Assembly: GCA_017429285.1 (NCBI GenBank)
Contig: JAFRPF010000016.1
Coordinates: forward strand, 62,001-126,000
Length of the DNA: 64,000 bases
Direction of reading: 5' to 3'
Source: Bacilli bacterium
GTDB taxonomy: Bacteria > Bacillota_I > Bacilli_A > RFN20 > CAG-826
Shown piece after piece: positions 1 through 64,000 of the stretch. Positions within the stretch are counted from its first letter, which is position 1. Each line of letters starts with the position of its first letter. The translations under genes and the position numbers were made by a program. Below the pieces are notes generated by a model. The model saw only the letters and a program-made list of their open reading frames with translations, made no database searches and was not told the DNA's origin.

Positions 1-1
1 A

Positions 2-286
2 TCTAGACTCGTTGAAATGTATCTTGATTTTGGTGAAGAAATGGCTTCTAGGAATATCCCTTTAACTATGAACGATTACATAAAGAGGCTGGATTTATTG
101 CTTCAATTTAACGGTCGTGAAGTTTTGGACAATCCTGGTAAAGTTTCAAGAGAGGTGGCCGAAAAATTTGCTTTAAGTGAATTTGAAAAATATCGAATTA
201 TCCAAGAAAGGCAAATTACATCTGACTACGATCTATATATTGAAAACGCTTCTATAGAAGAGATACCGAATATAAAGAAGAAATAA
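2..286 (+). CDS. RhuM-family protein, C-terminal part (cut by window edge)
   Basis: The reading frame is open from base 2 and ends at TAA 284-286, so only about 94 C-terminal residues are visible. They resemble the C-terminal end of RhuM-type 'virulence' proteins: MYLDFGEEMA, then the RNIPLTMNDY segment, a LLQFNGREVL stretch, and FEKYRIIQERQ before a charged tail. The in-frame ATG at 17 falls inside the conserved region and is not taken as the start. RhuM proteins are often found near mobile elements and their biochemical role is unsettled. The neighbouring KilA-N and XRE genes fit an accessory island. Family call is from motif memory; moderate confidence. Confidence 0.6.
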   Translation, partial: SRLVEMYLDFGEEMASRNIPLTMNDYIKRLDLLLQFNGREVLDNPGKVSREVAEKFALSEFEKYRIIQERQITSDYDLYIENASIEEIPNIKKK

Positions 287-396
287 TGATGTAATTCATT
301 ATGTTTATATCTGTTTTCTACTGTTAAATATTTTGATGAAATTTTGTTAAACGCTCTAAATTATTAACTCCGTTACACCAAGACATTGATTTAATT

Positions 397-419
397 CCTT
401 ATTGTTAAATAGGGTTTTT
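397..419 (+). terminator. Rho-independent terminator after the RhuM-like gene
   Basis: CCTTATT (397-403), a GTTA loop and AATAGGG (408-414) form a 7-bp stem with one G-T pair, followed by five T. It lies about 110 bases past the stop. The rest of 287-547 holds no gene; it ends with an extended -10 (TGATATAAT, 511-519) for the next gene. Confidence 0.6.
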
Positions 420-510
420 CTTTTGCTCAAGTAAAATAATGTTATGTTTCTTGGGTTAATGGCTAAACCTAAGTAGGTGGGAGCAGGCATTCATATATTT
501 ACAAGTTTTA

Positions 511-519
511 TGATATAAT
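511..519 (+). promoter_or_regulatory. Extended -10 promoter for the MBG-repeat lipoprotein
   Basis: TGATATAAT matches the extended -10 consensus TGnTATAAT. No good -35 is visible, which extended -10 promoters tolerate. Predicted transcription start is near 526, about 22 bases before the ATG at 548. Confidence 0.55.
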
Positions 520-547
520 AAAAATAGAAAATTCTTCGAGGCAATCT

Positions 548-2566
548 ATGAAAAAGACTCTTCCTATCATATTATTATCTTTAGCACTTGCTTTAACTGG
601 ATGTGTATCAACCGGTGAAGAAAGTCGATCACATAGTAGTGAGAATGAATCAACTTCGGTTGAACCACTATATAAGGATTTTGAAAACGTCTTTTTTGAT
701 AGCAAAACTTTAATTTATGATGGTGAATCTCATATCTTAGATGAAGTTAGAGGAGCACCAGAAGGAACTCAAATAACATATACAGGAAGAGAAACTCATA
801 TTGACGTTGGCACATATACCGCGAGCGCACTTTTAACTAAAGAAGGATATAACAACAAAACATTAACAGCGACTTTAACTATTAATAAAGCCTCTTTTGA
901 AAATATCACTTTTAGTGATGGAACTTTTGAATATGATGGTCAAACTCATTCAATTTATGTCAGTGGCGCGCCTTCTTTTGCTGCTGTTACTTATTCAAAT
1001 AACGGAAAAACTAATGTAGGCACTTATACAGTTACTGCAACAATAAAAGCCACTAATTATGAGACGATGACTAAGACTGCGACATTACGTATCTTAGGCA
1101 AACAAATAACTGGTGTTACTTTTGAAGATAAAGAATTCCAATATGATGGAAATTCTCATTCTTTGGCGATCTCTGGTGAACTGCCAAGTGGAGTGTCTGT
1201 TACTTATTCAAATAATGAAAAAACTAATTCCGGTTCTTATACAGTGACCGCAAAACTCTCTGGGACAGGATACGAATCGCTTACACTAACAGCAACATTA
1301 ACTATTACGCCAATTGAATTGACTAAATCCGGTTATTTTTATAGCAGAGTCTATATTTATGATGGTCAAAATCATAGCGTTTATGTTGATAGTGCGCCTT
1401 CAGGAGTTACCATTACTTATAAATGCTTAAATGCTAGTGGAACAAACACATTTAAAAATGCCGGTGTTTATGAAGTTGAAGCAACAGTTAAATCTGACAT
1501 TAATCATCTAAGTAAGAAATACGCAACTTTAACTATTACAACCCCAGCTACTACAAGTATTGATTCATCCAAAACACCTCTTACTATTGATGAGAATTTA
1601 AAATGGGATCAACTTCATGATGCTTTAGAAAATGGCAACTTTACCATGAAAAGCTTTACAGGAAGCTATGATGTTATACATGTTGATGATGACGCTCCAA
1701 GTAATTTACTTGATGATACTTTTGAAGGCCACACAAGCGGTTATATATTTGCTTCTGATGGAAAAGAAGCCTTCCAGCATTCTTATTCATTGAATAGTTC
1801 AGATCCGACAAATTATTATGATTATTATAAAGAAAACGATAATGACATTATTCATCTTGAATTTGATGATGACTATAATCAAGGAAGTGCAGTTAAATTT
1901 CCAAAACAAGCATTTAAAGAAACAGTTACATATTCTTTCGCATCAAACGCTTTTGCTTCTTTAACTAAAGGAGAAAACGGAGAATTCTTAGCTGGAATTG
2001 ATAATGATGATTATTATAAAAATGTGGGAACTCCATATATCGATAATGGTGTCTTCACTGTTTTAATGGAACACTCTAGAGAAATTAGTACTGGATATAG
2101 ATATTTCTATGAAATAGTCAAATTCTATAATATTGGTAACACTATAGTTGATGTCCCATCCAATTATTTACCATCTAAAGATTATATTGATGCAAAAATG
2201 GGAATTGATAAGTTCTATCTTGGTGGAGTTAAATACGGCACTGAAATGTTTGGCACTGCTACTAACTATAAATACTATTATACGGCTCAGTTATATGTGG
2301 ATTATCATCGCGCTATCTTCTTAAAACCGGGCACATATACCGTATTAGCAAGAATCTACGATAGAATTGTCGAGGCCATTATCTATACAAATTCTAGCGA
2401 TGCTTATAATAACAATCAATCCGGTTACAACTTCAGATTATATGTTGATAGTAACGGTGATTATCAAGGCGAATACTCTGGCTATGAATCATTAGCAAGG
2501 TTCACCATCAGTAGTTTTATAAGTAATGGTGGAACCGTTGAATATTATGATCAGTGGCATGATTGA
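548..2566 (+). CDS. Secreted lipoprotein with four MBG-like repeats
   Basis: A 672-aa exported lipoprotein. Residues 1-18 form a signal peptide ending in the lipobox LTGC, so Cys19 should be lipidated. Four tandem Ig-like repeats of about 70 residues follow (roughly 45-113, 115-183, 186-254, 258-331). Each has a (I/F/E)YDG(Q/E/N)xH start, a VTY strand, a (N/V)xGTYTVTA strand and a closing TATLTI strand, as in MBG/YDG-type bacterial Ig-like domains. Residues 340-672 are rich in Asp and Tyr and match no family I know. Likely a cell-surface or adhesive protein; the C-terminal function is unknown. It has its own promoter and terminator, so it is probably monocistronic. Confidence 0.75.
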   Translation: MKKTLPIILLSLALALTGCVSTGEESRSHSSENESTSVEPLYKDFENVFFDSKTLIYDGESHILDEVRGAPEGTQITYTGRETHIDVGTYTASALLTKEGYNNKTLTATLTINKASFENITFSDGTFEYDGQTHSIYVSGAPSFAAVTYSNNGKTNVGTYTVTATIKATNYETMTKTATLRILGKQITGVTFEDKEFQYDGNSHSLAISGELPSGVSVTYSNNEKTNSGSYTVTAKLSGTGYESLTLTATLTITPIELTKSGYFYSRVYIYDGQNHSVYVDSAPSGVTITYKCLNASGTNTFKNAGVYEVEATVKSDINHLSKKYATLTITTPATTSIDSSKTPLTIDENLKWDQLHDALENGNFTMKSFTGSYDVIHVDDDAPSNLLDDTFEGHTSGYIFASDGKEAFQHSYSLNSSDPTNYYDYYKENDNDIIHLEFDDDYNQGSAVKFPKQAFKETVTYSFASNAFASLTKGENGEFLAGIDNDDYYKNVGTPYIDNGVFTVLMEHSREISTGYRYFYEIVKFYNIGNTIVDVPSNYLPSKDYIDAKMGIDKFYLGGVKYGTEMFGTATNYKYYYTAQLYVDYHRAIFLKPGTYTVLARIYDRIVEAIIYTNSSDAYNNNQSGYNFRLYVDSNGDYQGEYSGYESLARFTISSFISNGGTVEYYDQWHD

Positions 2567-2642
2567 TTCTATACAAAGTGTAATGTCTTTTAACCCATAG
2601 CTATTTAATATTAACGTCATTACATTAAGACAGATAAATATT

Positions 2643-2672
2643 ACAGTTCTGATACAATCGGAGCTGTTTTTT
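2643..2672 (+). terminator. Rho-independent terminator
   Basis: ACAGTTC (2643-2649) pairs with GAGCTGT (2661-2667) with one G-T pair, followed by a T run. It closes the lipoprotein transcript. Confidence 0.65.
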
Positions 2673-2752
2673 GTTTATAAAAAATTTCATTTAACAGTAG
2701 AACAAATATTAAAAATATGGTAGAATATAGTTGATAAAAGGAGAATCGTTTT

Positions 2753-3577
2753 ATGAATAAAATAACTGTTAAAAATATTGATATTAATGTTACTGGTATT
2801 GGAGATGATGACTATGTTTGTCTAACCGATCTAGCCAGGCTGTTGAATAAAGACGATCCAAGATATCCAATACAAAACTGGATGAGATTGAAAGACACTA
2901 TAGAGTTTATAGGTTTTTGGGAATTATTAAATAATGAGAATTTTAACCGCGTCGAATTCGATGCGTTTAAGAATGAAGCAGGCAGAAATTCGTTTGTTAT
3001 GACACCTTTTAAATGGATTAGATGTACAAATGCCATTGGATTCAAATCCAAATCTGGTAAATATGGTGGTGGTACTTTTGCTCACCGCGACATTGCATTG
3101 GAGTTTGCTTCTTGGATTTCGGCTGAAGTCAAACTTTATATTATTAAAGAGTTTCAAAGATTAAAAGTTCAGGAATCAGAGCAGCTTGAATGGCACGGAA
3201 AGAGATTGTTAACAAAGCTTAATTATTTAATTCAAACAGACGCCGTTAAAGAGTTTTTGGTTCCCGTAGAATTGTCTAACGAACAAAAAAATTATATCTA
3301 TGCGAATGAAGCAGATCTTTTGAATGTTGCTTTGTTCGGTAAATCTGCCAAAGAGTGGAGAGAAACAAATTCAAATAAAGAAGGAAATATTAGGGATTAC
3401 GCAAACACAATTGAATTAGCAATTCTAAGCAATCTTGAGTTCTTAAATGCTCAGTTAATTGGAAATGCGATTTCTCAAAAAGAAAGACTAATTATTCTTA
3501 ACACAGAAGCAAATAGAGAAAAAGAATTATTCAATAAGAATAATGAGAAGCCTATTAAGAGAATAAAACAGAAATGA
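2753..3577 (+). CDS. KilA-N domain protein
   Basis: A 274-aa protein. Residues 1-115 match the phage-type KilA-N DNA-binding domain: YVCLTDLAR near residue 21, IQNWMR near 40, TIEFIGFWE, then KSGKYGGGTFAHRDIALEFASWIS, the usual end of the domain. The rest is mostly helical and charged. It includes the NVALFGKSAKEWR region and a Lys-rich end that often accompanies chromosomal KilA-N proteins. KilA-N proteins are phage-derived nucleic-acid binders of largely unknown role. AAGGAG at 2738-2743 gives a good ribosome site; TAGAAT at 2721-2726 is a likely -10. It is followed after 18 bases by the PLD-like gene, so the two are probably co-transcribed. Stop is TGA. Confidence 0.8.
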   Translation: MNKITVKNIDINVTGIGDDDYVCLTDLARLLNKDDPRYPIQNWMRLKDTIEFIGFWELLNNENFNRVEFDAFKNEAGRNSFVMTPFKWIRCTNAIGFKSKSGKYGGGTFAHRDIALEFASWISAEVKLYIIKEFQRLKVQESEQLEWHGKRLLTKLNYLIQTDAVKEFLVPVELSNEQKNYIYANEADLLNVALFGKSAKEWRETNSNKEGNIRDYANTIELAILSNLEFLNAQLIGNAISQKERLIILNTEANREKELFNKNNEKPIKRIKQK

Positions 3578-3595
3578 GGGGAGGAACAAATTCAT

Positions 3596-4030
3596 ATGAA
3601 TAAAAGACTAGAGGAAAGAAGAATGGTGTATGGCAATAAACTTATTAAAAATGTAGATGAGTTTATAATTAATTTGATTTCGAATGCCGAAAAACAAATA
3701 TTAGTAACAGATTCAGGAATAGACAACTTTTTAATTAAATATTTAAGTTTCGCAAAAGAGGATGTCCAAGTATATATAGTTGCTTCTTTTGCCCGTTATG
3801 AAGAAGTAAAGCTTGAACATTATATTAAACTTGGTATAAAGGCAAATTACCTAATTGATGATAATGTAAAAGATAATATCTTAATTATTGATCAAAAAAA
3901 GACTTACAATATTGGTATAGCTAACAACACTGGAGAAGAAATACTTGTTCTTCACAAGTTTAATGATTCATTTATAGGTGATATTATTTTAAACAGATAT
4001 GGATTTGCTAAAAAACGCAAAAAAAGTTAA
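3596..4030 (+). CDS. Small protein resembling a degenerate PLD-like domain
   Basis: A 144-aa protein with no clear family. Its order of elements (AEKQILVTDSGIDNFLIKYLS, then VQVYIVASF, then a NILIIDQKK-YNIGIANNTGEE segment) recalls the phospholipase-D-like half found at the C-terminus of some ORF6N/KilA-N phage proteins. There that region reads HDRxIIxD followed by a GxSxKDxG turn. Here the catalytic His is absent (DNILIID), so enzymatic activity is unlikely. The end is strongly basic. GGGGAGG just after the previous stop serves as ribosome site, so translation is probably coupled to the KilA-N gene. The PLD comparison is an inference. Confidence 0.45.
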   Translation: MNKRLEERRMVYGNKLIKNVDEFIINLISNAEKQILVTDSGIDNFLIKYLSFAKEDVQVYIVASFARYEEVKLEHYIKLGIKANYLIDDNVKDNILIIDQKKTYNIGIANNTGEEILVLHKFNDSFIGDIILNRYGFAKKRKKS

Positions 4031-4050
4031 ACATTTGAATAGGAGTTTCG

Positions 4051-4947
4051 ATGGTTTACAAAGTATTAGGTGATAGAATTAAAAAGATCCGTCTAGAAAA
4101 CAATATGACTCAGCAAGAATTTGCAGAGGCCTTAGGATATACCCATAAATCAATGATCAATAAGATTGAAACAGGATTAACCGAAATGTCTTTTGATAAA
4201 GTAATAGCGTTAATCCTTACATTTAATGTAAACGCTGCCGAATTCTTGGATTTAAGTGATGCTGAGACCAATAAACTAATGGATATGGCGCATGACGCTG
4301 ATAAACCAGATTGGCGAAAGATATATCCGCTTAAATCAAGAGATGAAAGCGTCATTTATATAAAACCAACATTAATTGCATCGACTAGACATATCGAAGT
4401 CGGTAAATATTCATATTATGATGGTCAAAACTTTGCTAGTAGAGTAACTCATCACTATGACTTTTTAGGCGATAAGCTCATCATTGGTAAGTTTTGCCAA
4501 ATTGGTCATAATGTAGAATTTGTGATGAATGGGGCTAATCATCAAATGAATAGTGCTTCCACTTATCCTTTTTATATTTTTAAAGGTTGGGAACAAGAAC
4601 CACCAAAAAAAGAAGATCTTCCTTATAAAGGAGACACGGTAGTGGGAAACGATGTTTGGATTGGTCAAAACGTTACCTTCTTACCAGGAGTTCATGTCGG
4701 AGATGGATGCATTATTGGCGCTAACTCTGTCGTAGGTTCTGATATTCCTCCTTATTCAGTGGTTGTTGGTAATCCTGCTAGAGTCATAAGAAAAAGATTC
4801 GATGATGAAATGATTGAATTATTAGAAAAACTCGAATGGTGGAATAAATCCGAAAAACAAATACAAAAACTCATTTCTTTTCTTTCTAATAGCGATATTA
4901 ATTATGTTAAAGAAGAAATCAAACGTATCATCAATGGGAATAAATAA
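4051..4947 (+). CDS. XRE HTH domain fused to Vat-type O-acetyltransferase
   Basis: A 298-aa protein with two unlike parts. Residues 5-65 are an XRE/HTH_3 DNA-binding domain ([20 protein letters not shown], then a second helix pair). Residues 85-298 align along their length with streptogramin A acetyltransferases of the Vat family. Visible matches are [28 protein letters not shown] with the expected catalytic His at 164, [19 protein letters not shown], hexapeptide repeats, and [11 protein letters not shown] ending in LEWWN. The acetyltransferase looks intact. Classical Vat proteins lack an HTH. The fusion could be an autoregulated resistance enzyme or an acyltransferase for another substrate. 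A weak ribosome site (AGGAG near 4040) precedes ATG. Confidence 0.8.
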
Positions 4948-5034
4948 ATTTAAGGTGTCATATACTATATAGAGTTAATATTCGCTCTTAATATTGGTAT
5001 CATTAGATATACAGCAAGACACTAAGAAAAGCGT

Positions 5035-5063
5035 GACATTCTGGTAAAACAGGATGTCTTTTT
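5035..5063 (+). terminator. Rho-independent terminator
   Basis: GACATTCTG (5035-5043) pairs with CAGGATGTC (5050-5058) with one G-T pair, then five T. It ends the XRE-Vat transcript. Confidence 0.75.
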
Positions 5064-5130
5064 CTTTATGATATATATACATGTACTTTTTTTCATTTTT
5101 GTTTAAAATAAAATTAAAGGAAGAAAACAT

Positions 5131-5973
5131 ATGAAATTTAACAAATTATTTTTAATTGGATTAGCACCAATTTTCTTATTGTCCGCATGTGGAAGTAAAG
5201 CACCATCATCAAGTAGCGGCACTTCTATAGGCGATACTTCTGAAGACTCTAACAGTAGTAAACTTTCTACCGCATTTAAAAATATGGGCGAAGAGATTGC
5301 TTATGTTGCTGCATCAAAAACACCAACCAAATCTATGGTTGATATGGCCGAAGTCGATAAAAAGATGCAACTTGGCACTCCAAGCGGTCTCGTTTATGTT
5401 GTTGGAAAACTATACGAAAACGAAGGTTTTGATTGTTCTAATAAAGTTGTGGAATTTCGTGAAGTCTATGACCAAGTATATGAACCGAATACTGTAATGG
5501 TTGAAGATATTACATTATCTCTTTTGATTGATGCAGACATAGCAAACAATAAAGCTAAGCTTTATGTTCGTGAAATTATTGATGGTACCCAAGAAAGTAT
5601 GCATATGTATATTGACTCGTATATGTTCTTAGAATTTGATTATAATTTTACAACCAATGATCTTGGCGATTTCAAAGCGTGGTATACCGCTGATAGCTCC
5701 TATGATGGTGGTGAACCAAGCACTGGAATAAATTACGCTGTAAGACAAGGTGAAGAACTAAAAAGATTAGATACAAACACACAAGATGAAGAATATAATA
5801 CAGTCGTGAATCAAATTGAAACATTTGTCACATTCTTTAACTCTAAAGCTGAAACCAAAACAGTGGCGGATGCTACTACCGCAAGAAAATATGGTGAATG
5901 CTTTATTGCAGGTCTAAATTATATTAATGAAATAACTAAAGTATTTAGTTCTATTGATTTTCATAATAAATAA
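5131..5973 (+). CDS. Lipoprotein of unknown function
   Basis: A 280-aa lipoprotein. The signal peptide ends in lipobox LSAC (Cys20), followed by a Ser-rich linker typical of cell-wall-spanning tethers. The remainder is a soluble domain with alternating hydrophobic strands and helices that I do not recognise. AAAGGAAG at 5116-5123 precedes the ATG, and TAAAAT at 5104-5109 is a possible -10. It sits just upstream of the BMP importer operon but is separated from it by a terminator, so it is probably its own unit. Its terminator resembles that of the lipoprotein downstream of the importer. Confidence 0.6.
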   Translation: MKFNKLFLIGLAPIFLLSACGSKAPSSSSGTSIGDTSEDSNSSKLSTAFKNMGEEIAYVAASKTPTKSMVDMAEVDKKMQLGTPSGLVYVVGKLYENEGFDCSNKVVEFREVYDQVYEPNTVMVEDITLSLLIDADIANNKAKLYVREIIDGTQESMHMYIDSYMFLEFDYNFTTNDLGDFKAWYTADSSYDGGEPSTGINYAVRQGEELKRLDTNTQDEEYNTVVNQIETFVTFFNSKAETKTVADATTARKYGECFIAGLNYINEITKVFSSIDFHNK

Positions 5974-5993
5974 GGCTCTTTGAACTAAGATGT

Positions 5994-6026
5994 ACCCCAA
6001 ATCCCGACAAAGGAGGAGGGGTTTTT
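5994..6026 (+). terminator. Terminator of the ACCCC...GGGGT type (copy 1)
   Basis: ACCCC (5994-5998), with inner pairing of CC and GG, closes on GGGGT (6018-6022), followed by T residues. The 5' arm plus AAATCC is shared with the terminator at 12963-13000. Confidence 0.65.
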
Positions 6027-6096
6027 CATTATCAAAAGAAAACATAAAGCAAAATAACTTAAATTTATTTATTTTTATTCCATCATTTGATTTTGA

Positions 6097-6104
6097 TATA
6101 GAAT
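6097..6104 (+). promoter_or_regulatory. -10 element close to ATG (leaderless candidate)
   Basis: TGATATAGAAT spans an extended -10 (TGnTATAGA) or TAGAAT (6099-6104). Only 7 bases separate TAGAAT from the ATG at 6112 and no Shine-Dalgarno is present, so transcription should begin at or next to the start codon. Confidence 0.45.
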
Positions 6105-6111
6105 TAGTTAT

Positions 6112-7227
6112 ATGAAAAAAATACTAATAGCTTTATTAGCTAGTATTGCGGTTTTCTTTTCTATAGTCATTCCTCTTGGAAGTTTATCAATGAAAAAAAC
6201 AGATGAATTTCGTGTGGCGATGGTCACCGACTTTTCTGATGTTAACGATGCCTCTTTTAACCAAGCCTGTTATGAAGGCGCAAAGGAGTGGGGCAATAAA
6301 AATGGCATAACTTTTAATTACTATAAACCGACAGGTATCTCTTTAGCGGAACGCGTTAAAGCCATGACTTTAGCTATTGATCGTGGATATGATGTCATAT
6401 TATGTCCTGGCTTTGCATTAGGTGAAGCGATTGCTCAAATGGCACCTAAACATCCCAATGTGAAATTTATTGGTTTAGATATTAGCGAATCTGATTTTCC
6501 AGAAGGTTTTACCTTAACTGATAATATCGCTGTTTATAACTACCATGAAGAAATCGCTGGTTATTTAGCTGGTTATGGAGCGGTTAAAGAAGGATTTACC
6601 CATCTAGGTTATCTAGGTGGTATGGCTGCCTCTCAAGTCATCAGATTTGGTTATGGTTATATCCAAGGTATTGATGAGGCTGCACAAGAACTGAAAAGAA
6701 ATGTCGAAATTCAATATGCTTATGGTGGGCAATTCTTCGGTGATAGTGAAATCTTTAAATCTATCGACGGATGGTATAAAACTGATCATACCGAAATAGT
6801 ATTTGCTTGTGGTGGAAGTATCTATACTTCTGTGGCATTAGCAGCCAAAGAAAATAACGGTTATATGATCGGTGTTGATAGCGATCAATCCCCACTTATT
6901 GACCGTGATTATAAAACTGGCATTTGTCTTACCAGTGCGATGAAAGGAATTAAACAAACCGTTATCGCAAAATTAGAAGATTATTATAATAATAATGTTT
7001 GGGAAAAAGGCGTTAATTATTTAGGTTTGGTATCTAGTGAAGACCCCACTTTAAATTATGTGCAATTACCATTAGACACGTGGAGAATGAAAAACTTCAC
7101 AGTTGAAGATTATAAAATCTTAATTGATCAAATTATCAAAAAAGAAAAAACTATCTCAGATAGCGTCACTGATTTCCCACCTACTAGTGAATATACGAAA
7201 TTAAATAATCGAGGTTCAATCAAATAA
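6112..7227 (+). CDS. BMP/PnrA-family substrate-binding protein of a nucleoside ABC importer
   Basis: A 371-aa basic-membrane-protein family solute receptor, the family that binds purine or other nucleosides (PnrA/TmpC, BmpA). Seen: FRVAMVTDFSDVNDASFNQACYEGAKEW near residue 33, a GYDVILCPGF strand, KFIGLDI, the GYLAGYGAV helix, HLGYLGGMAASQVIRFGYGYIQG, and a GVDSDQSP loop near residue 260. Unusually for the family there is no lipobox: the N-terminal hydrophobic segment (3-26) runs into SMKKTDEF with no Cys, so the receptor is either held by an uncleaved anchor or cut by signal peptidase I. It is the first gene of the operon; the ATPase gene starts one base after its stop. Confidence 0.85.
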   Translation: MKKILIALLASIAVFFSIVIPLGSLSMKKTDEFRVAMVTDFSDVNDASFNQACYEGAKEWGNKNGITFNYYKPTGISLAERVKAMTLAIDRGYDVILCPGFALGEAIAQMAPKHPNVKFIGLDISESDFPEGFTLTDNIAVYNYHEEIAGYLAGYGAVKEGFTHLGYLGGMAASQVIRFGYGYIQGIDEAAQELKRNVEIQYAYGGQFFGDSEIFKSIDGWYKTDHTEIVFACGGSIYTSVALAAKENNGYMIGVDSDQSPLIDRDYKTGICLTSAMKGIKQTVIAKLEDYYNNNVWEKGVNYLGLVSSEDPTLNYVQLPLDTWRMKNFTVEDYKILIDQIIKKEKTISDSVTDFPPTSEYTKLNNRGSIK

Positions 7228-7228
7228 T

Positions 7229-8845
7229 ATGGAAGAAATATATGCGATTGAAATGCTCGGTATCAGCAAAAGATTTGGGAACATTTTAGCTAATGACCAT
7301 ATCGATATAAGACTTAAAAAGGGTCATATTTTAGCGTTGTGTGGCGAAAATGGTGCGGGTAAATCAACGATTATGTCGATCCTCTTCGGTTTATATGAAC
7401 CAGATGAAGGTGTGATTAAAAAAGAAGGGGAAGTTGTTAAAATTAATAATCCTAACGATGCCACCAAATTAAATATTGGTATGGTTCATCAGCACTTCAA
7501 ATTAGTGGACACTTTTACCGTTTTACAAAATATTATTTTAGGCGAGGAAACATTAAGGGAATATACTAATAATTTAAATATATTTAAAAAATCATTTAAT
7601 TTCCTTAATAAACACCTCTTTAAATTGATCGATTATAAAAAGGCGAGAAGTGAGATTATAGAAATTATTAATAAATATGATCTACATGTCGATTTAGATA
7701 AAAAGATCAAAGATATCTCTGTTGAGATGCAACAGAAAGTGGAAATTATTAAGATGCTATATCGCCATAACGACATCTTAATCTTTGATGAGCCCACCGC
7801 GGTACTTACGGAACAGGAGATTCAAGATTTTCTAAAAATCCTGAAGAATCTTAAAAAAGAAGGTAAATCCATTATCTTTATCTCCCATAAATTAAACGAA
7901 GTCTTTTCCGTTAGTGATGAAATCACCGTTATTAGGAAAGGTAAATATATCGATACCTTACTAACTAAAGACACATCGAAAGAAGAAATATCCGCTTTAA
8001 TGGTGGGCAGAAAAGTTGATCTAAATAGTAAAAAACACCAAAAAAGTATTGGTGAAGAAGTATTAAGAGTGGAACATTTAACTATTATTGATCCAATTAG
8101 TAAAAAGAAGGTTGTTAACGATGTTTCCTTTAATGTGAGAAAAGGAGAAATTGTCACTTTAGCGGGGATTGACGGTAATGGACAACAAGAAGTGATATAT
8201 GGTATTACTGGAATTAAGAAAACTAGTGGTGGTTTAATCCTTCTTAACGGTAAAGATATCTCTAAGTTCTCTATTAGAGAAAGAATGAAATCAGGTATTT
8301 CTCATATCCCTGAAGATAGACATAAATATGGTTTAGTTTTAGATTATACGATCTATGAAAATAGTATTCTTGATCGTTATTATGAAAAACCTTTTTCTAA
8401 ATATTTCTTCTTACACGATAAAGAAATCAAAAAATACACAGATCATTTAATTAATAAATATGATATTCGTTCTTCTAATGAAGGTAACACAATTACTAGA
8501 AGCATGTCTGGTGGTAATCAACAAAAGATTATAGTTGGTCGAGAAATAGAAAGAGAGCAGGATTTATTAATCGCTGTTCAACCCACTAGAGGTTTAGATA
8601 TTGGAGCTATAGAAGGCATCCATCATTTGATACTAGAACAAAGAGATAAAGATAAAGCCATTTTATTAGTTTCTTTAGAACTCGATCAAGTTTTAACTTT
8701 ATCTGATCGTATCCTCGTGATGTATGAAGGGGAAATAGTGGGTGAATTTAAGCCTCTTCATGTTAATCGCGAAACTCTTGGCTTATATATGTCAGGCGCG
8801 AAAAAAGCCATAGTTAATGCGATAAAGGAGGGTAATGATGAATAA
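7229..8845 (+). CDS. Nucleoside ABC importer, double ATPase subunit
   Basis: A 538-aa protein with two nucleotide-binding domains in tandem, as in NupA/YufO and RbsA-like ATPases. Domain 1 has Walker A GENGAGKST (39-47), Q-loop VHQHF, signature ISVEMQQ (163-169, Glu where Gly is usual) and Walker B ILIFDEPT (183-190). Domain 2 has the family's degenerate Walker A (GIDGNGQQE), a canonical SGGNQQK signature and the VQPTRGLDIGA Walker B typical of this family. An insert of basic and aromatic residues follows the domain-1 Q-loop (about 105-140). It lies between the receptor and the two permeases and overlaps the first permease gene by a few bases. Confidence 0.9.
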   Translation: MEEIYAIEMLGISKRFGNILANDHIDIRLKKGHILALCGENGAGKSTIMSILFGLYEPDEGVIKKEGEVVKINNPNDATKLNIGMVHQHFKLVDTFTVLQNIILGEETLREYTNNLNIFKKSFNFLNKHLFKLIDYKKARSEIIEIINKYDLHVDLDKKIKDISVEMQQKVEIIKMLYRHNDILIFDEPTAVLTEQEIQDFLKILKNLKKEGKSIIFISHKLNEVFSVSDEITVIRKGKYIDTLLTKDTSKEEISALMVGRKVDLNSKKHQKSIGEEVLRVEHLTIIDPISKKKVVNDVSFNVRKGEIVTLAGIDGNGQQEVIYGITGIKKTSGGLILLNGKDISKFSIRERMKSGISHIPEDRHKYGLVLDYTIYENSILDRYYEKPFSKYFFLHDKEIKKYTDHLINKYDIRSSNEGNTITRSMSGGNQQKIIVGREIEREQDLLIAVQPTRGLDIGAIEGIHHLILEQRDKDKAILLVSLELDQVLTLSDRILVMYEGEIVGEFKPLHVNRETLGLYMSGAKKAIVNAIKEGNDE

Positions 8846-9977
8846 AATAAAATCATTCTTCACTTCCTTTATTAAAAAAGACGCCACAAAAACGGTGGTA
8901 ACCTCTCTCTGGTGCGCTTTATTAGGTTTGATATTAGGATTTATTATCCTCTTAATTATTAACGCTAGAGATGCCGCTTTTGGGATGACTTCCGTACTTG
9001 GTAATTATTTAATATTCTCCTCTCATAGTGATCGGCTTAATTATTTTGGTCAAGCTTTAGCTAAAACTGCGCCATTAATTGCGATGAGTTTATCGATATT
9101 AGTGTGCTATAAAGCGGGATTATTTAATTTAGGTGGCTCTGGCCAATATTCTATCGCTGTTATTATCATCACCTTATTAGGTGTCGGGGCTAATATGCCG
9201 TGGTGGTTTGTTTTAATTATCGCCATGATCGGCGCGGCTATCTGGTCGATGATATCTGGCGCTTTAAAAGCCTTCTTTAATGTGAACGAAGTGATATCCG
9301 GTATTATGCTAAACTGGATCGCTTTATATTTAACTAACGGTATCTTATCTAGTAACACCTCTATATGGGACTCTGCACATTCAGAATCATATCGAATCAG
9401 TAGTGGTTCTAATTCCTTTATCCCATCTATCGGTTTAGAGCATGTTTTTGCCGGTAATCAAATTGTCGGACTAGGGATGATTTTAATATTAGTCGTAGTC
9501 GCTATTATCTATATCTTATTTAAAAAGAGTACTGTGGGATATGAACTTAAAGCGACAGGATTTAATCCTGATGCGGCGAAATACGCTGGTATTAACTATG
9601 TTAAAAATGTTCTTATTGCCACAGCGATTTCCGGTGCTTTAGCTGGTTTAGCTGCGGTCTTAAATTTACAAAACGGCTTTACTTCTTGGCGATTATCTAG
9701 TGTTACTCCAGAAATTGGTTTCCAAGGTATCTCCGCCGCCTTCTTAGGAGGCTTACATCCAATTGGCATCATCTTCTCATCTTATTTCATCATCCATATT
9801 AGTGAAGGCGGATCGATGATTACTGATTTAGGCTTTGCTCCAGAAGTAGCATCAATTATGACTTCAGTCATCATCTATCTCTCTGGTTTTACGGCCTTTA
9901 TGAAAGAGATGATTCGTAAAAACGAAATCAAGGATGAACTTAATAGATTAAATAGAGAAAAGGAGAAGAAATCATGA
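8838..9977 (+). CDS. Nucleoside ABC importer permease 1
   Basis: A membrane protein of about 379 residues of the BPD_transp_2 (RbsC/NupB/YufP) family. About ten hydrophobic segments are visible. KAGLFNLGGSGQY and the cytoplasmic coupling motif region KATGFNPDAAKYAGI followed by ISGALAGLAAV and GISAAFLGG are hallmarks of this permease family. AGGAGG at 8827-8832 favours the second ATG of the ATGATG pair (8838) over 8835. The gene overlaps the ATPase end and its stop overlaps the next ATG, so the operon is translationally coupled. Confidence 0.88.
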   Translation: MNKIKSFFTSFIKKDATKTVVTSLWCALLGLILGFIILLIINARDAAFGMTSVLGNYLIFSSHSDRLNYFGQALAKTAPLIAMSLSILVCYKAGLFNLGGSGQYSIAVIIITLLGVGANMPWWFVLIIAMIGAAIWSMISGALKAFFNVNEVISGIMLNWIALYLTNGILSSNTSIWDSAHSESYRISSGSNSFIPSIGLEHVFAGNQIVGLGMILILVVVAIIYILFKKSTVGYELKATGFNPDAAKYAGINYVKNVLIATAISGALAGLAAVLNLQNGFTSWRLSSVTPEIGFQGISAAFLGGLHPIGIIFSSYFIIHISEGGSMITDLGFAPEVASIMTSVIIYLSGFTAFMKEMIRKNEIKDELNRLNREKEKKS

Positions 9978-10930
9978 TTATTACATTATCGATATTATCT
10001 TTCCTTTTAGCTTATGTTTCTGTTTTAACGATTACCGCGTTAGGAGGTATGTTCTCCGAAAAAAGCGGTACCGTGGCTTTATCATTAGAAGGTTCGATGA
10101 CTATTGGTGCCTTTTCTAGTGGTGTAGCGATGTATTTATTACCGACTTATTTACCAGATGGATTATGCGCGATTATCGTGATATTAGTAGCAATAATTAG
10201 TAGTGGACTTTATTCCCTCTTATTAGCCTTAGCTTGTATCACTTTTAAAGCTAATCAAACACTAATTGGTACAGCATTAAATATCTTAAGTACCGCTTTA
10301 GCGGTAGTTATTATTAAACAGATAACGATAACCGAAGCTTTACCAGTGGGTAATTCTAGGTTAAGTTTCAATCGCTTCTATGAGATATTTAATTTCAATT
10401 TATTCGGTTTACAAGGGGTCAGATTTAACTGGCTAATCTTTATCGTTTTAGCCTTAATACCAATTATCTATGTTGTCATTTATAAAACAAAGTTTGGTTT
10501 AAGATTATCAAGTTGTGGTGAAAATCCTTCTAGCGCCGATTCTTTAGGAATCAATGTTAATAAGACTAGATATATCGGTGTCATATTATCTGGATTATTT
10601 GCTGGCTTCGGTGGCTTATTATTAATTAGCATGAACGCAGAATGGGAATTTGCAAATGGGGCGAGTGGATTTGGTTTCCTCGCTTTAGCGGTTTTAATCT
10701 TCGGTCAATGGAAACCTCTATATATCTTCCTAGGAGCCTTTATCTTCTCCTTATTTAAGACCTTATCAGTGGTTTATCCATCTATCGACTTCTTAGCGAA
10801 TTTAGGTATCTCTTCCTATTTCTATTTAGCTTTGCCTTATGTCGTCTGTTTAATTGTTTTAGTTTTTACTAGTAAAAAGAATGTGGGACCAAAAGCACTA
10901 GGTGTTCCGTATGATAAAGGCAAACGATAA
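9974..10930 (+). CDS. Nucleoside ABC importer permease 2
   Basis: A 318-aa partner permease (NupC/YufQ-like). It has ALGGMFSEKSGTVALSLEG near the N-terminus and a coupling region LRLSSCGENPSSADSLGINV, followed by LSGLFAGFGGLLL, matching the second permease of BMP-type importers. About eight hydrophobic segments are seen. ATG overlaps the preceding stop (ATGA), with GGAGAAG as ribosome site. With the other subunits it completes a receptor-ATPase-permease-permease importer, most likely for nucleosides, which would suit an organism with reduced biosynthesis. Confidence 0.88.
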   Translation: MIITLSILSFLLAYVSVLTITALGGMFSEKSGTVALSLEGSMTIGAFSSGVAMYLLPTYLPDGLCAIIVILVAIISSGLYSLLLALACITFKANQTLIGTALNILSTALAVVIIKQITITEALPVGNSRLSFNRFYEIFNFNLFGLQGVRFNWLIFIVLALIPIIYVVIYKTKFGLRLSSCGENPSSADSLGINVNKTRYIGVILSGLFAGFGGLLLISMNAEWEFANGASGFGFLALAVLIFGQWKPLYIFLGAFIFSLFKTLSVVYPSIDFLANLGISSYFYLALPYVVCLIVLVFTSKKNVGPKALGVPYDKGKR

Positions 10931-10965
10931 GTTTTATATCTCATGTTATTTATAAAAAACATAGA

Positions 10966-10975
10966 GCATTAATGC
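10966..10975. repeat. Palindrome GCATTAATGC, copy 1
   Basis: A perfect 10-base palindrome inside a 14-base stretch (AGCATTAATGCCAC) that recurs at 13024-13037 on the other side of the lipoprotein gene. Could be an operator or chance. Confidence 0.4.
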
Positions 10976-11029
10976 CACCTTTAATCTTGAGAACTATAAA
11001 TATAATAGGTAATATAAAATTAGACATCC

Positions 11030-11049
11030 GTTAAACAAGTTAGTTTAAC
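11030..11049. repeat. Inverted repeat before the HxH lipoprotein
   Basis: GTTAAAC and GTTTAAC are perfect 7-base arms around a 6-base spacer in the leader of the next gene. TATAAT at 11001-11006 would place it in the 5' UTR. No T run follows, so it is more likely an operator or leader hairpin than a terminator. Confidence 0.45.
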
Positions 11050-11091
11050 TACATAACAATAATATTTTCATTAAAGTAGTAGGGGGTTTAT

Positions 11092-12927
11092 ATGAAAAAG
11101 AATTTATACGCATTATTATTAGCTTCTCTATTAGCTTTTTCTCTGCCTAGCTGCGCGAAGAAAGATAATAAGGGATCTAGTAATAGTGGTTCAGAAACAT
11201 CTAGTTCTGAACATGTCCATCAATATGATGAACATGGTGTTTGCCCGGAAGATGGAGCTTATGAAGGAATTAGTAAAAAAGCCACGGAAGAAGATCCTAT
11301 CGTTTTAAATAATCTAGTGGCTGGTAAAGAATACTTTGTAAGAGCGGAAATTGAAAAAGGCAAAACCAACATGTTTCACTTTCAAGGTGATTTAAAACCA
11401 GACTCTGATAAATGCCGGTTTTGGGAAAGAGTGGGTAACTCATGGAACGATATCAGTCAGCATATGTCTTATGACTTTTCCAGCGAAAGTGACGGATATA
11501 TGTATGTTCGTTATGTATCCACTGAAGATGCTAATGAAGTCAAATTGTGGACTTCATTACATGAACATACAGTGACTAGTTCCGTATATGGATTCTGTGA
11601 AGAATGTTATGAATATGCTGGCCAAACATTTAAATTAGGTGAGCAAATCGCTATTGATCCTTTAGAACCTAATAAAACTTATTTCATGAGATTTACGGGT
11701 TTAGATAAACAAGGTCGATATAAACTAAATATCGAAAGAGGATTTAAAGACGCTAATGAGAAATTATTTACCTGGGGTGCGAATGGTCGTAGCGGCTTTG
11801 AAGAAGTAGATTTAATTAATAATGACGCTCCATTAGGATTTGATAGTCTCTATATTAGTTATAGTGTTTACTTTGAAGATAATAGTGTGACTATATCCTT
11901 AGCTAATTTAGAAGTTGACGCCGTTGGTTATCGTCTGAGCGATGGAGAATATTTAGGTGAAGAATTAACTAATGATGCCTTATTAACGTTAAAGACTGTT
12001 GAACAAGGTAAAAGCTATTATCGTATCGAAGTCTCTCCCGGAGATTTATATACCTTCACAATGGGCGCAGAATTAGCTAATCGTAGCTTTGATGATGAAA
12101 TTCAATTCTATACGAGAAAAGAAGGCGTAAACACTAACATCAAACAATTAATAGATGTGGCCTTTATTATGCCAGAAGCTCCTGATGGATATTTATATAT
12201 TTCCATTGATATTGATGAAGATTATACCGCTCCATATTTTGGCTTAAAAGATATGAACTCTAATATGGGCATTACCGATGATGGCTTTTTCGTCGGTTAT
12301 AGTTTAAAGCCAGGTTCACACTATCTTCCAGCCATGAGAGAAGGACAAATGTTTTTCTATAAATTTGATGTTTATTTAGATCATACATATAGGCTTAATA
12401 ACATATCTGATTTCTCAATAGATGATTTCCATTTCTATGGCCATAATAAAAATTCCGAACAATATGATTCAATCAGTTATAGCGATGGTATTTCTATTGA
12501 AAGCAGTAGTCCTTATGACTATGTCATATTAAAACTTATACCAACTAAAGAATGTGACGGCTCTTTTGGTTTTACCATTAGTCATGGTGGACATTTAAAT
12601 AGTGTTAATGTTTGTACTTACGATCATATCTTTGTAGGAAGCACATTAAGAAATGGTAGTTCCCTTTGGTTTAGTCTTAGTTTAGGTGATAAAGATTTCT
12701 ATCGTTTCAAAGTCGAAGAAGGTAAAGAATATACATTTACACCAAATTTAACCGATAATAATGCAATTACTTATTATTCTTGTGTCGACACTAATTATGT
12801 CCCATTCTCCTGGGATGGAAGTAAGAGAACATTATCATCAGAAGATGGTTATGTCTATATTATTGTTTACGCTGAAACTCAAGCGATAAGTGGCACCATA
12901 AAGTTAGAAGTTAGCGATATACAGTAA
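11092..12927 (+). CDS. Large lipoprotein of unknown function with HxH/Cys motifs
   Basis: A 611-aa lipoprotein: signal peptide, lipobox LPSC, Ser-rich linker, then a beta-rich soluble region. Two short His/Cys clusters stand out. HVHQYDEHGVCPEDG at about 41-55 and LHEHTVTSSVYGFCEECYEY at about 161-180 resemble the HxH...GxCxxC elements common in secreted proteins of gut Firmicutes, and could bind metal or be small structural modules. The remainder has repeated 'LxxGKxYYxxxV' beta-strand patterns suggestive of several similar beta-sandwich domains. AGGGGG before ATG is the ribosome site. It may belong to the importer neighbourhood but has its own promoter signals. Function unknown. Confidence 0.6.
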   Translation: MKKNLYALLLASLLAFSLPSCAKKDNKGSSNSGSETSSSEHVHQYDEHGVCPEDGAYEGISKKATEEDPIVLNNLVAGKEYFVRAEIEKGKTNMFHFQGDLKPDSDKCRFWERVGNSWNDISQHMSYDFSSESDGYMYVRYVSTEDANEVKLWTSLHEHTVTSSVYGFCEECYEYAGQTFKLGEQIAIDPLEPNKTYFMRFTGLDKQGRYKLNIERGFKDANEKLFTWGANGRSGFEEVDLINNDAPLGFDSLYISYSVYFEDNSVTISLANLEVDAVGYRLSDGEYLGEELTNDALLTLKTVEQGKSYYRIEVSPGDLYTFTMGAELANRSFDDEIQFYTRKEGVNTNIKQLIDVAFIMPEAPDGYLYISIDIDEDYTAPYFGLKDMNSNMGITDDGFFVGYSLKPGSHYLPAMREGQMFFYKFDVYLDHTYRLNNISDFSIDDFHFYGHNKNSEQYDSISYSDGISIESSSPYDYVILKLIPTKECDGSFGFTISHGGHLNSVNVCTYDHIFVGSTLRNGSSLWFSLSLGDKDFYRFKVEEGKEYTFTPNLTDNNAITYYSCVDTNYVPFSWDGSKRTLSSEDGYVYIIVYAETQAISGTIKLEVSDIQ

Positions 12928-12962
12928 CACAAAATTAAGAAAACTCTTAGTTAACTGAAAGG

Positions 12963-13000
12963 TACCCCAAATCCTAGACATTAGGAAAGGGGTATTTTTT
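12963..13000 (+). terminator. Terminator of the ACCCC...GGGGT type (copy 2)
   Basis: TACCCC (12963-12968) pairs with GGGGTA (12989-12994), with an inner TCCTA/TTAGGA stem, then six T. Very similar in its 5' arm to the terminator at 5994-6026. Confidence 0.85.
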
Positions 13001-13024
13001 CTTTGGAATTATTGCATCACACAA

Positions 13025-13034
13025 GCATTAATGC
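13025..13034. repeat. Palindrome GCATTAATGC, copy 2
   Basis: Second copy of the 14-base stretch seen at 10965-10978. The surrounding 13001-13190 holds no ORF I can support; a short AACC...GGTT hairpin with T residues lies near 13162-13180. Confidence 0.4.
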
Positions 13035-13190
13035 CACTAAAGCAATTGGCAACAATTTCAATTAAATCCTAAAGACAATTTTAGATAAGTTAATCATATT
13101 TGGTTATGCTTCATTTTGAAATAATGCTCTTTTCAATTAGAAAAAAATAAAGTAAACAAACAACCTGATAGTGGTTTTTTCAAATATTTT

Positions 13191-13209
13191 TTATTTACAA
13201 AGTAAATAA
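13191..13209. repeat. Perfect palindrome next to the CIRCE element
   Basis: TTATTTAC-AAA-GTAAATAA has perfect 8-base arms and lies two bases before the CIRCE left arm. It could be a second operator at the same promoter. Confidence 0.5.
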
Positions 13210-13211
13210 AG

Positions 13212-13238
13212 TTAGCACTCTAAGGGGTTGAGTGCTTG
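13212..13238 (+). promoter_or_regulatory. CIRCE operator (HrcA site)
   Basis: TTAGCACTC, a 9-base spacer and GAGTGCTTG match CIRCE (TTAGCACTC-N9-GAGTGCTAA) at 16 of 18 arm positions. HrcA binding to CIRCE represses heat-shock genes in Firmicutes and Mollicutes. A perfect copy precedes clpB at 22503-22529; in both places TACAATAG follows downstream. No chaperone gene is nearby here: the next features are a folded RNA and a surface-protein gene. Confidence 0.8.
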
Positions 13239-13239
13239 A

Positions 13240-13260
13240 TTCTTCTTCTTCTTCTTCTTC
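13240..13260 (+). repeat. (TTC)7 simple repeat in a promoter spacer
   Basis: Seven uninterrupted TTC units lie between CIRCE and a TACAAT -10 (13262-13267). Slippage in such tracts can change promoter spacing; a GAA tract controls vlhA genes in Mycoplasma gallisepticum. Confidence 0.85.
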
Positions 13261-13261
13261 T

Positions 13262-13267
13262 TACAAT
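13262..13267 (+). promoter_or_regulatory. -10 element TACAAT
   Basis: TACAATAG is identical to the sequence downstream of the clpB CIRCE (22538-22545). A -35-like TTGAGT (13228-13233) overlaps the CIRCE right arm, but the spacing is 28 bases because of the TTC tract. Predicted start of transcription is near 13274. Confidence 0.5.
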
Positions 13268-13273
13268 AGTCGC

Positions 13274-13485
13274 ATAGAGCGACTCCCCATTAGGGGGAGA
13301 ACCTGAGGTCAGAGGTTCTCCACCGAAGTCGAAATTGCTCTATTTGACTGGATTAGAAAAAAGAATCACGGTGCACATGACTCTTAATGTTCTCTTCTAG
13401 TCACGTCAGTGGCGTTAGCAGTCGCGCAAGAGGCGCATAAGAACTCGCTAACAAGCTGACAAAAATCACTAGATTGATGTTTTTT
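13274..13485 (+). ncRNA. Unassigned structured RNA or long 5' leader
   Basis: Two compact folds can be drawn. Fold 1 has stem ATAGAGC (13274-13280)/GCTCTAT (13337-13343) enclosing GACT/AGTC. Inside is a three-way junction with hairpins CCCC-ATTA-GGGG (13285-13296) and GAGAACCT/AGGTTCTC (13297-13320). Fold 2 is a nested arm: TCTAGT/ACTAGA (13396-13401/13468-13473), GTCAG/CTGAC, GTTAGC/GCTAAC and GCGC/GCGC. GTTCT (13389-13393) could also pair with AGAAC in the internal loop as a pseudoknot. A T run follows at 13480-13485. It matches no SRP, tmRNA, RNase P, 6S or riboswitch signature I know. It could be a small RNA or the leader of the 991-aa gene. No ORF is seen in it. Confidence 0.5.
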
Positions 13486-13593
13486 GGCGTATGGATGAAA
13501 TAGGTAATCCAAACAAAAAGAAATAATCAATCAAAGATTTATTCATACTCTAAGGTTAAAGGACCTAGAGATTTACGAAAGGAGAGAACAAAT

Positions 13594-16569
13594 ATGAATA
13601 AATTATTTACAAAGATCGTCGGTGTTGTTTTAGGTGCAACCATGGCGGTCGGAGTAGGCGTTGCTGTTGCTAGTAATAGTAAGGTTAGTGAAGTTAACGC
13701 TGCTGCTGGTGATAAAGTTACTAAAACTTTAACGTTTACGTCTAATTTTTATGGCATTAGCACAACACAAGGAAATCAGACTTTGACTGGTGATGGTGCT
13801 ACTTACGGATTTGAATTTGTCAAAGGTAGTGGCACAGGTGCAAAAGCTTCTGGCAGTTCACCAAGCTCAACCTCATATGTTTTATTTGGAAAAAGCGGTG
13901 TTTATTTTAGAAATACATCTGCTCCAGCAAATTCGTATATTTCAGCTATAAGCTGGACTTATTCTAGTGGTGTTTCAACAAACGTCGTCCTTGGTATTGG
14001 ATATGGTGCTAGCGCATTAGATGCTAGTGCTTCTGTTACAAATCAACCGAAAGCGACACAAAGTGGTACTGTTAGTTTGACTCCAACCGATACCAGCAAA
14101 AGTTATTTTATAATTAAGGTTACTAACGCTTATAACTGCCAATGGAAAAGTTTTTCTGTGACCTGGACCGAAAAAGCCTCGTCAAAAACTCTTTCTAGCA
14201 TTTCTTTGGGCGGATCTTATCCAAAATCATTTTATACTGGCGATACTTTTAGCCATACTGGAATGACTGTTACTGCCAATTATAGCGATTCTACTAGTGC
14301 TGATGTCACAAGTAGTGCAACTTGGTCGTCACCTGACATGTCTACTACAGGAGAAAAAACCGTTACGGTATCATATACGGAAGGTACTACAAAAACAGCT
14401 GATTATGTCATCACAGTTACTGCTGCACCTACAGCTGTATCAGCTGAAGTCATAAATGACATGAGTAAAAAAGCATATTATGTAGGTGATCCATATGATG
14501 TTGATGGTTTAACTCTTAGAGTTACATATGATAACTCTGATACTAGAGATTTTGATTTCAAAACAGAATTAACAAAAGATACAGACTATATACTTGACCA
14601 TGATAATGCTGTATTAGGTGATGTTGAACTTTATTTGTCAGGAGAATATCTTGGATGCGAATTTGATTTCACTGTTGAAGGTATTACAGTCAGTGCCGCT
14701 CCACAAAAGTACACGATTACTGGGCCTTCTACGACTCAAGCTTCTGGCACAGGATTGACTGTTGAAACTCTTAATGAATACTATCCAATCGATAGTAGCG
14801 CATATATTGAATGGACTGCTGTTTCTGGAAGTGCTTATGGTTCATCAACCTCTGCAATGAGATTTGGTACCAGCACTGCTTCAGCTTCTGGTTATGTTAC
14901 CTTGAGTCTTAAAGAAAATGCGCCTATTTACTTTACTAAAGTAGTTGTTAATGCAAAGACATGGAGTAGCGAAACTGGCAATACTCTAAAAGTTAATAAT
15001 TCAACTAAAGTAGTTACGACTAGCTATGAAGATTATGAGTTTTCAATTGAAAGCGATGCAACAAGTATTAATTTCGGTAATGGAACCAAACGTGTTAACA
15101 TCTACGCAATTGATGTTTATTATGGTGAAAAAACACCTGTATTGCATGTTAGTTCTGCTTCTGTCGAAGCTGCGATTAACACAAATTCAACTCATGTAAC
15201 ATTTACATACGATAATTACACACCAACGAGTTATGATGCTGTTGTAAAATCAGGAAGTTCATTAAGTAAATCTGCCATCGCTTTTGACACTAGCGTAACT
15301 CCGCATAAAGCTACTATTACTACTGGAAATACTACAGGCACTACAGTGTTTACCATTACTGGAACTGGAGGCGACAAATCTGCTTCTGTTGATGTTGCAG
15401 TTAATGTTACTAATCCTCGTAACATTATAAATTTGGAAATCACTACAGCAGGAACTTTAACATTCAAAGTTGGCCAAGCATTTGATGTTGGAAACCTTGT
15501 TGTTACTGCTACATTTGACGCTGATCCAACAACTGTTGTTTATTCAAAAGCGAATGAAAATTTGGGCGAATTAACATTCAGTCCTGAAATTGGATACGAA
15601 TTCGTTGAAGCTGACATTGGTTCTCAAACTATCAACATCAGCAAAGCGGTTGGAACTGGTGACGAGAGCACAAGTTATATCGTTACTGTTTCTGATAAGG
15701 ATTATGCTGCTGCAGTTACTTCGATTGATAATTTATGGGATGGCCAAAAAGTCTATTTCTCAAACGGCACTGATAGTGCGTTCCCAATGTATACTTCAGG
15801 AAACAATGTTTCCTCAGTTAGCGCAACTATTCACAGTTCAAAAGGCATAGATATTGTTTCTACAACCGCATATCAGTATACAGTTGGCAGAGAAAAAGTC
15901 GATGATACTGTTTATTACACTTTTGCATTAGTTGATAATAACACAATTTATTATTTAAAGGATGCTGGTACAACTAGTACAAATGCAATTGCTAAAACAA
16001 CGGACAAAACTGATAATACAATTTACTGGACAATTTCAGCGGGAGCAAAAGACGGTCAATGGCACATTGTTAATAAGAGCAATACAGACAAACCAACACT
16101 TCAAGTAAATGGAACTTATTTATCTTGTTATAACAATAACCAAACAGACCCGTATTTATATGCTGTTACGTCATATAGCAAAGAAGCTGTTGCAGAATCG
16201 TTCAAACAAAATGCCCTACACTTTGCGGATTATGATCCTTCTCAATCAACAAAAGGAAAGGATACTGGTGCTGGCTGGTGTAAAGACAGCGAACATAACT
16301 ATTATCAACACGCCAAGAACGTTTGGAATGCTATGACAAATGATGAAAGAGGCGCTGTTGATCAAGATGCGCTTGATAGATTATCTGCATGGGCATCAGC
16401 TAACGGCGATGTCTTGAATGGAACAAATGTACTTTCAACAAGAACATCAATTAGTTCTCTTTTACGTGAAGGTTCTGCTGTTTCTATAGTTATCATTGTT
16501 TCATCAGCTGTTACCTTAACCGCTATAGGTGGTTACTTCTTCATTAGAAGACGTAAAAAACAATATTAA
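13594..16569 (+). CDS. Large Ig-like surface protein with C-terminal membrane anchor
   Basis: A 991-aa exported protein. Residues 1-37 form a signal peptide with a likely VNAAA cleavage region. A beta-rich N-terminal part (about 40-195) is followed by a Big_3-type Ig-like domain (about 203-280: KSFYTGDTFSHTGMTVTANYSD and the TGEKTVTVSY strand), a second related domain (280-365), a carbohydrate-module-like beta region (about 370-515), and further Ig-like segments. Near the end a helical stretch (about 865-955) precedes a single membrane helix (VSIVIIVSSAVTLTAIGG) and the basic tail RRRKKQY. No LPXTG motif is seen, so anchoring is by the helix. AAAGGAGAG before ATG is the ribosome site. Upstream lie the CIRCE, TTC tract and folded RNA. 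Likely adhesin or glycan-binding. Confidence 0.7.
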   Translation: MNKLFTKIVGVVLGATMAVGVGVAVASNSKVSEVNAAAGDKVTKTLTFTSNFYGISTTQGNQTLTGDGATYGFEFVKGSGTGAKASGSSPSSTSYVLFGKSGVYFRNTSAPANSYISAISWTYSSGVSTNVVLGIGYGASALDASASVTNQPKATQSGTVSLTPTDTSKSYFIIKVTNAYNCQWKSFSVTWTEKASSKTLSSISLGGSYPKSFYTGDTFSHTGMTVTANYSDSTSADVTSSATWSSPDMSTTGEKTVTVSYTEGTTKTADYVITVTAAPTAVSAEVINDMSKKAYYVGDPYDVDGLTLRVTYDNSDTRDFDFKTELTKDTDYILDHDNAVLGDVELYLSGEYLGCEFDFTVEGITVSAAPQKYTITGPSTTQASGTGLTVETLNEYYPIDSSAYIEWTAVSGSAYGSSTSAMRFGTSTASASGYVTLSLKENAPIYFTKVVVNAKTWSSETGNTLKVNNSTKVVTTSYEDYEFSIESDATSINFGNGTKRVNIYAIDVYYGEKTPVLHVSSASVEAAINTNSTHVTFTYDNYTPTSYDAVVKSGSSLSKSAIAFDTSVTPHKATITTGNTTGTTVFTITGTGGDKSASVDVAVNVTNPRNIINLEITTAGTLTFKVGQAFDVGNLVVTATFDADPTTVVYSKANENLGELTFSPEIGYEFVEADIGSQTINISKAVGTGDESTSYIVTVSDKDYAAAVTSIDNLWDGQKVYFSNGTDSAFPMYTSGNNVSSVSATIHSSKGIDIVSTTAYQYTVGREKVDDTVYYTFALVDNNTIYYLKDAGTTSTNAIAKTTDKTDNTIYWTISAGAKDGQWHIVNKSNTDKPTLQVNGTYLSCYNNNQTDPYLYAVTSYSKEAVAESFKQNALHFADYDPSQSTKGKDTGAGWCKDSEHNYYQHAKNVWNAMTNDERGAVDQDALDRLSAWASANGDVLNGTNVLSTRTSISSLLREGSAVSIVIIVSSAVTLTAIGGYFFIRRRKKQY

Positions 16570-16588
16570 TAATCTTTATTAGATAAAG

Positions 16589-16884
16589 GGGATTAGGAAC
16601 TTTTAGTTATGACCGACTAGGAAGTTCCTTCTTCCTTTATAGGTTTTAAAAATAGAACTTATAAAGGAGGAATAACAATCCTCTATATCATGATGTTCAT
16701 GCATCTAATTTATATTAGGGACATTATGATATGGGCAAATAGTGTGGTTCCTTTCGCTCCTAATAGGAGAGATAAGAGTTTAGTTCATAAACCACCACAA
16801 GATTTGTGACTTATTAATTTAATAAGTATAAGCCTGAATTATGAACACAGGTGACCGCTAACCAATATATTATTATTGGTTGAT
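16589..16884 (+). ncRNA. Chain of stable hairpins (possible structured RNA)
   Basis: At least seven stems stand in a row: AGGAACTT/AAGTTCCT with an inner TAGT/ACTA; CCTTTATA/TATAAAGG extended by GGTT/AACT; ATATCAT/ATGATAT with inner ATGT/ACAT and CTAAT/ATTAG; GTGGTT/AACCAC enclosing CTCC-TAATA-GGAG and GTTTA/TAAAC; ACTTATTA/TAATAAGT; CCTG/CAGG; and AACCAATA/TATTGGTT. The chain ends in the terminator at 16885-16940. No convincing ORF is present: a 39-codon frame from 16690 lies 19 bases from a GGAGG that sits inside a stem. It may be a 3' UTR element or a separate RNA. Confidence 0.45.
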
Positions 16885-16940
16885 AAAAAGCCCCAGCTCT
16901 ATGACCTAATTGACCGTTAGTGAGAGTGAGGCTTTTTATT
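16885..16940 (+). terminator. Strong terminator of the surface-protein unit
   Basis: AAAAAGCC (16885-16892) pairs perfectly with GGCTTTTT (16930-16937), with inner CTCT/AGAG and CTAA/TTAG stems. It separates the hairpin chain from the next gene. Confidence 0.8.
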
Positions 16941-16996
16941 ATCCTTATTATATATATTTATATAAAAAATATTTATATTAATTTATTAGATAAGTA

Positions 16997-17002
16997 TATA
17001 CT
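16997..17002 (+). promoter_or_regulatory. -10 element TATACT close to ATG (leaderless candidate)
   Basis: TATACT ends 9 bases before the ATG at 17012, with no Shine-Dalgarno between. No convincing -35 is seen. Confidence 0.45.
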
Positions 17003-17011
17003 TTAGATATT

Positions 17012-18865
17012 ATGAAAAAGATTATAAGAAATGTTTTAGCAGGATCACTACTAGTAGTGTCATTATTATTTACCGGTATTGGTATATCAAATAGTCAAAA
17101 GATGTATGAAACTAGGGCGGCTACATCAACCACATTAGAAACTGGTTTCTTTGAAAAGATTACTGATGTTAGTTCTATTAGTAGCGATGATCAAATAATT
17201 ATTGTCTCCACAAGCGGAGATGTCTTTGACTATATGGCGGGTAATCCATGTTTTGCGACCGCGTCTAATAGTAACTCCCTTTTATTAGGAGAAGAAAACG
17301 AATATCTATACTTAAATAGTAAAAAAGTCCAATATTTAAAAGTTGGTCCTGGTATATCAGAAAATACTTTTGCTTTCTATAATAAAATCGCCGTTGTCGG
17401 TAGCTATGGCGAAGCGAATGATGGCATATCTTATTTAGGACCTAATACCGAAGAAGATTATGGACAAGAAAATAATTATAAAAACGTCGCTTGGTTTATG
17501 AATGGTTTTGGTGTCAGACCTCATTATGATAAAAGAGCGTCTTGGACATTAGAATATGATAGTAATCATAAAGTCATGAAAATGGCTAATTTAGATGCCA
17601 TAGAACCATATATGTATTTACATTTTTCCCGTGGTGGAACTAGACCTAATTTCAACTTCTGTGAAGATGGGGCCATAAATGTAAATTTATTCCGTAAGAA
17701 AACTATCCAATCTGGCACTATACATATCACTAAACAACCAGATAAAACTACTGGTTATAAACCAGGTGATAAAATCGATATGTCTGGTTTAGAAGTTGAA
17801 TATAAATTCAACGAAGTAGAGAAGATACCTATTAGTTATGATGATTATTCTTATTTATTCTCTTCTCCCGGAAATGCTTATAGCGGTGACATTTCTTCTG
17901 CTACATATACGGTTAACTTTACATGTTTAGGGATGCCTGCAAATTTTGATATTACTGTTAATGGTGGTGCCTCTTTACATACCTATACAAAATTAACCAC
18001 CTTACCAGTGGATTATCGTGGTTCTTATATCATAAGAAATAATTCGTCTTTCTTCATGGCGAATAATGCCGAGGCATTTAAAAATGGTTTTGCTTTTGGG
18101 GAAGAAGAACCTGGGGAACAAATTGAAATCAATGATTATCGATTAGATAACTTTGTTATCACCATCGAAAAGAACATCATTAACGATACTATCTATTACC
18201 ACGCTAAAAACAATGAAGGAAAATATTTTGATTTAGGTGAAGAGGGAAGCGGTCAATCTGGTATTAGTTTAGTGGAGACACCTACAGCTAATAACGCTAT
18301 AACAATTACATCTAATGGTTTATTAATGATTGGCAATAAATATTTAAATGGTAGTGGTTCTAACTGGACATTAGATGATACTACTTATGCTATGGTTATT
18401 TATAAAAGAACATATATCTATGATGAAAGTGATGATTCTAACGAAGTGACACTCTTCGCTAAATATTTTGTTAACGAAGTATTAGGACATTGTGACACTA
18501 ATGGTAATGAAGATCTAATTGATAGCTATTTCACCACTAGTAAAGAGATGTTTGAAGATCTTAGCTTAGATGCAAAAGTGATATTCACTAACTGTACATA
18601 TGAATTAGAAAATACCACTTATGTGAAAAGAGCGGTCCAAGGATATGATTACATCATCTATAAATATCATCGTAGTAAGATTGATTATTTAGATCGTATC
18701 GAAAATGGATTTGTCACTCCTAAAAAAGATAGTTCTAATTTAATGAAAGTGATATTTAATGATAATGGACCATTAATTAGCATTATTATCGTTTCTTCAG
18801 TTATTATCGTTTCTTCTGTTGGCGCTTACATTTTCTTTAATAAAAAGAAACGTTTAGCAAAATAA
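17012..18865 (+). CDS. Second Ig-like surface protein with C-terminal membrane anchor
   Basis: A 617-aa exported protein. The signal peptide (1-36) has a likely ETRAA cleavage site. A beta-rich region up to about 235 is followed by an Ig-like segment (about 243-325) with the Big_3 pattern: GYKPGDKIDMSGLEVEYKF, then a YTVNFTCLG strand. A further beta-rich region spans about 330-475. The C-terminal part has a helical stretch (about 485-570) and one membrane helix (LISIIIVSSVIIVSSVGAY) with the basic tail KKKRLAK. Helical stretch and tail are laid out as in the 991-aa neighbour, and both anchors contain an SI(V/I)I-VSS motif, suggesting a shared anchoring module. Function unknown; likely cell surface. 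Confidence 0.65.
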   Translation: MKKIIRNVLAGSLLVVSLLFTGIGISNSQKMYETRAATSTTLETGFFEKITDVSSISSDDQIIIVSTSGDVFDYMAGNPCFATASNSNSLLLGEENEYLYLNSKKVQYLKVGPGISENTFAFYNKIAVVGSYGEANDGISYLGPNTEEDYGQENNYKNVAWFMNGFGVRPHYDKRASWTLEYDSNHKVMKMANLDAIEPYMYLHFSRGGTRPNFNFCEDGAINVNLFRKKTIQSGTIHITKQPDKTTGYKPGDKIDMSGLEVEYKFNEVEKIPISYDDYSYLFSSPGNAYSGDISSATYTVNFTCLGMPANFDITVNGGASLHTYTKLTTLPVDYRGSYIIRNNSSFFMANNAEAFKNGFAFGEEEPGEQIEINDYRLDNFVITIEKNIINDTIYYHAKNNEGKYFDLGEEGSGQSGISLVETPTANNAITITSNGLLMIGNKYLNGSGSNWTLDDTTYAMVIYKRTYIYDESDDSNEVTLFAKYFVNEVLGHCDTNGNEDLIDSYFTTSKEMFEDLSLDAKVIFTNCTYELENTTYVKRAVQGYDYIIYKYHRSKIDYLDRIENGFVTPKKDSSNLMKVIFNDNGPLISIIIVSSVIIVSSVGAYIFFNKKKRLAK

Positions 18866-18897
18866 GTGTATAATATAAATATAGAGGGTTTTAATTT

Positions 18898-19311
18898 ATG
18901 AGAAAAACTGCGAATACATTAATCTTAGTTGGTGCGATTTTATCAATCGTCATGGCGGTTTCATTTTTAATTAGCGCGATCGTTTTCTTTGTTATTAGTA
19001 GCGATGCGGTTATTGAAGAAATGCTTAAAACAGCAACGTATGATGTCACTGAGGAAGAAGCCAGAATGATTTTAAAAACTACATTTATTACCTTAGGCGC
19101 GGTCTTTGCTTTTGTTTCTACCTTTGATATTGTTAATGCGATTATCGCCTTTATTAGTAGAAAGAAAGAAAGTAAAGCCGCTTATATCTTAAATATCGTC
19201 TTCGGTTTACTTTCTGGTGTAGAAGTTAACGCTGCCGGTGGGGTTGTTGGTACAATCTATATCACCAAAAAAGAGATTAAAGAAAAAGAAGCTATTGAAA
19301 ACCAAGAATAA
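18898..19311 (+). CDS. Small four-helix membrane protein
   Basis: A 137-aa protein with hydrophobic segments near residues 7-34, 63-88 and 95-125, a short extracytoplasmic region between the first two, and a charged Lys/Glu tail. The layout recalls DUF4064-like small membrane proteins, but I cannot confirm the family. TATAAT at 18869-18874 and GAGGG at 18884-18888 give it its own promoter and ribosome site, 32 bases after the surface-protein stop. A terminator follows. It might assist the surface proteins or be unrelated. Confidence 0.5.
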   Translation: MRKTANTLILVGAILSIVMAVSFLISAIVFFVISSDAVIEEMLKTATYDVTEEEARMILKTTFITLGAVFAFVSTFDIVNAIIAFISRKKESKAAYILNIVFGLLSGVEVNAAGGVVGTIYITKKEIKEKEAIENQE

Positions 19312-19334
19312 TCGTTTTTATTAACTAGTAGAAT

Positions 19335-19366
19335 AAGTTTCTTTCTTAGTAGAGAAACTTTTTCTT
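19335..19366 (+). terminator. Rho-independent terminator
   Basis: AAGTTTCT (19335-19342) pairs perfectly with AGAAACTT (19353-19360), followed by a T-rich run. Confidence 0.8.
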
Positions 19367-19420
19367 TTAGTAGATTTAATTTGTAAAATTACTTATTTAA
19401 TATATAAACGGTGATTAGTT

Positions 19421-20347
19421 ATGGCTATTAAAGTTTATGCGGATGCGGGAAGTAATTTATTCCCCGAAATCATTAAAGAAAAGAATTTAGATATTAAAGT
19501 CATAAACATGAAGTTATATATCAAAGGAAAAGAATATAACTGTTATGACAAATCTTTTGATACGGAAAAAGTTAGCAAGATCTTCTATGAAGAACTTGAA
19601 GGAGATAATGATATCCATACTTCTTTAATTAATCCAAATGATTATATAGAAGCTTTTAAAGAAGATATCGCTCTTGGTCATCAAATAATTTGTTTTACCA
19701 TGGCTAAAGGAATATCTGGTACATATCAATCCGCGTGTATCGCTAGAGATATGATTAACGAAGAAAAAGGCAAAGAAGTCGTTTATATCATCGATTCGAT
19801 GACCGCTGGGTTAGGAGAAGGCTTACAAGCTATTCGCCTGGCTAACGAGGTAAAAAGTGGCAAAGATTATCAAACTTTAATTAAAGAAGCGGAAGAATTT
19901 AAATTAAAGGTGAGAAGCGAATTCACCGTCGATGATATTAACTTTCTAGCGAAAACGGGAAGAGTGAATAAAGTTGTCGCGAAAATCGCTAATGCCTTAA
20001 AGATTAAAGTCTTACTGAAGGGTAGCGAAGAATCCACAATTGTGCAAACTGGTAAAGTGGGTGGTAGAAAGCTAGCTTTAAAGAAATTAACTAATCAATG
20101 TATCGATTATATTGTTAATAAAGATTCTCAAACTGTTTATATTACTCACTCTAATTGTTATGAGGATGCGCTTAAAGTGAGAGATAGCTTATTAGAAGCG
20201 GGTATTAAAAATATTGAAATATTTAATTATGATTTAGTGACTGGTAGCCATATCGGTCCTCGCGCTTTAGCGATCTTTTATGTCGGTAAAGATAAATCAT
20301 TTAAACCTTTATTATCATTCTTAAAAAAGAAAGATAAAGAAGAATAA
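19421..20347 (+). CDS. DegV-family fatty-acid-binding protein
   Basis: A 308-aa DegV/FakB-type protein. These bind a fatty acid and, in Firmicutes with FakA, present it for phosphorylation and membrane lipid synthesis from exogenous fatty acids. Seen: VYADAGSNLFPE at the N-terminus, HTSLINPNDY near residue 65, FTMAKGISGTYQSA (the typical S-G-T-Y motif), IDSMTAGLGEG, FTVDDINFLAKTGRVNKVVAKIAN and a late GSHIGPRALAIFY. The motif order is complete. GGTGAT shortly before ATG acts as ribosome site. It is monocistronic, ending at a bidirectional terminator shared with the convergent zinc-ribbon gene. Confidence 0.9.
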   Translation: MAIKVYADAGSNLFPEIIKEKNLDIKVINMKLYIKGKEYNCYDKSFDTEKVSKIFYEELEGDNDIHTSLINPNDYIEAFKEDIALGHQIICFTMAKGISGTYQSACIARDMINEEKGKEVVYIIDSMTAGLGEGLQAIRLANEVKSGKDYQTLIKEAEEFKLKVRSEFTVDDINFLAKTGRVNKVVAKIANALKIKVLLKGSEESTIVQTGKVGGRKLALKKLTNQCIDYIVNKDSQTVYITHSNCYEDALKVRDSLLEAGIKNIEIFNYDLVTGSHIGPRALAIFYVGKDKSFKPLLSFLKKKDKEE

Positions 20348-20349
20348 AA

Positions 20350-20372
20350 AAGCACATCTTCGTGATGTGCTT
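20350..20372. terminator. Bidirectional terminator between convergent genes
   Basis: AAGCACATC and GATGTGCTT (9 bp) with a TTCGT loop. Flanking A and T runs let it serve both the DegV gene and the minus-strand gene. Confidence 0.85.
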
Positions 20373-20391
20373 ATATTTTATATAAGAAGGA

Positions 20392-21066
20392 TTATTTAGC
20401 TTCTTCTACTGGAGCTTCTTCTTTAACTTCCTCAGCTTTTTCTTCAACTGGGGCTTCTTCTTTCTTTTCCTCTTCTAGTGGCTTATCAAAAATCATAGTG
20501 GTTCTAGCAGTGGCCCATTTATTGATTCTCACTGGAACAAACCAAGCGAAGATGGTTAAGGTGATGATTGATAAGAATTCATAAAGAATCCATCTACCAA
20601 TTAAGCTACCCGCTTTACCATCGAATTTTAAACGATAGCCGTTAACGACGGTGTGGCTCACTCTCCATTTATATAACCAAGCATACGCGAGTGGATAAAG
20701 GATACCAAGAGTTGGGATGGTGACTAATAAGCCTAAAATCGACCAACCAAAATATTGACATGTTTTACCATCAAAATATGTATTTTCTTTGCTTTTTTCT
20801 GGAATGATAGCGACTGGTTTTTCAACCTCGACTAATTTTTCAACTTCCACTGGAACTTCGACAACTTTTTCGACTTCCACAGGAACTTCAACGACTTTTT
20901 CAACAACTTCTGGTTCTTTCTTCTCTTCAACCTTTTCTTCTTTTGGTGCGTAGAAAGGAGCGTTTGGATTGCCGTTATCAAATTTAAATAATACGTTACA
21001 ACGTGGACATCTATTTGGTTGACCTTCGAAAATAGCACCACATCTTGGACATCTGAATTTTCCCAT
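20392..21066 (-). CDS. Zinc-ribbon protein with DUF898-like membrane domain
   Basis: A 224-aa protein in four parts. A zinc ribbon (residues 5-22, two CPRC knuckles) is followed by a charged linker with repeats of VEVPVEVEKV (about 54-88), which should be extended or coiled. Residues 98-195 carry membrane segments with YFDGKTCQYFGW, LGILYPLAYAWLYKWRVSHTVVNG and WFVPVRINKWATART, matching DUF898 (YjgN-like) proteins. An acidic Glu/Lys/Ala tail ends it. AGAGGT and an upstream TATAAT precede ATG. Function unknown; the ribbon-plus-membrane layout suggests a cytoplasmic sensing or scaffolding role. Confidence 0.65.
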   Translation of the reverse strand: MGKFRCPRCGAIFEGQPNRCPRCNVLFKFDNGNPNAPFYAPKEEKVEEKKEPEVVEKVVEVPVEVEKVVEVPVEVEKLVEVEKPVAIIPEKSKENTYFDGKTCQYFGWSILGLLVTIPTLGILYPLAYAWLYKWRVSHTVVNGYRLKFDGKAGSLIGRWILYEFLSIITLTIFAWFVPVRINKWATARTTMIFDKPLEEEKKEEAPVEEKAEEVKEEAPVEEAK

Positions 21067-21120
21067 AATTTTTACCTCTTATTTTAATTATAAGTTTAAA
21101 CTTTTAAGTTTCAATAGGAA

Positions 21121-22359
21121 TTAGATTAAGTCTAATTCTTTTTTAATTCCTTCCTTATCAAGATTTTGTCCGATAAAGACAAGCTTAATTAATTTATCAC
21201 CGTATTTTTCATCCCAGTCATGGGCGAAGTTTTCATCATTTTCAATTAAATATTGAATTTGTTTCTTACTAAGTTTACCAGAATACCATTCTCCGGTTCT
21301 TTCGAGTTTTCTTTGTCGACCAGCGGATTCATAAACACAAGCGTATTTTTCTTCACCTAAGAAATATAAAATGCCTTTCGCTCTGATGATATTACGTCCG
21401 TTATTTTCGATCCATTTGACGAACTTTTCTTTATCAAATGGTCTTCTACGATAATAGACAAAGGTATTGATATCATATTCATCAGCGGTACCTTCATCAT
21501 CATTTTCATCGATTCCATGTTCATGGTGATGATGGTGGTGATGTTCATGTTCTTCATGTTCATGATGGTGTTCATGTTCATCATCTTCTTCATCATGATC
21601 TTCATCAGCGTCAACTTCGTTGCTCCAGTCTTCAAATTCTCTAATCCAAGCCGCAGAGGTAGAAGCCACTTCGAAGTTAAAAGCGTGGGTATCGATTAAT
21701 TCATCGATATCGATATTACAATAATCACATTCTAAGATTTTGGCTTGTGGTTGAAGCGCTTTTACAGCAATCTTTACCTTTCTTAATTCTTCTTTAGAAA
21801 TTTCACTGACTTTATTTAATAAAACGACATCGCAGAATTCGATTTGTTGGATGACAAGATTTTCTAAATCTTCTTCCCCTCTCACCGTGTCTTTAAAGAC
21901 ATCGCCACAACCAAATTCATCTCTAAGTCTTAAAGCGTCAGTGACGGATATAATCGCATCTAATGTATAGAACTTTGGAAGATTTTGTTTTTTAAATTCT
22001 TCTTCCATATAACATATCGTTTGAGCGATAGGGACTGGTTCGCATATCCCAGAAGCTTCAATTAAGATATGATCAAATTTTTGTGATTCCACTAGATCGG
22101 CGAGTTGTTTAATTAAATCTTTCTTTAAGGTGCAGCAGATACAACCATTTTGTAAAGCCACTAAATCGCCATCTTTAGAATTGACCACGCCACCTTGCTC
22201 TATTAGTTCCGCATCGATATTAACTTCACCGATATCGTTAACGATAACCGCCATCTTATGGTTTTTACTATTTTTTAAAATATGGTTAAGTAAGGTCGTT
22301 TTTCCGCTTCCTAAATAACCAGTGATTAGAGTAATAGGTACTGTTTTAAAATTATTCAT
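21121..22359 (-). CDS. CobW/COG0523-family GTPase metallochaperone, His-rich
   Basis: A 412-aa G3E GTPase. Seen: Walker A GYLGSGKT (14-21), the metal-binding CxCC motif GCICC (72-76), EASG switch region near 101, and LLNK near 180. A long His/Glu/Asp-rich linker (about 254-281, including seven His in a row) joins the GTPase to the CobW C-terminal domain (about 298-400). The family delivers zinc or other metals to client proteins, and the His tract probably stores or captures metal. GGAGATGA before ATG is the ribosome site. No Zur box could be recognised upstream. Confidence 0.88.
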   Translation of the reverse strand: MNNFKTVPITLITGYLGSGKTTLLNHILKNSKNHKMAVIVNDIGEVNIDAELIEQGGVVNSKDGDLVALQNGCICCTLKKDLIKQLADLVESQKFDHILIEASGICEPVPIAQTICYMEEEFKKQNLPKFYTLDAIISVTDALRLRDEFGCGDVFKDTVRGEEDLENLVIQQIEFCDVVLLNKVSEISKEELRKVKIAVKALQPQAKILECDYCNIDIDELIDTHAFNFEVASTSAAWIREFEDWSNEVDADEDHDEEDDEHEHHHEHEEHEHHHHHHHEHGIDENDDEGTADEYDINTFVYYRRRPFDKEKFVKWIENNGRNIIRAKGILYFLGEEKYACVYESAGRQRKLERTGEWYSGKLSKKQIQYLIENDENFAHDWDEKYGDKLIKLVFIGQNLDKEGIKKELDLI

Positions 22360-22502
22360 AATTTATCATCTCCGGTAATATCTTATCACTTTTTATATTT
22401 GCCGCTATTAAAATGCATTAAAATTAGGCTCATTTTATGAACAAAAACACCGATAAATGAGGAAAATAATGAAAAATAATAACAAAGTTATTAGAAAATA
22501 TT

Positions 22503-22529
22503 TTAGCACTCGGGCTTGTAGAGTGCTAA
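22503..22529 (+). promoter_or_regulatory. CIRCE operator (perfect) before clpB
   Basis: TTAGCACTC-N9-GAGTGCTAA with both arms perfect. An extended -10 (TGCTACAAT, 22535-22543) lies just downstream, and a -35-like TTGTAG sits in the CIRCE spacer, so HrcA should block RNA polymerase directly. Confidence 0.95.
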
Positions 22530-22569
22530 TTTTGTGCTACAATAGAGATGTAAAAGGAGGATTATGTTT

Positions 22570-24684
22570 ATGCAAATGGAACAAATGCCTGATTATGAAA
22601 ATGATAAAGATGTCCTTCAAAAATTCGGAAGAAACATTAACGAGGAAGTCAAAAAAGGAAAGATTGACCCCGTTATTGGTCGAGATGAAGAAATTAGAAA
22701 GATTATCGAAATATTAGCTAGGAAAACTAAAAACAATGTCATATTGCTCGGTGAACCTGGTGTTGGTAAAACCGCCATTCTCGAAGGCTTAGCGGAAAGA
22801 ATCGTTAAAGATGATGTACCGACTATATTAAAGGATAAAACTATCTATGAATTAGATATGGGTGCTTTAGTAGCGGGTGCGAAATATCGTGGTGAATTTG
22901 AGGAAAGACTAAAAGCAGTCCTTAATAAAATTAAGGAAAGCGAAGGTAAAATCATTTTATTCATCGATGAGATTCATCTTATTGTGGGTGCGGGAAGAAG
23001 TGATGGTGCGCTCGATGCTTCTAACATGTTAAAACCAATGTTAGCCAGAGGCGAGATCGATTGTATTGGTGCGACGACATTAAAAGAATATCGCGAATAT
23101 ATTGAAAAAGATCGTGCGCTGGAAAGAAGATTTCAACCGGTTTTAATTAATGAACCAACTGTGGAAGATACAATTACTATCTTAAGAGGACTAAAAAATA
23201 GATTTGAATCATTCCATGGTGTCAAAATTACCGATAACGCTTTAATCGCCGCGGCAAGTTTATCTAATCGATATCTAACTTCTAGATTCTTACCAGATAA
23301 AGCTATTGACTTAGTGGATGAAGCTTGTGCTTCTATTAAAGTGGAACTAGCTTCTATGCCTAGTGAACTAGATGAACTTGAAAGAAGAATTAGACAGTTA
23401 GAAATTGAAAAAGTCGCCTTAAAAAAAGAGAGCGATGAAGCCAGTAAAAAGAGACTTTCTGATTTAGAAGGCGAATTAAATTCTCTATTAGAGAAAGATA
23501 AGTCTTTAACTAAGAAATGGAAAGAAGAAAAAGAAGCTATTTTAAAAGTTAAAGAAATTAAAGAAAAACTTGAGAAAGCAAAATTCGATCTAGATGTCGC
23601 TTTAAGTCATTCTCAATATGAAAAAGCGGGTGAACTTCAATATAAGACCATCCCTGAACTAGAGAAGAAACTTAAAGAAAGCGATGTGAAAGGTAGCGAT
23701 CATAAATTATTATCGGAAGTCGTCGATGAAGAACAAATCGCCAAGATTATTTCTCGTATGACTAATATTCCTTTAAGCAAGATCGAAAAAGGTGATCGTG
23801 AAAAAGTTTTAGATTTAAAGAAAACTTTAGCCAAAAGAGTGATCGGACAAGATGAAGCTTTAGCTTTAGTAAGTGATGCGATACTTCGTCAAAGAGCGGG
23901 TATTAAAGATAGTAATAGACCAATTGGTTCCTTCCTATTCCTAGGACCAACCGGTGTTGGTAAAACGGAAGTGGCTCGTGCTTTAGCGGAATCCTTATTC
24001 GATTCAGAAAGCCATATTATCCGTATCGATATGAGTGAATATATGGAGAAATATTCGACCTCGAGATTAATTGGTGCCCCTCCAGGATATGTGGGATATG
24101 AAGAAGGTGGACAATTAACCGAAAAGGTGAGAAGAAACCCTTATTCTATCGTCTTATTCGATGAAATCGAAAAAGCTCATCCAGAAGTCTTCAATTTGTT
24201 ATTACAAATGTTAGATGATGGTCGACTTACCGATAGTCAAGGAAGAGTGGTAGATTTTAAAAACACAATTATTATCATGACTTCTAATTTAGGTAGCGAA
24301 TATCTACTTCATAATGAAAGAGATAAAGTGGAAGGATTACTCCATCAAACCTTTAAACCAGAATTTTTAAATAGAATTGATGAAATAGTCTATTTCTCTC
24401 CTTTAAGTAAAGAAACTCAATCCAAGATTGTGGATAAGATGCTTAATAATTTAAATGAGAGATTAAAAGAATCTTATTATTCATTTACTTTCTCTAAGAA
24501 ACTAAAAGATTATATTTTAGATAGTGCTTATTCTCCAGTTTATGGAGCTCGACCCATTAAACGTTTTATCCAAAATAAAGTGGAGACGATTATCGCTAAT
24601 AAGATTATTTCTCAAGAAGTAGATACTTCTCATAAATATGAAGTAGACTATGATGATAAAGAAGTAATTATTAAAAAAGTATAA
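22570..24684 (+). CDS. clpB: ClpB disaggregase lacking the N-terminal domain
   Basis: About 704 aa. A Hsp100 disaggregase that works with DnaK to dissolve protein aggregates. It has AAA1 (Walker A GEPGVGKT near 61-68, IDEIHLI), the long coiled-coil middle domain (about 255-380, from [21 protein letters not shown]), and AAA2 ([23 protein letters not shown]). The middle domain separates it from ClpC. The usual 150-residue N-domain is missing, as in mycoplasma ClpB. AAAGGAGG ends at 22560, so ATG 22570 (9-base spacing) is preferred to ATG 22564 (3-base spacing). Controlled by CIRCE. A terminator follows directly. Confidence 0.92.
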
Positions 24685-24690
24685 GCTTTG

Positions 24691-24714
24691 ACCACCTGAA
24701 AAAGGTGGTTTTCT
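24691..24714 (+). terminator. Rho-independent terminator of clpB
   Basis: ACCACCT (24691-24697) pairs perfectly with AGGTGGT (24703-24709), followed by T residues. Confidence 0.8.
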
Positions 24715-24755
24715 TATGGACAAATTATTTTATAATTAAGTAGAGGAATTAATAT

Positions 24756-24944
24756 ATGGACGCTGATAAGTTAGTCGCTTTAAAAGCGAATGTCAAAAAT
24801 ATGAACTTTATCTCTTTAGCGGATATCAAAATGTTCTTTAATGTAAACGATAAAGAAGCTCAAGAATTATTAGATAAATTAATCCAAAGTGGATTAGTTT
24901 CTTCTTATCCGATGGATGGGGTTCATTTTCAAGTTAAACATTAA
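24756..24944 (+). CDS. Small winged-helix protein (FeoC-like size)
   Basis: A 62-aa protein that looks like a single winged-helix fold: FISLADIKMFFNVNDKEAQELLDKLIQSGLVSSY is a helix-turn-helix followed by a short beta wing. Its size recalls FeoC-like or other mini-regulators, but no iron-sulfur cysteines are present. TATAAT (24731-24736) and AGAGGA (24742-24747) provide promoter and ribosome site. It may regulate the permease gene that follows, but that gene has its own promoter. Family unproven. Confidence 0.55.
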   Translation: MDADKLVALKANVKNMNFISLADIKMFFNVNDKEAQELLDKLIQSGLVSSYPMDGVHFQVKH

Positions 24945-24948
24945 TTTA

Positions 24949-24977
24949 TTGAATTAATTATTTATTTTCCCTAATAT
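24949..24977 (+). promoter_or_regulatory. Promoter of the EIIC-like gene (leaderless candidate)
   Basis: TTGAAT (24949-24954), 17 bases, TAATAT (24972-24977), then 9 bases to ATG 24987 with no Shine-Dalgarno. Transcription should start at or within three bases of the ATG. Confidence 0.6.
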
Positions 24978-24986
24978 TATTTCGTT

Positions 24987-26075
24987 ATGGAAACTAGCGA
25001 TAACAAATTCTTAAAAGCCTTAAGATATATCAAAGCTATCTTAATGAAGACCACTAATGGCATGGCTATCGGTCTTTTTGGCACTTTGATTATCGGTACT
25101 GTTATCGCCTTATTCTCTAGAATCCCTGGTCTAGAAAGAGTTAATGACTACGCGAAAATCATCCAAGGCTTAATGGGCGCGGGTATCGGTTTAGGCGTCG
25201 CTTTATCTTTAAAAAGAGATGGTGTGACGGTTGTGACTTTAATGGCGGCGGGCTTTGTGGGAAATTATATGTTTCAGTGGTTACCTAACCAAGCTATTGC
25301 CCAGTGGCAAGTTGGCTCAATCGGTGATCCATTATCTTGTTATATCTCCGTTATGCTAGCGGCGATAGTGCTTAAATATGTGATGAGAAAAAAGACCCCG
25401 GTGGATTTATTATTAATCCCACTTGTGGGACTAATAACCGCGATGACTTATTCCTTCTTATTAGCGGAATGGGTCCATTATATTACCATCGGTATCCAAT
25501 TAGTCATCGAATCAAGCTTTAAAGCGATTCCATTTATCATGTGTATTATTATTTCTACCCTTATGGGTATGGCTCTTACCGCTCCGATATCTTCTGTGGC
25601 TATTTGTGTGGCGATAAATATCGGTAGTGTTCCAATGGCCGCAGCAGCGGCATTAATTGGTTGTATCACTCAAATGGTGGGCTTTGCGGTTCATACCGCT
25701 AGAGACAATAAATGGGGTAGTGTAATCGCAGTCGGTATCGGTACATCGATGTTACAGTTTAAAAACATTTTAAGAAAGCCGTTAATCTGGGTTCCTACTA
25801 TAGTAGTTTCCGCATTACTTGGTCCTTTAGCGATGCTATTCCCATATGATAAATTAGTAAATTCTACTGGTTTATCTGTCGGTGCTGGTATGGGGACATG
25901 TGGACTTGTCGGACCACTTAATTTCTTCGATGCCTTTAATTATCATTATTTAGTTATTATCTTAGTTATTTCTATTATTATAGGTTCAGGCTTATTAGTG
26001 TTTTTAATCGATCTATTATTTAGAAAACTAAAATGGATTGAAAAAGAAGATTTTTCCTTATCCAACAATTTGTAA
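24987..26075 (+). CDS. EIIC-like integral membrane protein (PTS_EIIC_2 type)
   Basis: A 362-aa membrane protein with about nine hydrophobic helices, resembling the PTS_EIIC_2 family of stand-alone EIIC-like proteins. Seen: MKTTNGMAIGLFGTLIIGT near the N-terminus, the IIQGLMGAGIGLGVALSL helix, a FIMCIIISTLMGMALTAPISSVAI segment, AAAALIGCITQMVGFAV and a late GLSVGAGMGTCGLVGPL loop. No EIIA or EIIB domain is fused or adjacent, so phosphotransfer is doubtful; the substrate is unknown. Leaderless promoter. Its stop codon lies inside the loop of a 10-bp inverted repeat (26042-26051/26094-26103) that may end transcription on both strands. Confidence 0.7.
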   Translation: METSDNKFLKALRYIKAILMKTTNGMAIGLFGTLIIGTVIALFSRIPGLERVNDYAKIIQGLMGAGIGLGVALSLKRDGVTVVTLMAAGFVGNYMFQWLPNQAIAQWQVGSIGDPLSCYISVMLAAIVLKYVMRKKTPVDLLLIPLVGLITAMTYSFLLAEWVHYITIGIQLVIESSFKAIPFIMCIIISTLMGMALTAPISSVAICVAINIGSVPMAAAAALIGCITQMVGFAVHTARDNKWGSVIAVGIGTSMLQFKNILRKPLIWVPTIVVSALLGPLAMLFPYDKLVNSTGLSVGAGMGTCGLVGPLNFFDAFNYHYLVIILVISIIIGSGLLVFLIDLLFRKLKWIEKEDFSLSNNL

Positions 26076-26103
26076 TTATTCTTGAATAAATCCATCTTCT
26101 TTT
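26042..26103. terminator. Long-loop inverted repeat, possible bidirectional terminator
   Basis: AAAAGAAGAT (26042-26051) and ATCTTCTTTT (26094-26103) are perfect 10-base complements. Each strand has a T-rich 3' arm, so it could end the EIIC-like mRNA on plus and the toxin-type mRNA on minus. The large loop lowers confidence. Confidence 0.4.
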
Positions 26104-26110
26104 ATATTAT
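26082..26110 (+). promoter_or_regulatory. Promoter of the antisense RNA
   Basis: TTGAAT (26082-26087), 17 bases, TATTAT (26105-26110). Predicted start near 26117. Confidence 0.55.
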
Positions 26111-26116
26111 TTAGTT

Positions 26117-26205
26117 AGAGGATACACCCTCTTACTATTTAGCGCAGTCTAACTAACATACAGCTAATAGTAACGCGACGATTATCAAAACGGTAATCGT
26201 TTTTC
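26117..26205 (+). ncRNA. Candidate antitoxin antisense RNA
   Basis: A plus-strand unit of about 89 bases with no ORF. It starts after the promoter at 26082-26110 with a small GAGG/CCTC hairpin. It ends at a clear terminator: ACGATTA (26178-26184), a loop, TAATCGT (26194-26200) and T residues. It is fully complementary to the 3' half of the 21-codon minus-strand ORF and its 3' UTR, the arrangement seen for RatA/TxpA-like type I antitoxins. Confidence 0.5.
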
Positions 26206-26218
26206 TAAAAGAGCGCAT
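26153..26218 (-). CDS. Candidate 21-aa hydrophobic type I toxin
   Basis: A 21-codon ORF starting ATG at 26218 and ending TAG at 26153. The peptide is MRSFRKTIT followed by a hydrophobic helix VLIIVALLLAVC: two or three basic residues, then one membrane span, as in small type I toxins (Ibs, Fst, TxpA classes). Its ribosome site GGGAGGTGAT (26234-26225) is almost perfect, 10 bases from ATG. A minus-strand promoter TTCAGA-17-TAAAAT (26325-26320, 26302-26297) predicts a start near 26290. The leader has a 12-base palindrome (26269-26280) and a segment able to pair with the 3' UTR. Antisense RNA overlaps it. Toxicity is inferred from layout only. Confidence 0.55.
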   Translation of the reverse strand: MRSFRKTITVLIIVALLLAVC

Positions 26219-26360
26219 TTTCTCATCACCTCCCAGCGAGTGTGAAGCAACAAGAGGGATGTATCCCTGCCCTTAAGGGCGATTACAAAATTACATATTT
26301 TAAATATTTAATCAATAGATCTGAATAAAGTTTGAGACTTTTGACGATATTTCTTCTTTA

Positions 26361-26386
26361 CACCTAAATATTGGGTGTTTTTTATT
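26361..26386 (+). terminator. Terminator just upstream of the HAD gene
   Basis: CACCTAA (26361-26367), ATA loop, TTGGGTG (26371-26377), one G-T pair, then a run of T. Confidence 0.6.
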
Positions 26387-26397
26387 TATAAATGTTT

Positions 26398-26403
26398 TAA
26401 AAT
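26398..26403 (+). promoter_or_regulatory. -10 element TAAAAT close to ATG (leaderless candidate)
   Basis: Ends 8 bases before ATG 26412. The only purine-rich stretch (GGAG, 26407-26410) is one base from the ATG, too close for a ribosome site. Confidence 0.45.
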
Positions 26404-26411
26404 AATGGAGT

Positions 26412-27212
26412 ATGAAAAAGAAGCTTGTCATCTTTGACATGGATGGCACAATCTATTTAGGTAAAAATCTTTTTGATGGGGCGTTAGAAACCTTTGATTT
26501 TTTAAATAAAAACAATATCGACTACGTCTTTTTTACTAACAATTCATCCCATGACTTAGAGTTTTATTATCAAAAGATGTCTAACTTCGGGATTAAATGT
26601 GATTTAAAGAAGAATTTTTATTCTTCTACAGAAGTGACTATCTCTCATTTATTATCTTTAGGACTGAAAGATATTTATGTGATTGGTAATAAATGTCTTA
26701 AAGACAAATTAGCGAAACACTTTAATTTAGTTAATAGATATGAAAAAGGTCGAAAGATCGATGCTGTAATTGCGGGATTTTCCACTGAGTTAACATATCA
26801 AGAATTACAAGACGGATGTTTATATTTAGAAACAAATGATTGTTTATTTATTGCCACTAACGGTGATTTTAGATGTCCAATAGAAGATGGCTTATATATC
26901 CCTGATTGTGGGGGAATGTGTGAATGGATTTATCGCTCCACTGGTAAAAAAGCCACAGTGATGGGGAAACCAAATCCAGAAATAATTTATTATTTAGCCA
27001 AACAATTTAATGTTCATTTAGATGAAGTGATCGCTATTGGTGATCGTCTATATACCGATATCGAAGTGGCGGTAAGGGCAAAAGTGGATTCTATCGCGGT
27101 ATTATCTGGAGAATCTTCTTTAGAAGATATCAAAAACTATCCACATCAACCAACTTATATATTAAATTCGATTAAAGAATTACCAAAATTATTATTAGAA
27201 GAGGGTGAATAA
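26412..27212 (+). CDS. HAD-IIA (NagD-like) phosphatase
   Basis: A 266-aa haloacid dehalogenase-type hydrolase of the NagD/AraL subfamily. Motif I FDMDGTIYLG (8-17, nucleophile Asp9), motif II FFTNNSS (40-46), motif III Lys in GKPNPE near 193, and motif IV GDRLYTDIEVAVRA near 215 are all present. A C2-type cap lies between motifs II and III. Family members remove phosphate from sugar phosphates, glycerol phosphates or nucleotides. It overlaps the MFS gene by 8 bases, which in turn overlaps the GDPD gene, so the three form a coupled operon. Confidence 0.88.
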   Translation: MKKKLVIFDMDGTIYLGKNLFDGALETFDFLNKNNIDYVFFTNNSSHDLEFYYQKMSNFGIKCDLKKNFYSSTEVTISHLLSLGLKDIYVIGNKCLKDKLAKHFNLVNRYEKGRKIDAVIAGFSTELTYQELQDGCLYLETNDCLFIATNGDFRCPIEDGLYIPDCGGMCEWIYRSTGKKATVMGKPNPEIIYYLAKQFNVHLDEVIAIGDRLYTDIEVAVRAKVDSIAVLSGESSLEDIKNYPHQPTYILNSIKELPKLLLEEGE

Positions 27213-28641
27213 TATGGAAACTTCTACTAGTAGGAAGCCTTTTAAGCTCAATTATAAGAGAACATTATTAATCGGTTTCGCCTTTTTTGGCATCTTGCTT
27301 TTATGGCAAGTCTATGATTCATGGTGTCCAACTTTTTTAAGTGAACTATTCATGAAATCATTTAATATTAGCGATGAGAAACAAGTGCAATATCTTGTTG
27401 GTATCATGATGGCTATCGATAATGTAGCTGCGTTAATCCTTTTGCCAATATTTGGTCGTTTATCTGATAAAACTAGAACTCCAATTGGTAAACGTATGCC
27501 TTATATTTTAGTGGGTACCGCCTTATGTGCGATTACCTTCCCATTCATTCCAGTTTTATTCCATTTACATGACACAGTTGGCGTTATCGTTTTTATGGCA
27601 GTGGTCGTCTTATTTGCGATGATGTATCGTAATCCAGCGGTGGCTTTAATGCCTGATATCACACCAAAACCTTTACGTAGTAAAGCTAATGGTTTAATCA
27701 ATATTATGGGTTATATAGGTGGTGCTTTTGGCACAGCGATTGGTATCTTCTTTGTTCTATCCGAATACTTAGGAAAAACTTTAGATAAAAATGGTAATTA
27801 TACCTGGGCTTATAACAACATTTGGGCGATTGAAATCCCCTTCTTATTAGCTTCTGTTTTAATGGTTATTTCCGCGATTGTTTTATTCTTTAGCGTCAAA
27901 GAAAATGAAATTGAAGCGGAGATGAAAGAAGAGATGGAAAGAGGCGAAGAAGAAGCCGAAGTCGTCGATAAAGTGAGCGAAGATAAACCAATTAGCAAAG
28001 CTAACTTAACGATGTTAATTCTTATCTTAGTGGCCGAATTCTTCTGGTTTATGGCCGATAATGGTATCGCCACTTTCATGGGTAACTACACAATTTATTT
28101 CTTAGGCGCTTCTACGAAGAAACATATGGTTAACACCATTGTTGGTGGTGTCGGTAGTGTGATCGGTTTCGCCTTAGGTGGCATTATCGCTAGTAAGATT
28201 GGTCGTAAATGGACCTTATTTGGTGGACTAGGATTATCATTCTTATCATATTTAATTTGGGCTGTTCTCACCTTTGGTCTTAAAGGTTTAGCAGGTAGTG
28301 GAACCTTCCCAATATGGATATATGGCATTTGGTTTATAAAAGGATTCGGTATGTCCTTAGTTCACGTTAATTCCTATCCGATGGTTGTGGAATTATGTCC
28401 AAATAGTAGAATTGGTCGTTATACCGGTTATTATTATGCTTCCTCAATGGCCGCTCAAACCATTACTCCAATCGCTTTAGGTACCTTATTATTAGTACCT
28501 CATTTATCTTGGGAATATTTACCAGTTTATGGCGGTATCTGTTTATTAATCGCCGGAATCGTCTTCTTCTTTGTGAAGAATGTCAAAACCACAAAAACAT
28601 CCTTTAAAGTGGGCTTAGAGGCTTTAGATAACGATGAATAA
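27205..28641 (+). CDS. MFS transporter (SLC45/GPH-like)
   Basis: A 478-aa major facilitator with about twelve membrane segments. IFGRLSDKTRTPIGKRMPYILVG matches the cytoplasmic loop of GPH/SLC45 sugar transporters, as do LMPDITPKPLRSKANGLINIMGY and the second-half repeat GGIIASKIGRKWTLFGG. A charged central loop (about 232-262) is rich in Glu. Likely substrate is a sugar or glycoside, possibly a glycerophosphodiester given its operon. It overlaps both neighbours by 8 bases. Confidence 0.85.
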   Translation: MNNMETSTSRKPFKLNYKRTLLIGFAFFGILLLWQVYDSWCPTFLSELFMKSFNISDEKQVQYLVGIMMAIDNVAALILLPIFGRLSDKTRTPIGKRMPYILVGTALCAITFPFIPVLFHLHDTVGVIVFMAVVVLFAMMYRNPAVALMPDITPKPLRSKANGLINIMGYIGGAFGTAIGIFFVLSEYLGKTLDKNGNYTWAYNNIWAIEIPFLLASVLMVISAIVLFFSVKENEIEAEMKEEMERGEEEAEVVDKVSEDKPISKANLTMLILILVAEFFWFMADNGIATFMGNYTIYFLGASTKKHMVNTIVGGVGSVIGFALGGIIASKIGRKWTLFGGLGLSFLSYLIWAVLTFGLKGLAGSGTFPIWIYGIWFIKGFGMSLVHVNSYPMVVELCPNSRIGRYTGYYYASSMAAQTITPIALGTLLLVPHLSWEYLPVYGGICLLIAGIVFFFVKNVKTTKTSFKVGLEALDNDE

Positions 28642-29368
28642 AACAAAAGTTCTTTCTAAACTAAATCCTTTATTATTAAAAGGAATAGCCCATAGGGGCT
28701 ATCATAATGACCGTTATACCGAAAACGGGATGAATGCTTTCCTTTTAGCGGTCAGAAATAATCTACCGATTGAATTAGATATTCATTTAACTAAAGATCA
28801 CGAATTAGTGGTCTGTCACGATGAAGATTTAAAAAGAACCACTGGTAAAAGTGGTATTATCGAAGATTTAACTTTAAAAGAAATTAAAGATAATTATCGC
28901 TTATTAGATGGAGGAGAAGTTCCCACATTTATCGAAGTATTAGAAGCGGTAGATGAAAAGGTACCTCTTGTCGTCGAATTAAAGGTTTTCCGTAAAAACT
29001 ATAAACCTCTTTCAAAGAAAGTCATCGAAGTGATGAAACAAAGGGTGAAAGATAAAAGAAATTATATGTTAATCTCTTTTGATCCACGTAGCTTATGGCC
29101 TTTAAAGAAATTAGGTATTATCCGTAGCTTACTTGTGGCTAAGAGTCATGAATATACCTATAACTACTTTAGACACACCGTGGAAAGTATCGATATTGAA
29201 CAAGTACTCTTAGAAGAAAAAAGAATTCAAAAATATCATAAGCGTCATCTAGTTAATGTCTGGACGATAGAAAACGAAGAACAACTTGATAAAGTATTAC
29301 CTTATGTTGATACAGTAACCTTCCAGCATATGGATGCGGAACTAGTGAAGAATAAGCTATCTAGATAA
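28634..29368 (+). CDS. Glycerophosphodiester phosphodiesterase
   Basis: A 244-aa GDPD-family enzyme that cleaves glycerophosphodiesters to glycerol-3-phosphate and an alcohol. Seen: IAHRGYH (18-24) with the catalytic His, TENGMNAF with the metal-binding Glu, ELDIHLTKD and the second catalytic His in VVCHDEDLKRTTG (near 59). A VELKV strand and a late VNVWTIENEEQL segment complete the TIM barrel. No signal peptide, so it acts inside the cell on imported or lipid-derived substrate. It overlaps the MFS gene and ends at a bidirectional terminator. Confidence 0.9.
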   Translation: MNKTKVLSKLNPLLLKGIAHRGYHNDRYTENGMNAFLLAVRNNLPIELDIHLTKDHELVVCHDEDLKRTTGKSGIIEDLTLKEIKDNYRLLDGGEVPTFIEVLEAVDEKVPLVVELKVFRKNYKPLSKKVIEVMKQRVKDKRNYMLISFDPRSLWPLKKLGIIRSLLVAKSHEYTYNYFRHTVESIDIEQVLLEEKRIQKYHKRHLVNVWTIENEEQLDKVLPYVDTVTFQHMDAELVKNKLSR

Positions 29369-29385
29369 TTATTACAAAGTAATAA

Positions 29386-29409
29386 AAAGACCATCGCGTG
29401 ATGGTCTTT
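29386..29409. terminator. Bidirectional terminator between convergent genes
   Basis: AAAGACCATC and GATGGTCTTT form a perfect 10-bp stem with a GCGT loop, flanked by A and T runs. Serves the GDPD gene (+) and gpx (-). Confidence 0.9.
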
Positions 29410-29416
29410 CATGTTA

Positions 29417-29890
29417 TTAGAGCAAAGCAACAATCTTACTTTCGAACTCGCTTGGCTTTTGAGTGGGTTCGAATCTATCGATGACATTACCTTCTTTGTC
29501 CACTAAGAATTTGGTGAAGTTCCATTTGATGTTTTTACCTTTTCTCACTGGGCAACTTTCTTTTAAGAAAGCATATAAAGGATGCTGGTTTTTACCGTTG
29601 ACATCAATTTTCGCAAATTGCGGGAAAGCGATATTAAATCTTAAGACGCATGAGCTATGGATTTCTTCATCGCTTCCTGGAGCTTGACGGAAGAATTGAT
29701 TACATGGGAAATCTAAGATGACAAACCCTTTGTCTTTATATTTACTATATAATTCTTCAAGTTCGGTATATTGAGGAGTAAATCCACATTTAGTGGCGGT
29801 ATTAACGATAAGTAATACTTTACCTTTATATTCGGATAATGAGACTTCATTTCCTTTATAATCTTTGGCTTTGAAATCATAAATAGACAT
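29417..29890 (-). CDS. Glutathione peroxidase-family peroxidase
   Basis: A 157-aa GPx-family thiol peroxidase. It has the active-site NTATKCGFTPQY (peroxidatic Cys35), LDFPCNQF with Gln, and the KWNFTKF motif carrying Trp and Asn of the catalytic tetrad. The enzyme reduces hydroperoxides, usually with thioredoxin in bacteria. Cys replaces selenocysteine, as is usual in Firmicutes. AGAGGT precedes ATG by 10 bases and TATGAT upstream is a likely -10. Monocistronic. Confidence 0.92.
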   Translation of the reverse strand: MSIYDFKAKDYKGNEVSLSEYKGKVLLIVNTATKCGFTPQYTELEELYSKYKDKGFVILDFPCNQFFRQAPGSDEEIHSSCVLRFNIAFPQFAKIDVNGKNQHPLYAFLKESCPVRKGKNIKWNFTKFLVDKEGNVIDRFEPTQKPSEFESKIVALL

Positions 29891-29982
29891 AATTTTTTAC
29901 CTCTTTTCTGTCTAAATCATAACAAATAGATAGATGAATTCAAAACAATATGCTTTCTGTAATTATTTTTATTAAATTCATG

Positions 29983-29988
29983 TAAAAT
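29983..29988 (+). promoter_or_regulatory. -10 element TAAAAT close to ATG (leaderless candidate)
   Basis: Only AGCGGT separates this box from ATG 29995. No Shine-Dalgarno and no clear -35. Confidence 0.45.
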
Positions 29989-29994
29989 AGCGGT

Positions 29995-30915
29995 ATGGAA
30001 ATTTATCAAATCGTTTTGATTATACTAGCTGGTGTTATCTTATTAAGTTTAATCGGATTTTTGTCTTTCTGCTTTTATATCTCATCTATGATGGCGGATA
30101 AGATGTGTAAACCAAAACATTTTAAAAGTAAAGAAGAAAAGATAAATGAAGTTAAAAATAGTGAAGGAACAACAAATTATAGTCGTACACCTATAACTTT
30201 TAAGATGAAAGATGGTTACGTCATTCATGGAGATTATTCTTTGAATAATAAAAAGAAATTTGTCATTATGATGCATGGACATGTTTCTAATAGAGAAGGG
30301 TTAGTGAAATACGCTTACGCTTTTTATCGACTAGGTTATTCATTAGTTTTTTATGATCATCGTTCACATGGTGAAAACGTTAGAGGAATTGTGACGATGG
30401 GTTATAAGGAGCATCTTGATGCTTTAGAAATAATTAAACAAGTTAAAGAAAGATTTGGCCAAGATATCGAATTAGGTTTATTTGGTACTTCTATGGGGGG
30501 AGCCACTGCGTTATTAACCGCATGTGAAAGAGATGATTTATCATTCGTGGTCGCCGATTCCGCATTTGCTTCTTTAGAAGAATTAACTAAATCATTTATT
30601 GAGATCCATCATTCTCCGATGTTTCCAATTTTAGGATTAACAAATTATTTCATTAAGAAACGTTATCATTTTTCCTTTAAAGATGTCTCTCCAATGGAGG
30701 CTTTAAAAAATAATAAAAATGTTCCAGTGTTATTTATTCAAGGTGAAGAAGATGAACTTGTTTTCCCGAGGAACGCAAAAAAACTATATAATAACTGCGT
30801 TAGTAATAAAGAATTAGTCTATTTCCCAAAATCCGGACATTGTCATTCTGTGATCGTAGATAAAAATAGATATTACAAAGTAATAGAAGATTTCATTAAT
30901 AAATATAGAAGGTAA
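29995..30915 (+). CDS. Membrane-anchored alpha/beta hydrolase
   Basis: A 306-aa hydrolase with one N-terminal membrane helix (6-34), placing the enzyme domain at the membrane. Seen: MMHGHVSNREG oxyanion region, YDHRSHGEN, nucleophile elbow GTSMGG with Ser166, acid region QGEEDELVF and catalytic His in SGHCHSV near the end. This is the pattern of YqkD/BAAT-like serine hydrolases, and the substrate is unknown. The next gene starts four bases after the stop. Confidence 0.85.
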   Translation: MEIYQIVLIILAGVILLSLIGFLSFCFYISSMMADKMCKPKHFKSKEEKINEVKNSEGTTNYSRTPITFKMKDGYVIHGDYSLNNKKKFVIMMHGHVSNREGLVKYAYAFYRLGYSLVFYDHRSHGENVRGIVTMGYKEHLDALEIIKQVKERFGQDIELGLFGTSMGGATALLTACERDDLSFVVADSAFASLEELTKSFIEIHHSPMFPILGLTNYFIKKRYHFSFKDVSPMEALKNNKNVPVLFIQGEEDELVFPRNAKKLYNNCVSNKELVYFPKSGHCHSVIVDKNRYYKVIEDFINKYRR

Positions 30916-30919
30916 AAAT

Positions 30920-31444
30920 ATGAATAAAGAGAAGATGTCGATTGAAAAGAAAACCAAGCTCATCTATAGCGGTGAACTCATCCTTATCGCTTTAATTTTT
31001 ATTGTTATCGCGACATTAGAAATATTTGGTGTCATCGGCAAAAGAGAAATTACCTTAATCATCTTTAACTGGATTACTATCTTCGGTGGTGCTTATTTAA
31101 TCTTTGATTTCTTCTGGACTTTATTATCACCAAGAAAGAGAAAGAAAAATTCTTTATTAGATAAAACTTTAGTTCTCCCTTTAGCTCTCTATTTCATTAC
31201 TTTTGATATTTTGTGCTTCGCGAAATTATCTTTTATAACCATGGAATTTAGAAGACTCATGATGTCGATTGGATTTTATTATTTAAGTGTAATTTATATA
31301 TTCCAAGGAATATATCATTATTATCATCCAATTCCGATGCTATTAGAGGCGATCGAAGAAGAAAAACAAGAGCAAGTAAAAAAAGAGCAAGAAAAAACTT
31401 CCCAAGAGGAAGCTAAAGAAACTAACAATAAAGAAGAATTATAA
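30920..31444 (+). CDS. Membrane protein of unknown function
   Basis: A 174-aa protein with four hydrophobic segments (about 16-38, 44-68, 85-105, 112-135) and a highly charged Glu/Lys/Gln C-terminal tail. No known motif is seen. AGAAGG overlapping the end of the hydrolase gene is its ribosome site, so it is probably co-expressed with that hydrolase. Its 3' end overlaps the convergent minus-strand gene by six bases. Confidence 0.6.
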   Translation: MNKEKMSIEKKTKLIYSGELILIALIFIVIATLEIFGVIGKREITLIIFNWITIFGGAYLIFDFFWTLLSPRKRKKNSLLDKTLVLPLALYFITFDILCFAKLSFITMEFRRLMMSIGFYYLSVIYIFQGIYHYYHPIPMLLEAIEEEKQEQVKKEQEKTSQEEAKETNNKEEL

Positions 31445-32077
31445 TAAATCGAACAAGATACGACCAAGGCGCACATGAGTGGCGCCTTCTTTGATTGCCT
31501 CTATATAATCTTCACTCATACCCATAGATAAGTATGGTAATTTAATATTTAAATTATTTTCAATATTATCTCTTAATATTCTTAATTTAGAAAATTGTTC
31601 TCTTAAAGAAGAAGAATCTGATGACGCCACAGCCATCATCATTAAGCCGACAACTTCGATGTTAGGATATTGTTTTAATTCTTTAATAAAGTTTTCGGCC
31701 TCAAAATAGGGCACTCCGTTCTTGTTTTCCTCTAAATTGATTGAGACTTCAACAAAACATTTTAAAGGGCTTAAACGGTGCGAATTGATTAATTTCGCTA
31801 GTTTTAAGGAATCAAGTGATTCTAGATAATCAATTTTATTAATAACTTCTATAGCTTTATTTCTTTGTAAGTGACCGATAAAGTGCCAAATAATGTTATT
31901 ATCTTTTAATTCTTCATATTTATGAAGGAAAGATTCCACACGGTTTTCACCGATATCATTAATTCCCGCATCTAAAAGAACTTTGATATCACAAGAGGAA
32001 ACATATTTACTAGCTGCGACAATAGTGACGTCACTAGGAATAGTTTTAATAAATTCTTTAATATCTTTTCTCACCAT
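31439..32077 (-). CDS. YggS/PLPBP-family pyridoxal phosphate homeostasis protein
   Basis: A 212-aa PLP-binding protein of the YggS (Alr-racemase-like) family. The PLP lysine is expected at Lys24 in IVAASKYVS. Other hallmarks are DIGENRVESF, WHFIGHLQRNKA, CFVEVSINLEENKNG, VVGLMMMA, and LSMGMSEDYIEAIKEGATHVRLGRILF at the end. The protein lacks enzyme activity and buffers cellular PLP. It has an extended -10 (TGATATAAT) nine bases before ATG and no Shine-Dalgarno, so it is a leaderless candidate. Confidence 0.92.
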   Translation of the reverse strand: MVRKDIKEFIKTIPSDVTIVAASKYVSSCDIKVLLDAGINDIGENRVESFLHKYEELKDNNIIWHFIGHLQRNKAIEVINKIDYLESLDSLKLAKLINSHRLSPLKCFVEVSINLEENKNGVPYFEAENFIKELKQYPNIEVVGLMMMAVASSDSSSLREQFSKLRILRDNIENNLNIKLPYLSMGMSEDYIEAIKEGATHVRLGRILFDLL

Positions 32078-32086
32078 AGCGAAAAT

Positions 32087-32095
32087 ATTATATCA
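32087..32095 (-). promoter_or_regulatory. Extended -10 of the YggS gene (leaderless candidate)
   Basis: On the minus strand TGATATAAT is followed by nine bases and ATG (32077). It is the best promoter match among the leaderless candidates. Confidence 0.6.
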
Positions 32096-32137
32096 CTATC
32101 TAGATGTGCATTTATTTATTTTTTCTTATGAAAAGGG

Positions 32138-32143
32138 TATATT
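32138..32143 (+). promoter_or_regulatory. -10 element TATATT close to ATG (leaderless candidate)
   Basis: Ends nine bases before ATG 32153. AAAAGGG lies 15 bases upstream of ATG, too far for a ribosome site. Confidence 0.4.
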
Positions 32144-32152
32144 AAAAGCATT

Positions 32153-32758
32153 ATGGGTTTAAAAGAAGAAATCTTATTAGCTAAAGAAGCTTTATTAAAA
32201 GGTGAAGTCGTTGCCTTTCCTACGGAAACGGTCATGGGACTCGGTGTGGTTTTTAATAACTATCAAGCCTATAGCTTACTAAACAAGATCAAAGAAAGAC
32301 CAGAAGATAAACCTTACACTTTGATGCTAAAAGATAAAAGTGAGATGTCTAAATATGGCATTATCGATGAAGGCACTCAAAGAGTGATTGATAAATTCAT
32401 CCCTGGTTCATTAACCATCTTAGTGCCACTTAAAAAAGGGAGTGTTCCTTCTTACGTGACACATGATAGCGATGTAATAGGCATGCGTGTGCCCACTAAT
32501 ATTGAGGCCCTTGAGTTGTTAAAAGCGGTGAATTTACCATTATTAGTGCCATCCGCAAATAAGAGTGGATCTAAACCCGCAGTGAATTCCAAAGAGGTGA
32601 AAGAAATCTTCAAAAATGAAGTCAAAAATATCATTTCTGGAGAAGCAAAAGGTGAGGTTCCATCCACAATTGTGAGCCTATTAAATGGTGAGGTCAAAGT
32701 GGTGAGACAAGGACCGATTAGTGAGGAAGAAATCAAAAAGGTCTACTACTTGAAATAA
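32153..32758 (+). CDS. tsaC: Threonylcarbamoyl-AMP synthase (TsaC/YrdC)
   Basis: A 201-aa YrdC-fold enzyme that makes threonylcarbamoyl-AMP from Thr, bicarbonate and ATP for the t6A37 modification of ANN-reading tRNAs. Seen: EVVAFPTETVMGLG (18-31), NKIKERPEDKPYTLMLKD with the KxR nucleotide residues, FIPGSLTILVPLK, IGMRVPTN, LLVPSANKSGSKPA and a closing VVRQGPIS. It has no Sua5 C-terminal domain. Divergent from the YggS gene with only 75 bases between. Confidence 0.92.
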   Translation: MGLKEEILLAKEALLKGEVVAFPTETVMGLGVVFNNYQAYSLLNKIKERPEDKPYTLMLKDKSEMSKYGIIDEGTQRVIDKFIPGSLTILVPLKKGSVPSYVTHDSDVIGMRVPTNIEALELLKAVNLPLLVPSANKSGSKPAVNSKEVKEIFKNEVKNIISGEAKGEVPSTIVSLLNGEVKVVRQGPISEEEIKKVYYLK

Positions 32759-32837
32759 TCTATTAACCTACACGACTTTAACAAAGTTAATAACTACTAA
32801 TAATATACTAATAAAATACTAACTTAAGGAGACAAAT

Positions 32838-33746
32838 ATGGACAGTTTAAAGACACTTATGGATCGTAGAGACTATGATTTGGTCATCAAATTAACCGAA
32901 GATTCTTTAGATATGAATCATCTCTTTTATCGTATCAGTGCTTTTTTAGCTTTAGGTAAGGGCGAAGAAGCCTTAAATGTCATCAAAACGCACCGCGAAA
33001 TTCTTCAAGGTGATTTGGTTTTATTAATGAAAATACATATTGAGATCCTTTGTTTACTACATAACTTTGATGAAGCTTATGAAGAAATTAAAAGATATGA
33101 ATATATGCCATATGTCTCTCAACAAGTTGAGGAAGTCTTAAGAGATTTACCAAAATACGTTAGAGAAGAAGAAAAGAAATCTGTTGAATCGCATGAGCTT
33201 TCTAATGATGAGATTAAGAAGAGATTAAAAAGCAAAGATCAAAGCGTGGTTTTACCGGCTTTAGATATGGTTAGAGATAGAGATGTTAATACATTTTTGG
33301 ATGAAATCCAAAGCGTTATGATTGATTTCCCTAAACAATCGATTAGATCTTTCGCCTTACTTCTTTTAGTCCAAAAAGGAGTTAATAAAGATTTAGGTTT
33401 TAAACATATTAGTAAGAATATAATTGTTAATCCTAGTAAACTAGAACCACCATTTATCGGTAAAGAATTTAACGATTTTGTAAGAGCCTTATCTTCGGAT
33501 ATTAGAAACCCATCTGTGGAATCTGATGCGGTACAAATCTTAAGTAGTTATATTATTTATACTTACCCAGAAAAATTAGAAATTCCTTATCCGATATTAA
33601 TCGAGGCGCTTAAAGAAATATCTTATGAGTATTTACAAATAAATACCGAAGAAGATTTACCAACAAGGTGCAAAAATAAAAACATAAATCTAGAAGAAGT
33701 TAAGGACTTAATTCAAAGAATTAAAGATTGTGTGGAAGATTTCTAG
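32838..33746 (+). CDS. Helical repeat protein of unknown function
   Basis: A 302-aa soluble, largely helical protein. The N-terminal third reads as TPR-like helix pairs (DYDLVIKLTEDSL, FYRISAFLALGKGEEALNVIKTHR, IHIEILCLLHNFDEAYEEIKR). The remainder resembles other helical-repeat folds (LRDLPKYVREEE, PALDMVRDRD). It may belong to a Firmicutes/Mollicutes DUF such as DUF3196, but this is unverified. TTAAGGAG before ATG is the ribosome site, with an ATAAAATACTAA promoter-like stretch that recurs before tkt. It precedes trigger factor, ending in a terminator that overlaps its stop. Confidence 0.5.
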   Translation: MDSLKTLMDRRDYDLVIKLTEDSLDMNHLFYRISAFLALGKGEEALNVIKTHREILQGDLVLLMKIHIEILCLLHNFDEAYEEIKRYEYMPYVSQQVEEVLRDLPKYVREEEKKSVESHELSNDEIKKRLKSKDQSVVLPALDMVRDRDVNTFLDEIQSVMIDFPKQSIRSFALLLLVQKGVNKDLGFKHISKNIIVNPSKLEPPFIGKEFNDFVRALSSDIRNPSVESDAVQILSSYIIYTYPEKLEIPYPILIEALKEISYEYLQINTEEDLPTRCKNKNINLEEVKDLIQRIKDCVEDF

Positions 33747-33768
33747 AATCCCACAATTTTTATTTTTT
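33727..33768 (+). terminator. Terminator overlapping a stop codon
   Basis: ATTGTG (33727-33732) pairs with CACAAT (33752-33757), extended by GG/CC, then a long T-rich run. The 5' arm is inside the coding region. Confidence 0.6.
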
Positions 33769-33779
33769 GAGCGTTTTTC

Positions 33780-33808
33780 TTGTGAGATACTATAAATTTA
33801 TTTATAAT
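33780..33808 (+). promoter_or_regulatory. Sigma-A-type promoter of tig
   Basis: TTGTGA (33780-33785), 17 bases, TATAAT (33803-33808). It is followed by GGAGG at 33827-33831 before ATG 33841. Confidence 0.75.
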
Positions 33809-33840
33809 CAATATCGCATATTATTTGGAGGCATATAAAT

Positions 33841-35115
33841 ATGGAAAGAAAAGTTACTAAATTAGAACATGGTCATGTTCAAGTCGACGTTGTTGTCGAT
33901 GAAAAAAGTTGGAAAGAAGCCCAAGACAAAGCTTTTAACAAATTAGCGGAGAATGTCACTATCGATGGTTTCCGTAAAGGAAAAGCTCCAAAAAACTTGG
34001 TGAAATCTCATGTTGATCCAATGAAAGTCTTAGATGAAGCAATCAACGCTTTATTACCAGTTATCTATCAAGACATTATTGAAAAAGATGGCGTTAGACC
34101 ATACGCTCGTCCACAAGTGGATGTCACAAAAGTTAGCGATACTGAATTAGAAGTTAAATTCCTTCTCGCTGTCGCTCCTGAAGTGAAACTTGGTCAATAT
34201 AAAGGCTTAGAAATTGGCAAAAAAGAAGTCAAAGTTACCAAGAAAGATGTTGAACAAGCTTTAGAAGATACATTAAAAGAAAACGCTAGCTTAGTCGTTA
34301 AAGAAAGCGAAGCGGCCTTAGGTGACACTGTCGTTATGGACTTTGTCGGTAAAGTAAACGGTGAAGTTTTTGAAGGCGGTAGCGCGGAAAATCACGAATT
34401 AGAATTAGGTAGTCACCAATTCATCCCTGGATTTGAAGAACAATTAGTCGGTCATAAAGCCGGTGAAAAAGTTGTTGTTAATGTCAAATTCCCAGAGAAC
34501 TATACCGAAGAATTAAAAGGTAAAGATGCGACATTTGATTGCACAATTCACGAAGTGAAAGCGAAAAAATTACCTGAATTAAACGACGAATTCGTTAAAG
34601 AATTAAAAGTGGAAGGTATTGAAACGGTTGAAGCTTTCAGAGCTCGTAAAGAAGAAGACTTGAAGAAACAAAAAGAAAACGAAGCTCGTAGAGAATATAT
34701 GGGCAAACTCGTGGAACAAATCGTCAAGAATTCCAAATTAGATATCGCCAGTGAAATTATCGATAACCAAGTTGAATCCAGAAAAGAAGATATGGTCAAA
34801 CGTATCGAACAAAATGGTTTAAAACTTGAACAATATTTACAAATCTTAGGACAAAGTGAAGAACAATTCCTCGCTCAAATCCGTGAGATGGCAGTGAAAG
34901 AAACTTCCGAATACGTAGTATTAGAAGAAATTGGTAGAGTTGAGAAATTAGAAGTCAGCGATGAAGATTTAGAAGCTGAATATAAGAAGATTTCTGAACA
35001 ATACAAGATGAAAGTCGAAGATGTGAAGAAAGCTTTAGCGAACAATCTCGGCGAATTTAAAAATAATTTAAAGATGCAACGCATCGATGAATTCTTATAT
35101 AACGAAAATAAATAA
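33841..35115 (+). CDS. tig: Trigger factor
   Basis: A 424-aa ribosome-associated chaperone with peptidyl-prolyl isomerase activity. The N-terminal ribosome-binding signature is seen as IDGFRKGKAPKNLV (about 40-53). The FKBP-type PPIase domain (about 155-240) has GDTVVMDFVGKVNGEVFEGG and HQFIPGFEEQLVGHKAGE. A long helical C-terminal domain follows. Length is normal. It has a strong promoter and ribosome site, and is followed after 22 bases by lon with its own ribosome site, a chaperone-protease pairing common in Firmicutes. Confidence 0.95.
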   Translation: MERKVTKLEHGHVQVDVVVDEKSWKEAQDKAFNKLAENVTIDGFRKGKAPKNLVKSHVDPMKVLDEAINALLPVIYQDIIEKDGVRPYARPQVDVTKVSDTELEVKFLLAVAPEVKLGQYKGLEIGKKEVKVTKKDVEQALEDTLKENASLVVKESEAALGDTVVMDFVGKVNGEVFEGGSAENHELELGSHQFIPGFEEQLVGHKAGEKVVVNVKFPENYTEELKGKDATFDCTIHEVKAKKLPELNDEFVKELKVEGIETVEAFRARKEEDLKKQKENEARREYMGKLVEQIVKNSKLDIASEIIDNQVESRKEDMVKRIEQNGLKLEQYLQILGQSEEQFLAQIREMAVKETSEYVVLEEIGRVEKLEVSDEDLEAEYKKISEQYKMKVEDVKKALANNLGEFKNNLKMQRIDEFLYNENK

Positions 35116-35137
35116 GTAACTTAAGGAGGAAACTATT

Positions 35138-37462
35138 ATGGCCAAACCACAAGCCTTAACCCTTCCGCTCCTCATTACTCGTTCCTTAGTTGTTTTTCCA
35201 GGTAGCCAGCAATTAATCGAAGCCGGTAGAGATTTCTCTATCTCTGCGGTTAACGCTTCTAAAAACGAATGTGATTCACTCATATTAGTGACTTGCCAAA
35301 AACAATTAAATAGTGAGAACCCCACAGCAGAAGACATCTATGATGTCGGTGTCTTATGCCGTATCGTTTCTATCTCTGAACGTGACAATCGTTTAAGAGT
35401 GAGAATCGAAGTTAGTGAGAGAGTTAAATTATCCGATGTCAAGTTTGAGGAAAACGCTGGATATTATTCAGCGATCGGTGGCATGTATCCTTTGCCATCT
35501 ATTTCCAGTGTGGAAAATGAAGCCATTATTAAGGCCGTTAGCAAGGCGATGGAAGGAGTTCCTACAATCTTCTCCACAATGCCTAAAAACATCCTCAATA
35601 TTGTCACAAAATCACCTTCTGCGACCGCGGTATGCTATGCATTAGCGGGATTTTTAGAAGCGAGCACGGAAACTAAGCAAAAAATCTTAGAATCTGAAAA
35701 CGCTAATTCCTTAATGGAACAAGTTTTAATTTTATTAAATGGTGAAAATCAACGTAGCCAAATCGAAAGAGATATTTCGGAAACTGTCCGTGAAAGTGCG
35801 GAAAAGTCTCAAAGAGAATATTTCTTAAGAGAAAAATTAAAAGCTATTAAACATGAACTTGGTGAAGATAATGGTGGTATGAATAGCCCAGACACCATTT
35901 TGGAAAAATTAGAAAATAATCCATATCCAGAAAACATCAAAGCCAAAGTTAAATCCGAACTAAAGAAATTCGATATGATGCCTCAAGGTTCTTTAGAAGG
36001 AGCTTTAATTCAATCTTATTTAGATGTGGTGATGTCTATCCCTTGGTGGCAAAAGACTGAGGATAATGATGATTTAACTAATGTCGAAAAGATTTTAGAT
36101 GAAGATCATTATGGATTAGAAAATCCAAAGAAAAGAATTATTGAATATTTAGCGGTTAAGAAATTAACTGGTAATTTAAAATCTCCGATTTTATGTTTCT
36201 ATGGTCCTCCAGGAACTGGTAAAACATCATTAGGTAAAAGTATCGCTAGAGCTTTAGGAAGAAAATTCTTCAAAGCTTCTTTAGGTGGTATTTCTGATGA
36301 AGCTGAAATCCGCGGTCATAGACGTACATATGTTGGTTCCTTACCTGGAAGAATTATTCAAGGTATGAGAAAAGCAGGCGTTAATAACCCTGTCTTCCTT
36401 TTAGATGAAGTTGATAAACTAGCATCATCCTATAAAGGTGATCCAGCGAGTGCTTTATTAGAAGTTCTCGATCCAGAACAAAATTATTCATTTAATGATA
36501 ATTATGTGGAAGAACCATATGATTTAAGCGATGTCTTATTTATCTGTACAGCGAACTATTTAGAAAATATTCCTGGACCATTAAGAGATAGACTAGAATT
36601 AATTCAACTTTCTTCCTATACTGAACTTGAAAAAGTTCAAATCGCGAAAGGACATCTCGTGAAAAAGCAGATGGAACTTAACGGTTTAGAAAAGAAACAA
36701 GCTAGTTTCACTGAAGGAGCGATTAAATTTATTATTCGTTCCTATACAAGAGAATCTGGCGTTCGTGACTTAGAAAGAAAGATTGCCTCTTGCTTAAGAA
36801 AAGTGGCGGTAGCGATTGTTAAAGACCCATCCATTAAAACGATCAAGATTGATGAAGCTAAAGTCAGAGAATATTTAGGTGTCCCAATCTTTGAAGATAG
36901 CAAGAAAGAAGTGAAACCTCAAATCGGTGTTGTTACCGGTTTAGCTTATACCGAATTCGGTGGCGATATCTTACCAATTGAAGTAAATTACTTCAAAGGT
37001 AAAGGTTCTTTAGTCTTAACTGGTCATTTAGGCGATGTCATGAAAGAAAGCTGCGCGATCGCTTTAGACTATGTGAAGAGTAACGCTGAAAAATTTCATA
37101 TTGATCCCGCTATATTTGCGGAAAATGATATCCACATTCACGTTCCAGAAGGAGCGGTTCCAAAAGATGGACCAAGCGCTGGTGTAGCCATTACAACCGC
37201 GATTGTTTCTTGTCTATCTAAAACACCAGTTAATCCTGATGTGGCGATGACAGGTGAAGTGACCTTAAGAGGTAATGCTTTACCAATCGGTGGATTAAGA
37301 GAAAAATCTTTAGCCGCTTTAAGAAGTGGTATTAAGACCATCATCGTTCCAAAGGATAACAAGAAAGATGTTGATGAACTTCCAAAAGAAGTTAAAGAGA
37401 CATTAAAGATTGAATTTATGTCTAGCGCCGATGATGCGATAAAAATTGCTTTAGTGAAATAA
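35138..37462 (+). CDS. lon: ATP-dependent protease Lon
   Basis: A full-length 774-aa LonA. It has an N-terminal LON substrate-binding domain (about 8-195), AAA+ domain with Walker A GPPGTGKT (356-363) and Walker B VFLLDEVDKL, and a C-terminal serine protease domain. The catalytic dyad is Ser680 in DGPSAGVA and Lys723 in GGLREKSLAA. It degrades misfolded and regulatory proteins. AAGGAGG precedes ATG. Its stop codon shares a base with the engB ATG, as in the lon-ysxC pair of Bacillus. No CIRCE or CtsR site is seen just upstream. Confidence 0.96.
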   Translation: MAKPQALTLPLLITRSLVVFPGSQQLIEAGRDFSISAVNASKNECDSLILVTCQKQLNSENPTAEDIYDVGVLCRIVSISERDNRLRVRIEVSERVKLSDVKFEENAGYYSAIGGMYPLPSISSVENEAIIKAVSKAMEGVPTIFSTMPKNILNIVTKSPSATAVCYALAGFLEASTETKQKILESENANSLMEQVLILLNGENQRSQIERDISETVRESAEKSQREYFLREKLKAIKHELGEDNGGMNSPDTILEKLENNPYPENIKAKVKSELKKFDMMPQGSLEGALIQSYLDVVMSIPWWQKTEDNDDLTNVEKILDEDHYGLENPKKRIIEYLAVKKLTGNLKSPILCFYGPPGTGKTSLGKSIARALGRKFFKASLGGISDEAEIRGHRRTYVGSLPGRIIQGMRKAGVNNPVFLLDEVDKLASSYKGDPASALLEVLDPEQNYSFNDNYVEEPYDLSDVLFICTANYLENIPGPLRDRLELIQLSSYTELEKVQIAKGHLVKKQMELNGLEKKQASFTEGAIKFIIRSYTRESGVRDLERKIASCLRKVAVAIVKDPSIKTIKIDEAKVREYLGVPIFEDSKKEVKPQIGVVTGLAYTEFGGDILPIEVNYFKGKGSLVLTGHLGDVMKESCAIALDYVKSNAEKFHIDPAIFAENDIHIHVPEGAVPKDGPSAGVAITTAIVSCLSKTPVNPDVAMTGEVTLRGNALPIGGLREKSLAALRSGIKTIIVPKDNKKDVDELPKEVKETLKIEFMSSADDAIKIALVK

Positions 37463-38037
37463 TGATTAATTTTAAAAATGTTTCATTTGTTAAATCGACT
37501 CCTTCGATTAAAGATAGACCAGGCGATCTCATTTCGGAGATTTTAGTGGTCGGTAAATCTAATGTTGGAAAGTCATCTTTGATCAACACATTATGTCAGA
37601 GAAAATCTTTAGCTTTTACTTCTAGTAAACCTGGTCATACTAGATTACTTAATTATTACAACATCGATAATAAGTTCTATCTAGTGGACGCTCCAGGATA
37701 TGGATATGCTAAAGGGGGAGTGGATCTAGACCGTTTATTTGGGTCGATGATGGATGAATATTTTAATGATAATAAGTATTTAAAATTAGTCTTATTACTT
37801 ATCGATTCTAGAAGGGAATTAGGAGAGAATGATTTAGAAATATTATCTTTTCTAAAAGATAATAAATATCCATTCTTCGTCGTTATCACTAAGATTGATA
37901 AGATTAACCAAAAAGGCAAATCTGAATTAGAAAAAAGATTAAAAGCCTTAGGTTTAAAAGAAAACATTTATTACACATCTAGTCTAGAAACTAGAACCAT
38001 TGAAAAATTAAAAGGTGGTATCGAATCATATATTTGA
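37462..38037 (+). CDS. engB: Ribosome biogenesis GTPase EngB (YsxC/YihA)
   Basis: A 191-aa single-domain GTPase needed for 50S subunit assembly. G1 is VGKSNVGKSSLINTL (about 32-46), G2 lies in KPGHTRLLNYY, G3 is DAPGYGYAKGG, G4 is TKID near 140, and G5 is TSSLETR. Stop is TGA, direct evidence for the standard code. Its ATG overlaps the lon stop by one base. Confidence 0.95.
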   Translation: MINFKNVSFVKSTPSIKDRPGDLISEILVVGKSNVGKSSLINTLCQRKSLAFTSSKPGHTRLLNYYNIDNKFYLVDAPGYGYAKGGVDLDRLFGSMMDEYFNDNKYLKLVLLLIDSRRELGENDLEILSFLKDNKYPFFVVITKIDKINQKGKSELEKRLKALGLKENIYYTSSLETRTIEKLKGGIESYI

Positions 38038-38071
38038 TGACATTTAAATAATATTAGTTATAATATTTTTA

Positions 38072-38262
38072 GCCGTTGAGGAAGAGGAGTAATTATCTTT
38101 CTTAAAATAGAGAGTCGAGGATGGTGGAAGCTCGATATAAGGAAATAATGAAGGTCGCTTCGGAGGATAGTTGCCTAGCGATAATAGGTTAATGAAGTGC
38201 GTTAGAAATAACGAATTAAGGTGGTACCGCGCTGATAGCGTCCTTAAAATAGGGACGCTTTT
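38072..38262 (+). promoter_or_regulatory. T-box leader controlling valS (specifier GTC)
   Basis: A T-box riboswitch that senses uncharged tRNA-Val. Seen: the early GAGGAAGAGGAGTA element, AGAGAG stem I region, a specifier GTC (Val, 38154-38156) followed by the TCGGAGG segment, and the T-box core AAGGTGGTACCGCG (38218-38231). The intrinsic terminator is AGCGTCC (38237-38243) with GGACGCT (38253-38259) and T residues. Uncharged tRNA would favour the antiterminator. Confidence 0.93.
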
Positions 38263-38280
38263 ATATTAGGAGGAAATTAT

Positions 38281-40875
38281 ATGCTTGAAAAAAGATATGA
38301 TCCGCACAAAGTTGAAGAAGGAAAATACGAGACTTGGAAGTCTAAAGGATATTTCACCGCTGGTGATAAATCTAAACAAGCTTTCTCGATGGTTATTCCT
38401 CCTCCAAATGTGACGGGTAAACTACATATTGGCCATACTTGTCAAACCACAATCCAAGATATCGTGGCTAGATATAAAAAGATGCAAGGATATGATGTCT
38501 TATGGCTCCCAGGTATGGATCACGCTGGTATTGCTACCCAAGCGAAAGTGATGGAGAAACTCCGTAACAACGGAGTGGATGTCACTAAAATCACTCGTGA
38601 AGAATTTCTAAAAGCGGCTTGGGGATGGAAAGATGAATACGCAAATAACATTCATTCTCAATGGGCCAAGATGGGTTTATCTTTAGATTATACAAGAGAG
38701 AGATTTACCCTTGATGATGGACTTAACTATGCAGTTAGAACTGTCTTTGTGTCTTTATATAATAAAGGTTTAATCTATCAAGGTGAAAGAATCATCAACT
38801 GGGATCCAGTGCAGATGACCGCCTTAAGCAATATCGAAGTCATCCACCAAAATGACCCCGGTCAAATGTTTTATTTTAAATATAATGTGGTGGGTGAAAA
38901 AGACTATTTAATCGTCGCCACAACTAGACCAGAAACCATGTTTGGCGATGTCTGTGTGGTTGTTAACCCCAAAGATAAAAGATATAAAAAATATGTTGGT
39001 AAGAAGGTTATAAATCCAGCGAATGGTGAACAAATTCCAGTTATCGCTGATGAATATGTTGATATCTCCTTTGGAACAGGGGCGATGAAATGTACACCTG
39101 CTCATGACCCTAATGACTTTATCATCGGTGAAAAATATCATTTTGAAAAACCAATTATCTTCAATAAAGACGCAACGATGAATGAAAAGTGCGGTAAATA
39201 CCAGGGCTTAGATCGTTTTGAATGTCGTAAGGTTTTAGTGGAAAACATTAAAAAGGATGGTAATTTTATCAAGATTGAAAATATCGTTCACCCAGTTGGC
39301 CATTCTGAAAGAAGTCATGCGGTTGTTGAACCGATGCTTTCTAAACAGTGGTTTGTGAAGATGAGACCTTTAGCCGATCAAGCTTTAGCTAATCAAAAAA
39401 CAAATGGCAAAGTTGACTTTGTTCCAAAGCGATTTGAAAAGACTTTCATCCAATGGATGGAAAATGCGGAAGACTGGTGTATTTCTCGTCAGTTATGGTG
39501 GGGACACCGCATTCCTGCTTATTATAATAAGCACACTGGTGAAGTTGTCGTTAGCATGGATCCACCAAAAGATATGGAAAATTACGAGCAAGAGAGCGAT
39601 GTTTTAGACACTTGGTTCTCTAGTGCTTTATGGCCATTTTCGACTTTAGGCTGGCCAAATAAGACTGAAGATTTTGAACGTTATTTCCCAACCGACACAA
39701 TGGTGACTGCTTACGATATTATCTTCTTCTGGGTATCTCGTATGATTTTCCAATCCTTAGAAATGAATCACGTGAGACCATTTAAAGAAGTGGTGATCCA
39801 TGGTTTAGTAAGAGATGAACTTGGTCGTAAGATGTCTAAATCATTAGGTAATGGTGTTGACCCAATCGAAGTTATCGATAAATATGGTGCGGACGCTTTA
39901 AGATATTTCTTAACCACAAATGCGGCGCCTGGACAAGATATGCGTTATATCGAAGAGAAGGTCATTGCCTCTTCTAATTACCTCAATAAAATCTGGAATT
40001 CAGCGCGATATGTCCTTTCAGTTTTACCAGAGAAATTTGAACCAAAAGAGGTTAATGTTAAAGAATTATCTCCTCTTGATCAATGGATTATTAATCGTTT
40101 AGAAAAGACTATTAAAGCTGTAACCTTAAATATGGAGAAATATGACTTTAACGCAGCGAGTAGTCACTTATATAACTTCGTTTATGATGATTTCTGCTCT
40201 GAGTATTTAGAGATGAGTAAAGTCTCCTTATCTTCCGATGATGAAAAAGTGAAAAATGTTACTTATCAAACATTATTTAAATGTTTAAAAGATATTATCT
40301 TACTTATCTATCCATATACTCCGTTTATTGCAGAAGAATTATATTTGAATTTACCAGTTCATCTAGAATCTATCATGCTTGAAACTTATCCAAAATATGA
40401 TGCTCATCTCGTGCATTCTATAGTTGATAAACAAGTGGAAGTTTTATTCTCTATTATTAGAGATGTTCGTAATTATAAGATTGAAAACAAATTAGCGCCT
40501 AACGCTAGTTTAGATTTATCTCTTAACTTAAGAATCAAGATGTTTGACGGTTATCAAACCTATTTAGAAAGATTTACCTTCTCCAAAGTCAAAGAAGTCG
40601 ATGATTCAATTGTCAATATGCGTGGCGAACTGAAGATTTATGATAACGCTGATTTATTAATTGTTAATGAAGCGGGTAAAGAAGATATCTTAAAAAGAAT
40701 CGATAAAGAGATTAGCGAAGAAGAAAATGAGATTTTAAGATGCCAAAAGATGCTTTCTAATCCAAACTTCATCGCCAAAGCTCCAAAAGAAAAAGTGAAA
40801 CTTGAAGAAGAAAAACTGAAAACTCATCAAGAAAACTTAGCTTTGCTAAAAGAGAAAAAAGAAAAACTTTCTTAA
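38281..40875 (+). CDS. valS: Valine-tRNA ligase
   Basis: An 864-aa class I synthetase. The HIGH-type motif is in PPPNVTGKLHIGHTC near residue 40, the CP1 editing domain has TTRPETMFGD, and KMSKS lies at 517-521. The tRNA-binding region carries DWCISRQLWWGHRIP, and a C-terminal coiled coil (about 800-864) is rich in Glu and Lys. Length is normal for bacterial ValRS. AGGAGG before ATG. Regulated by the T-box leader with a matching Val specifier, so product and regulation agree. Confidence 0.97.
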   Translation: MLEKRYDPHKVEEGKYETWKSKGYFTAGDKSKQAFSMVIPPPNVTGKLHIGHTCQTTIQDIVARYKKMQGYDVLWLPGMDHAGIATQAKVMEKLRNNGVDVTKITREEFLKAAWGWKDEYANNIHSQWAKMGLSLDYTRERFTLDDGLNYAVRTVFVSLYNKGLIYQGERIINWDPVQMTALSNIEVIHQNDPGQMFYFKYNVVGEKDYLIVATTRPETMFGDVCVVVNPKDKRYKKYVGKKVINPANGEQIPVIADEYVDISFGTGAMKCTPAHDPNDFIIGEKYHFEKPIIFNKDATMNEKCGKYQGLDRFECRKVLVENIKKDGNFIKIENIVHPVGHSERSHAVVEPMLSKQWFVKMRPLADQALANQKTNGKVDFVPKRFEKTFIQWMENAEDWCISRQLWWGHRIPAYYNKHTGEVVVSMDPPKDMENYEQESDVLDTWFSSALWPFSTLGWPNKTEDFERYFPTDTMVTAYDIIFFWVSRMIFQSLEMNHVRPFKEVVIHGLVRDELGRKMSKSLGNGVDPIEVIDKYGADALRYFLTTNAAPGQDMRYIEEKVIASSNYLNKIWNSARYVLSVLPEKFEPKEVNVKELSPLDQWIINRLEKTIKAVTLNMEKYDFNAASSHLYNFVYDDFCSEYLEMSKVSLSSDDEKVKNVTYQTLFKCLKDIILLIYPYTPFIAEELYLNLPVHLESIMLETYPKYDAHLVHSIVDKQVEVLFSIIRDVRNYKIENKLAPNASLDLSLNLRIKMFDGYQTYLERFTFSKVKEVDDSIVNMRGELKIYDNADLLIVNEAGKEDILKRIDKEISEEENEILRCQKMLSNPNFIAKAPKEKVKLEEEKLKTHQENLALLKEKKEKLS

Positions 40876-40901
40876 TTATTTTTGAACATTTTACTGATTA
40901 A

Positions 40902-40933
40902 CCCCCCTATTTGTGATATAGGAGGGTTTTTTA
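40902..40933 (+). terminator. Terminator-like hairpin covering the next ribosome site
   Basis: CCCCCCTAT (40902-40910) pairs with ATAGGAGGG (40919-40927) with one mismatch, followed by six T. The 3' arm contains AGGAGGG, the ribosome site for ATG 40934, and the T run is its spacer. Confidence 0.6.
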
Positions 40934-41118
40934 TGAGAAAAATCATTTTAACTAAAGAAGAATGTGATAACCAAAAGGTCGGAGAAGCGATTTCCCTAAC
41001 AGCGGTGATGGCTATTGCGGCGATTGCCGTTATGGCGGTAGTTGTCTATCGTTTATTCATGTCTGGAAAAGGTGGAGCGACTATTCCAGGTGGATTTAAA
41101 TTCTCATGGGCGGAATAA
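40934..41118 (+). CDS. Small single-span membrane protein
   Basis: A 61-aa protein. The longer upstream frame (from 40882) is not preferred, because AGGAGGG lies six bases before ATG 40934. Residues 1-16 are charged (RKIILTKEECDN), 19-43 form a membrane helix rich in Ala, Val and Met, and the C-terminus is Gly-rich (GKGGATIPGG) ending FKFSWAE. Family unknown; the shape recalls small membrane or bacteriocin-like peptides, without direct support. Its ribosome site is inside a terminator-like hairpin, so expression may depend on readthrough from valS. radC begins one base after its stop. Confidence 0.55.
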
Positions 41119-41119
41119 T

Positions 41120-41800
41120 TTGTCTAAGATTAATCACTTACCGTTATTAGATAGACCTAGAGAGAAAGCTTTCCGCTATGGGATTGATAAATTATCAGAC
41201 CACGAATTATTAGCCTTATTAATTGAAAGTGGGACGAAAGAAGAATCGGCGGTTGATATCGCTTATCGCATTATTAGTGCTTCTAACGGTCTAGTTTATC
41301 TATTTCAAAAGCCATTCTCTGATTTGACATCCTTTAAGGGAGTGGGAAACGCGAAAGCTATTAAAATAGCGGCTTCTTTTGAAATTGCCAAAAGACTGAT
41401 GATTGCTAGTGAAGAAAAACTATATGTTTTAAAGGGAGAAGAAATCGCGGAGAAATATATCAGAATATTAAATGGATTAAATCAAGAAAGTATGTATCTA
41501 GTGATATTAGACAAAAAGAAGAAGATAATCCATGAAACCAACATGTATCGCGGTAACGAAAGTAGTTTAAATACTTCCTATCGACAAATACTAAAAGAAG
41601 TCATCATCCATAATGGTTCTTATTTCTATATAGTTCATAATCATCCAAGTGGAGATGCATTACCAAGTGAGGAAGATATCTTTTTTACGTCAGGAATTAT
41701 TCATGAATCGAAGAAGCTGAAACTAAAAATGCTCGATCATTTCATTATTGGAAAGGGTCAATATTACTCATTTTTACATTCGAAGATGGTCATAATATAA
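41120..41800 (+). CDS. radC: RadC-family JAB/MPN domain protein
   Basis: About 226 aa starting at TTG 41120. Upstream in-frame ATG 41042 would overlap the small membrane gene and give an unusual extension, while the TTG start gives the usual RadC length and N-terminus (SKINHLPLLDRPREKAFRYG). It has an HhH-like region (DLTSFKGVGNAKAIKI) and the JAB metalloprotein motif IVHNHPSGDALPSEED. RadC function is unsettled; a role in DNA repair is historical and disputed. GGCGGA a few bases upstream may serve as a weak ribosome site. Confidence 0.85.
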   Translation: MSKINHLPLLDRPREKAFRYGIDKLSDHELLALLIESGTKEESAVDIAYRIISASNGLVYLFQKPFSDLTSFKGVGNAKAIKIAASFEIAKRLMIASEEKLYVLKGEEIAEKYIRILNGLNQESMYLVILDKKKKIIHETNMYRGNESSLNTSYRQILKEVIIHNGSYFYIVHNHPSGDALPSEEDIFFTSGIIHESKKLKLKMLDHFIIGKGQYYSFLHSKMVII

Positions 41801-41839
41801 ATGCTTAGATTATGGCTTAAAAAATATTTAAGAAAATTA

Positions 41840-41869
41840 TTGAAGTTTATATATAACTTTTGTTATATT
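41840..41869 (+). promoter_or_regulatory. Promoter of the rplU operon
   Basis: TTGAAG (41840-41845), 18 bases, TATATT (41864-41869) preceded by TGT, an extended -10. Predicted start is near 41876, at the 5' edge of the L21 leader. Confidence 0.65.
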
Positions 41870-41877
41870 AATAACGT

Positions 41878-41962
41878 TGTCGCCTCACTAGCTACAACCG
41901 CATAGAGAAGGTTTGCAAAACCTATTAAGGTTACCTTAATAGCGAGTCCTTAGTGAATCTAA
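41878..41962 (+). promoter_or_regulatory. L21 (rplU) leader RNA
   Basis: A ribosomal-protein leader matching the Firmicutes L21 leader. It has an outer TCACTA/TAGTGA stem, an AGGTTT-GCA-AAACCT hairpin, a second perfect hairpin ATTAAGG-TTA-CCTTAAT, and the GCGAGTCC segment. In this family the RNA is thought to bind L21 for autoregulation. Identification rests on remembered consensus. Confidence 0.75.
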
Positions 41963-41978
41963 AATAAGGAGGGACATT

Positions 41979-42284
41979 ATGTACGCAATTATCGAAACAG
42001 GTGGTAAACAAGTCCGTGTCGAAATCGGTAGCAAAATTTACGTTGAGAAATTAGAAGCCGAAGTCGGAAGTGTTGTCACCATCGACAAAGTTCTCTTAGT
42101 CGGAGACAAAACTGTGAAAGTCGGTACTCCATACGTGGAAGGTGCTAAAGTCACAGCCAAAGTCGAAAAACAAGGAAAGAGCAGAAAAATCCGTGTTTTC
42201 AAGTATAAGAGCAAGAGCAATGAACACAAGACCATCGGTCATCGTCAACCATATACTTGCTTAGTCGTTGAAAGCATCAAGTAA
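41979..42284 (+). CDS. rplU: 50S ribosomal protein L21
   Basis: A 101-aa L21 of normal length: [15 protein letters not shown] at the start, [15 protein letters not shown] in the middle, and the basic C-terminal [20 protein letters not shown] that contacts 23S rRNA. AAGGAGGG before ATG is a strong ribosome site. First gene of the L21-Prp-L27 operon. Confidence 0.97.
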
Positions 42285-42286
42285 TC

Positions 42287-42592
42287 ATGATTAAAGTTTT
42301 AATCAAACAAGAGGAGAAGAAATTAGTTTCCTTAAAAGTTAGTGGACATGCTAATAGTGCACCACATGGTGAAGATCTCGTCTGTGCAGCTGTCAGTGCT
42401 GTCCTAGTAGGAGGTCTTAATAACTTAGCAAATCCTAAAGACTTCGATATTAAGATATCGGAAGGAAATACTGATGTAATCGTTAGAAATAAGATTTCTT
42501 CCCACGATGAAATTGTCTTAGAAACAATCATCACTAGTCTAAAGACTATTGAAGAAAGTTATGGCAAATTCATCCAAATCAAAAATATTTAG
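42287..42592 (+). CDS. prp: Ribosomal-processing cysteine protease Prp
   Basis: A 101-aa protease that removes the N-terminal extension of L27 in Firmicutes and relatives. The catalytic pair fits His21 in SGHANSA and Cys33 in [12 protein letters not shown]. Conserved position between rplU and rpmA. It starts two bases after the L21 stop. The L27 encoded next carries the expected extension, so enzyme and substrate agree. Confidence 0.93.
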
Positions 42593-42608
42593 AAAGGGTG
42601 TCGTCGTT

Positions 42609-42896
42609 ATGATGTTTAAATTAAATCTACAACTCTTCGCTTCTAAAAAAGGTGTTGGTTCAACTAAAAACGGTCGTGATTCCGCTGGTCGTCGTCTAGG
42701 AGCTAAAGTCGCTGATGGACAATATTGCCACTGCGGTTCCATTATCTATCGTCAAAGAGGAACCAGAATTTATCCAGGGGAAAATACCAAAAGAGGCAAA
42801 GATGATACAATCTTCGCAACCGCTTCCGGTATTGTTCGTTATGAACGCCTTGGCAAAGATCGCACTTGCGTGAGAGTTGTTGTCGCTAGCAAATAG
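42609..42896 (+). CDS. rpmA: 50S ribosomal protein L27 with cleavable N-terminus
   Basis: About 95 aa. The mature protein begins [15 protein letters not shown]. It is preceded by (M)MFKLNLQLF, the extension that Prp cuts after Phe. GAAAGGGTG (42592-42600) supports ATG 42609 or 42612; the longer frame from 42549 overlaps prp and is not favoured. An N-terminal extension that needs Prp is established for Staphylococcus and other Firmicutes. A perfect terminator follows. Confidence 0.95.
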
Positions 42897-42916
42897 TGAT
42901 AATAATTTGTAAATAA

Positions 42917-42939
42917 GACCACTTATTTGTGGTCTTTTT
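42917..42939 (+). terminator. Terminator of the L21-Prp-L27 operon
   Basis: GACCAC (42917-42922), TTATTT loop, GTGGTC (42929-42934), then T residues. A TATAAT at 42953-42958 follows for the next gene. Confidence 0.88.
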
Positions 42940-42976
42940 ATTTTGCTTTATATATAATATAACTAGGTACATATTC

Positions 42977-43936
42977 ATGAAAAAGATTTCATTAGTTATT
43001 CCAATGTATAACGAAGAGGAAATGGTTCCTTTGTTATTTTCTACTTTAAACGAAAAATTATTCGTTCCATTAAAAGATAGATATGCTTTTGAAGTGGTCG
43101 CTATAAATGATGGTTCCAAAGACAAAACTTTAGAATTATTGAAAATAGAACAGGAAAAATATCCTCAATTAGTGATTGTTAATCTATCTAGAAACTGGGG
43201 ACAAGAACCAGCTGTTAGAGCGGGACTAGTGACCGCTAGTGGAGAGGCTGTTATTCCGATGGATGCTGATTTACAAGATCCACCAGAAATCATTCCGCAA
43301 ATGTTAGAGATGTGGAATAACGGTTATGAAGTCGTGAATGCAGTCCGTGTTTCAAGAAAGAAAGATACATCATTTAAAAGAAATAGCGCTGGTATATTCT
43401 ATCGATTCTTGGATAAGATTTCACCAAAGGTGAAAATACCAAATAACGTCAATAACTTCCGTTTATTAGATAGAAGAGTGGTTGATGAAGTGAATGCGAT
43501 GAGTGAGACTAACCGCATTTTAAGAGTGGAAATTCCATTTGTTGGTTTTAAAACTGGAGCCGTAGAAATTGTTCGCGCTAAAAGAGCCAAAGGTGAAAGT
43601 CATTATCCACTTAAAGCGATGGTTTCTTTAGCGAAAAATTCCATGCTTTCAGTGAGTGTTAAACCTTTAGAATATCCCGTTTATATCGCTATCTTTTTAG
43701 CGAGTACTTATATGCTTTCTGCTATAGCAGAATTAGTGTTATTTATTCTAAAACTATGTAAAGTTATCGATATTTCTTCATTAGCCCTTTGGTCATGGTT
43801 AGTGATTAATGTCGTCTTATTTATCGCTACTATTATCGTTTCTATCCAAGCCCTTAATTCCTTATATCTTGGAAAAGCGGTGGAAGAAAGCGTCAAAAGA
43901 CCAAGTGTTATCATTAAGGAAATTATTAGAAAATAA
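42977..43936 (+). CDS. Family 2 glycosyltransferase, polyprenyl-phosphate type
   Basis: A 320-aa GT2 enzyme like GtrB/YkoT/CsbB: catalytic domain plus two C-terminal membrane helices (about 230-305). Seen: SLVIPMYNEEEMVP, AINDGSKDKTLEL, NLSRNWGQEPAVRAGL, MDADLQDPPEIIPQM with the metal-binding Asp residues, and the NNFRLLDRRVVD motif. These enzymes load a sugar onto a lipid carrier for wall, teichoic acid or protein glycosylation. The start is ATG 42977; an earlier start at 42929 lies inside the terminator. It sits where spo0B lies in Bacillus, between rpmA and obgE. Confidence 0.88.
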   Translation: MKKISLVIPMYNEEEMVPLLFSTLNEKLFVPLKDRYAFEVVAINDGSKDKTLELLKIEQEKYPQLVIVNLSRNWGQEPAVRAGLVTASGEAVIPMDADLQDPPEIIPQMLEMWNNGYEVVNAVRVSRKKDTSFKRNSAGIFYRFLDKISPKVKIPNNVNNFRLLDRRVVDEVNAMSETNRILRVEIPFVGFKTGAVEIVRAKRAKGESHYPLKAMVSLAKNSMLSVSVKPLEYPVYIAIFLASTYMLSAIAELVLFILKLCKVIDISSLALWSWLVINVVLFIATIIVSIQALNSLYLGKAVEESVKRPSVIIKEIIRK

Positions 43937-43938
43937 TT

Positions 43939-45216
43939 ATGTTTATAGATCGTGCTGTCATTGAGGTAAGAAGTGGAAAAGGTGGCGATGGTGCCATCGC
44001 TTTCTTGCGTGAAAAATTCGTACCCAAAGGTGGCCCAGCTGGAGGTAACGGTGGTCGTGGTGCTTCTATCTATTTAAGAGCTAATAGCCACATCAATACC
44101 TTGTTTAATTTCCGTCATAGCAAAACCTTTATCGGTAAAGACGGTGAAAAAGGTGGCATTAAAAACCAATTTGGCAAATATGCCGAAGATGTCATTATTG
44201 ATGTTCCAGTTGGTACCGTGGTCTTCGAAGAAGAAGGTCATAAATTCTTAGGTGACTTAAATGAAGATGGTAAGATCATTAAAGTTGCCAAAGGCGGAAG
44301 AGGCGGAAGAGGTAATTCCGCATTTAAGAGTTCCACTAATCGCGCCCCTAAGATCGCTGAAAACGGTGAGCCAGGGGAAAGAAAAAGATTAATTTTAGAA
44401 TTAAAATTATTAGCTGATGTCGGTTTAGTCGGTTTCCCAAGTGTTGGTAAATCAACTTTATTAAGTGTTGTTAGTTCTGCTAGACCAGAAATCGCTGATT
44501 ATCCATTTACCACAATTGTTCCTAATTTAGGTGTTGTTTCTTTAAAAGATGGCCGTTCATTTGTGATGGCGGACCTTCCAGGTTTAATCGAAGGAGCCCA
44601 TCTCGGTAAAGGATTAGGCTTACAATTCTTAAGACATATTGAAAGATGTCGTGTTATTATCCATGTCATTGATATGGGTAATTCGGGGAGAGATCCAATT
44701 AGTGATTACAAAGTAATCAATGAAGAACTTAAACAATATGGCTTCGGTTTAGAAAATAGACCTCGTATTCTTTTAGCTAGTAAGATGGATGAAGACGGGG
44801 CTAAACAAAGATTAGAAGAGTTTAAAAAAGAGATTAAAGAAGAAATTATTCCGATTTCCGCTTTAACGGAAGAAGGCATTGAACTAGCTTTATATAAATG
44901 TGCTGACTTATTAGAAAAGACACCCCTATTTCCTCTATATGATGAAAGTAGTGATGAACTTGATAATAAAGTCTATGTACTTGAAGAAGAAAGTAAGCCA
45001 TTTGTGGTGGAAAAAATTAAAGGCCATGAATTTAGAATTAGCGGTGAACAAATTGTGAAATTTTATCGTATGACTAATATCTCCACCGATGAAGGTATGA
45101 TGGTTTTAATGACTAGATTAAGAAAACTTAGAGTGGATGATGAACTCGAAAGATTAGGAGCTATAGATGGTGATATCGTCTATTTAGACGATTTCTCATT
45201 TGAATATGTGAGTTAA
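43939..45216 (+). CDS. obgE: Obg/CgtA GTPase
   Basis: A 425-aa GTPase for large-subunit assembly and stress signalling. It has the glycine-rich Obg fold (residues 1-155, GGKGGDGAIAFLREK and GGRGGRGNSAFKSS), the G domain (G1 GFPSVGKSTLL, G2 TTIVPNLG, G3 DLPGLIEGAHLGKGLG, SKMDED), and a C-terminal OCT domain (about 345-425). All expected parts are present. Starts two bases after the glycosyltransferase stop. Confidence 0.96.
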   Translation: MFIDRAVIEVRSGKGGDGAIAFLREKFVPKGGPAGGNGGRGASIYLRANSHINTLFNFRHSKTFIGKDGEKGGIKNQFGKYAEDVIIDVPVGTVVFEEEGHKFLGDLNEDGKIIKVAKGGRGGRGNSAFKSSTNRAPKIAENGEPGERKRLILELKLLADVGLVGFPSVGKSTLLSVVSSARPEIADYPFTTIVPNLGVVSLKDGRSFVMADLPGLIEGAHLGKGLGLQFLRHIERCRVIIHVIDMGNSGRDPISDYKVINEELKQYGFGLENRPRILLASKMDEDGAKQRLEEFKKEIKEEIIPISALTEEGIELALYKCADLLEKTPLFPLYDESSDELDNKVYVLEEESKPFVVEKIKGHEFRISGEQIVKFYRMTNISTDEGMMVLMTRLRKLRVDDELERLGAIDGDIVYLDDFSFEYVS

Positions 45217-45217
45217 T

Positions 45218-45952
45218 ATGAAATTAGAACAATATTTAGATGTCATCATTTCATTTTTAAAAGACTATCTTAACGATAGCCATATGGATGGTTATGTCCT
45301 CGGTTTATCAGGTGGAGTTGATTCCTCTTTAGTGGCCGCTTTAAGTAAAAAAGCTATCGGTAAAGAAAAATTAACATGCATCATGATGCCAATCGATTCT
45401 CATCCTGATGATTTAAAAGATGCCAAAGAATTAGCAAAAGCTTTAGATTTAAATTATGTCGTCCTAGATGCTAGTGAAGCCTTTCATAATATAAAAGACA
45501 TGTTTATTAAAGCTGGTATTGAACTAGACACCGCCTCCTTATCTAACTTAAAAGTGAGATTAAGAATGTCGATGCTTTATGCATATGGACAAAAACATCG
45601 TTATTTAGTTCTTGGCACTGATAATATGGATGAAAGATATACCGGTTATTTCACTAAATACGGTGATGGAGCGGCTGATATCTTACCAATCGTCTATCTC
45701 ACCAAAGGTGAAGTTGTTAAGGCGAGCAAATTATTAGGTGTACCAACTCGTTTAGCAGAAAGAGTGCCTTCCGCGGGATTATTTGAAGGACAAACTGATG
45801 AAAAAGAGATGGGTGTTAAATATTCTGATTTAGATAATTTCTTATTAGGAAATAAAGTTGATCCAAAAGTGGAAGAAAGAATCTTACATCTTCATAAAAT
45901 TAGTGAACATAAAAGAAAGGCGATTCCCACTCCACCGGAGTTTAAAAGATGA
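45218..45952 (+). CDS. nadE: NH3-dependent NAD synthetase
   Basis: A 244-aa ammonia-dependent NAD+ synthetase that amidates nicotinate adenine dinucleotide. The ATP-binding P-loop is SGGVDSS (31-37). GTDNMDERYTGYFTKYGDGAADILPI and RVPSAGLFEGQTDEKEMG are typical of the family. No glutaminase domain is fused. One base separates it from obgE, so translation is probably coupled. Stop is TGA, overlapping the ATG of the small gene that follows. Confidence 0.94.
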   Translation: MKLEQYLDVIISFLKDYLNDSHMDGYVLGLSGGVDSSLVAALSKKAIGKEKLTCIMMPIDSHPDDLKDAKELAKALDLNYVVLDASEAFHNIKDMFIKAGIELDTASLSNLKVRLRMSMLYAYGQKHRYLVLGTDNMDERYTGYFTKYGDGAADILPIVYLTKGEVVKASKLLGVPTRLAERVPSAGLFEGQTDEKEMGVKYSDLDNFLLGNKVDPKVEERILHLHKISEHKRKAIPTPPEFKR

Positions 45953-46044
45953 AAGGGAAAGGAGAAATAATCCTCTTAGCAGGACTCATCACTTCTCTAT
46001 TTACTATCATCTTTATAATAATATTTATTATGGCGTTTAAATAA
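45949..46044 (+). CDS. 31-aa single-span membrane peptide between nadE and ruvA
   Basis: A small ORF whose ATG overlaps the nadE stop (ATGA) and which ends 12 bases before ruvA. Residues 1-6 are basic (MKGKGE), followed by a hydrophobic span (IILLAGLITSLFTIIFIIIFIM) and AFK. The overlap, the codon-for-codon fit between two genes and the clean peptide architecture support a real gene. No Shine-Dalgarno beyond GGAG about ten bases upstream. Family unknown. Confidence 0.55.
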   Translation: MKGKGEIILLAGLITSLFTIIFIIIFIMAFK

Positions 46045-46056
46045 GGAGGAAAAAAT

Positions 46057-46611
46057 ATGATCTATTTTCTTAAAGGTAAAGTTACTTTAAAAGATAAAGA
46101 TACATTAGTGATTGACGTAAGAGACGTCGGTTATCAAGTTTTAGTGTCTCATATCGATGAGTATAACATCGGTGATGAAGTTTTAATTTATACCTATAAT
46201 GTCGTTAGAGAAGATGAACAATATTTAGTGGGTTTCTCTTCTTTAGAAGAAAAATCAGTTTTTCTCTCTTTAATAAAAGTGAAAGGCTTAGGTCCAAAAA
46301 GTGCGATCGGAGCCTTGTCATCAACCTCTCCACAAGAAGTGATTAATGCGATTGCAAGCAACAATGTTGCTTATTTAAAGAAATTACCAGGTATTGGGGC
46401 CAAAGCTGCCGCTCAAATTATCTTAGATTTGAAAGGTGAATTAACCGGTGGTAGTAAAGGCGATCCAACCGTTTATGATGAAGTTTATGAAGCTCTTAAA
46501 GGTTTAGGATTTAAAGGCGCGGCGATTGACCGTGTTTTAGCGACTATCAATGAACCTGGAGCAAGCAGTGAAGACATCTTACGTATCGCATTAAATAAAT
46601 TAAGGAAATAA
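46057..46611 (+). CDS. ruvA: Holliday junction helicase subunit RuvA
   Basis: A 184-aa junction-binding subunit. It has an N-terminal OB fold (1-62), helix-hairpin-helix pairs ([15 protein letters not shown] and [22 protein letters not shown]), and a C-terminal domain III (about 140-184) that contacts RuvB. AAGGAGG before ATG. Two bases separate it from ruvB. Confidence 0.95.
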
Positions 46612-46613
46612 TT

Positions 46614-47618
46614 ATGTCTCGTTTATTAGATGCCCATGTTAATAAAAATGATTTACAAGAAGAGATATCTTTAAGACCACAGAAATTAAAAGAATATGTC
46701 GGCCAAAAAGATTTAAAGAAAAATCTCGAAGTTTTTATCGGTGCCGCTTTACACCGTGATGAGCCTCTTGATCATATTCTTTTCTATGGTCCTCCAGGAC
46801 TTGGTAAAACCACATTAGCTTATGTTATCGCTAATGAGATGGGGGCTAATATTCATGTCGCTAATGGACCAAGTATTGAAAAGATTGGTGATTTAGCCGC
46901 TATTCTTTCTGGTATTGAGCCAGGTGATATTTTGTTTATCGATGAGATTCATCGTTTGCCTAGAATAGTAGAAGAATCCTTATATACCGCGATGGAAGAT
47001 TTTAAATTTTCGATCGTCATAAATCGTGATGTAAATTCCAAAGCTTTGACGATGAATTTGCCGCCTTTTACTCTGATTGGTGCTACCACAAGAGCTGGTG
47101 ATTTATCCGCTCCACTTAGAGCGAGGTTCGGTATAACCGAAAAACTCAATTTTTACGATCTCGATGAGGTGGAGCAAATCGTCACTAGAACCGCGAAGGT
47201 CTTCGGGGCTAAAATCGATAAAAAAGCGGCTCAAGAAATCGCCAAAAGAAGTCGTGGAACTCCCCGTATTGCTAACCGTTTATTTAGAAGAGTGAGAGAT
47301 TTTGCTAACTTCAAAGGTAAGGATGATATCGATTTAGTTGATGCTTTAGAAGCCCTTAATGCTTTAAAGGTTGATGACATCGGTTTAGATGATGTCGATA
47401 TCAGATATTTAAAAACTTTAATTGAAAGATTTAATGGTGGACCAGTTGGTCTAGATACCTTAGCGAATGCGATTGGTGAAGAGATTATGAATCTGGAAGA
47501 TGTTTATGAACCATATCTCTTACAGATTGGATTTATCGATCGTACACCGCGTGGTAGAGTCGCTAATCCTAAAGCTTATAAACATTTAAAAATTACCCAT
47601 CAAGAGGCTTTATTTTAA
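46614..47618 (+). CDS. ruvB: Holliday junction helicase motor RuvB
   Basis: A 334-aa AAA+ motor. Seen: [22 protein letters not shown], Walker [12 protein letters not shown] near residue 60, Walker [32 protein letters not shown] (sensor 1 and arginine finger) and the winged-helix end [12 protein letters not shown]. With RuvA it drives branch migration during recombination. Length and motifs are complete. Confidence 0.97.
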
Positions 47619-47658
47619 AAAAGTCTCTTTTGTATATATGCGTGTGCGCATTTAATTA

Positions 47659-47685
47659 TTGAAATACACTTACTTTTAGTATAAT
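47659..47685 (+). promoter_or_regulatory. Promoter of secDF
   Basis: TTGAAA (47659-47664), 15 bases, TATAAT (47680-47685). Spacing is short but both boxes are good. GAGGAGG lies before ATG 47738. The 119-base gap also holds a weak ATGCG/CGCAT hairpin after ruvB. Confidence 0.55.
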
Positions 47686-47737
47686 CTTATTTAGAACGCG
47701 CTTGCGTGACGTGTATTTTTTGTGAGGAGGAACAGAC

Positions 47738-50425
47738 ATGAGAAGACTATGGTCCTATGTTATCCTAACTGGTGCTTCATTATTATTAATGGGTGCATCA
47801 TTTAACAACATTGTTAAACAAACAACTTCTAACATCGAATATAGCGATGGAAAAGAAATGGTTTTCCGTATTTCTGATAAAGATAGCGGAGTGGATTTAG
47901 AAGAGAAAGACGCGGATGGTAATGTTCCAAGTGAACTTATCGCTAATAGCATGATTAAACGTCTTGATTCTTTATCTATTACTAACTACGAAGTATCCAC
48001 TGAAAGTTATGACACAGTGAAAGTTACTTTAAAACAAGATACCGATGAAAATTACGAAAACGTCAAAAAGCTCATGGCCTTCGATGGTTCTTTAGCTCTC
48101 TCCTCAAAATTAGATGATTTCCGTGTTAACAAAGATGAAAATGAAAAATTCATTACTGGTAATGCCTTTTTAGAAACTAAAAATGATTATCCTTCTGTGA
48201 ATATTCCTGTTGGTGATCACTTCAAAGAACTCTATGACATCGTCAAGAAATATAAGGAAGATAATAACACTGAAGCGGCGGAAAGTAGCACCAGTGGTGA
48301 AGGTGAAGATGCGGAAACTACTTACACCTATAATTTATATCTCTGGCATGACTATGAAGATGGTAACACCTTCTCTCAAACTCAATCCGGAAATGAAGAT
48401 TATGATGAAAAAGTTGCGGAAAAGGTCTTCATGAACTTCGACATCGCTGAACTTGAAAAATTAGAAGAAGATGGTAAAGAAATTAATAATTTAACCGCCT
48501 TCGTCAATGTCCAAGACGCGAATAACAATCAAAAATATGAAGCTAGTGAAGTGAGAAAAGCTTTTGATACCGCAAGATTCTATGTTTCATTAATTAACTG
48601 TGGTTCATTAGATTATAAAGTCACATTCTTATACGAGAATAGTGTGAACGCGATTAGCGAACAATTAGTGAGTACTGATGGCCATTTATTATGGACATCA
48701 ACCTTAAGAGCGACTATCGTTTGTGTTGTCATCTTATGTTTGTTATTAGCGGTCTTCTATCGTTTATCCACTTTAGCAACTGCGACATTAACATTAGGTA
48801 GTGTTTTTGCTGGTATCGGCTCTTTAATTTGGTTCACCGCCGAATTTAACGCGGCTGGCTTAATCGCTTTATGCGCTGTCGCGATCGTCTCTTTAGTGAG
48901 CAGTGTCATCTATTTAACAAAGTTAAAAGAAGAAGCTTATAGAGGTCGTAGCTTAAAGAAAGCTAACTCTGAAGCGAGCAAGAAATCATTACTTCCAATC
49001 GTTGATGTGAACGTCTTATTAATTATTGTTGGTATTTTCTGCTATGTCTTAGGCGGTTCATTAATGAGATCATTTGCGATTATCTCCGTTATCGGTGGTA
49101 TCGCTTCCTTAGTTTTAAATACTGTCGTTTTAAAATTACTCATGTGGTTAGCGACTAACACTACAAAATTACAAGGTAAATACGAAGTATTCGGTATCGA
49201 TAGCAAGAATGTTCCTAACTTATTAAAAGAAGAAAAACAAACTTATTATGGTAATTATGCAAATAAAGACTTCACCAAGAAGAGAAAATTAGTGGGTATC
49301 TTTGCTTCTATCTTATTCGTAGCTGGTTTAACCGGCATGATCGTCTTTGGAAGTCTAAATAAAGGTGTTGTTTATAATAATGGTGGTACTCTCCAAAATA
49401 GCGAAATATTTGTTGAAACAAATAGTGAACATACCTTAATTACTGAACAAGCAATTAGAGATATCTTAGCGAATACTTATACATATGAAAAAGATGAGAA
49501 CAAATCCACATCTTTAGAAAAACAAATTAGCGACATCCTTTATAAGACAAGAGAAGATGTCGATGAAGATAAACAAACAGTTTATTATTCCTATTACGTT
49601 ATTAAGCTTAATAGCAAGATTAACGATGATAAATATAATGCATATTATATTACCGTTGATAGTGAAGGTAAGGAAACTTCCCGTACTTATTCTAATAAAG
49701 AAGAAGGCGGTATCTCCGCTTTAATCAATTCCCAAATCTTTGCGATTGATGAACAAGTTTCTACCAGCTTAAAAGCCGTGGATGTGAAGAGTGTTCAACA
49801 ACCAGAATTCGCTCCTGTGATGTATGCGACTTTAGTCGGTATTGCGGTAGCGAGCTTCTATCTCTTACTTAGATATAGATTATCTCGTGGTTTAGCGAGC
49901 TTTGTGGTCACATCTTTAGTGACAGGTATTGTCGCTGGATTCTTCGCTTATACCCGTTTAGCGGTCACAAACTATGCGGTTATTGTTATTCCAGTTGTCG
50001 CTTTATTCACATTAGTGACTACAGTTCTTTATTTAAATAAAGAAAGAGAAATGGTTTTAGAAGATAAGAACAAAGATAATTCCTTTGAAAATAGAGAAGC
50101 AATTATGATTAAATCTACATCATTTGCTTATTCTTCCGCCTTATTAGTTTCTATCTTAGCGATTTATATTGGCATCAACTTCTTCGGATTTGGTGCAGCG
50201 AATAACGCTTGGTTATTCTTAGTGCTAATCGTCGGTATCTTTGCCGCTTTATTCTTCGTCACTAACTTACTTGGACCAGTTGGACAATTCTTCTATAAAT
50301 TATTCTCCAAGGTCAATATCGAAAAATTCACTAGTAAGTTCAAAGGAAAGAAAAAGAAGAAAGTGGTTAATACTCCTCGTTCCGCTGAACCGGAAGAGAG
50401 AATCTTTATCGGTATTAACGATTAA
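47738..50425 (+). CDS. secDF: Protein translocase subunit SecDF (fused)
   Basis: An 895-aa fused SecD-SecF, which uses ion motive force to help pull preproteins through SecYEG. SecD half: one N-terminal helix (3-22), an extracytoplasmic region to about 320, then a cluster of five helices to about 480. SecF half: a helix near 525, a second extracytoplasmic region (545-685), then five more helices and a basic tail. The conserved short motifs are diverged and the extracytoplasmic regions carry long acidic inserts, making it longer than Bacillus SecDF. Own promoter and terminator. Confidence 0.8.
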   Translation: MRRLWSYVILTGASLLLMGASFNNIVKQTTSNIEYSDGKEMVFRISDKDSGVDLEEKDADGNVPSELIANSMIKRLDSLSITNYEVSTESYDTVKVTLKQDTDENYENVKKLMAFDGSLALSSKLDDFRVNKDENEKFITGNAFLETKNDYPSVNIPVGDHFKELYDIVKKYKEDNNTEAAESSTSGEGEDAETTYTYNLYLWHDYEDGNTFSQTQSGNEDYDEKVAEKVFMNFDIAELEKLEEDGKEINNLTAFVNVQDANNNQKYEASEVRKAFDTARFYVSLINCGSLDYKVTFLYENSVNAISEQLVSTDGHLLWTSTLRATIVCVVILCLLLAVFYRLSTLATATLTLGSVFAGIGSLIWFTAEFNAAGLIALCAVAIVSLVSSVIYLTKLKEEAYRGRSLKKANSEASKKSLLPIVDVNVLLIIVGIFCYVLGGSLMRSFAIISVIGGIASLVLNTVVLKLLMWLATNTTKLQGKYEVFGIDSKNVPNLLKEEKQTYYGNYANKDFTKKRKLVGIFASILFVAGLTGMIVFGSLNKGVVYNNGGTLQNSEIFVETNSEHTLITEQAIRDILANTYTYEKDENKSTSLEKQISDILYKTREDVDEDKQTVYYSYYVIKLNSKINDDKYNAYYITVDSEGKETSRTYSNKEEGGISALINSQIFAIDEQVSTSLKAVDVKSVQQPEFAPVMYATLVGIAVASFYLLLRYRLSRGLASFVVTSLVTGIVAGFFAYTRLAVTNYAVIVIPVVALFTLVTTVLYLNKEREMVLEDKNKDNSFENREAIMIKSTSFAYSSALLVSILAIYIGINFFGFGAANNAWLFLVLIVGIFAALFFVTNLLGPVGQFFYKLFSKVNIEKFTSKFKGKKKKKVVNTPRSAEPEERIFIGIND

Positions 50426-50432
50426 TTTAATA

Positions 50433-50457
50433 GGCTACCTAACGGTGGCCTTTTTTG
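50433..50457 (+). terminator. Terminator five bases before recJ
   Basis: GGCTACC (50433-50439), TAAC loop, GGTGGCC (50444-50450), one G-T pair, then six T. The recJ ATG is at 50462. Confidence 0.8.
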
Positions 50458-50461
50458 GAAT

Positions 50462-52027
50462 ATGAAAGACACTTTATTTACTCGTTTATTAAATTATTAT
50501 CACATTAGTGAAGATGACTATTTAGAAAAAACTAGAGACGTCTCTATCTCTAATTTTGCGCTTGGTCATGAATTTAAAAGAATGGATGAAGCTGTTAATT
50601 TAGTAAAAGAGGCGATTAAGAATAAAGATAAAATCTTTATATATGGTGATTATGATGCGGATGGAATTATGTCGACATCGATCATTACTAAAAGTTTATT
50701 AATATTAGGAGTTATTCCTTTATATTACATTCCTAACCGTTATAACGATGGGTATGGCATTAACTTAACTAAGTCAGAAGAAATCGTTAATAAGGGTGTG
50801 AAATTAGTTATTACTGTCGATAACGGAATATCAGCCAATGAGCCAATCGATTATTTAAAAGAGCATGGCGTCAAAGTTTTAGTTCTTGATCATCATAGCG
50901 TTCCAGAAGTCGTTCCTAACGCTGATGTCATTATTCATCCTAGTTATAGTGAATTTGGAGAAGTAGCTACATCCGCGGGATTTGTTTCCTTTATGTTTGC
51001 CTGGGCATTACTTGGAAGATTTGATAAATATTTAGCCACTTTAGCCTCGATATCACTTATTAGTGATATGATGCCTCTATTAGAATATAATCGTGACTTC
51101 TTGAGATTAATTTTTGCCAATTATAGAGACGGTGAATTTTATAATATCGACTTTTTAAAAGAAGATATGAAATTTGATGAAGTAGCGATCGGGATGAAAA
51201 TCGCTCCAAAGATCAATGCTTTAGGTCGTTTATTAGATGACGAAACAATTAATTATGTAGTGAGATTTTTTGTCACTCAAGATCATGAAAAGATTGATAA
51301 GATTGGTAATTGGATTGTTAACATCAACGAAAAGAGAAAACAAGCCAGTAAAGATAGTGACAATTTAGCCGTTGATATAAAAGAAGATGAACCCGCAATC
51401 TTAGTTGTTAAAGATATCAAAGAAGGATTATTAGGGCTTATCGCTAATAATTTATGCTCGACTTATCATAAACCTACAATCGTCTTTACCGAAGAAAGAG
51501 ATGGAGAGTGTTTAAAAGGTAGTGCGAGAGCGCCTGAAGGCTTTAATGTGGTGGACGCTTTTAATTATTGTAGTGACCTCATGGTTACTTCTGGTGGACA
51601 TGCTTTAGCGGGTGGATGTTCGATTAAAAAAATAGACTTTGAAAAATTTAAAAATAAATTCTATGAATTCGCTAAAAAGACTCCAATAGTTGTGGAAGAA
51701 AAAGAAGATATTCCCCTTGGATTAACAGAAATTAATGAAGAAAATTATCAATTAATACATTCATTTTCTCCTTTTGGAGAAAGTTGGAAAGCTCCTATCT
51801 TTAGGCTAAAACATATTAAAACCGATTCTTTGTTGTTTTCTAAAAGCGGGGAACATATCTTAACTTATGTTGGCTATGGCGTGAAACTGACCGGCTTTAA
51901 TATTAGTAAAGACTCTCTTAGCGATTATCAATTTGTAGATCTTATCGGTAGCATTAAAAAGAGTATCTATCGCGGACAAGAATCCATTGAGTTTAATATC
52001 AAAAAAGCTATCAGTGCAGATAAATAA
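50462..52027 (+). CDS. recJ: RecJ-type single-strand DNA exonuclease
   Basis: A 521-aa DHH-family nuclease. Motif I is YGDYDADGIMSTS (about 62-74), the DHH motif is LVLDHHSVPE near 141, and DHHA1 features include GSARAPEGFNVVDAF and SGGHALAGGCSI. RecJ degrades 5' single-stranded ends in repair and recombination. It is shorter than Bacillus RecJ (which has an extra C-terminal part) but complete in catalytic motifs. No Shine-Dalgarno is present, and a terminator ends only five bases before the ATG. Confidence 0.88.
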   Translation: MKDTLFTRLLNYYHISEDDYLEKTRDVSISNFALGHEFKRMDEAVNLVKEAIKNKDKIFIYGDYDADGIMSTSIITKSLLILGVIPLYYIPNRYNDGYGINLTKSEEIVNKGVKLVITVDNGISANEPIDYLKEHGVKVLVLDHHSVPEVVPNADVIIHPSYSEFGEVATSAGFVSFMFAWALLGRFDKYLATLASISLISDMMPLLEYNRDFLRLIFANYRDGEFYNIDFLKEDMKFDEVAIGMKIAPKINALGRLLDDETINYVVRFFVTQDHEKIDKIGNWIVNINEKRKQASKDSDNLAVDIKEDEPAILVVKDIKEGLLGLIANNLCSTYHKPTIVFTEERDGECLKGSARAPEGFNVVDAFNYCSDLMVTSGGHALAGGCSIKKIDFEKFKNKFYEFAKKTPIVVEEKEDIPLGLTEINEENYQLIHSFSPFGESWKAPIFRLKHIKTDSLLFSKSGEHILTYVGYGVKLTGFNISKDSLSDYQFVDLIGSIKKSIYRGQESIEFNIKKAISADK

Positions 52028-52051
52028 TTTATAACCTATATTTTAAAAGAT

Positions 52052-52105
52052 ACCGTCTTATAAATATTAATGAATGATGCGTTATATTTGTGAAGCGGTT
52101 TTTTT
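52052..52105 (+). terminator. Long-stem terminator after recJ
   Basis: CCGTCTTATAAATAT (52053-52067) pairs with ATATTTGTGAAGCGG (52084-52098) over 15 positions with one mismatch and three G-T pairs, then seven T. Confidence 0.65.
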
Positions 52106-52132
52106 AATGCTAAACTTATTAAAGTTTAAGTT

Positions 52133-53938
52133 ATGTTATTCGGCAAATACATCAATAAATATTATCTAAAATATGCGATTTTCTTCATTATTGGTATCGC
52201 CGCTTTAATACTAGTGGATGTGGCTCAGATATACGTCCCACAATATCTAGGAAAGATTGTTGATATTTTAAGTAATGTCAAAGAAGCACCTTTAAATGCT
52301 GATCAGCAAAATCAGATTTTATATATGATTATTGCGACCATTGTTATCGCCCTCATCATGATGCTTGGCCGATTCTTATGGAGAATCACGATTTTCCATG
52401 CTTCTTTTAAGATTGAAGCTAATTTAAGAAAAGAGATGTTCTTAAAAGCTGAAAGATTATCGCAACGTTATTATCACACTAATAGTGTGGGAACAGTGAT
52501 GGCGTGGTTTACTAACGATATTGAAACCATTCAAGAATTCTTTGGATGGGGAACTATTATGCTAGTTGATGCTGGCTTTTTAGCCATCTTAGTGATTGTC
52601 GAAATGTTCATCTTAGAACCGATTTTATCTTTAGTAGCCATTATCCCTATTTTATTAATCGCTTTATGGGGCGCACTCGTCGAGAAATTTATGTCAAAGC
52701 GTTGGGAATATCGTCAAACTTCCTTCGATAATTTGTATGATTTCTCCCAAGAAACATTTACTGGCATCAGTGTGATTAAAGCCTTTGTTAAAGAAAATCA
52801 ACAGTTGAAAGCTTTCGCAAAACTGGCGAGAAGAGATAAAGATGTGAATGTTGATTTTGCGCGTGTATCAGTTTTATTTGATTCTTTGATTAATGCGATT
52901 ATCGCTATTATATTAGCAATTATCATGGGTGTTGGTGGATATTTTGTTTATGCTTACGTCACTAATAATCCAGTTGTTTTATTTGGACATCAAGTAACAT
53001 TAAAACCAGGACAATTAATCACTTATGCTGGTTATTTTGATTTATTAATTTGGCCGATGATGGCGATGGGTCATATCATCGCGATGAGAAGTAGAGCGAA
53101 AACTTCTTTAAAACGTATCACTCGTTTTTTAGATGAAGAAGAAGAGATTAAAGACGTTATAGGTAGTGAAGATTTAAAAGATGTAAAAGGGAAAATCACC
53201 TTTAATCATTTCTCTTTTATTTACCCAGGAAGCAATAATAAAACCATTGATGATATTTCTTTAGAAATAAAAGAAGGAGAAACTATCGGTATTGTGGGAA
53301 GAATTGGCTCTGGTAAAACCACTTTAGTTAATTCTTTATTAAGGCTTTATAACTTAGAAGAAAATTCTTTATTAATTGATGATAAAGACATTATGAAATG
53401 TAGTATTTCTTCGATTAGAAAAGCGATTGCTTATGTTCCACAGGATAATTTCTTATTCTCCGACACTATTGAAAATAATATCAGTTTCTCTAAAGAGAAT
53501 TTGGATGTTGATCTAATCAAACAAGGAGCAATATTCTCCGATATCGATAAAGATATCTCCGATTTCAAACAAGGCTATGAAACAGTCTCTGGAGAAAGAG
53601 GAGTGACTCTTTCCGGTGGTCAAAAACAAAGAATTTCTATCGCTAGAGCTTATGTTAAAAAAGCTCCGATTATGATTTTGGATGATTCCGTTAGCGCGGT
53701 AGATGTCAAAACTGAAGAGACAATTTTAAAAAATATTGCCGAACAAAGAAAAGGCAAGACTACTATAGTAGTGGCTTCTCGTATTTCCACAGTTTCTCAT
53801 CTTGATAAGATTGTGGTTTTAGATAATGGCAAATTAGAAGCATTTGGTTCTCACCAAGAATTATTAAAGATTTCACCAACCTATAGCAGGATGGTTTATT
53901 TACAAAAATTAGAAGAAGAAGTGGAAGGAGGAAATTAA
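52133..53938 (+). CDS. ABC exporter half-transporter A (degenerate site)
   Basis: A 601-aa half-transporter: six membrane helices (to about 325) plus a nucleotide-binding domain. Walker A is GRIGSGKTT, signature LSGGQKQR and Walker B MILDDSVSAVD. An Asp replaces the catalytic Glu (LDD rather than LDE), as in the degenerate subunit of heterodimeric exporters such as TM287/288 and BmrCD. It is followed two bases later by its partner, a clear heterodimer. Substrates may be drugs, lipids or peptides; none is implied by the context. No Shine-Dalgarno before ATG. Confidence 0.9.
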   Translation: MLFGKYINKYYLKYAIFFIIGIAALILVDVAQIYVPQYLGKIVDILSNVKEAPLNADQQNQILYMIIATIVIALIMMLGRFLWRITIFHASFKIEANLRKEMFLKAERLSQRYYHTNSVGTVMAWFTNDIETIQEFFGWGTIMLVDAGFLAILVIVEMFILEPILSLVAIIPILLIALWGALVEKFMSKRWEYRQTSFDNLYDFSQETFTGISVIKAFVKENQQLKAFAKLARRDKDVNVDFARVSVLFDSLINAIIAIILAIIMGVGGYFVYAYVTNNPVVLFGHQVTLKPGQLITYAGYFDLLIWPMMAMGHIIAMRSRAKTSLKRITRFLDEEEEIKDVIGSEDLKDVKGKITFNHFSFIYPGSNNKTIDDISLEIKEGETIGIVGRIGSGKTTLVNSLLRLYNLEENSLLIDDKDIMKCSISSIRKAIAYVPQDNFLFSDTIENNISFSKENLDVDLIKQGAIFSDIDKDISDFKQGYETVSGERGVTLSGGQKQRISIARAYVKKAPIMILDDSVSAVDVKTEETILKNIAEQRKGKTTIVVASRISTVSHLDKIVVLDNGKLEAFGSHQELLKISPTYSRMVYLQKLEEEVEGGN

Positions 53939-53940
53939 TC

Positions 53941-55704
53941 GTGGCCGAAGATTTTGATAAGCTCATTGGCGATAAGAAAATCCCACATAAAATTATGTGG
54001 AAAAGAATGTTTACCTATGTCAAACCAGAAATGGGCTGGCTCATTTTAGCGTTTCTTTTAATCTTAGTTAACATCGCGATTGATATTTCCTTGCCGCTTT
54101 TCCTTTCCAAATTAACAGACAACCTACAGTCCGCTAATATTTCTTTGAAAGTTATATTGATGATCGCCATTGGCTATTGTCTACTAGGTGTTATCGGACA
54201 GGTCTTCGTCTATCTAGAATCGATGATTTTACAAAGAGCTGGCCAAAAGATTGTTTATAACTTAAGAATGGAAGTCTTTGAGCATATTGAAAACATGTCT
54301 CAAGATCAATTCAATCAGATGCCGGTTGGTTCACTAGTGACTAGAGCGGTATCTTATACATCATCTTTATCGGAATTATTCACGACGATTTTAGTAAACC
54401 TTATCAAGAACATTTTGATGATTATTGGAACTTATGGAATTATGTTCTTTATATCCTGGAAATTATCATTATCAATGTTACCGTTTGTGGCGATAGTAGC
54501 GGTTGTTTCATTCTTCTTTAGAAGAATAATTCATAAAATATTCACCGAAGAAAGAAAAAATATCTCCGATTTAAATACCTTCTTAAATGAGAATCTTTCC
54601 GGCATGAAAATCATTCAAATTTTTAATCAAGAAACTCGTAAAGAAAAAGAGTTTGATAAGAAGAATGAGAAGTTAAGAAAGACTCGTTATAAAGTTCTTG
54701 TGGCCTTTGGTATTTATCGTCCACTTATTTCATTTATTTATTTTTTAGCAATCGCAGTGACATTTTCTTTCGCCTTTAAGAGCTTAGTAAGCGCGGGTGT
54801 TATCGTTGCTTTCTATGTCTATTTATCAAGATTCTTTAACCCGATTCAAAATATCGCTGATCAACTTAATGGTATCCAAAAAGCAGTGACTGCATCAGAG
54901 AGATTATTTAACCTTTTAGATGTTCCTCCAAAAGTGCTAGATAAGGATGACGCTATCGAGATAAATGAGATTAAAGGCAAGATTGAATTTAAAGATGTTT
55001 GGTTCTCCTATAAACCTGATGAATGGATTTTAAAAGGTGTCTCCTTTACGATTGAACCCAAACAAACATGTGCCTTTGTAGGTGCGACAGGAGCAGGTAA
55101 AACAACCATCCTTTCTTTGATCGTACGAAATTATGAAATTCAAAAAGGTCAAATCTTAATCGATGGTGTAGATATTAGAAACATAAAGATAAAATCTTTA
55201 AGAAAAGCTATCGGTCAAATGTTACAAGATGTCTTCTTATTCTCTGGAACAATCAAAGATAACATTACCCTTCATGATGATTCTTATTCTCTACAAGAAA
55301 TTAAAGAAACTTGTGAATATGTAAACGCTGATAAATTTATCGATAAACTTGATAAGAAATATGATGATGTAGTTATTGAAAGAGGAGAGAACTTCTCACA
55401 AGGTCAAAGACAATTGTTGTCATTTGCAAGAACTGTTTTGCATAAACCACAATTACTGATTTTAGATGAAGCGACTGCTAACATTGATACAGAAACTGAA
55501 TCTTTGATTCAAGAATCGTTAGAGAAGATGAAAAATATTGGAACAATGCTTATTGTCGCTCATCGATTATCGACGATTCAAAAAGCTGATCAGATTATTG
55601 TCTTACAGCATGGAGAAGTAATAGAACGTGGTAATCATCAACAGCTACTGAAGAATCACGGATATTATTACAAACTCTATAAGCTTCAGTTTGAAGAAAG
55701 ATAA
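53941..55704 (+). CDS. ABC exporter half-transporter B (consensus site)
   Basis: A 587-aa partner half-transporter starting at GTG 53941 with GGAGG just upstream. Six membrane helices are followed by a nucleotide-binding domain with Walker A GATGAGKTT, signature FSQGQRQL (a Gln variant seen in TM288-like subunits) and Walker B LLILDEATANIDTETE with the catalytic Glu present. Together with the preceding gene it forms an exporter with one consensus and one degenerate site. Its stop lies in the terminator stem. Confidence 0.92.
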   Translation: MAEDFDKLIGDKKIPHKIMWKRMFTYVKPEMGWLILAFLLILVNIAIDISLPLFLSKLTDNLQSANISLKVILMIAIGYCLLGVIGQVFVYLESMILQRAGQKIVYNLRMEVFEHIENMSQDQFNQMPVGSLVTRAVSYTSSLSELFTTILVNLIKNILMIIGTYGIMFFISWKLSLSMLPFVAIVAVVSFFFRRIIHKIFTEERKNISDLNTFLNENLSGMKIIQIFNQETRKEKEFDKKNEKLRKTRYKVLVAFGIYRPLISFIYFLAIAVTFSFAFKSLVSAGVIVAFYVYLSRFFNPIQNIADQLNGIQKAVTASERLFNLLDVPPKVLDKDDAIEINEIKGKIEFKDVWFSYKPDEWILKGVSFTIEPKQTCAFVGATGAGKTTILSLIVRNYEIQKGQILIDGVDIRNIKIKSLRKAIGQMLQDVFLFSGTIKDNITLHDDSYSLQEIKETCEYVNADKFIDKLDKKYDDVVIERGENFSQGQRQLLSFARTVLHKPQLLILDEATANIDTETESLIQESLEKMKNIGTMLIVAHRLSTIQKADQIIVLQHGEVIERGNHQQLLKNHGYYYKLYKLQFEER

Positions 55705-55725
55705 AGCCAATTTGGCTTTTTCTTT
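55703..55725 (+). terminator. Terminator overlapping the exporter stop
   Basis: AAAGCCA (55703-55709), ATT loop, TGGCTTT (55713-55719), then T residues. Confidence 0.8.
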
Positions 55726-55778
55726 TGTATTTATCCCATATTTACTCTTTATTTCTTTAAAAAATAAATAAAAGAAGA

Positions 55779-55784
55779 TAAGAT
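55779..55784 (+). promoter_or_regulatory. -10 element TAAGAT close to ATG (leaderless candidate)
   Basis: Ends nine bases before ATG 55794; no Shine-Dalgarno between. Confidence 0.4.
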
Positions 55785-55793
55785 GTATATGAT

Positions 55794-58007
55794 ATGGAAA
55801 ATAAGAAAGTATTAAAACCTAATGGTGGTTATCCACTTCACACCTTCGAAGATATCGAAAATATTTATTCTACCTACATTACTTCTAAAGAAGATAAAGA
55901 TAAGATTCGTGAAGCTTATGACTTTATTATTGAGAAGCATAAAGGTCAGTTAAGAAAGAGTGGAGAGCCTTATTATCACCATCTTGTGGAAGTAGCTTAT
56001 ATTTTAGCGACATTAACATGTGGTCCTAAAACAATTGCTGCTGGCTTTTTACATGATGTTGTTGAAGATACAGATGTCACCATCGAAGATATTAAAAAGA
56101 GATGGGGAGAAGAAGTCGCAAGTATTGTCGACTCTTTAACCAAGATTCAAAGATTAAAATTATCAAAGATAAATAGTGAAGAATTTGAAGCTGAAGACCA
56201 TCGTAAGATCTTTTTAGGCATGGCCAAAGATATCCGTGTTATCTTAATCAAATTAGCGGATAGATTACATAACATGCGTACATTAGAGGCTTTATCTCCA
56301 GAAAGACAAATTGCCTTATCAGAAGAGACGATGGATGTCTTTGTTCCAATCGCTCATCGTTTAGGTTTAGATGTCATCAAATCGGAGATGGAAGATCTCT
56401 GTTTAAAATATTTACAGCCTCAAAGATATGAGGAAATTACTAAACTTCTTTCAAAGAAAGCTAAGACCATGGGTCGTTCATTAGAAATCTTAAAGAAGAA
56501 ATTAGCGGATATTCTTTTCCAGCACAATATTCCTTTTGATATCTCCGCGAGAGTGAAATCAATCTATTCTATTTATAGAAAAATGTATATTAAAGGTCAT
56601 CCATTTGATGAAATTTATGACATTTTAGCTTTAAGAATTATTACGGATACAGAAATTCAATGTTATGAAATTCTCGGTTTAATCCATAAATCATATAAAC
56701 CAGTACCTGGTCGTTTTAAAGATTATATTGCGATGCCTAAGGCCAATATGTATCAATCTTTACACACCACAGTTGTCGGTGGTGATGGCAACTTCTATGA
56801 AGTACAAATTAGAACTCAAGAGATGGATAAAGTAGCGGAAACCGGCATTGCTGCTCACTGGGCATATAAAGAAGGTAACGGCTATAACTCACAGAAAGAA
56901 CAACAGGAAATTGAAAATAAACTACACTGGTTTAGAGACTTTGTCTCTATGTCTAATTCTGATGACCATGATACGGCGAAGGAATATATGGATAATTTAA
57001 CCCATGATATTTTCGATGCGAATGTCTATATCTTCACTCCGAAAGGTAAAGTTGTGGAGCTTCCCTCAGGAAGTACTCCTGTTGATTTTGCTTATCATAT
57101 TCATACACGCATTGGAGACACCTGTTCAGGTGCGCTTGTGAATGGCGTGATGGTTCCACTTAATACCGTTTTAAAAACCGGTGATCTAGTGGAAATTAAA
57201 ACTAACAAGAATCAAGAAGGGCCGAGTGAAGGCTGGCTTGACTTTGTTAAATCTAGCGCGGCTAAATCAGCGATTAGAAAATATGTCGCCAAGAAGAACG
57301 CAGAACTAATAAGAGAAGAAAAAGTTTCCAAAGGAAAACAATCTTGTGTGGATGCTTTCCATGATCGTGGAATCGAAGAAGAAGAGATGACTAATATGCT
57401 CTCTGATCAAAAGCTTCTCGATAATTTTGGATTTGATAATTTAGATGATCTTTATATTGGTGTCACTAATCGTAAACCAGTTCCATCCGCATTAATTGAA
57501 TATTTACATATTAAACGTCCAGTTTCCGTTCCAACTGGAGGCAAGATTAAAACTAAATCTGGAGATAATTGTCCAGTTTACTGCCGTGGTGTTGGTAAGA
57601 TTGCAATCGCCTTATCTAACTGCTGCACACCTCTACCGGGAGATGATATTGTTGGATATGTTACCAAAGGTAAAGGTATCGCTGTTCACCGTAAAAACTG
57701 TCCAAACGTCGCTAATGAAAAAGAAAGACTGGTGGAAGTTTTATGGAGAGACGATATCGAATTTGCCACTTATCCAGTCGATATCTTAATCGAAGCTAGC
57801 GATAGAAATAATTTAGTAGTGGACATCATGTCAGTGTTAACTGGCGCGAAAGTGACCTTAAATAGTCTACATGCCAAACTAACGAATAACGGCATGGTGG
57901 ATATTACTGCGACATTATTAGTGTCGGACGCTAAAAGACTAAATGATGTCTTCAATATTTTAAGATCGGTAACTGGTGTTTATACCATCAGTCGAATCAT
58001 ACATTAG
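55794..58007 (+). CDS. rel: Bifunctional (p)ppGpp synthetase/hydrolase
   Basis: A 737-aa long RSH protein. It has an HD hydrolase domain (about 45-200, FLHDVVEDTDV and IKLADRLHNMRTLEAL), a synthetase domain (about 245-360, RVKSIYSIYRKM, DYIAMPKANMYQSLHT, EVQIRT), a TGS domain (about 405-465), a helical region, a Cys-rich zinc-finger-like segment (SNCCTPLPGDDIVGYVTKGKG) and a C-terminal ACT domain (about 660-737). Hydrolase and synthetase motifs both look intact. It makes and degrades the alarmone of the stringent response. The short gap before hisS suggests co-transcription. Confidence 0.95.
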   Translation: MENKKVLKPNGGYPLHTFEDIENIYSTYITSKEDKDKIREAYDFIIEKHKGQLRKSGEPYYHHLVEVAYILATLTCGPKTIAAGFLHDVVEDTDVTIEDIKKRWGEEVASIVDSLTKIQRLKLSKINSEEFEAEDHRKIFLGMAKDIRVILIKLADRLHNMRTLEALSPERQIALSEETMDVFVPIAHRLGLDVIKSEMEDLCLKYLQPQRYEEITKLLSKKAKTMGRSLEILKKKLADILFQHNIPFDISARVKSIYSIYRKMYIKGHPFDEIYDILALRIITDTEIQCYEILGLIHKSYKPVPGRFKDYIAMPKANMYQSLHTTVVGGDGNFYEVQIRTQEMDKVAETGIAAHWAYKEGNGYNSQKEQQEIENKLHWFRDFVSMSNSDDHDTAKEYMDNLTHDIFDANVYIFTPKGKVVELPSGSTPVDFAYHIHTRIGDTCSGALVNGVMVPLNTVLKTGDLVEIKTNKNQEGPSEGWLDFVKSSAAKSAIRKYVAKKNAELIREEKVSKGKQSCVDAFHDRGIEEEEMTNMLSDQKLLDNFGFDNLDDLYIGVTNRKPVPSALIEYLHIKRPVSVPTGGKIKTKSGDNCPVYCRGVGKIAIALSNCCTPLPGDDIVGYVTKGKGIAVHRKNCPNVANEKERLVEVLWRDDIEFATYPVDILIEASDRNNLVVDIMSVLTGAKVTLNSLHAKLTNNGMVDITATLLVSDAKRLNDVFNILRSVTGVYTISRIIH

Positions 58008-58020
58008 AAAGGGAAAAATT

Positions 58021-59421
58021 ATGAGTATTAACAACGTTAAAGGTACACATGATATTATTGGAAAGGAAGCGGAAAACTATGGCTATGTTGAAAACATCAT
58101 GGCCCAGATTTCATCTTTCTTTGCTTTTCAACCAGTGAGACCTCCAGTCCTCGAATATAGCGAATTATTTGTTAGAGGTGTGGGAGAATCTAGCGATGTC
58201 GTTAGAAAAGAGATGTATACATTTTTAGATAAAGGCGATAGAAGTTTAACACTTCGTCCGGAATTTACCGCCGGTATCATCCGTTTAATCGTCCAAAATA
58301 AATTAATTCCAGTGAATGAATTACCACTTAAGTTCTATTATTGTGGTCCTGTCTTTCGTTATGAAAGACCACAATTAGGAAGATATCGTCAATTTAACCA
58401 ATTCGGTGTCGAATCAGTGGGGCATAATTCTCCTTATGCTGATGTGGAAGTTATTTCTTTAGCATATACAATTCTTCAATCCCTAGGATTAGAAAATGTA
58501 GTTATCAAGATTAACACCTTAGGTGATGAAACTTCTCGTAACGCTTATCGAAATGCTTTAAGAGACTACTTTAAAGATAAAGTCGCTAATATGTGCGAGG
58601 ACTGCAAACAAAGATATGAATTAAATCCATTAAGGATTTTAGATTGTAAAGTTCCTGAAGATCAAATGATTGTTAGAGGCGCTCCAAAGATGAGTCAATT
58701 CCTCTCTTTAGAGAGTCAGAAGAGATTTTTAAAAGTTCTCGACGCTTTAAGAGAGATGAATATCCCTTATGAAGTTGATGATACTTTAGTAAGAGGCCTC
58801 GATTATTATTCAGAAACAGTATTTGAATTCCATTATACTTCCCAAAAAGGAAATAACTATGGGGCAGTTGGTGCTGGTGGACACTATGACAAATTAGTCC
58901 ATGAAATCGGTGGTCCTGATGCTCCAGGCGTTGGATTCTCCTTTGGAGTAGAAAGAATTGTTAACGTTTTAGTGGATGATGGCTTAATCGATAATAATCC
59001 CGGATTAAACTTAGATATCTACGTTATGCCTGTGGGTGAAGAAAGCCAAGCTAGAGCCATCAATATCGCTGATGATTTAAGATTATTAGGCTATAAAGTA
59101 GATATGTGCTTTGATAACGTCAAACTCGCGAATATGTTTAAACGCGCTGAAAAGAAAAACGCTAAACTAGCCGTCATCATCGGTGAAGAAGAAATTAAAA
59201 ATGATACTTTGGTAGTCAAGAATATGGCCACTAAAGAACAATTTGAAATAAATGTCGATGACATGGAAGAAAAAATCGACGCGATGTTTACTAAAAAACA
59301 TCATTGCTGTCATGACGGCGAAAAAGAAGATGGCCATCAATGCTGTCACGAAGAGAAAGAAAAACATCATCGTGAGTGCTGTGAGGGCGATGAATGTGAA
59401 TGTCAGAAAGAAGGCAAATAA
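58021..59421 (+). CDS. hisS: Histidine-tRNA ligase with Cys/His-rich C-terminal tail
   Basis: A 466-aa class II HisRS. Start is ATG 58021 (AAAGGG upstream), giving SINNVKGTHDI; the longer frame from 57976 overlaps rel. Motif 2 region is FRYERPQLGRYRQFNQFGVE, the HisA motifs are LVRGLDYYSETVFEF and AVGAGGHYDKLV, and motif 3 is GVGFSFGVERI. The anticodon-binding domain ends near 424. Residues 427-466 are an extra tail with 8 Cys and 7 His, including HHCCH and HQCCH blocks and an ending CECQKEGK. Normal HisRS is about 420-430 aa. The tail should bind metal. aspS starts two bases after its stop. Confidence 0.93.
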   Translation: MSINNVKGTHDIIGKEAENYGYVENIMAQISSFFAFQPVRPPVLEYSELFVRGVGESSDVVRKEMYTFLDKGDRSLTLRPEFTAGIIRLIVQNKLIPVNELPLKFYYCGPVFRYERPQLGRYRQFNQFGVESVGHNSPYADVEVISLAYTILQSLGLENVVIKINTLGDETSRNAYRNALRDYFKDKVANMCEDCKQRYELNPLRILDCKVPEDQMIVRGAPKMSQFLSLESQKRFLKVLDALREMNIPYEVDDTLVRGLDYYSETVFEFHYTSQKGNNYGAVGAGGHYDKLVHEIGGPDAPGVGFSFGVERIVNVLVDDGLIDNNPGLNLDIYVMPVGEESQARAINIADDLRLLGYKVDMCFDNVKLANMFKRAEKKNAKLAVIIGEEEIKNDTLVVKNMATKEQFEINVDDMEEKIDAMFTKKHHCCHDGEKEDGHQCCHEEKEKHHRECCEGDECECQKEGK

Positions 59422-59422
59422 A

Positions 59423-61153
59423 ATGGAAAGAACTTGTCGTAACACGGAATTATCATTAAAAGATGTCGGTAGAAGAGTTACTCTTCTCGGCTGGGCCGCG
59501 AAAAGAAGAAACCTCGGTTCCATTTTATTCATCGATTTAAGAGATAGATCCGGAATCATCCAAATCATGGTTAAAGACGCTGATAAGGCGCCTGATATTC
59601 GCAACGAATATGTTATCCAAGTGGAAGGGGTTGTTAGCAAAAGAGAAACTCCTAATCCAAAGATGAAAACCGGCGAGATTGAAGTTATTGCTGATAAAAT
59701 CAGTGTGGTTAACGTAGCGAAAACCACACCTTTAATCATCGCTGATGAAACTGACGCTTTAGAAGAAACTAGACTTAAATATCGTTATTTAGATTTGCGT
59801 CGTCCTTGTATGCAAAAGTATTTCGATATTCGTGACCAAATTAAGATTACAACCCATGCTTATTTACATAAACTTCAATTTATTGAAGTAGAAACACCGA
59901 TGTTATGTGCTTCCTCTCCTGAAGGAGCGAAGGAATATTTAGTTCCTTCCCGTTTACATCATGGTAGTTTCTATGCCTTACCACAATCCCCACAAATGTT
60001 TAAACAACTTTTGATGGTGGCGGGTTTTGAAAGATATTATCAAATCGCGCGTTGCTTCCGTGACGAAGACTTACGTGCGGATAGACAACCTGACTTCACC
60101 CAGATTGATATTGAAACATCCTTCTTAGATCAACAGCAATTCTTAACGATGATGGAAGGACTCATTCATGAAATATTCATGAACACAATCGGTTATGACG
60201 TCAAATTGCCACTTCGCCAAATGCCTTATAAGGAAGCGATGGAAAGATTTGGTAGTGATAAACCAGATACCAGATTTGGCATCGAACTTCATGACTTAAA
60301 AGAAGTCTTTAAAGAAACAACATTTGAAGCTTATAAAACCGCTGAAGCGATTAAAGGTATTTGTGTTCCTAACGTCGCTAGTGAAACTAGCCGTAAAGTT
60401 ATCGATAATTTAACTTTAGAAGCCAAGAAGTTCGGATTAGGCGGTTTGGCCGTCCTTAAAAAGGAGAATGGGGAATTTACTGGTAGCTTTGTAAAATTCC
60501 TTTCTGATAGCGAAAAAGAAGGATTAAACAAAGTTTTAGAAGTTAAAGACAACGACATTGTCATCATCTCCGCCGGCCCATATAACCGCGTTACACCTTT
60601 ATTAGGTGCTATACGTTTACAATACGGTAAGCAACTTGGTTTAGTTAAACCAAATACATATGATTTGTTATGGGTAGTGGACTTCCCAATGTTTGAAAGA
60701 GATGTGGAAAGCGGGGCGATTGTCGCCACTCACCATCCATTTACCCGTCCAAAAGATGAAGATATTAAATATCTCGATAGTGACCCCACTAAAGTCATTA
60801 GCTATGCTTATGACATCGTCATTAACGGTTATGAAGCTGGTGGTGGAACATTACGTATTTACGATCAAGATATTCAAAAGAAAATATTTAATATTTTAGG
60901 TTTAAGCGATGAAGAGGTAGAGAAGAAATTTGGTTACTTCGTGAATGCGCTTAAATATGGCACACCTCCACACGCCGGTATGGCCTTTGGCTTAGACCGT
61001 CTCGCCATGATTTTAGGTGGCACTGATAACATCCGTGATGTCATTGCCTTCCCGAAGAATTTAGCGGGTGTCGATCCAATGTCTATGGCACCGACAGAGG
61101 TGAGTGCTCAACAGCTTGAAGACTTAGGCATAGTCATCAAGGACAAAGAATAG
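59423..61153 (+). CDS. aspS: Aspartate-tRNA ligase
   Basis: A 576-aa bacterial-type AspRS starting at ATG 59423 (ERTCRNTELSLKDVGRRVTLLGWA). The upstream in-frame extension from 59252 is a shadow of hisS. It has an OB-fold anticodon domain, catalytic domain with YRYLDLRRP and FRDEDLRADRQPDFTQID (motif 2), a GAD insert (about 280-400), and motif 3 AFGLDRLAMILGG. The hisS-aspS order is typical of Firmicutes. Absence of GatCAB in the window leaves discrimination of Asn-tRNA undecided. Confidence 0.95.
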   Translation: MERTCRNTELSLKDVGRRVTLLGWAAKRRNLGSILFIDLRDRSGIIQIMVKDADKAPDIRNEYVIQVEGVVSKRETPNPKMKTGEIEVIADKISVVNVAKTTPLIIADETDALEETRLKYRYLDLRRPCMQKYFDIRDQIKITTHAYLHKLQFIEVETPMLCASSPEGAKEYLVPSRLHHGSFYALPQSPQMFKQLLMVAGFERYYQIARCFRDEDLRADRQPDFTQIDIETSFLDQQQFLTMMEGLIHEIFMNTIGYDVKLPLRQMPYKEAMERFGSDKPDTRFGIELHDLKEVFKETTFEAYKTAEAIKGICVPNVASETSRKVIDNLTLEAKKFGLGGLAVLKKENGEFTGSFVKFLSDSEKEGLNKVLEVKDNDIVIISAGPYNRVTPLLGAIRLQYGKQLGLVKPNTYDLLWVVDFPMFERDVESGAIVATHHPFTRPKDEDIKYLDSDPTKVISYAYDIVINGYEAGGGTLRIYDQDIQKKIFNILGLSDEEVEKKFGYFVNALKYGTPPHAGMAFGLDRLAMILGGTDNIRDVIAFPKNLAGVDPMSMAPTEVSAQQLEDLGIVIKDKE

Positions 61154-61220
61154 TTTATAAACAAAGTTTATAATAAAAACTGATAAAATACTAAAAAACT
61201 ACTAATTAAGGAGATTAGAA

Positions 61221-63197
61221 ATGAACAGAAAAATTGACCAATTATCAGTAGCCACCATTCGCTCATTATGTATTGATGAGATTAACAAAGCTAATTCTGG
61301 ACACCCAGGTATGGCTTTAGGTAGCGCCCCCATCCTTTATACTTTATGGACTAGACATTTAGTGGCGGATCCAAAAGATCCTGAATGGTTTAATCGTGAC
61401 CGTTTTGTTTTAAGTGCCGGTCATGCTTCAGCATTGCTTTATGCAATGTTACACCTTTCCGGATATGAATTAAGTCTCGCTGACTTAAAATCTTTCCGTC
61501 AATTAGGTTCTTTAACACCAGGACATCCAGAATATCATTGGACAAAAGGTGTTGATGCCACAAGCGGTCCTTTAGGACAAGGTATCGCCCAAGCCGTCGG
61601 TATGGCAATGGCGGAAGAAAGCGTAAGAGCTAACTACCCAGAAGGCGAAAAGATTATGAACCATTACACATACGCCTTATGCGGTGATGGTTGTTTACAA
61701 GAAGGTATCTCTCAAGAAGCGATCTCTCTTGCTGGTCATCAAAAATTAAATAAATTAATTTTATTCTATGATGCAAACCAAGTTACACTTGATGGTGCTT
61801 TGGATTTATCATTCTCTGAGCAAGTCAAAGCGAGATTTATCGCAAGTGAATGGAACGTTTTAGAAGTTAATGATGGTAATGATATCGAAGCGATCGATAA
61901 AGCCATTACTGAAGCTAAAAAATCAAAAGATAAACCAACCATGATTCTTGTTCATACTGTCATTGGCTATGGTTCTTCTAAACAAGGAACGAGCAAAGTT
62001 CACGGTTCACCTTTAGGTGTAGAAGATGGTAAACATGCGAAAGTCGACGTTTACGGCTTTGATCATGAAGACTTCTACATTCCAGAAGAAGTGAGAGAAG
62101 AATTTGCTAATACGTTTATTAAACGTGGTCAAAAAGCTCACGAAGAATACAACAAAGCCTTAGAAGCTTATAAGGCGAAACATAGCGTCGATTATCAAAG
62201 ATTTGTTTCCTTAGTTAATTTAGATGTCGATAAATACATTCCAGAAGTGATGCCAACATTTGAAAAAGGCAGTTCTACCTCCACACGTGTGGCTTCTGGT
62301 AAAGCATTAAATGCTTTCATGCTTAAATTACCAAACCTCTTCGGCGGATCCGCGGACGTGGCTGGTAGTGTTATGACTAAACTTGATGGTGGTGTTAATT
62401 TCGAACCAGATCATCGTGAAGGTCATAATGTGAACTGGGGTATTCGTGAATTTGCGATGGCCAGTGCTCAAAATGGTATCTTGCTCCATGGTGGATTAAG
62501 AACTTATGTCGGCTGCTTTGCAGTTTTCTCTGATTATATGAAACCCGCTATTCGTATGGCGGCCTTATCTCATTTACCAGCTATCTATTTATTCTCCCAT
62601 GACTCAATTGCTGTTGGTGAAGATGGTCCAACCCATCAACCAATCGAACAATTAGCTATGCTAAGAAGCATTCCAAACACTCGTGTTATCCGTCCATGTG
62701 ATGAACGCGAAACATATGCGGCGTGGGCTGAAGCGCTTAGAAGCAAGAAAACTCCAACCGCTTTAATTCTCTCTCGTCAAAACTTACCTTTATTAGAAGG
62801 TAGTTCTGCAGAAGGACTAGCCAAAGGTGCTTACATCGTTTCTAAAGAAGAAAAGAAAGAGATGTTTGAAATTATCGCTACTGGTAGCGAAGTTAGCTTA
62901 GCAGTGGAAGCTCAAAAACTATTAAAAGAACAAGGTGTTGATGTCCGTGTCATCTCCATGCCAAGCTGGGAACTCTTTGAAGAACAAAGCGAAGAATATA
63001 AGAAGTCCGTGATGTCCTTACCAAGAGAGAAAAGAATTTCTGTGGAAATGCTTTCAACCTTTGGTTGGGATAGATATGCCGCCCATCATATGGGTATGGA
63101 TACATTTGGCGCTAGTGCTCCTGCTAAAGACGTCATTAAGAAATTTGACTTTACCGCCAATAGATTAATGGATTTAGTCTTAAAAATCGTTAAATAA
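61221..63197 (+). CDS. tkt: Transketolase
   Basis: A 658-aa thiamine-diphosphate enzyme linking glycolysis and the pentose phosphate pathway. Seen: IDEINKANSGHPGMALG, the ThDP/metal motif GDGCLQEGISQEA (about 155-167), GSKVHGSPLG, the central GHNVNWGIREFAMA segment and THQPIEQLAMLRSIP. AAGGAG precedes ATG. The upstream region has an ATAAAATACTAA stretch also found before the helical gene at 32838, perhaps a shared promoter type. A terminator follows. Confidence 0.96.
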   Translation: MNRKIDQLSVATIRSLCIDEINKANSGHPGMALGSAPILYTLWTRHLVADPKDPEWFNRDRFVLSAGHASALLYAMLHLSGYELSLADLKSFRQLGSLTPGHPEYHWTKGVDATSGPLGQGIAQAVGMAMAEESVRANYPEGEKIMNHYTYALCGDGCLQEGISQEAISLAGHQKLNKLILFYDANQVTLDGALDLSFSEQVKARFIASEWNVLEVNDGNDIEAIDKAITEAKKSKDKPTMILVHTVIGYGSSKQGTSKVHGSPLGVEDGKHAKVDVYGFDHEDFYIPEEVREEFANTFIKRGQKAHEEYNKALEAYKAKHSVDYQRFVSLVNLDVDKYIPEVMPTFEKGSSTSTRVASGKALNAFMLKLPNLFGGSADVAGSVMTKLDGGVNFEPDHREGHNVNWGIREFAMASAQNGILLHGGLRTYVGCFAVFSDYMKPAIRMAALSHLPAIYLFSHDSIAVGEDGPTHQPIEQLAMLRSIPNTRVIRPCDERETYAAWAEALRSKKTPTALILSRQNLPLLEGSSAEGLAKGAYIVSKEEKKEMFEIIATGSEVSLAVEAQKLLKEQGVDVRVISMPSWELFEEQSEEYKKSVMSLPREKRISVEMLSTFGWDRYAAHHMGMDTFGASAPAKDVIKKFDFTANRLMDLVLKIVK

Positions 63198-63215
63198 CGA
63201 TCAATAAAAAATAAG

Positions 63216-63242
63216 AAGCGGTGTGGAAACATCGCTTTTTTT
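63216..63242 (+). terminator. Rho-independent terminator of tkt
   Basis: AAGCGGTGT (63216-63224), GGAA loop, ACATCGCTT (63229-63237), one G-T pair, then T residues. Confidence 0.85.
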
Positions 63243-63263
63243 CATTTTGAAAAACTCCTTTTG

Positions 63264-63292
63264 TTGCACCTTCTTTATATTTCATATATAGT
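63264..63292 (+). promoter_or_regulatory. Promoter of the Asp23-nusB unit
   Basis: TTGCAC (63264-63269), 17 bases, TATAGT (63287-63292). Predicted start is near 63299, about ten bases before ATG 63310, with GAGAGG at 63297-63302. Confidence 0.6.
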
Positions 63293-63309
63293 ATTTGAGA
63301 GGCACTTTT

Positions 63310-63651
63310 ATGGCGGATTATGTTTATTTAGATAATTATCATAACAATGGGAAATTAGGTATTTCCTATCGTGTTTTTGATCAACTAGTGACTTCCTCAT
63401 TACTTAAAGTAAAAGGAATTGCTAAATCTCAAAAACTACTTAAGAAGAATCAATTCTTCCGTTTAAATAGAGCGATTCAAACTCGTATTTATCGTGACAT
63501 CGTTCATATTTTTATTTATGTTGATATCGCTAAAGGGAGCAATATTCAAAAAGTGGTGAGCGATATCCAAGACGAAGTCTATAATTCTCTTTTATTAATC
63601 ACCGAACAGGTTCCAGTAAACATCCAAGTAAAAGTGGAAACGATTATCTAA
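63310..63651 (+). CDS. Asp23/Gls24-family protein
   Basis: A 113-aa Asp23/Gls24 (DUF322-type) protein. ATG 63310 is chosen over an upstream TTG because GAGAGG lies seven bases before it. The N-terminal half has the YHNNGKLGISYRVFDQLVTSSLLKVKGIA pattern and the C-terminal half ends in VVSDIQDEVYNSLLLITEQVPVNIQVKV, both typical of the family. Members are linked to envelope stress or membrane scaffolding, and a copy commonly precedes nusB in Firmicutes. nusB follows after one base. Confidence 0.88.
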   Translation: MADYVYLDNYHNNGKLGISYRVFDQLVTSSLLKVKGIAKSQKLLKKNQFFRLNRAIQTRIYRDIVHIFIYVDIAKGSNIQKVVSDIQDEVYNSLLLITEQVPVNIQVKVETII

Positions 63652-63652
63652 T

Positions 63653-64000
63653 ATGGAAATGTCTAGAAATCAGGAAAACTTTATTATCTTAACAGTCGTC
63701 TATGACGAACTGAATGATTTTTGTTATGGAGATAAAAAAGATTTCCGTGACGCTAGAGATTTAATTAGCGAACTTTCTAGTTGTTCCTATGATGAAGTAA
63801 GTGATTATATCAAAGCTTCTGTCGCCTTGACTTTACAAAACTATGGAACAATTAGAAGTGCTTTCTTACCCTTTTTAAGGGATTGGAAATGGGAAAGATT
63901 ACCTTTATTAACACAAGCTATTCTATTGACTGCATATGCACATTTCTACTTTGTAGAAAAAATTGATAAAAAGATCGTTATCAATATCGCGGTTGATTTT
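63653..64000 (+). CDS. nusB: Transcription antitermination factor NusB (cut by window edge)
   Basis: The first 116 codons, running off the window. The N-terminus starts MEMSRNQENFIILTVVYDEL, and the WKWERLPLLTQAILLTAYAHF and KKIVINIAVDF segments match NusB's conserved helices (WxLDRL...AILRLA...V.INEAV). NusB with NusE aids rRNA transcription. It is close to Asp23, the usual partner in gene order. Assigned on pattern and position. Confidence 0.75.
   Translation, partial: MEMSRNQENFIILTVVYDELNDFCYGDKKDFRDARDLISELSSCSYDEVSDYIKASVALTLQNYGTIRSAFLPFLRDWKWERLPLLTQAILLTAYAHFYFVEKIDKKIVINIAVDF

Follow-up and report, generated by a model that had tools for sequence, protein, structure and literature searches.

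Phase variation, which is random, and heat-shock repression, which is responsive, are normally separate controls. The HrcA-CIRCE system is known as the heat-shock control of groESL, dnaK and clpB, and sigma-70 promoters are known to prefer a spacing of about 17 bp. Phase variation involving a simple repeat between the -35 and -10 elements was described for hifA/hifB of Haemophilus influenzae (TA repeat) and porA of Neisseria meningitidis (G tract) (PMC3899988). The vlhA genes of Mycoplasma gallisepticum have a GAA tract roughly 40 nt before the start site and lack a conserved sigma-70 promoter; their expression is associated with a tract of about 12 GAA units (PMC6258824).

The locus described here lies in a 64,000-nucleotide stretch of DNA from a Bacilli bacterium, the whole of which is referred to as the window. 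The CIRCE, the (TTC)7 tract and the TACAAT hexamer proposed in an earlier note on this DNA were all confirmed (Table 1), with TACAAT contained in the sequence TTACAATAG directly following the tract. The CIRCE was detected with two mismatches to TTAGCACTC-N9-GAGTGCTAA, for which the chance expectation was 0. Its core arms, GCACTC-N9-GAGTGC, are intact and only the outer two bases of the right arm depart from the canonical ending (…GCTAA). The clpB promoter from the same window served as the comparison and, as had been noted earlier, the distance from CIRCE to the -10 region is 8 bases there, where it is followed by TACAATAG, and 23 bases here. The (TTC)7 tract was the sole tract of five or more TTC or GAA units on both strands of the 1.26-Mb genome and therefore does not represent background. 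With the -35 element placed as in Table 1, the -35/-10 spacing in the window is 20 bp and the loss of one TTC unit would bring it to 17 bp.

Table 1. Positions of the promoter, leader and gene features in the window.
Feature	Position	Strand	Remarks
Perfect palindrome TTTATTTAC-AAA-GTAAATAAA	13190..13210		abuts CIRCE
CIRCE (HrcA operator), variant right arm GAGTGCTTG	13212..13238	+	2 mismatches to TTAGCACTC-N9-GAGTGCTAA
Putative -35 element TTGATT	13236..13241	+	TTG = final three bases of CIRCE
(TTC)7 spacer	13240..13260	+	slippage-prone
-10 element TACAAT	13262..13267	+	matrix scan
5' leader RNA, about 320 nt	13274..13593	+	putative start site near 13274
Leader hairpin 1	13274..13343	+	predicted fold; outer stem 13274-13280 with 13337-13343
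Leader hairpin 2, AGAAUCA-CGGUGCACA-UGACUCU	13362..13384	+	9-nt loop, self-complementary GUGCAC
Ribosome binding site AAAGGAG	13578..13584	+	invariant in alignment of related leaders
991-aa exported surface-type protein	13594..16569	+	signal peptide MNKLFTKIVGVVLGATMAVGVG, Big_3 Ig-like domain
clpB canonical CIRCE (comparison)	22503..22529	+	symmetric arms, no repeat

As in hifA/hifB and porA, a simple repeat was found between the -35 and -10 elements, where it is predicted to alter their spacing and hence the transcription of a surface gene, and these systems are a closer precedent than vlhA. Unlike in them, the repeats here are TTC, GAA, TC, AC or C, there are many loci per genome, a heat-shock repressor site is present and the hosts are uncultured gut Bacilli. 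To our knowledge, no repressor operator carries the -35 element in hifA/hifB or porA. The likeness to vlhA drawn earlier holds for a variable trinucleotide tract before surface lipoprotein genes but not for the position of the tract or the promoter type: instead of about 12 GAA units before a promoter lacking conserved sigma-70 boxes, the tract is a spacer of 3 to 8 units (seven TTC in the window) between recognisable -35 and -10 elements. As in HrcA-CIRCE systems, an inverted repeat TTAGCACTC-N9-GAGTGCTNN is located at the promoter, and the contig that holds the window also carries an hrcA gene (PF01628, E = 7.1e-49). The differences from the classic system are the surface-protein and lipoprotein targets, a right arm ending with TTG and not TAA, and the repeat spacer following CIRCE. 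In the open-access literature, no report was found joining a repeat spacer, phase variation or surface proteins to HrcA-CIRCE.

A DNA search with the window region revealed the same arrangement in other genomes and a protein search yielded 32 loci from uncultured Bacilli (recorded as Erysipelotrichaceae, Bacillales or Bacilli), in whose aligned CIRCE contexts the order of CIRCE, TTC or GAA tract and -10 element was found repeatedly. When 224 genomes from the window's own GTDB family were searched for the pattern, 28 proved to carry the TTC form and 7 the GAA form, compared with no matches of a reversed control pattern in the same 224 genomes. The TTC form was absent from all 55 genomes of other families of the same order. 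A phage-borne origin was considered and rejected, the pattern being present in no viral contig searched. In about 716 kb of related loci, each of the 43 distinct TTC or GAA tracts of at least five units adjoined a CIRCE half-site, a count biased by the fetching of many of these loci with this very pattern. The 46 triplet sites fell into 25 groups by the sequence downstream of the -10 element, and so they do not constitute one copied family; the triplet-site promoters themselves may nevertheless share ancestry. Some genomes have at least four sites, which differ in state. The palindrome abutting CIRCE, which may be the operator of some regulator or a DNA hairpin, also has counterparts: a palindrome with arms of at least 7 was present at this place in 36 of 46 related sites vs 5% of shuffles, its sequence differing from site to site. 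In the window, palindromes that differ in sequence, many of them with ACAAAGT at the centre, were noticed before promoters at 13190-13210, 22477-22493, 29369-29385 and 61155-61173.

The comparison of related sites points to the position of the -35 element. The right CIRCE arm of nearly all repeat-linked sites is GAGTGCTTG or AAGTGCTTG as opposed to the usual GAGTGCTAA, and TTG closes it in 45 of the 46 triplet sites (TTGCTT in 34, TTGCAA in 7, TTGATT in 2 and TTGTCT in 2), whereas the right arm of CIRCE sites without a triplet tract ends with TAA or CAA in 65 out of 68 cases. Judged by this conservation, the -35 element is the TTG closing the right CIRCE arm plus the next bases and not the loop sequence TTGAGT. 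With the -10 elements found by matrix scan, the spacing at the 46 triplet sites was 17 bp in 18, 14 bp in 12, 20 bp in 9, 23 bp in 4 and 11 bp in 3 cases. All 46 values are congruent to 2 modulo 3, compared with about one third per residue class for shuffled flanks, and every one of these sites can reach a spacing of about 17 bp through the gain or loss of whole units. Where three extra non-repeat bases precede the -10 element, fewer units are present (mean 5.0 vs 6.1, p = 0.009) and the mean spacing is 17.0 bp vs 17.4 bp at the remaining sites; the extra bases are thus offset by a tract about one unit shorter, which keeps the mean spacing near 17 bp. Part of the modulo-3 rule may be a legacy of an ancestral site in which only whole units changed.

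The 224 genomes of the same family were also searched for CIRCE with the TTG arm irrespective of the sequence that followed, and most of the scored sites came from this pattern. All 69 distinct scorable TTG-arm sites carried a simple repeat spacer (37 TTC, 23 TC, 7 GAA, 1 AC and 1 C9), compared with 9 of 77 other CIRCE sites, where the repeats were mostly A or T runs and close to the level in shuffled sequence. One more TTG-arm site, located at a contig end and lying outside the 69, had a TC tract with a spacing of 17 bp. The repeat unit thus varies among sites and the slot between the -35 and -10 elements is constant; because different repeats fill the same slot, spacer slippage appears to be what matters. 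At the TC sites the spacing was odd in 20 of 23 cases, most commonly 15 or 17 bp, so that 17 bp is reachable by two-base steps. In total, related bacteria have about 70 sites of this design. It was also observed that 68 of the 69 repeat spacers are purine/pyrimidine tracts, a choice not explained by slippage alone.

The number of units was not invariant, the TTC tract ranging from 3 to 8 units in relatives, with repeat counts derived from metagenome assemblies. The closest comparison was provided by two related loci, L067 and L078, which are 99.86% identical over 6889 bp and differ by seven substitutions and one 3-bp indel. This sole indel is one TTC unit of the promoter tract (7 vs 6), and a copy number differing between near-identical DNA, as expected of phase-variable promoters, was thus found in these relatives. 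The genomes holding these near-identical 6.9-kb stretches were placed in different genera, which may reflect misbinning of one contig or a recent transfer of the surface-protein locus; the DNA-to-DNA comparison stands regardless. Further close pairs showed whole-unit differences (TTC 3/5 with 96.6% flank identity, TTC 5/6/7 and GAA 4/5/6), and a TC tract differed by three units in one close comparison. For the window's own species, a second repeat count was not seen. The earlier view of the repeat as a promoter spacer joined to CIRCE therefore stands with respect to whole-unit variation among relatives, but not with respect to the position of the -35 element.

The gene downstream of the promoter encodes an exported surface-type protein, in agreement with the surface-protein locus proposed earlier, and the protein ends with a membrane anchor and an RRRKKQY tail. 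Most triplet sites precede proteins starting with MNKLFTKI..GVGVA, with a long leader, and the remaining ones are located before secreted, lipoprotein-like or membrane proteins of other kinds. The TC sites are mostly located before lipoproteins (lipobox motifs such as LSGC and LAGC) and exported proteins. Among the family loci (L209-L257), CIRCE with TC, AC or C9 spacers was observed before genes of lipoproteins or other exported proteins. In the window, a long, structured-looking intergenic stretch holding TTCATGCATC (16570-17000) lies between the surface-protein genes 13594-16569 and 17012-18865.

The leader RNA is predicted to be strongly structured (-74.2 kcal/mol for 13263-13480, z = -4.76 vs shuffled sequence), and an alignment revealed conserved blocks shared by related leaders. 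The same leader is also present on paralogues without CIRCE. Hairpin 1 contains an inner hairpin (13297-13320) with a loop related to UGGUCA, and a (U)GGUC(A) loop is conserved in the aligned leaders. Of 51 leaders in this protein family, 47 have an equivalent of hairpin 2, whereas simulated leaders gave 4.4 on average. Covariation was seen in the stem of hairpin 2, but since the hairpins had been selected for pairing, the simulation provides the fairer test. The loop cores are self-complementary in spite of their different sequences (GUGCAC in 20, AUGCAU in 15, AUCGAU in 3, UGGCCA in 3, UGCGCA in 2 and UAGCUA in 1), which suggests hairpin 2 as a candidate for a kissing-loop dimer. The nine-nucleotide kissing loop of HIV-1 dimer initiation comprises two bases, a self-complementary core of six bases and a single purine. 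Hairpin 2 has the same loop plan, and the analogy concerns hairpin 2 only; it differs in being part of a bacterial mRNA leader with putative dimerisation, and no homology is implied. A literature search on kissing-loop leaders returned no matches. RNAalifold detected hardly any shared fold across the full-length leaders, the aligner having failed to match the variable parts, and hairpin 2 was then assessed by itself. At the Rfam gathering score, neither the window nor nine related loci yielded a leader family. Permissive Rfam matches for the leader (SNORA31, DUF2800, rpsL sRNA, MIR868 and tmRNA) were far below the cut-off and were rejected, as was the reading of the leader as lysine-riboswitch-like or as a terminator, which found no support. 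Ordinary Rfam matches elsewhere in the window were a T-box leader and an L21 leader (38067-38248 and 41886-41960, respectively).

The architecture, its conservation, the spacing rule, the copy-number differences and the presence of hrcA are all read from the DNA itself, and on this basis it is quite probable that the element is a sigma-70-type promoter with its -35 element inside the HrcA operator and a slippery repeat as spacer, phase-switched and HrcA-gated. Whole repeat units would be gained or lost, moving the spacing in steps through 14, 17 and 20 bp, and the promoter would be strong only near 17 bp; the spacing rule together with the copy-number differences argues that slippage sets the spacing. 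For the window copy, with (TTC)7 and 20 bp, a weak or silent state is predicted, and with (TTC)6 the promoter would be on. As the geometry suggests, HrcA bound to the operator would cover the -35 element and so shut the promoter down whatever the number of repeats, and heat or protein-folding stress would release it. Since spacing and operator would both control the promoter, expression would need a permissive repeat count as well as HrcA release. Promoter activity, repression by HrcA and phase switching are in this scheme what we infer from the arrangement of the elements.

Other explanations were weighed against this one. The earlier note had taken TTGAGT (13228-13233) as the -35 element, with a loss of four TTC units giving 16 bp. 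TTGAGT does exist there and its distance of 28 bases to the -10 element was given correctly; however, it sits in the variable, unconserved CIRCE loop and is shared by just 5 of the 46 related sites, and the loss of one unit suffices with the conserved -35 element at the end of the CIRCE arm, which makes this reading hardly credible. More deserving of attention, though unlikely, is the tuning of spacing without switching, in which promoter strength evolves between species and the count is stable within a population. Most of the differences were indeed seen between species and the counts centre on the optimum spacing, but L067 and L078 are one unit apart with only seven substitutions in 6.9 kb, and the assortment of slippage-prone repeats in one slot would not be needed for tuning.

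The nature of the tracts themselves was considered as well. They could form a triplex (H-DNA) or melt under superhelical or heat stress, so that structure and not spacing would control transcription, and 68 of the 69 tracts (TTC, GAA, TC or C) are purine/pyrimidine mirror repeats; the shortness of the tracts (many of 9-21 bp), the AC site and the exact -35/-10 spacing rule, which such a switch does not predict, render it very improbable. It is scarcely believable that the tract is the binding site of an activator and the spacing rule incidental, as the interchange of TTC, GAA, TC, AC and C could hardly be tolerated by one binding protein and a -35 element is present at 45 of 46 triplet sites. 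For M. gallisepticum vlhA, the GAA repeats preceding the genes have been proposed to be such a site and need flanking sequence (PMC6258824).

The phase-switched, HrcA-gated promoter thus remains the preferred reading, and repeat slippage probably switches the surface-protein gene of the window at random, with stress acting as the gate. A broader proposal, more tentative and rather less likely than not to hold in full, is an HrcA-gated contingency regulon of multiple loci with slippery spacers (TTC, GAA, TC, AC and C), to which kissing-loop pairing of leaders between surface-protein mRNAs would be added. If such a regulon existed, the population would maintain surface proteins and lipoproteins in random on/off combinations that are revealed only under stress. 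A CIRCE ending with TTG plus a repeat provides a sequence rule for finding such switches. In this family of uncultured gut and rumen Bacilli, random and responsive control apparently merge within a single 60-bp element, an arrangement seen repeatedly and with various repeat units; if this is true, the stress state would decide when a pre-diversified population displays its surface variants.
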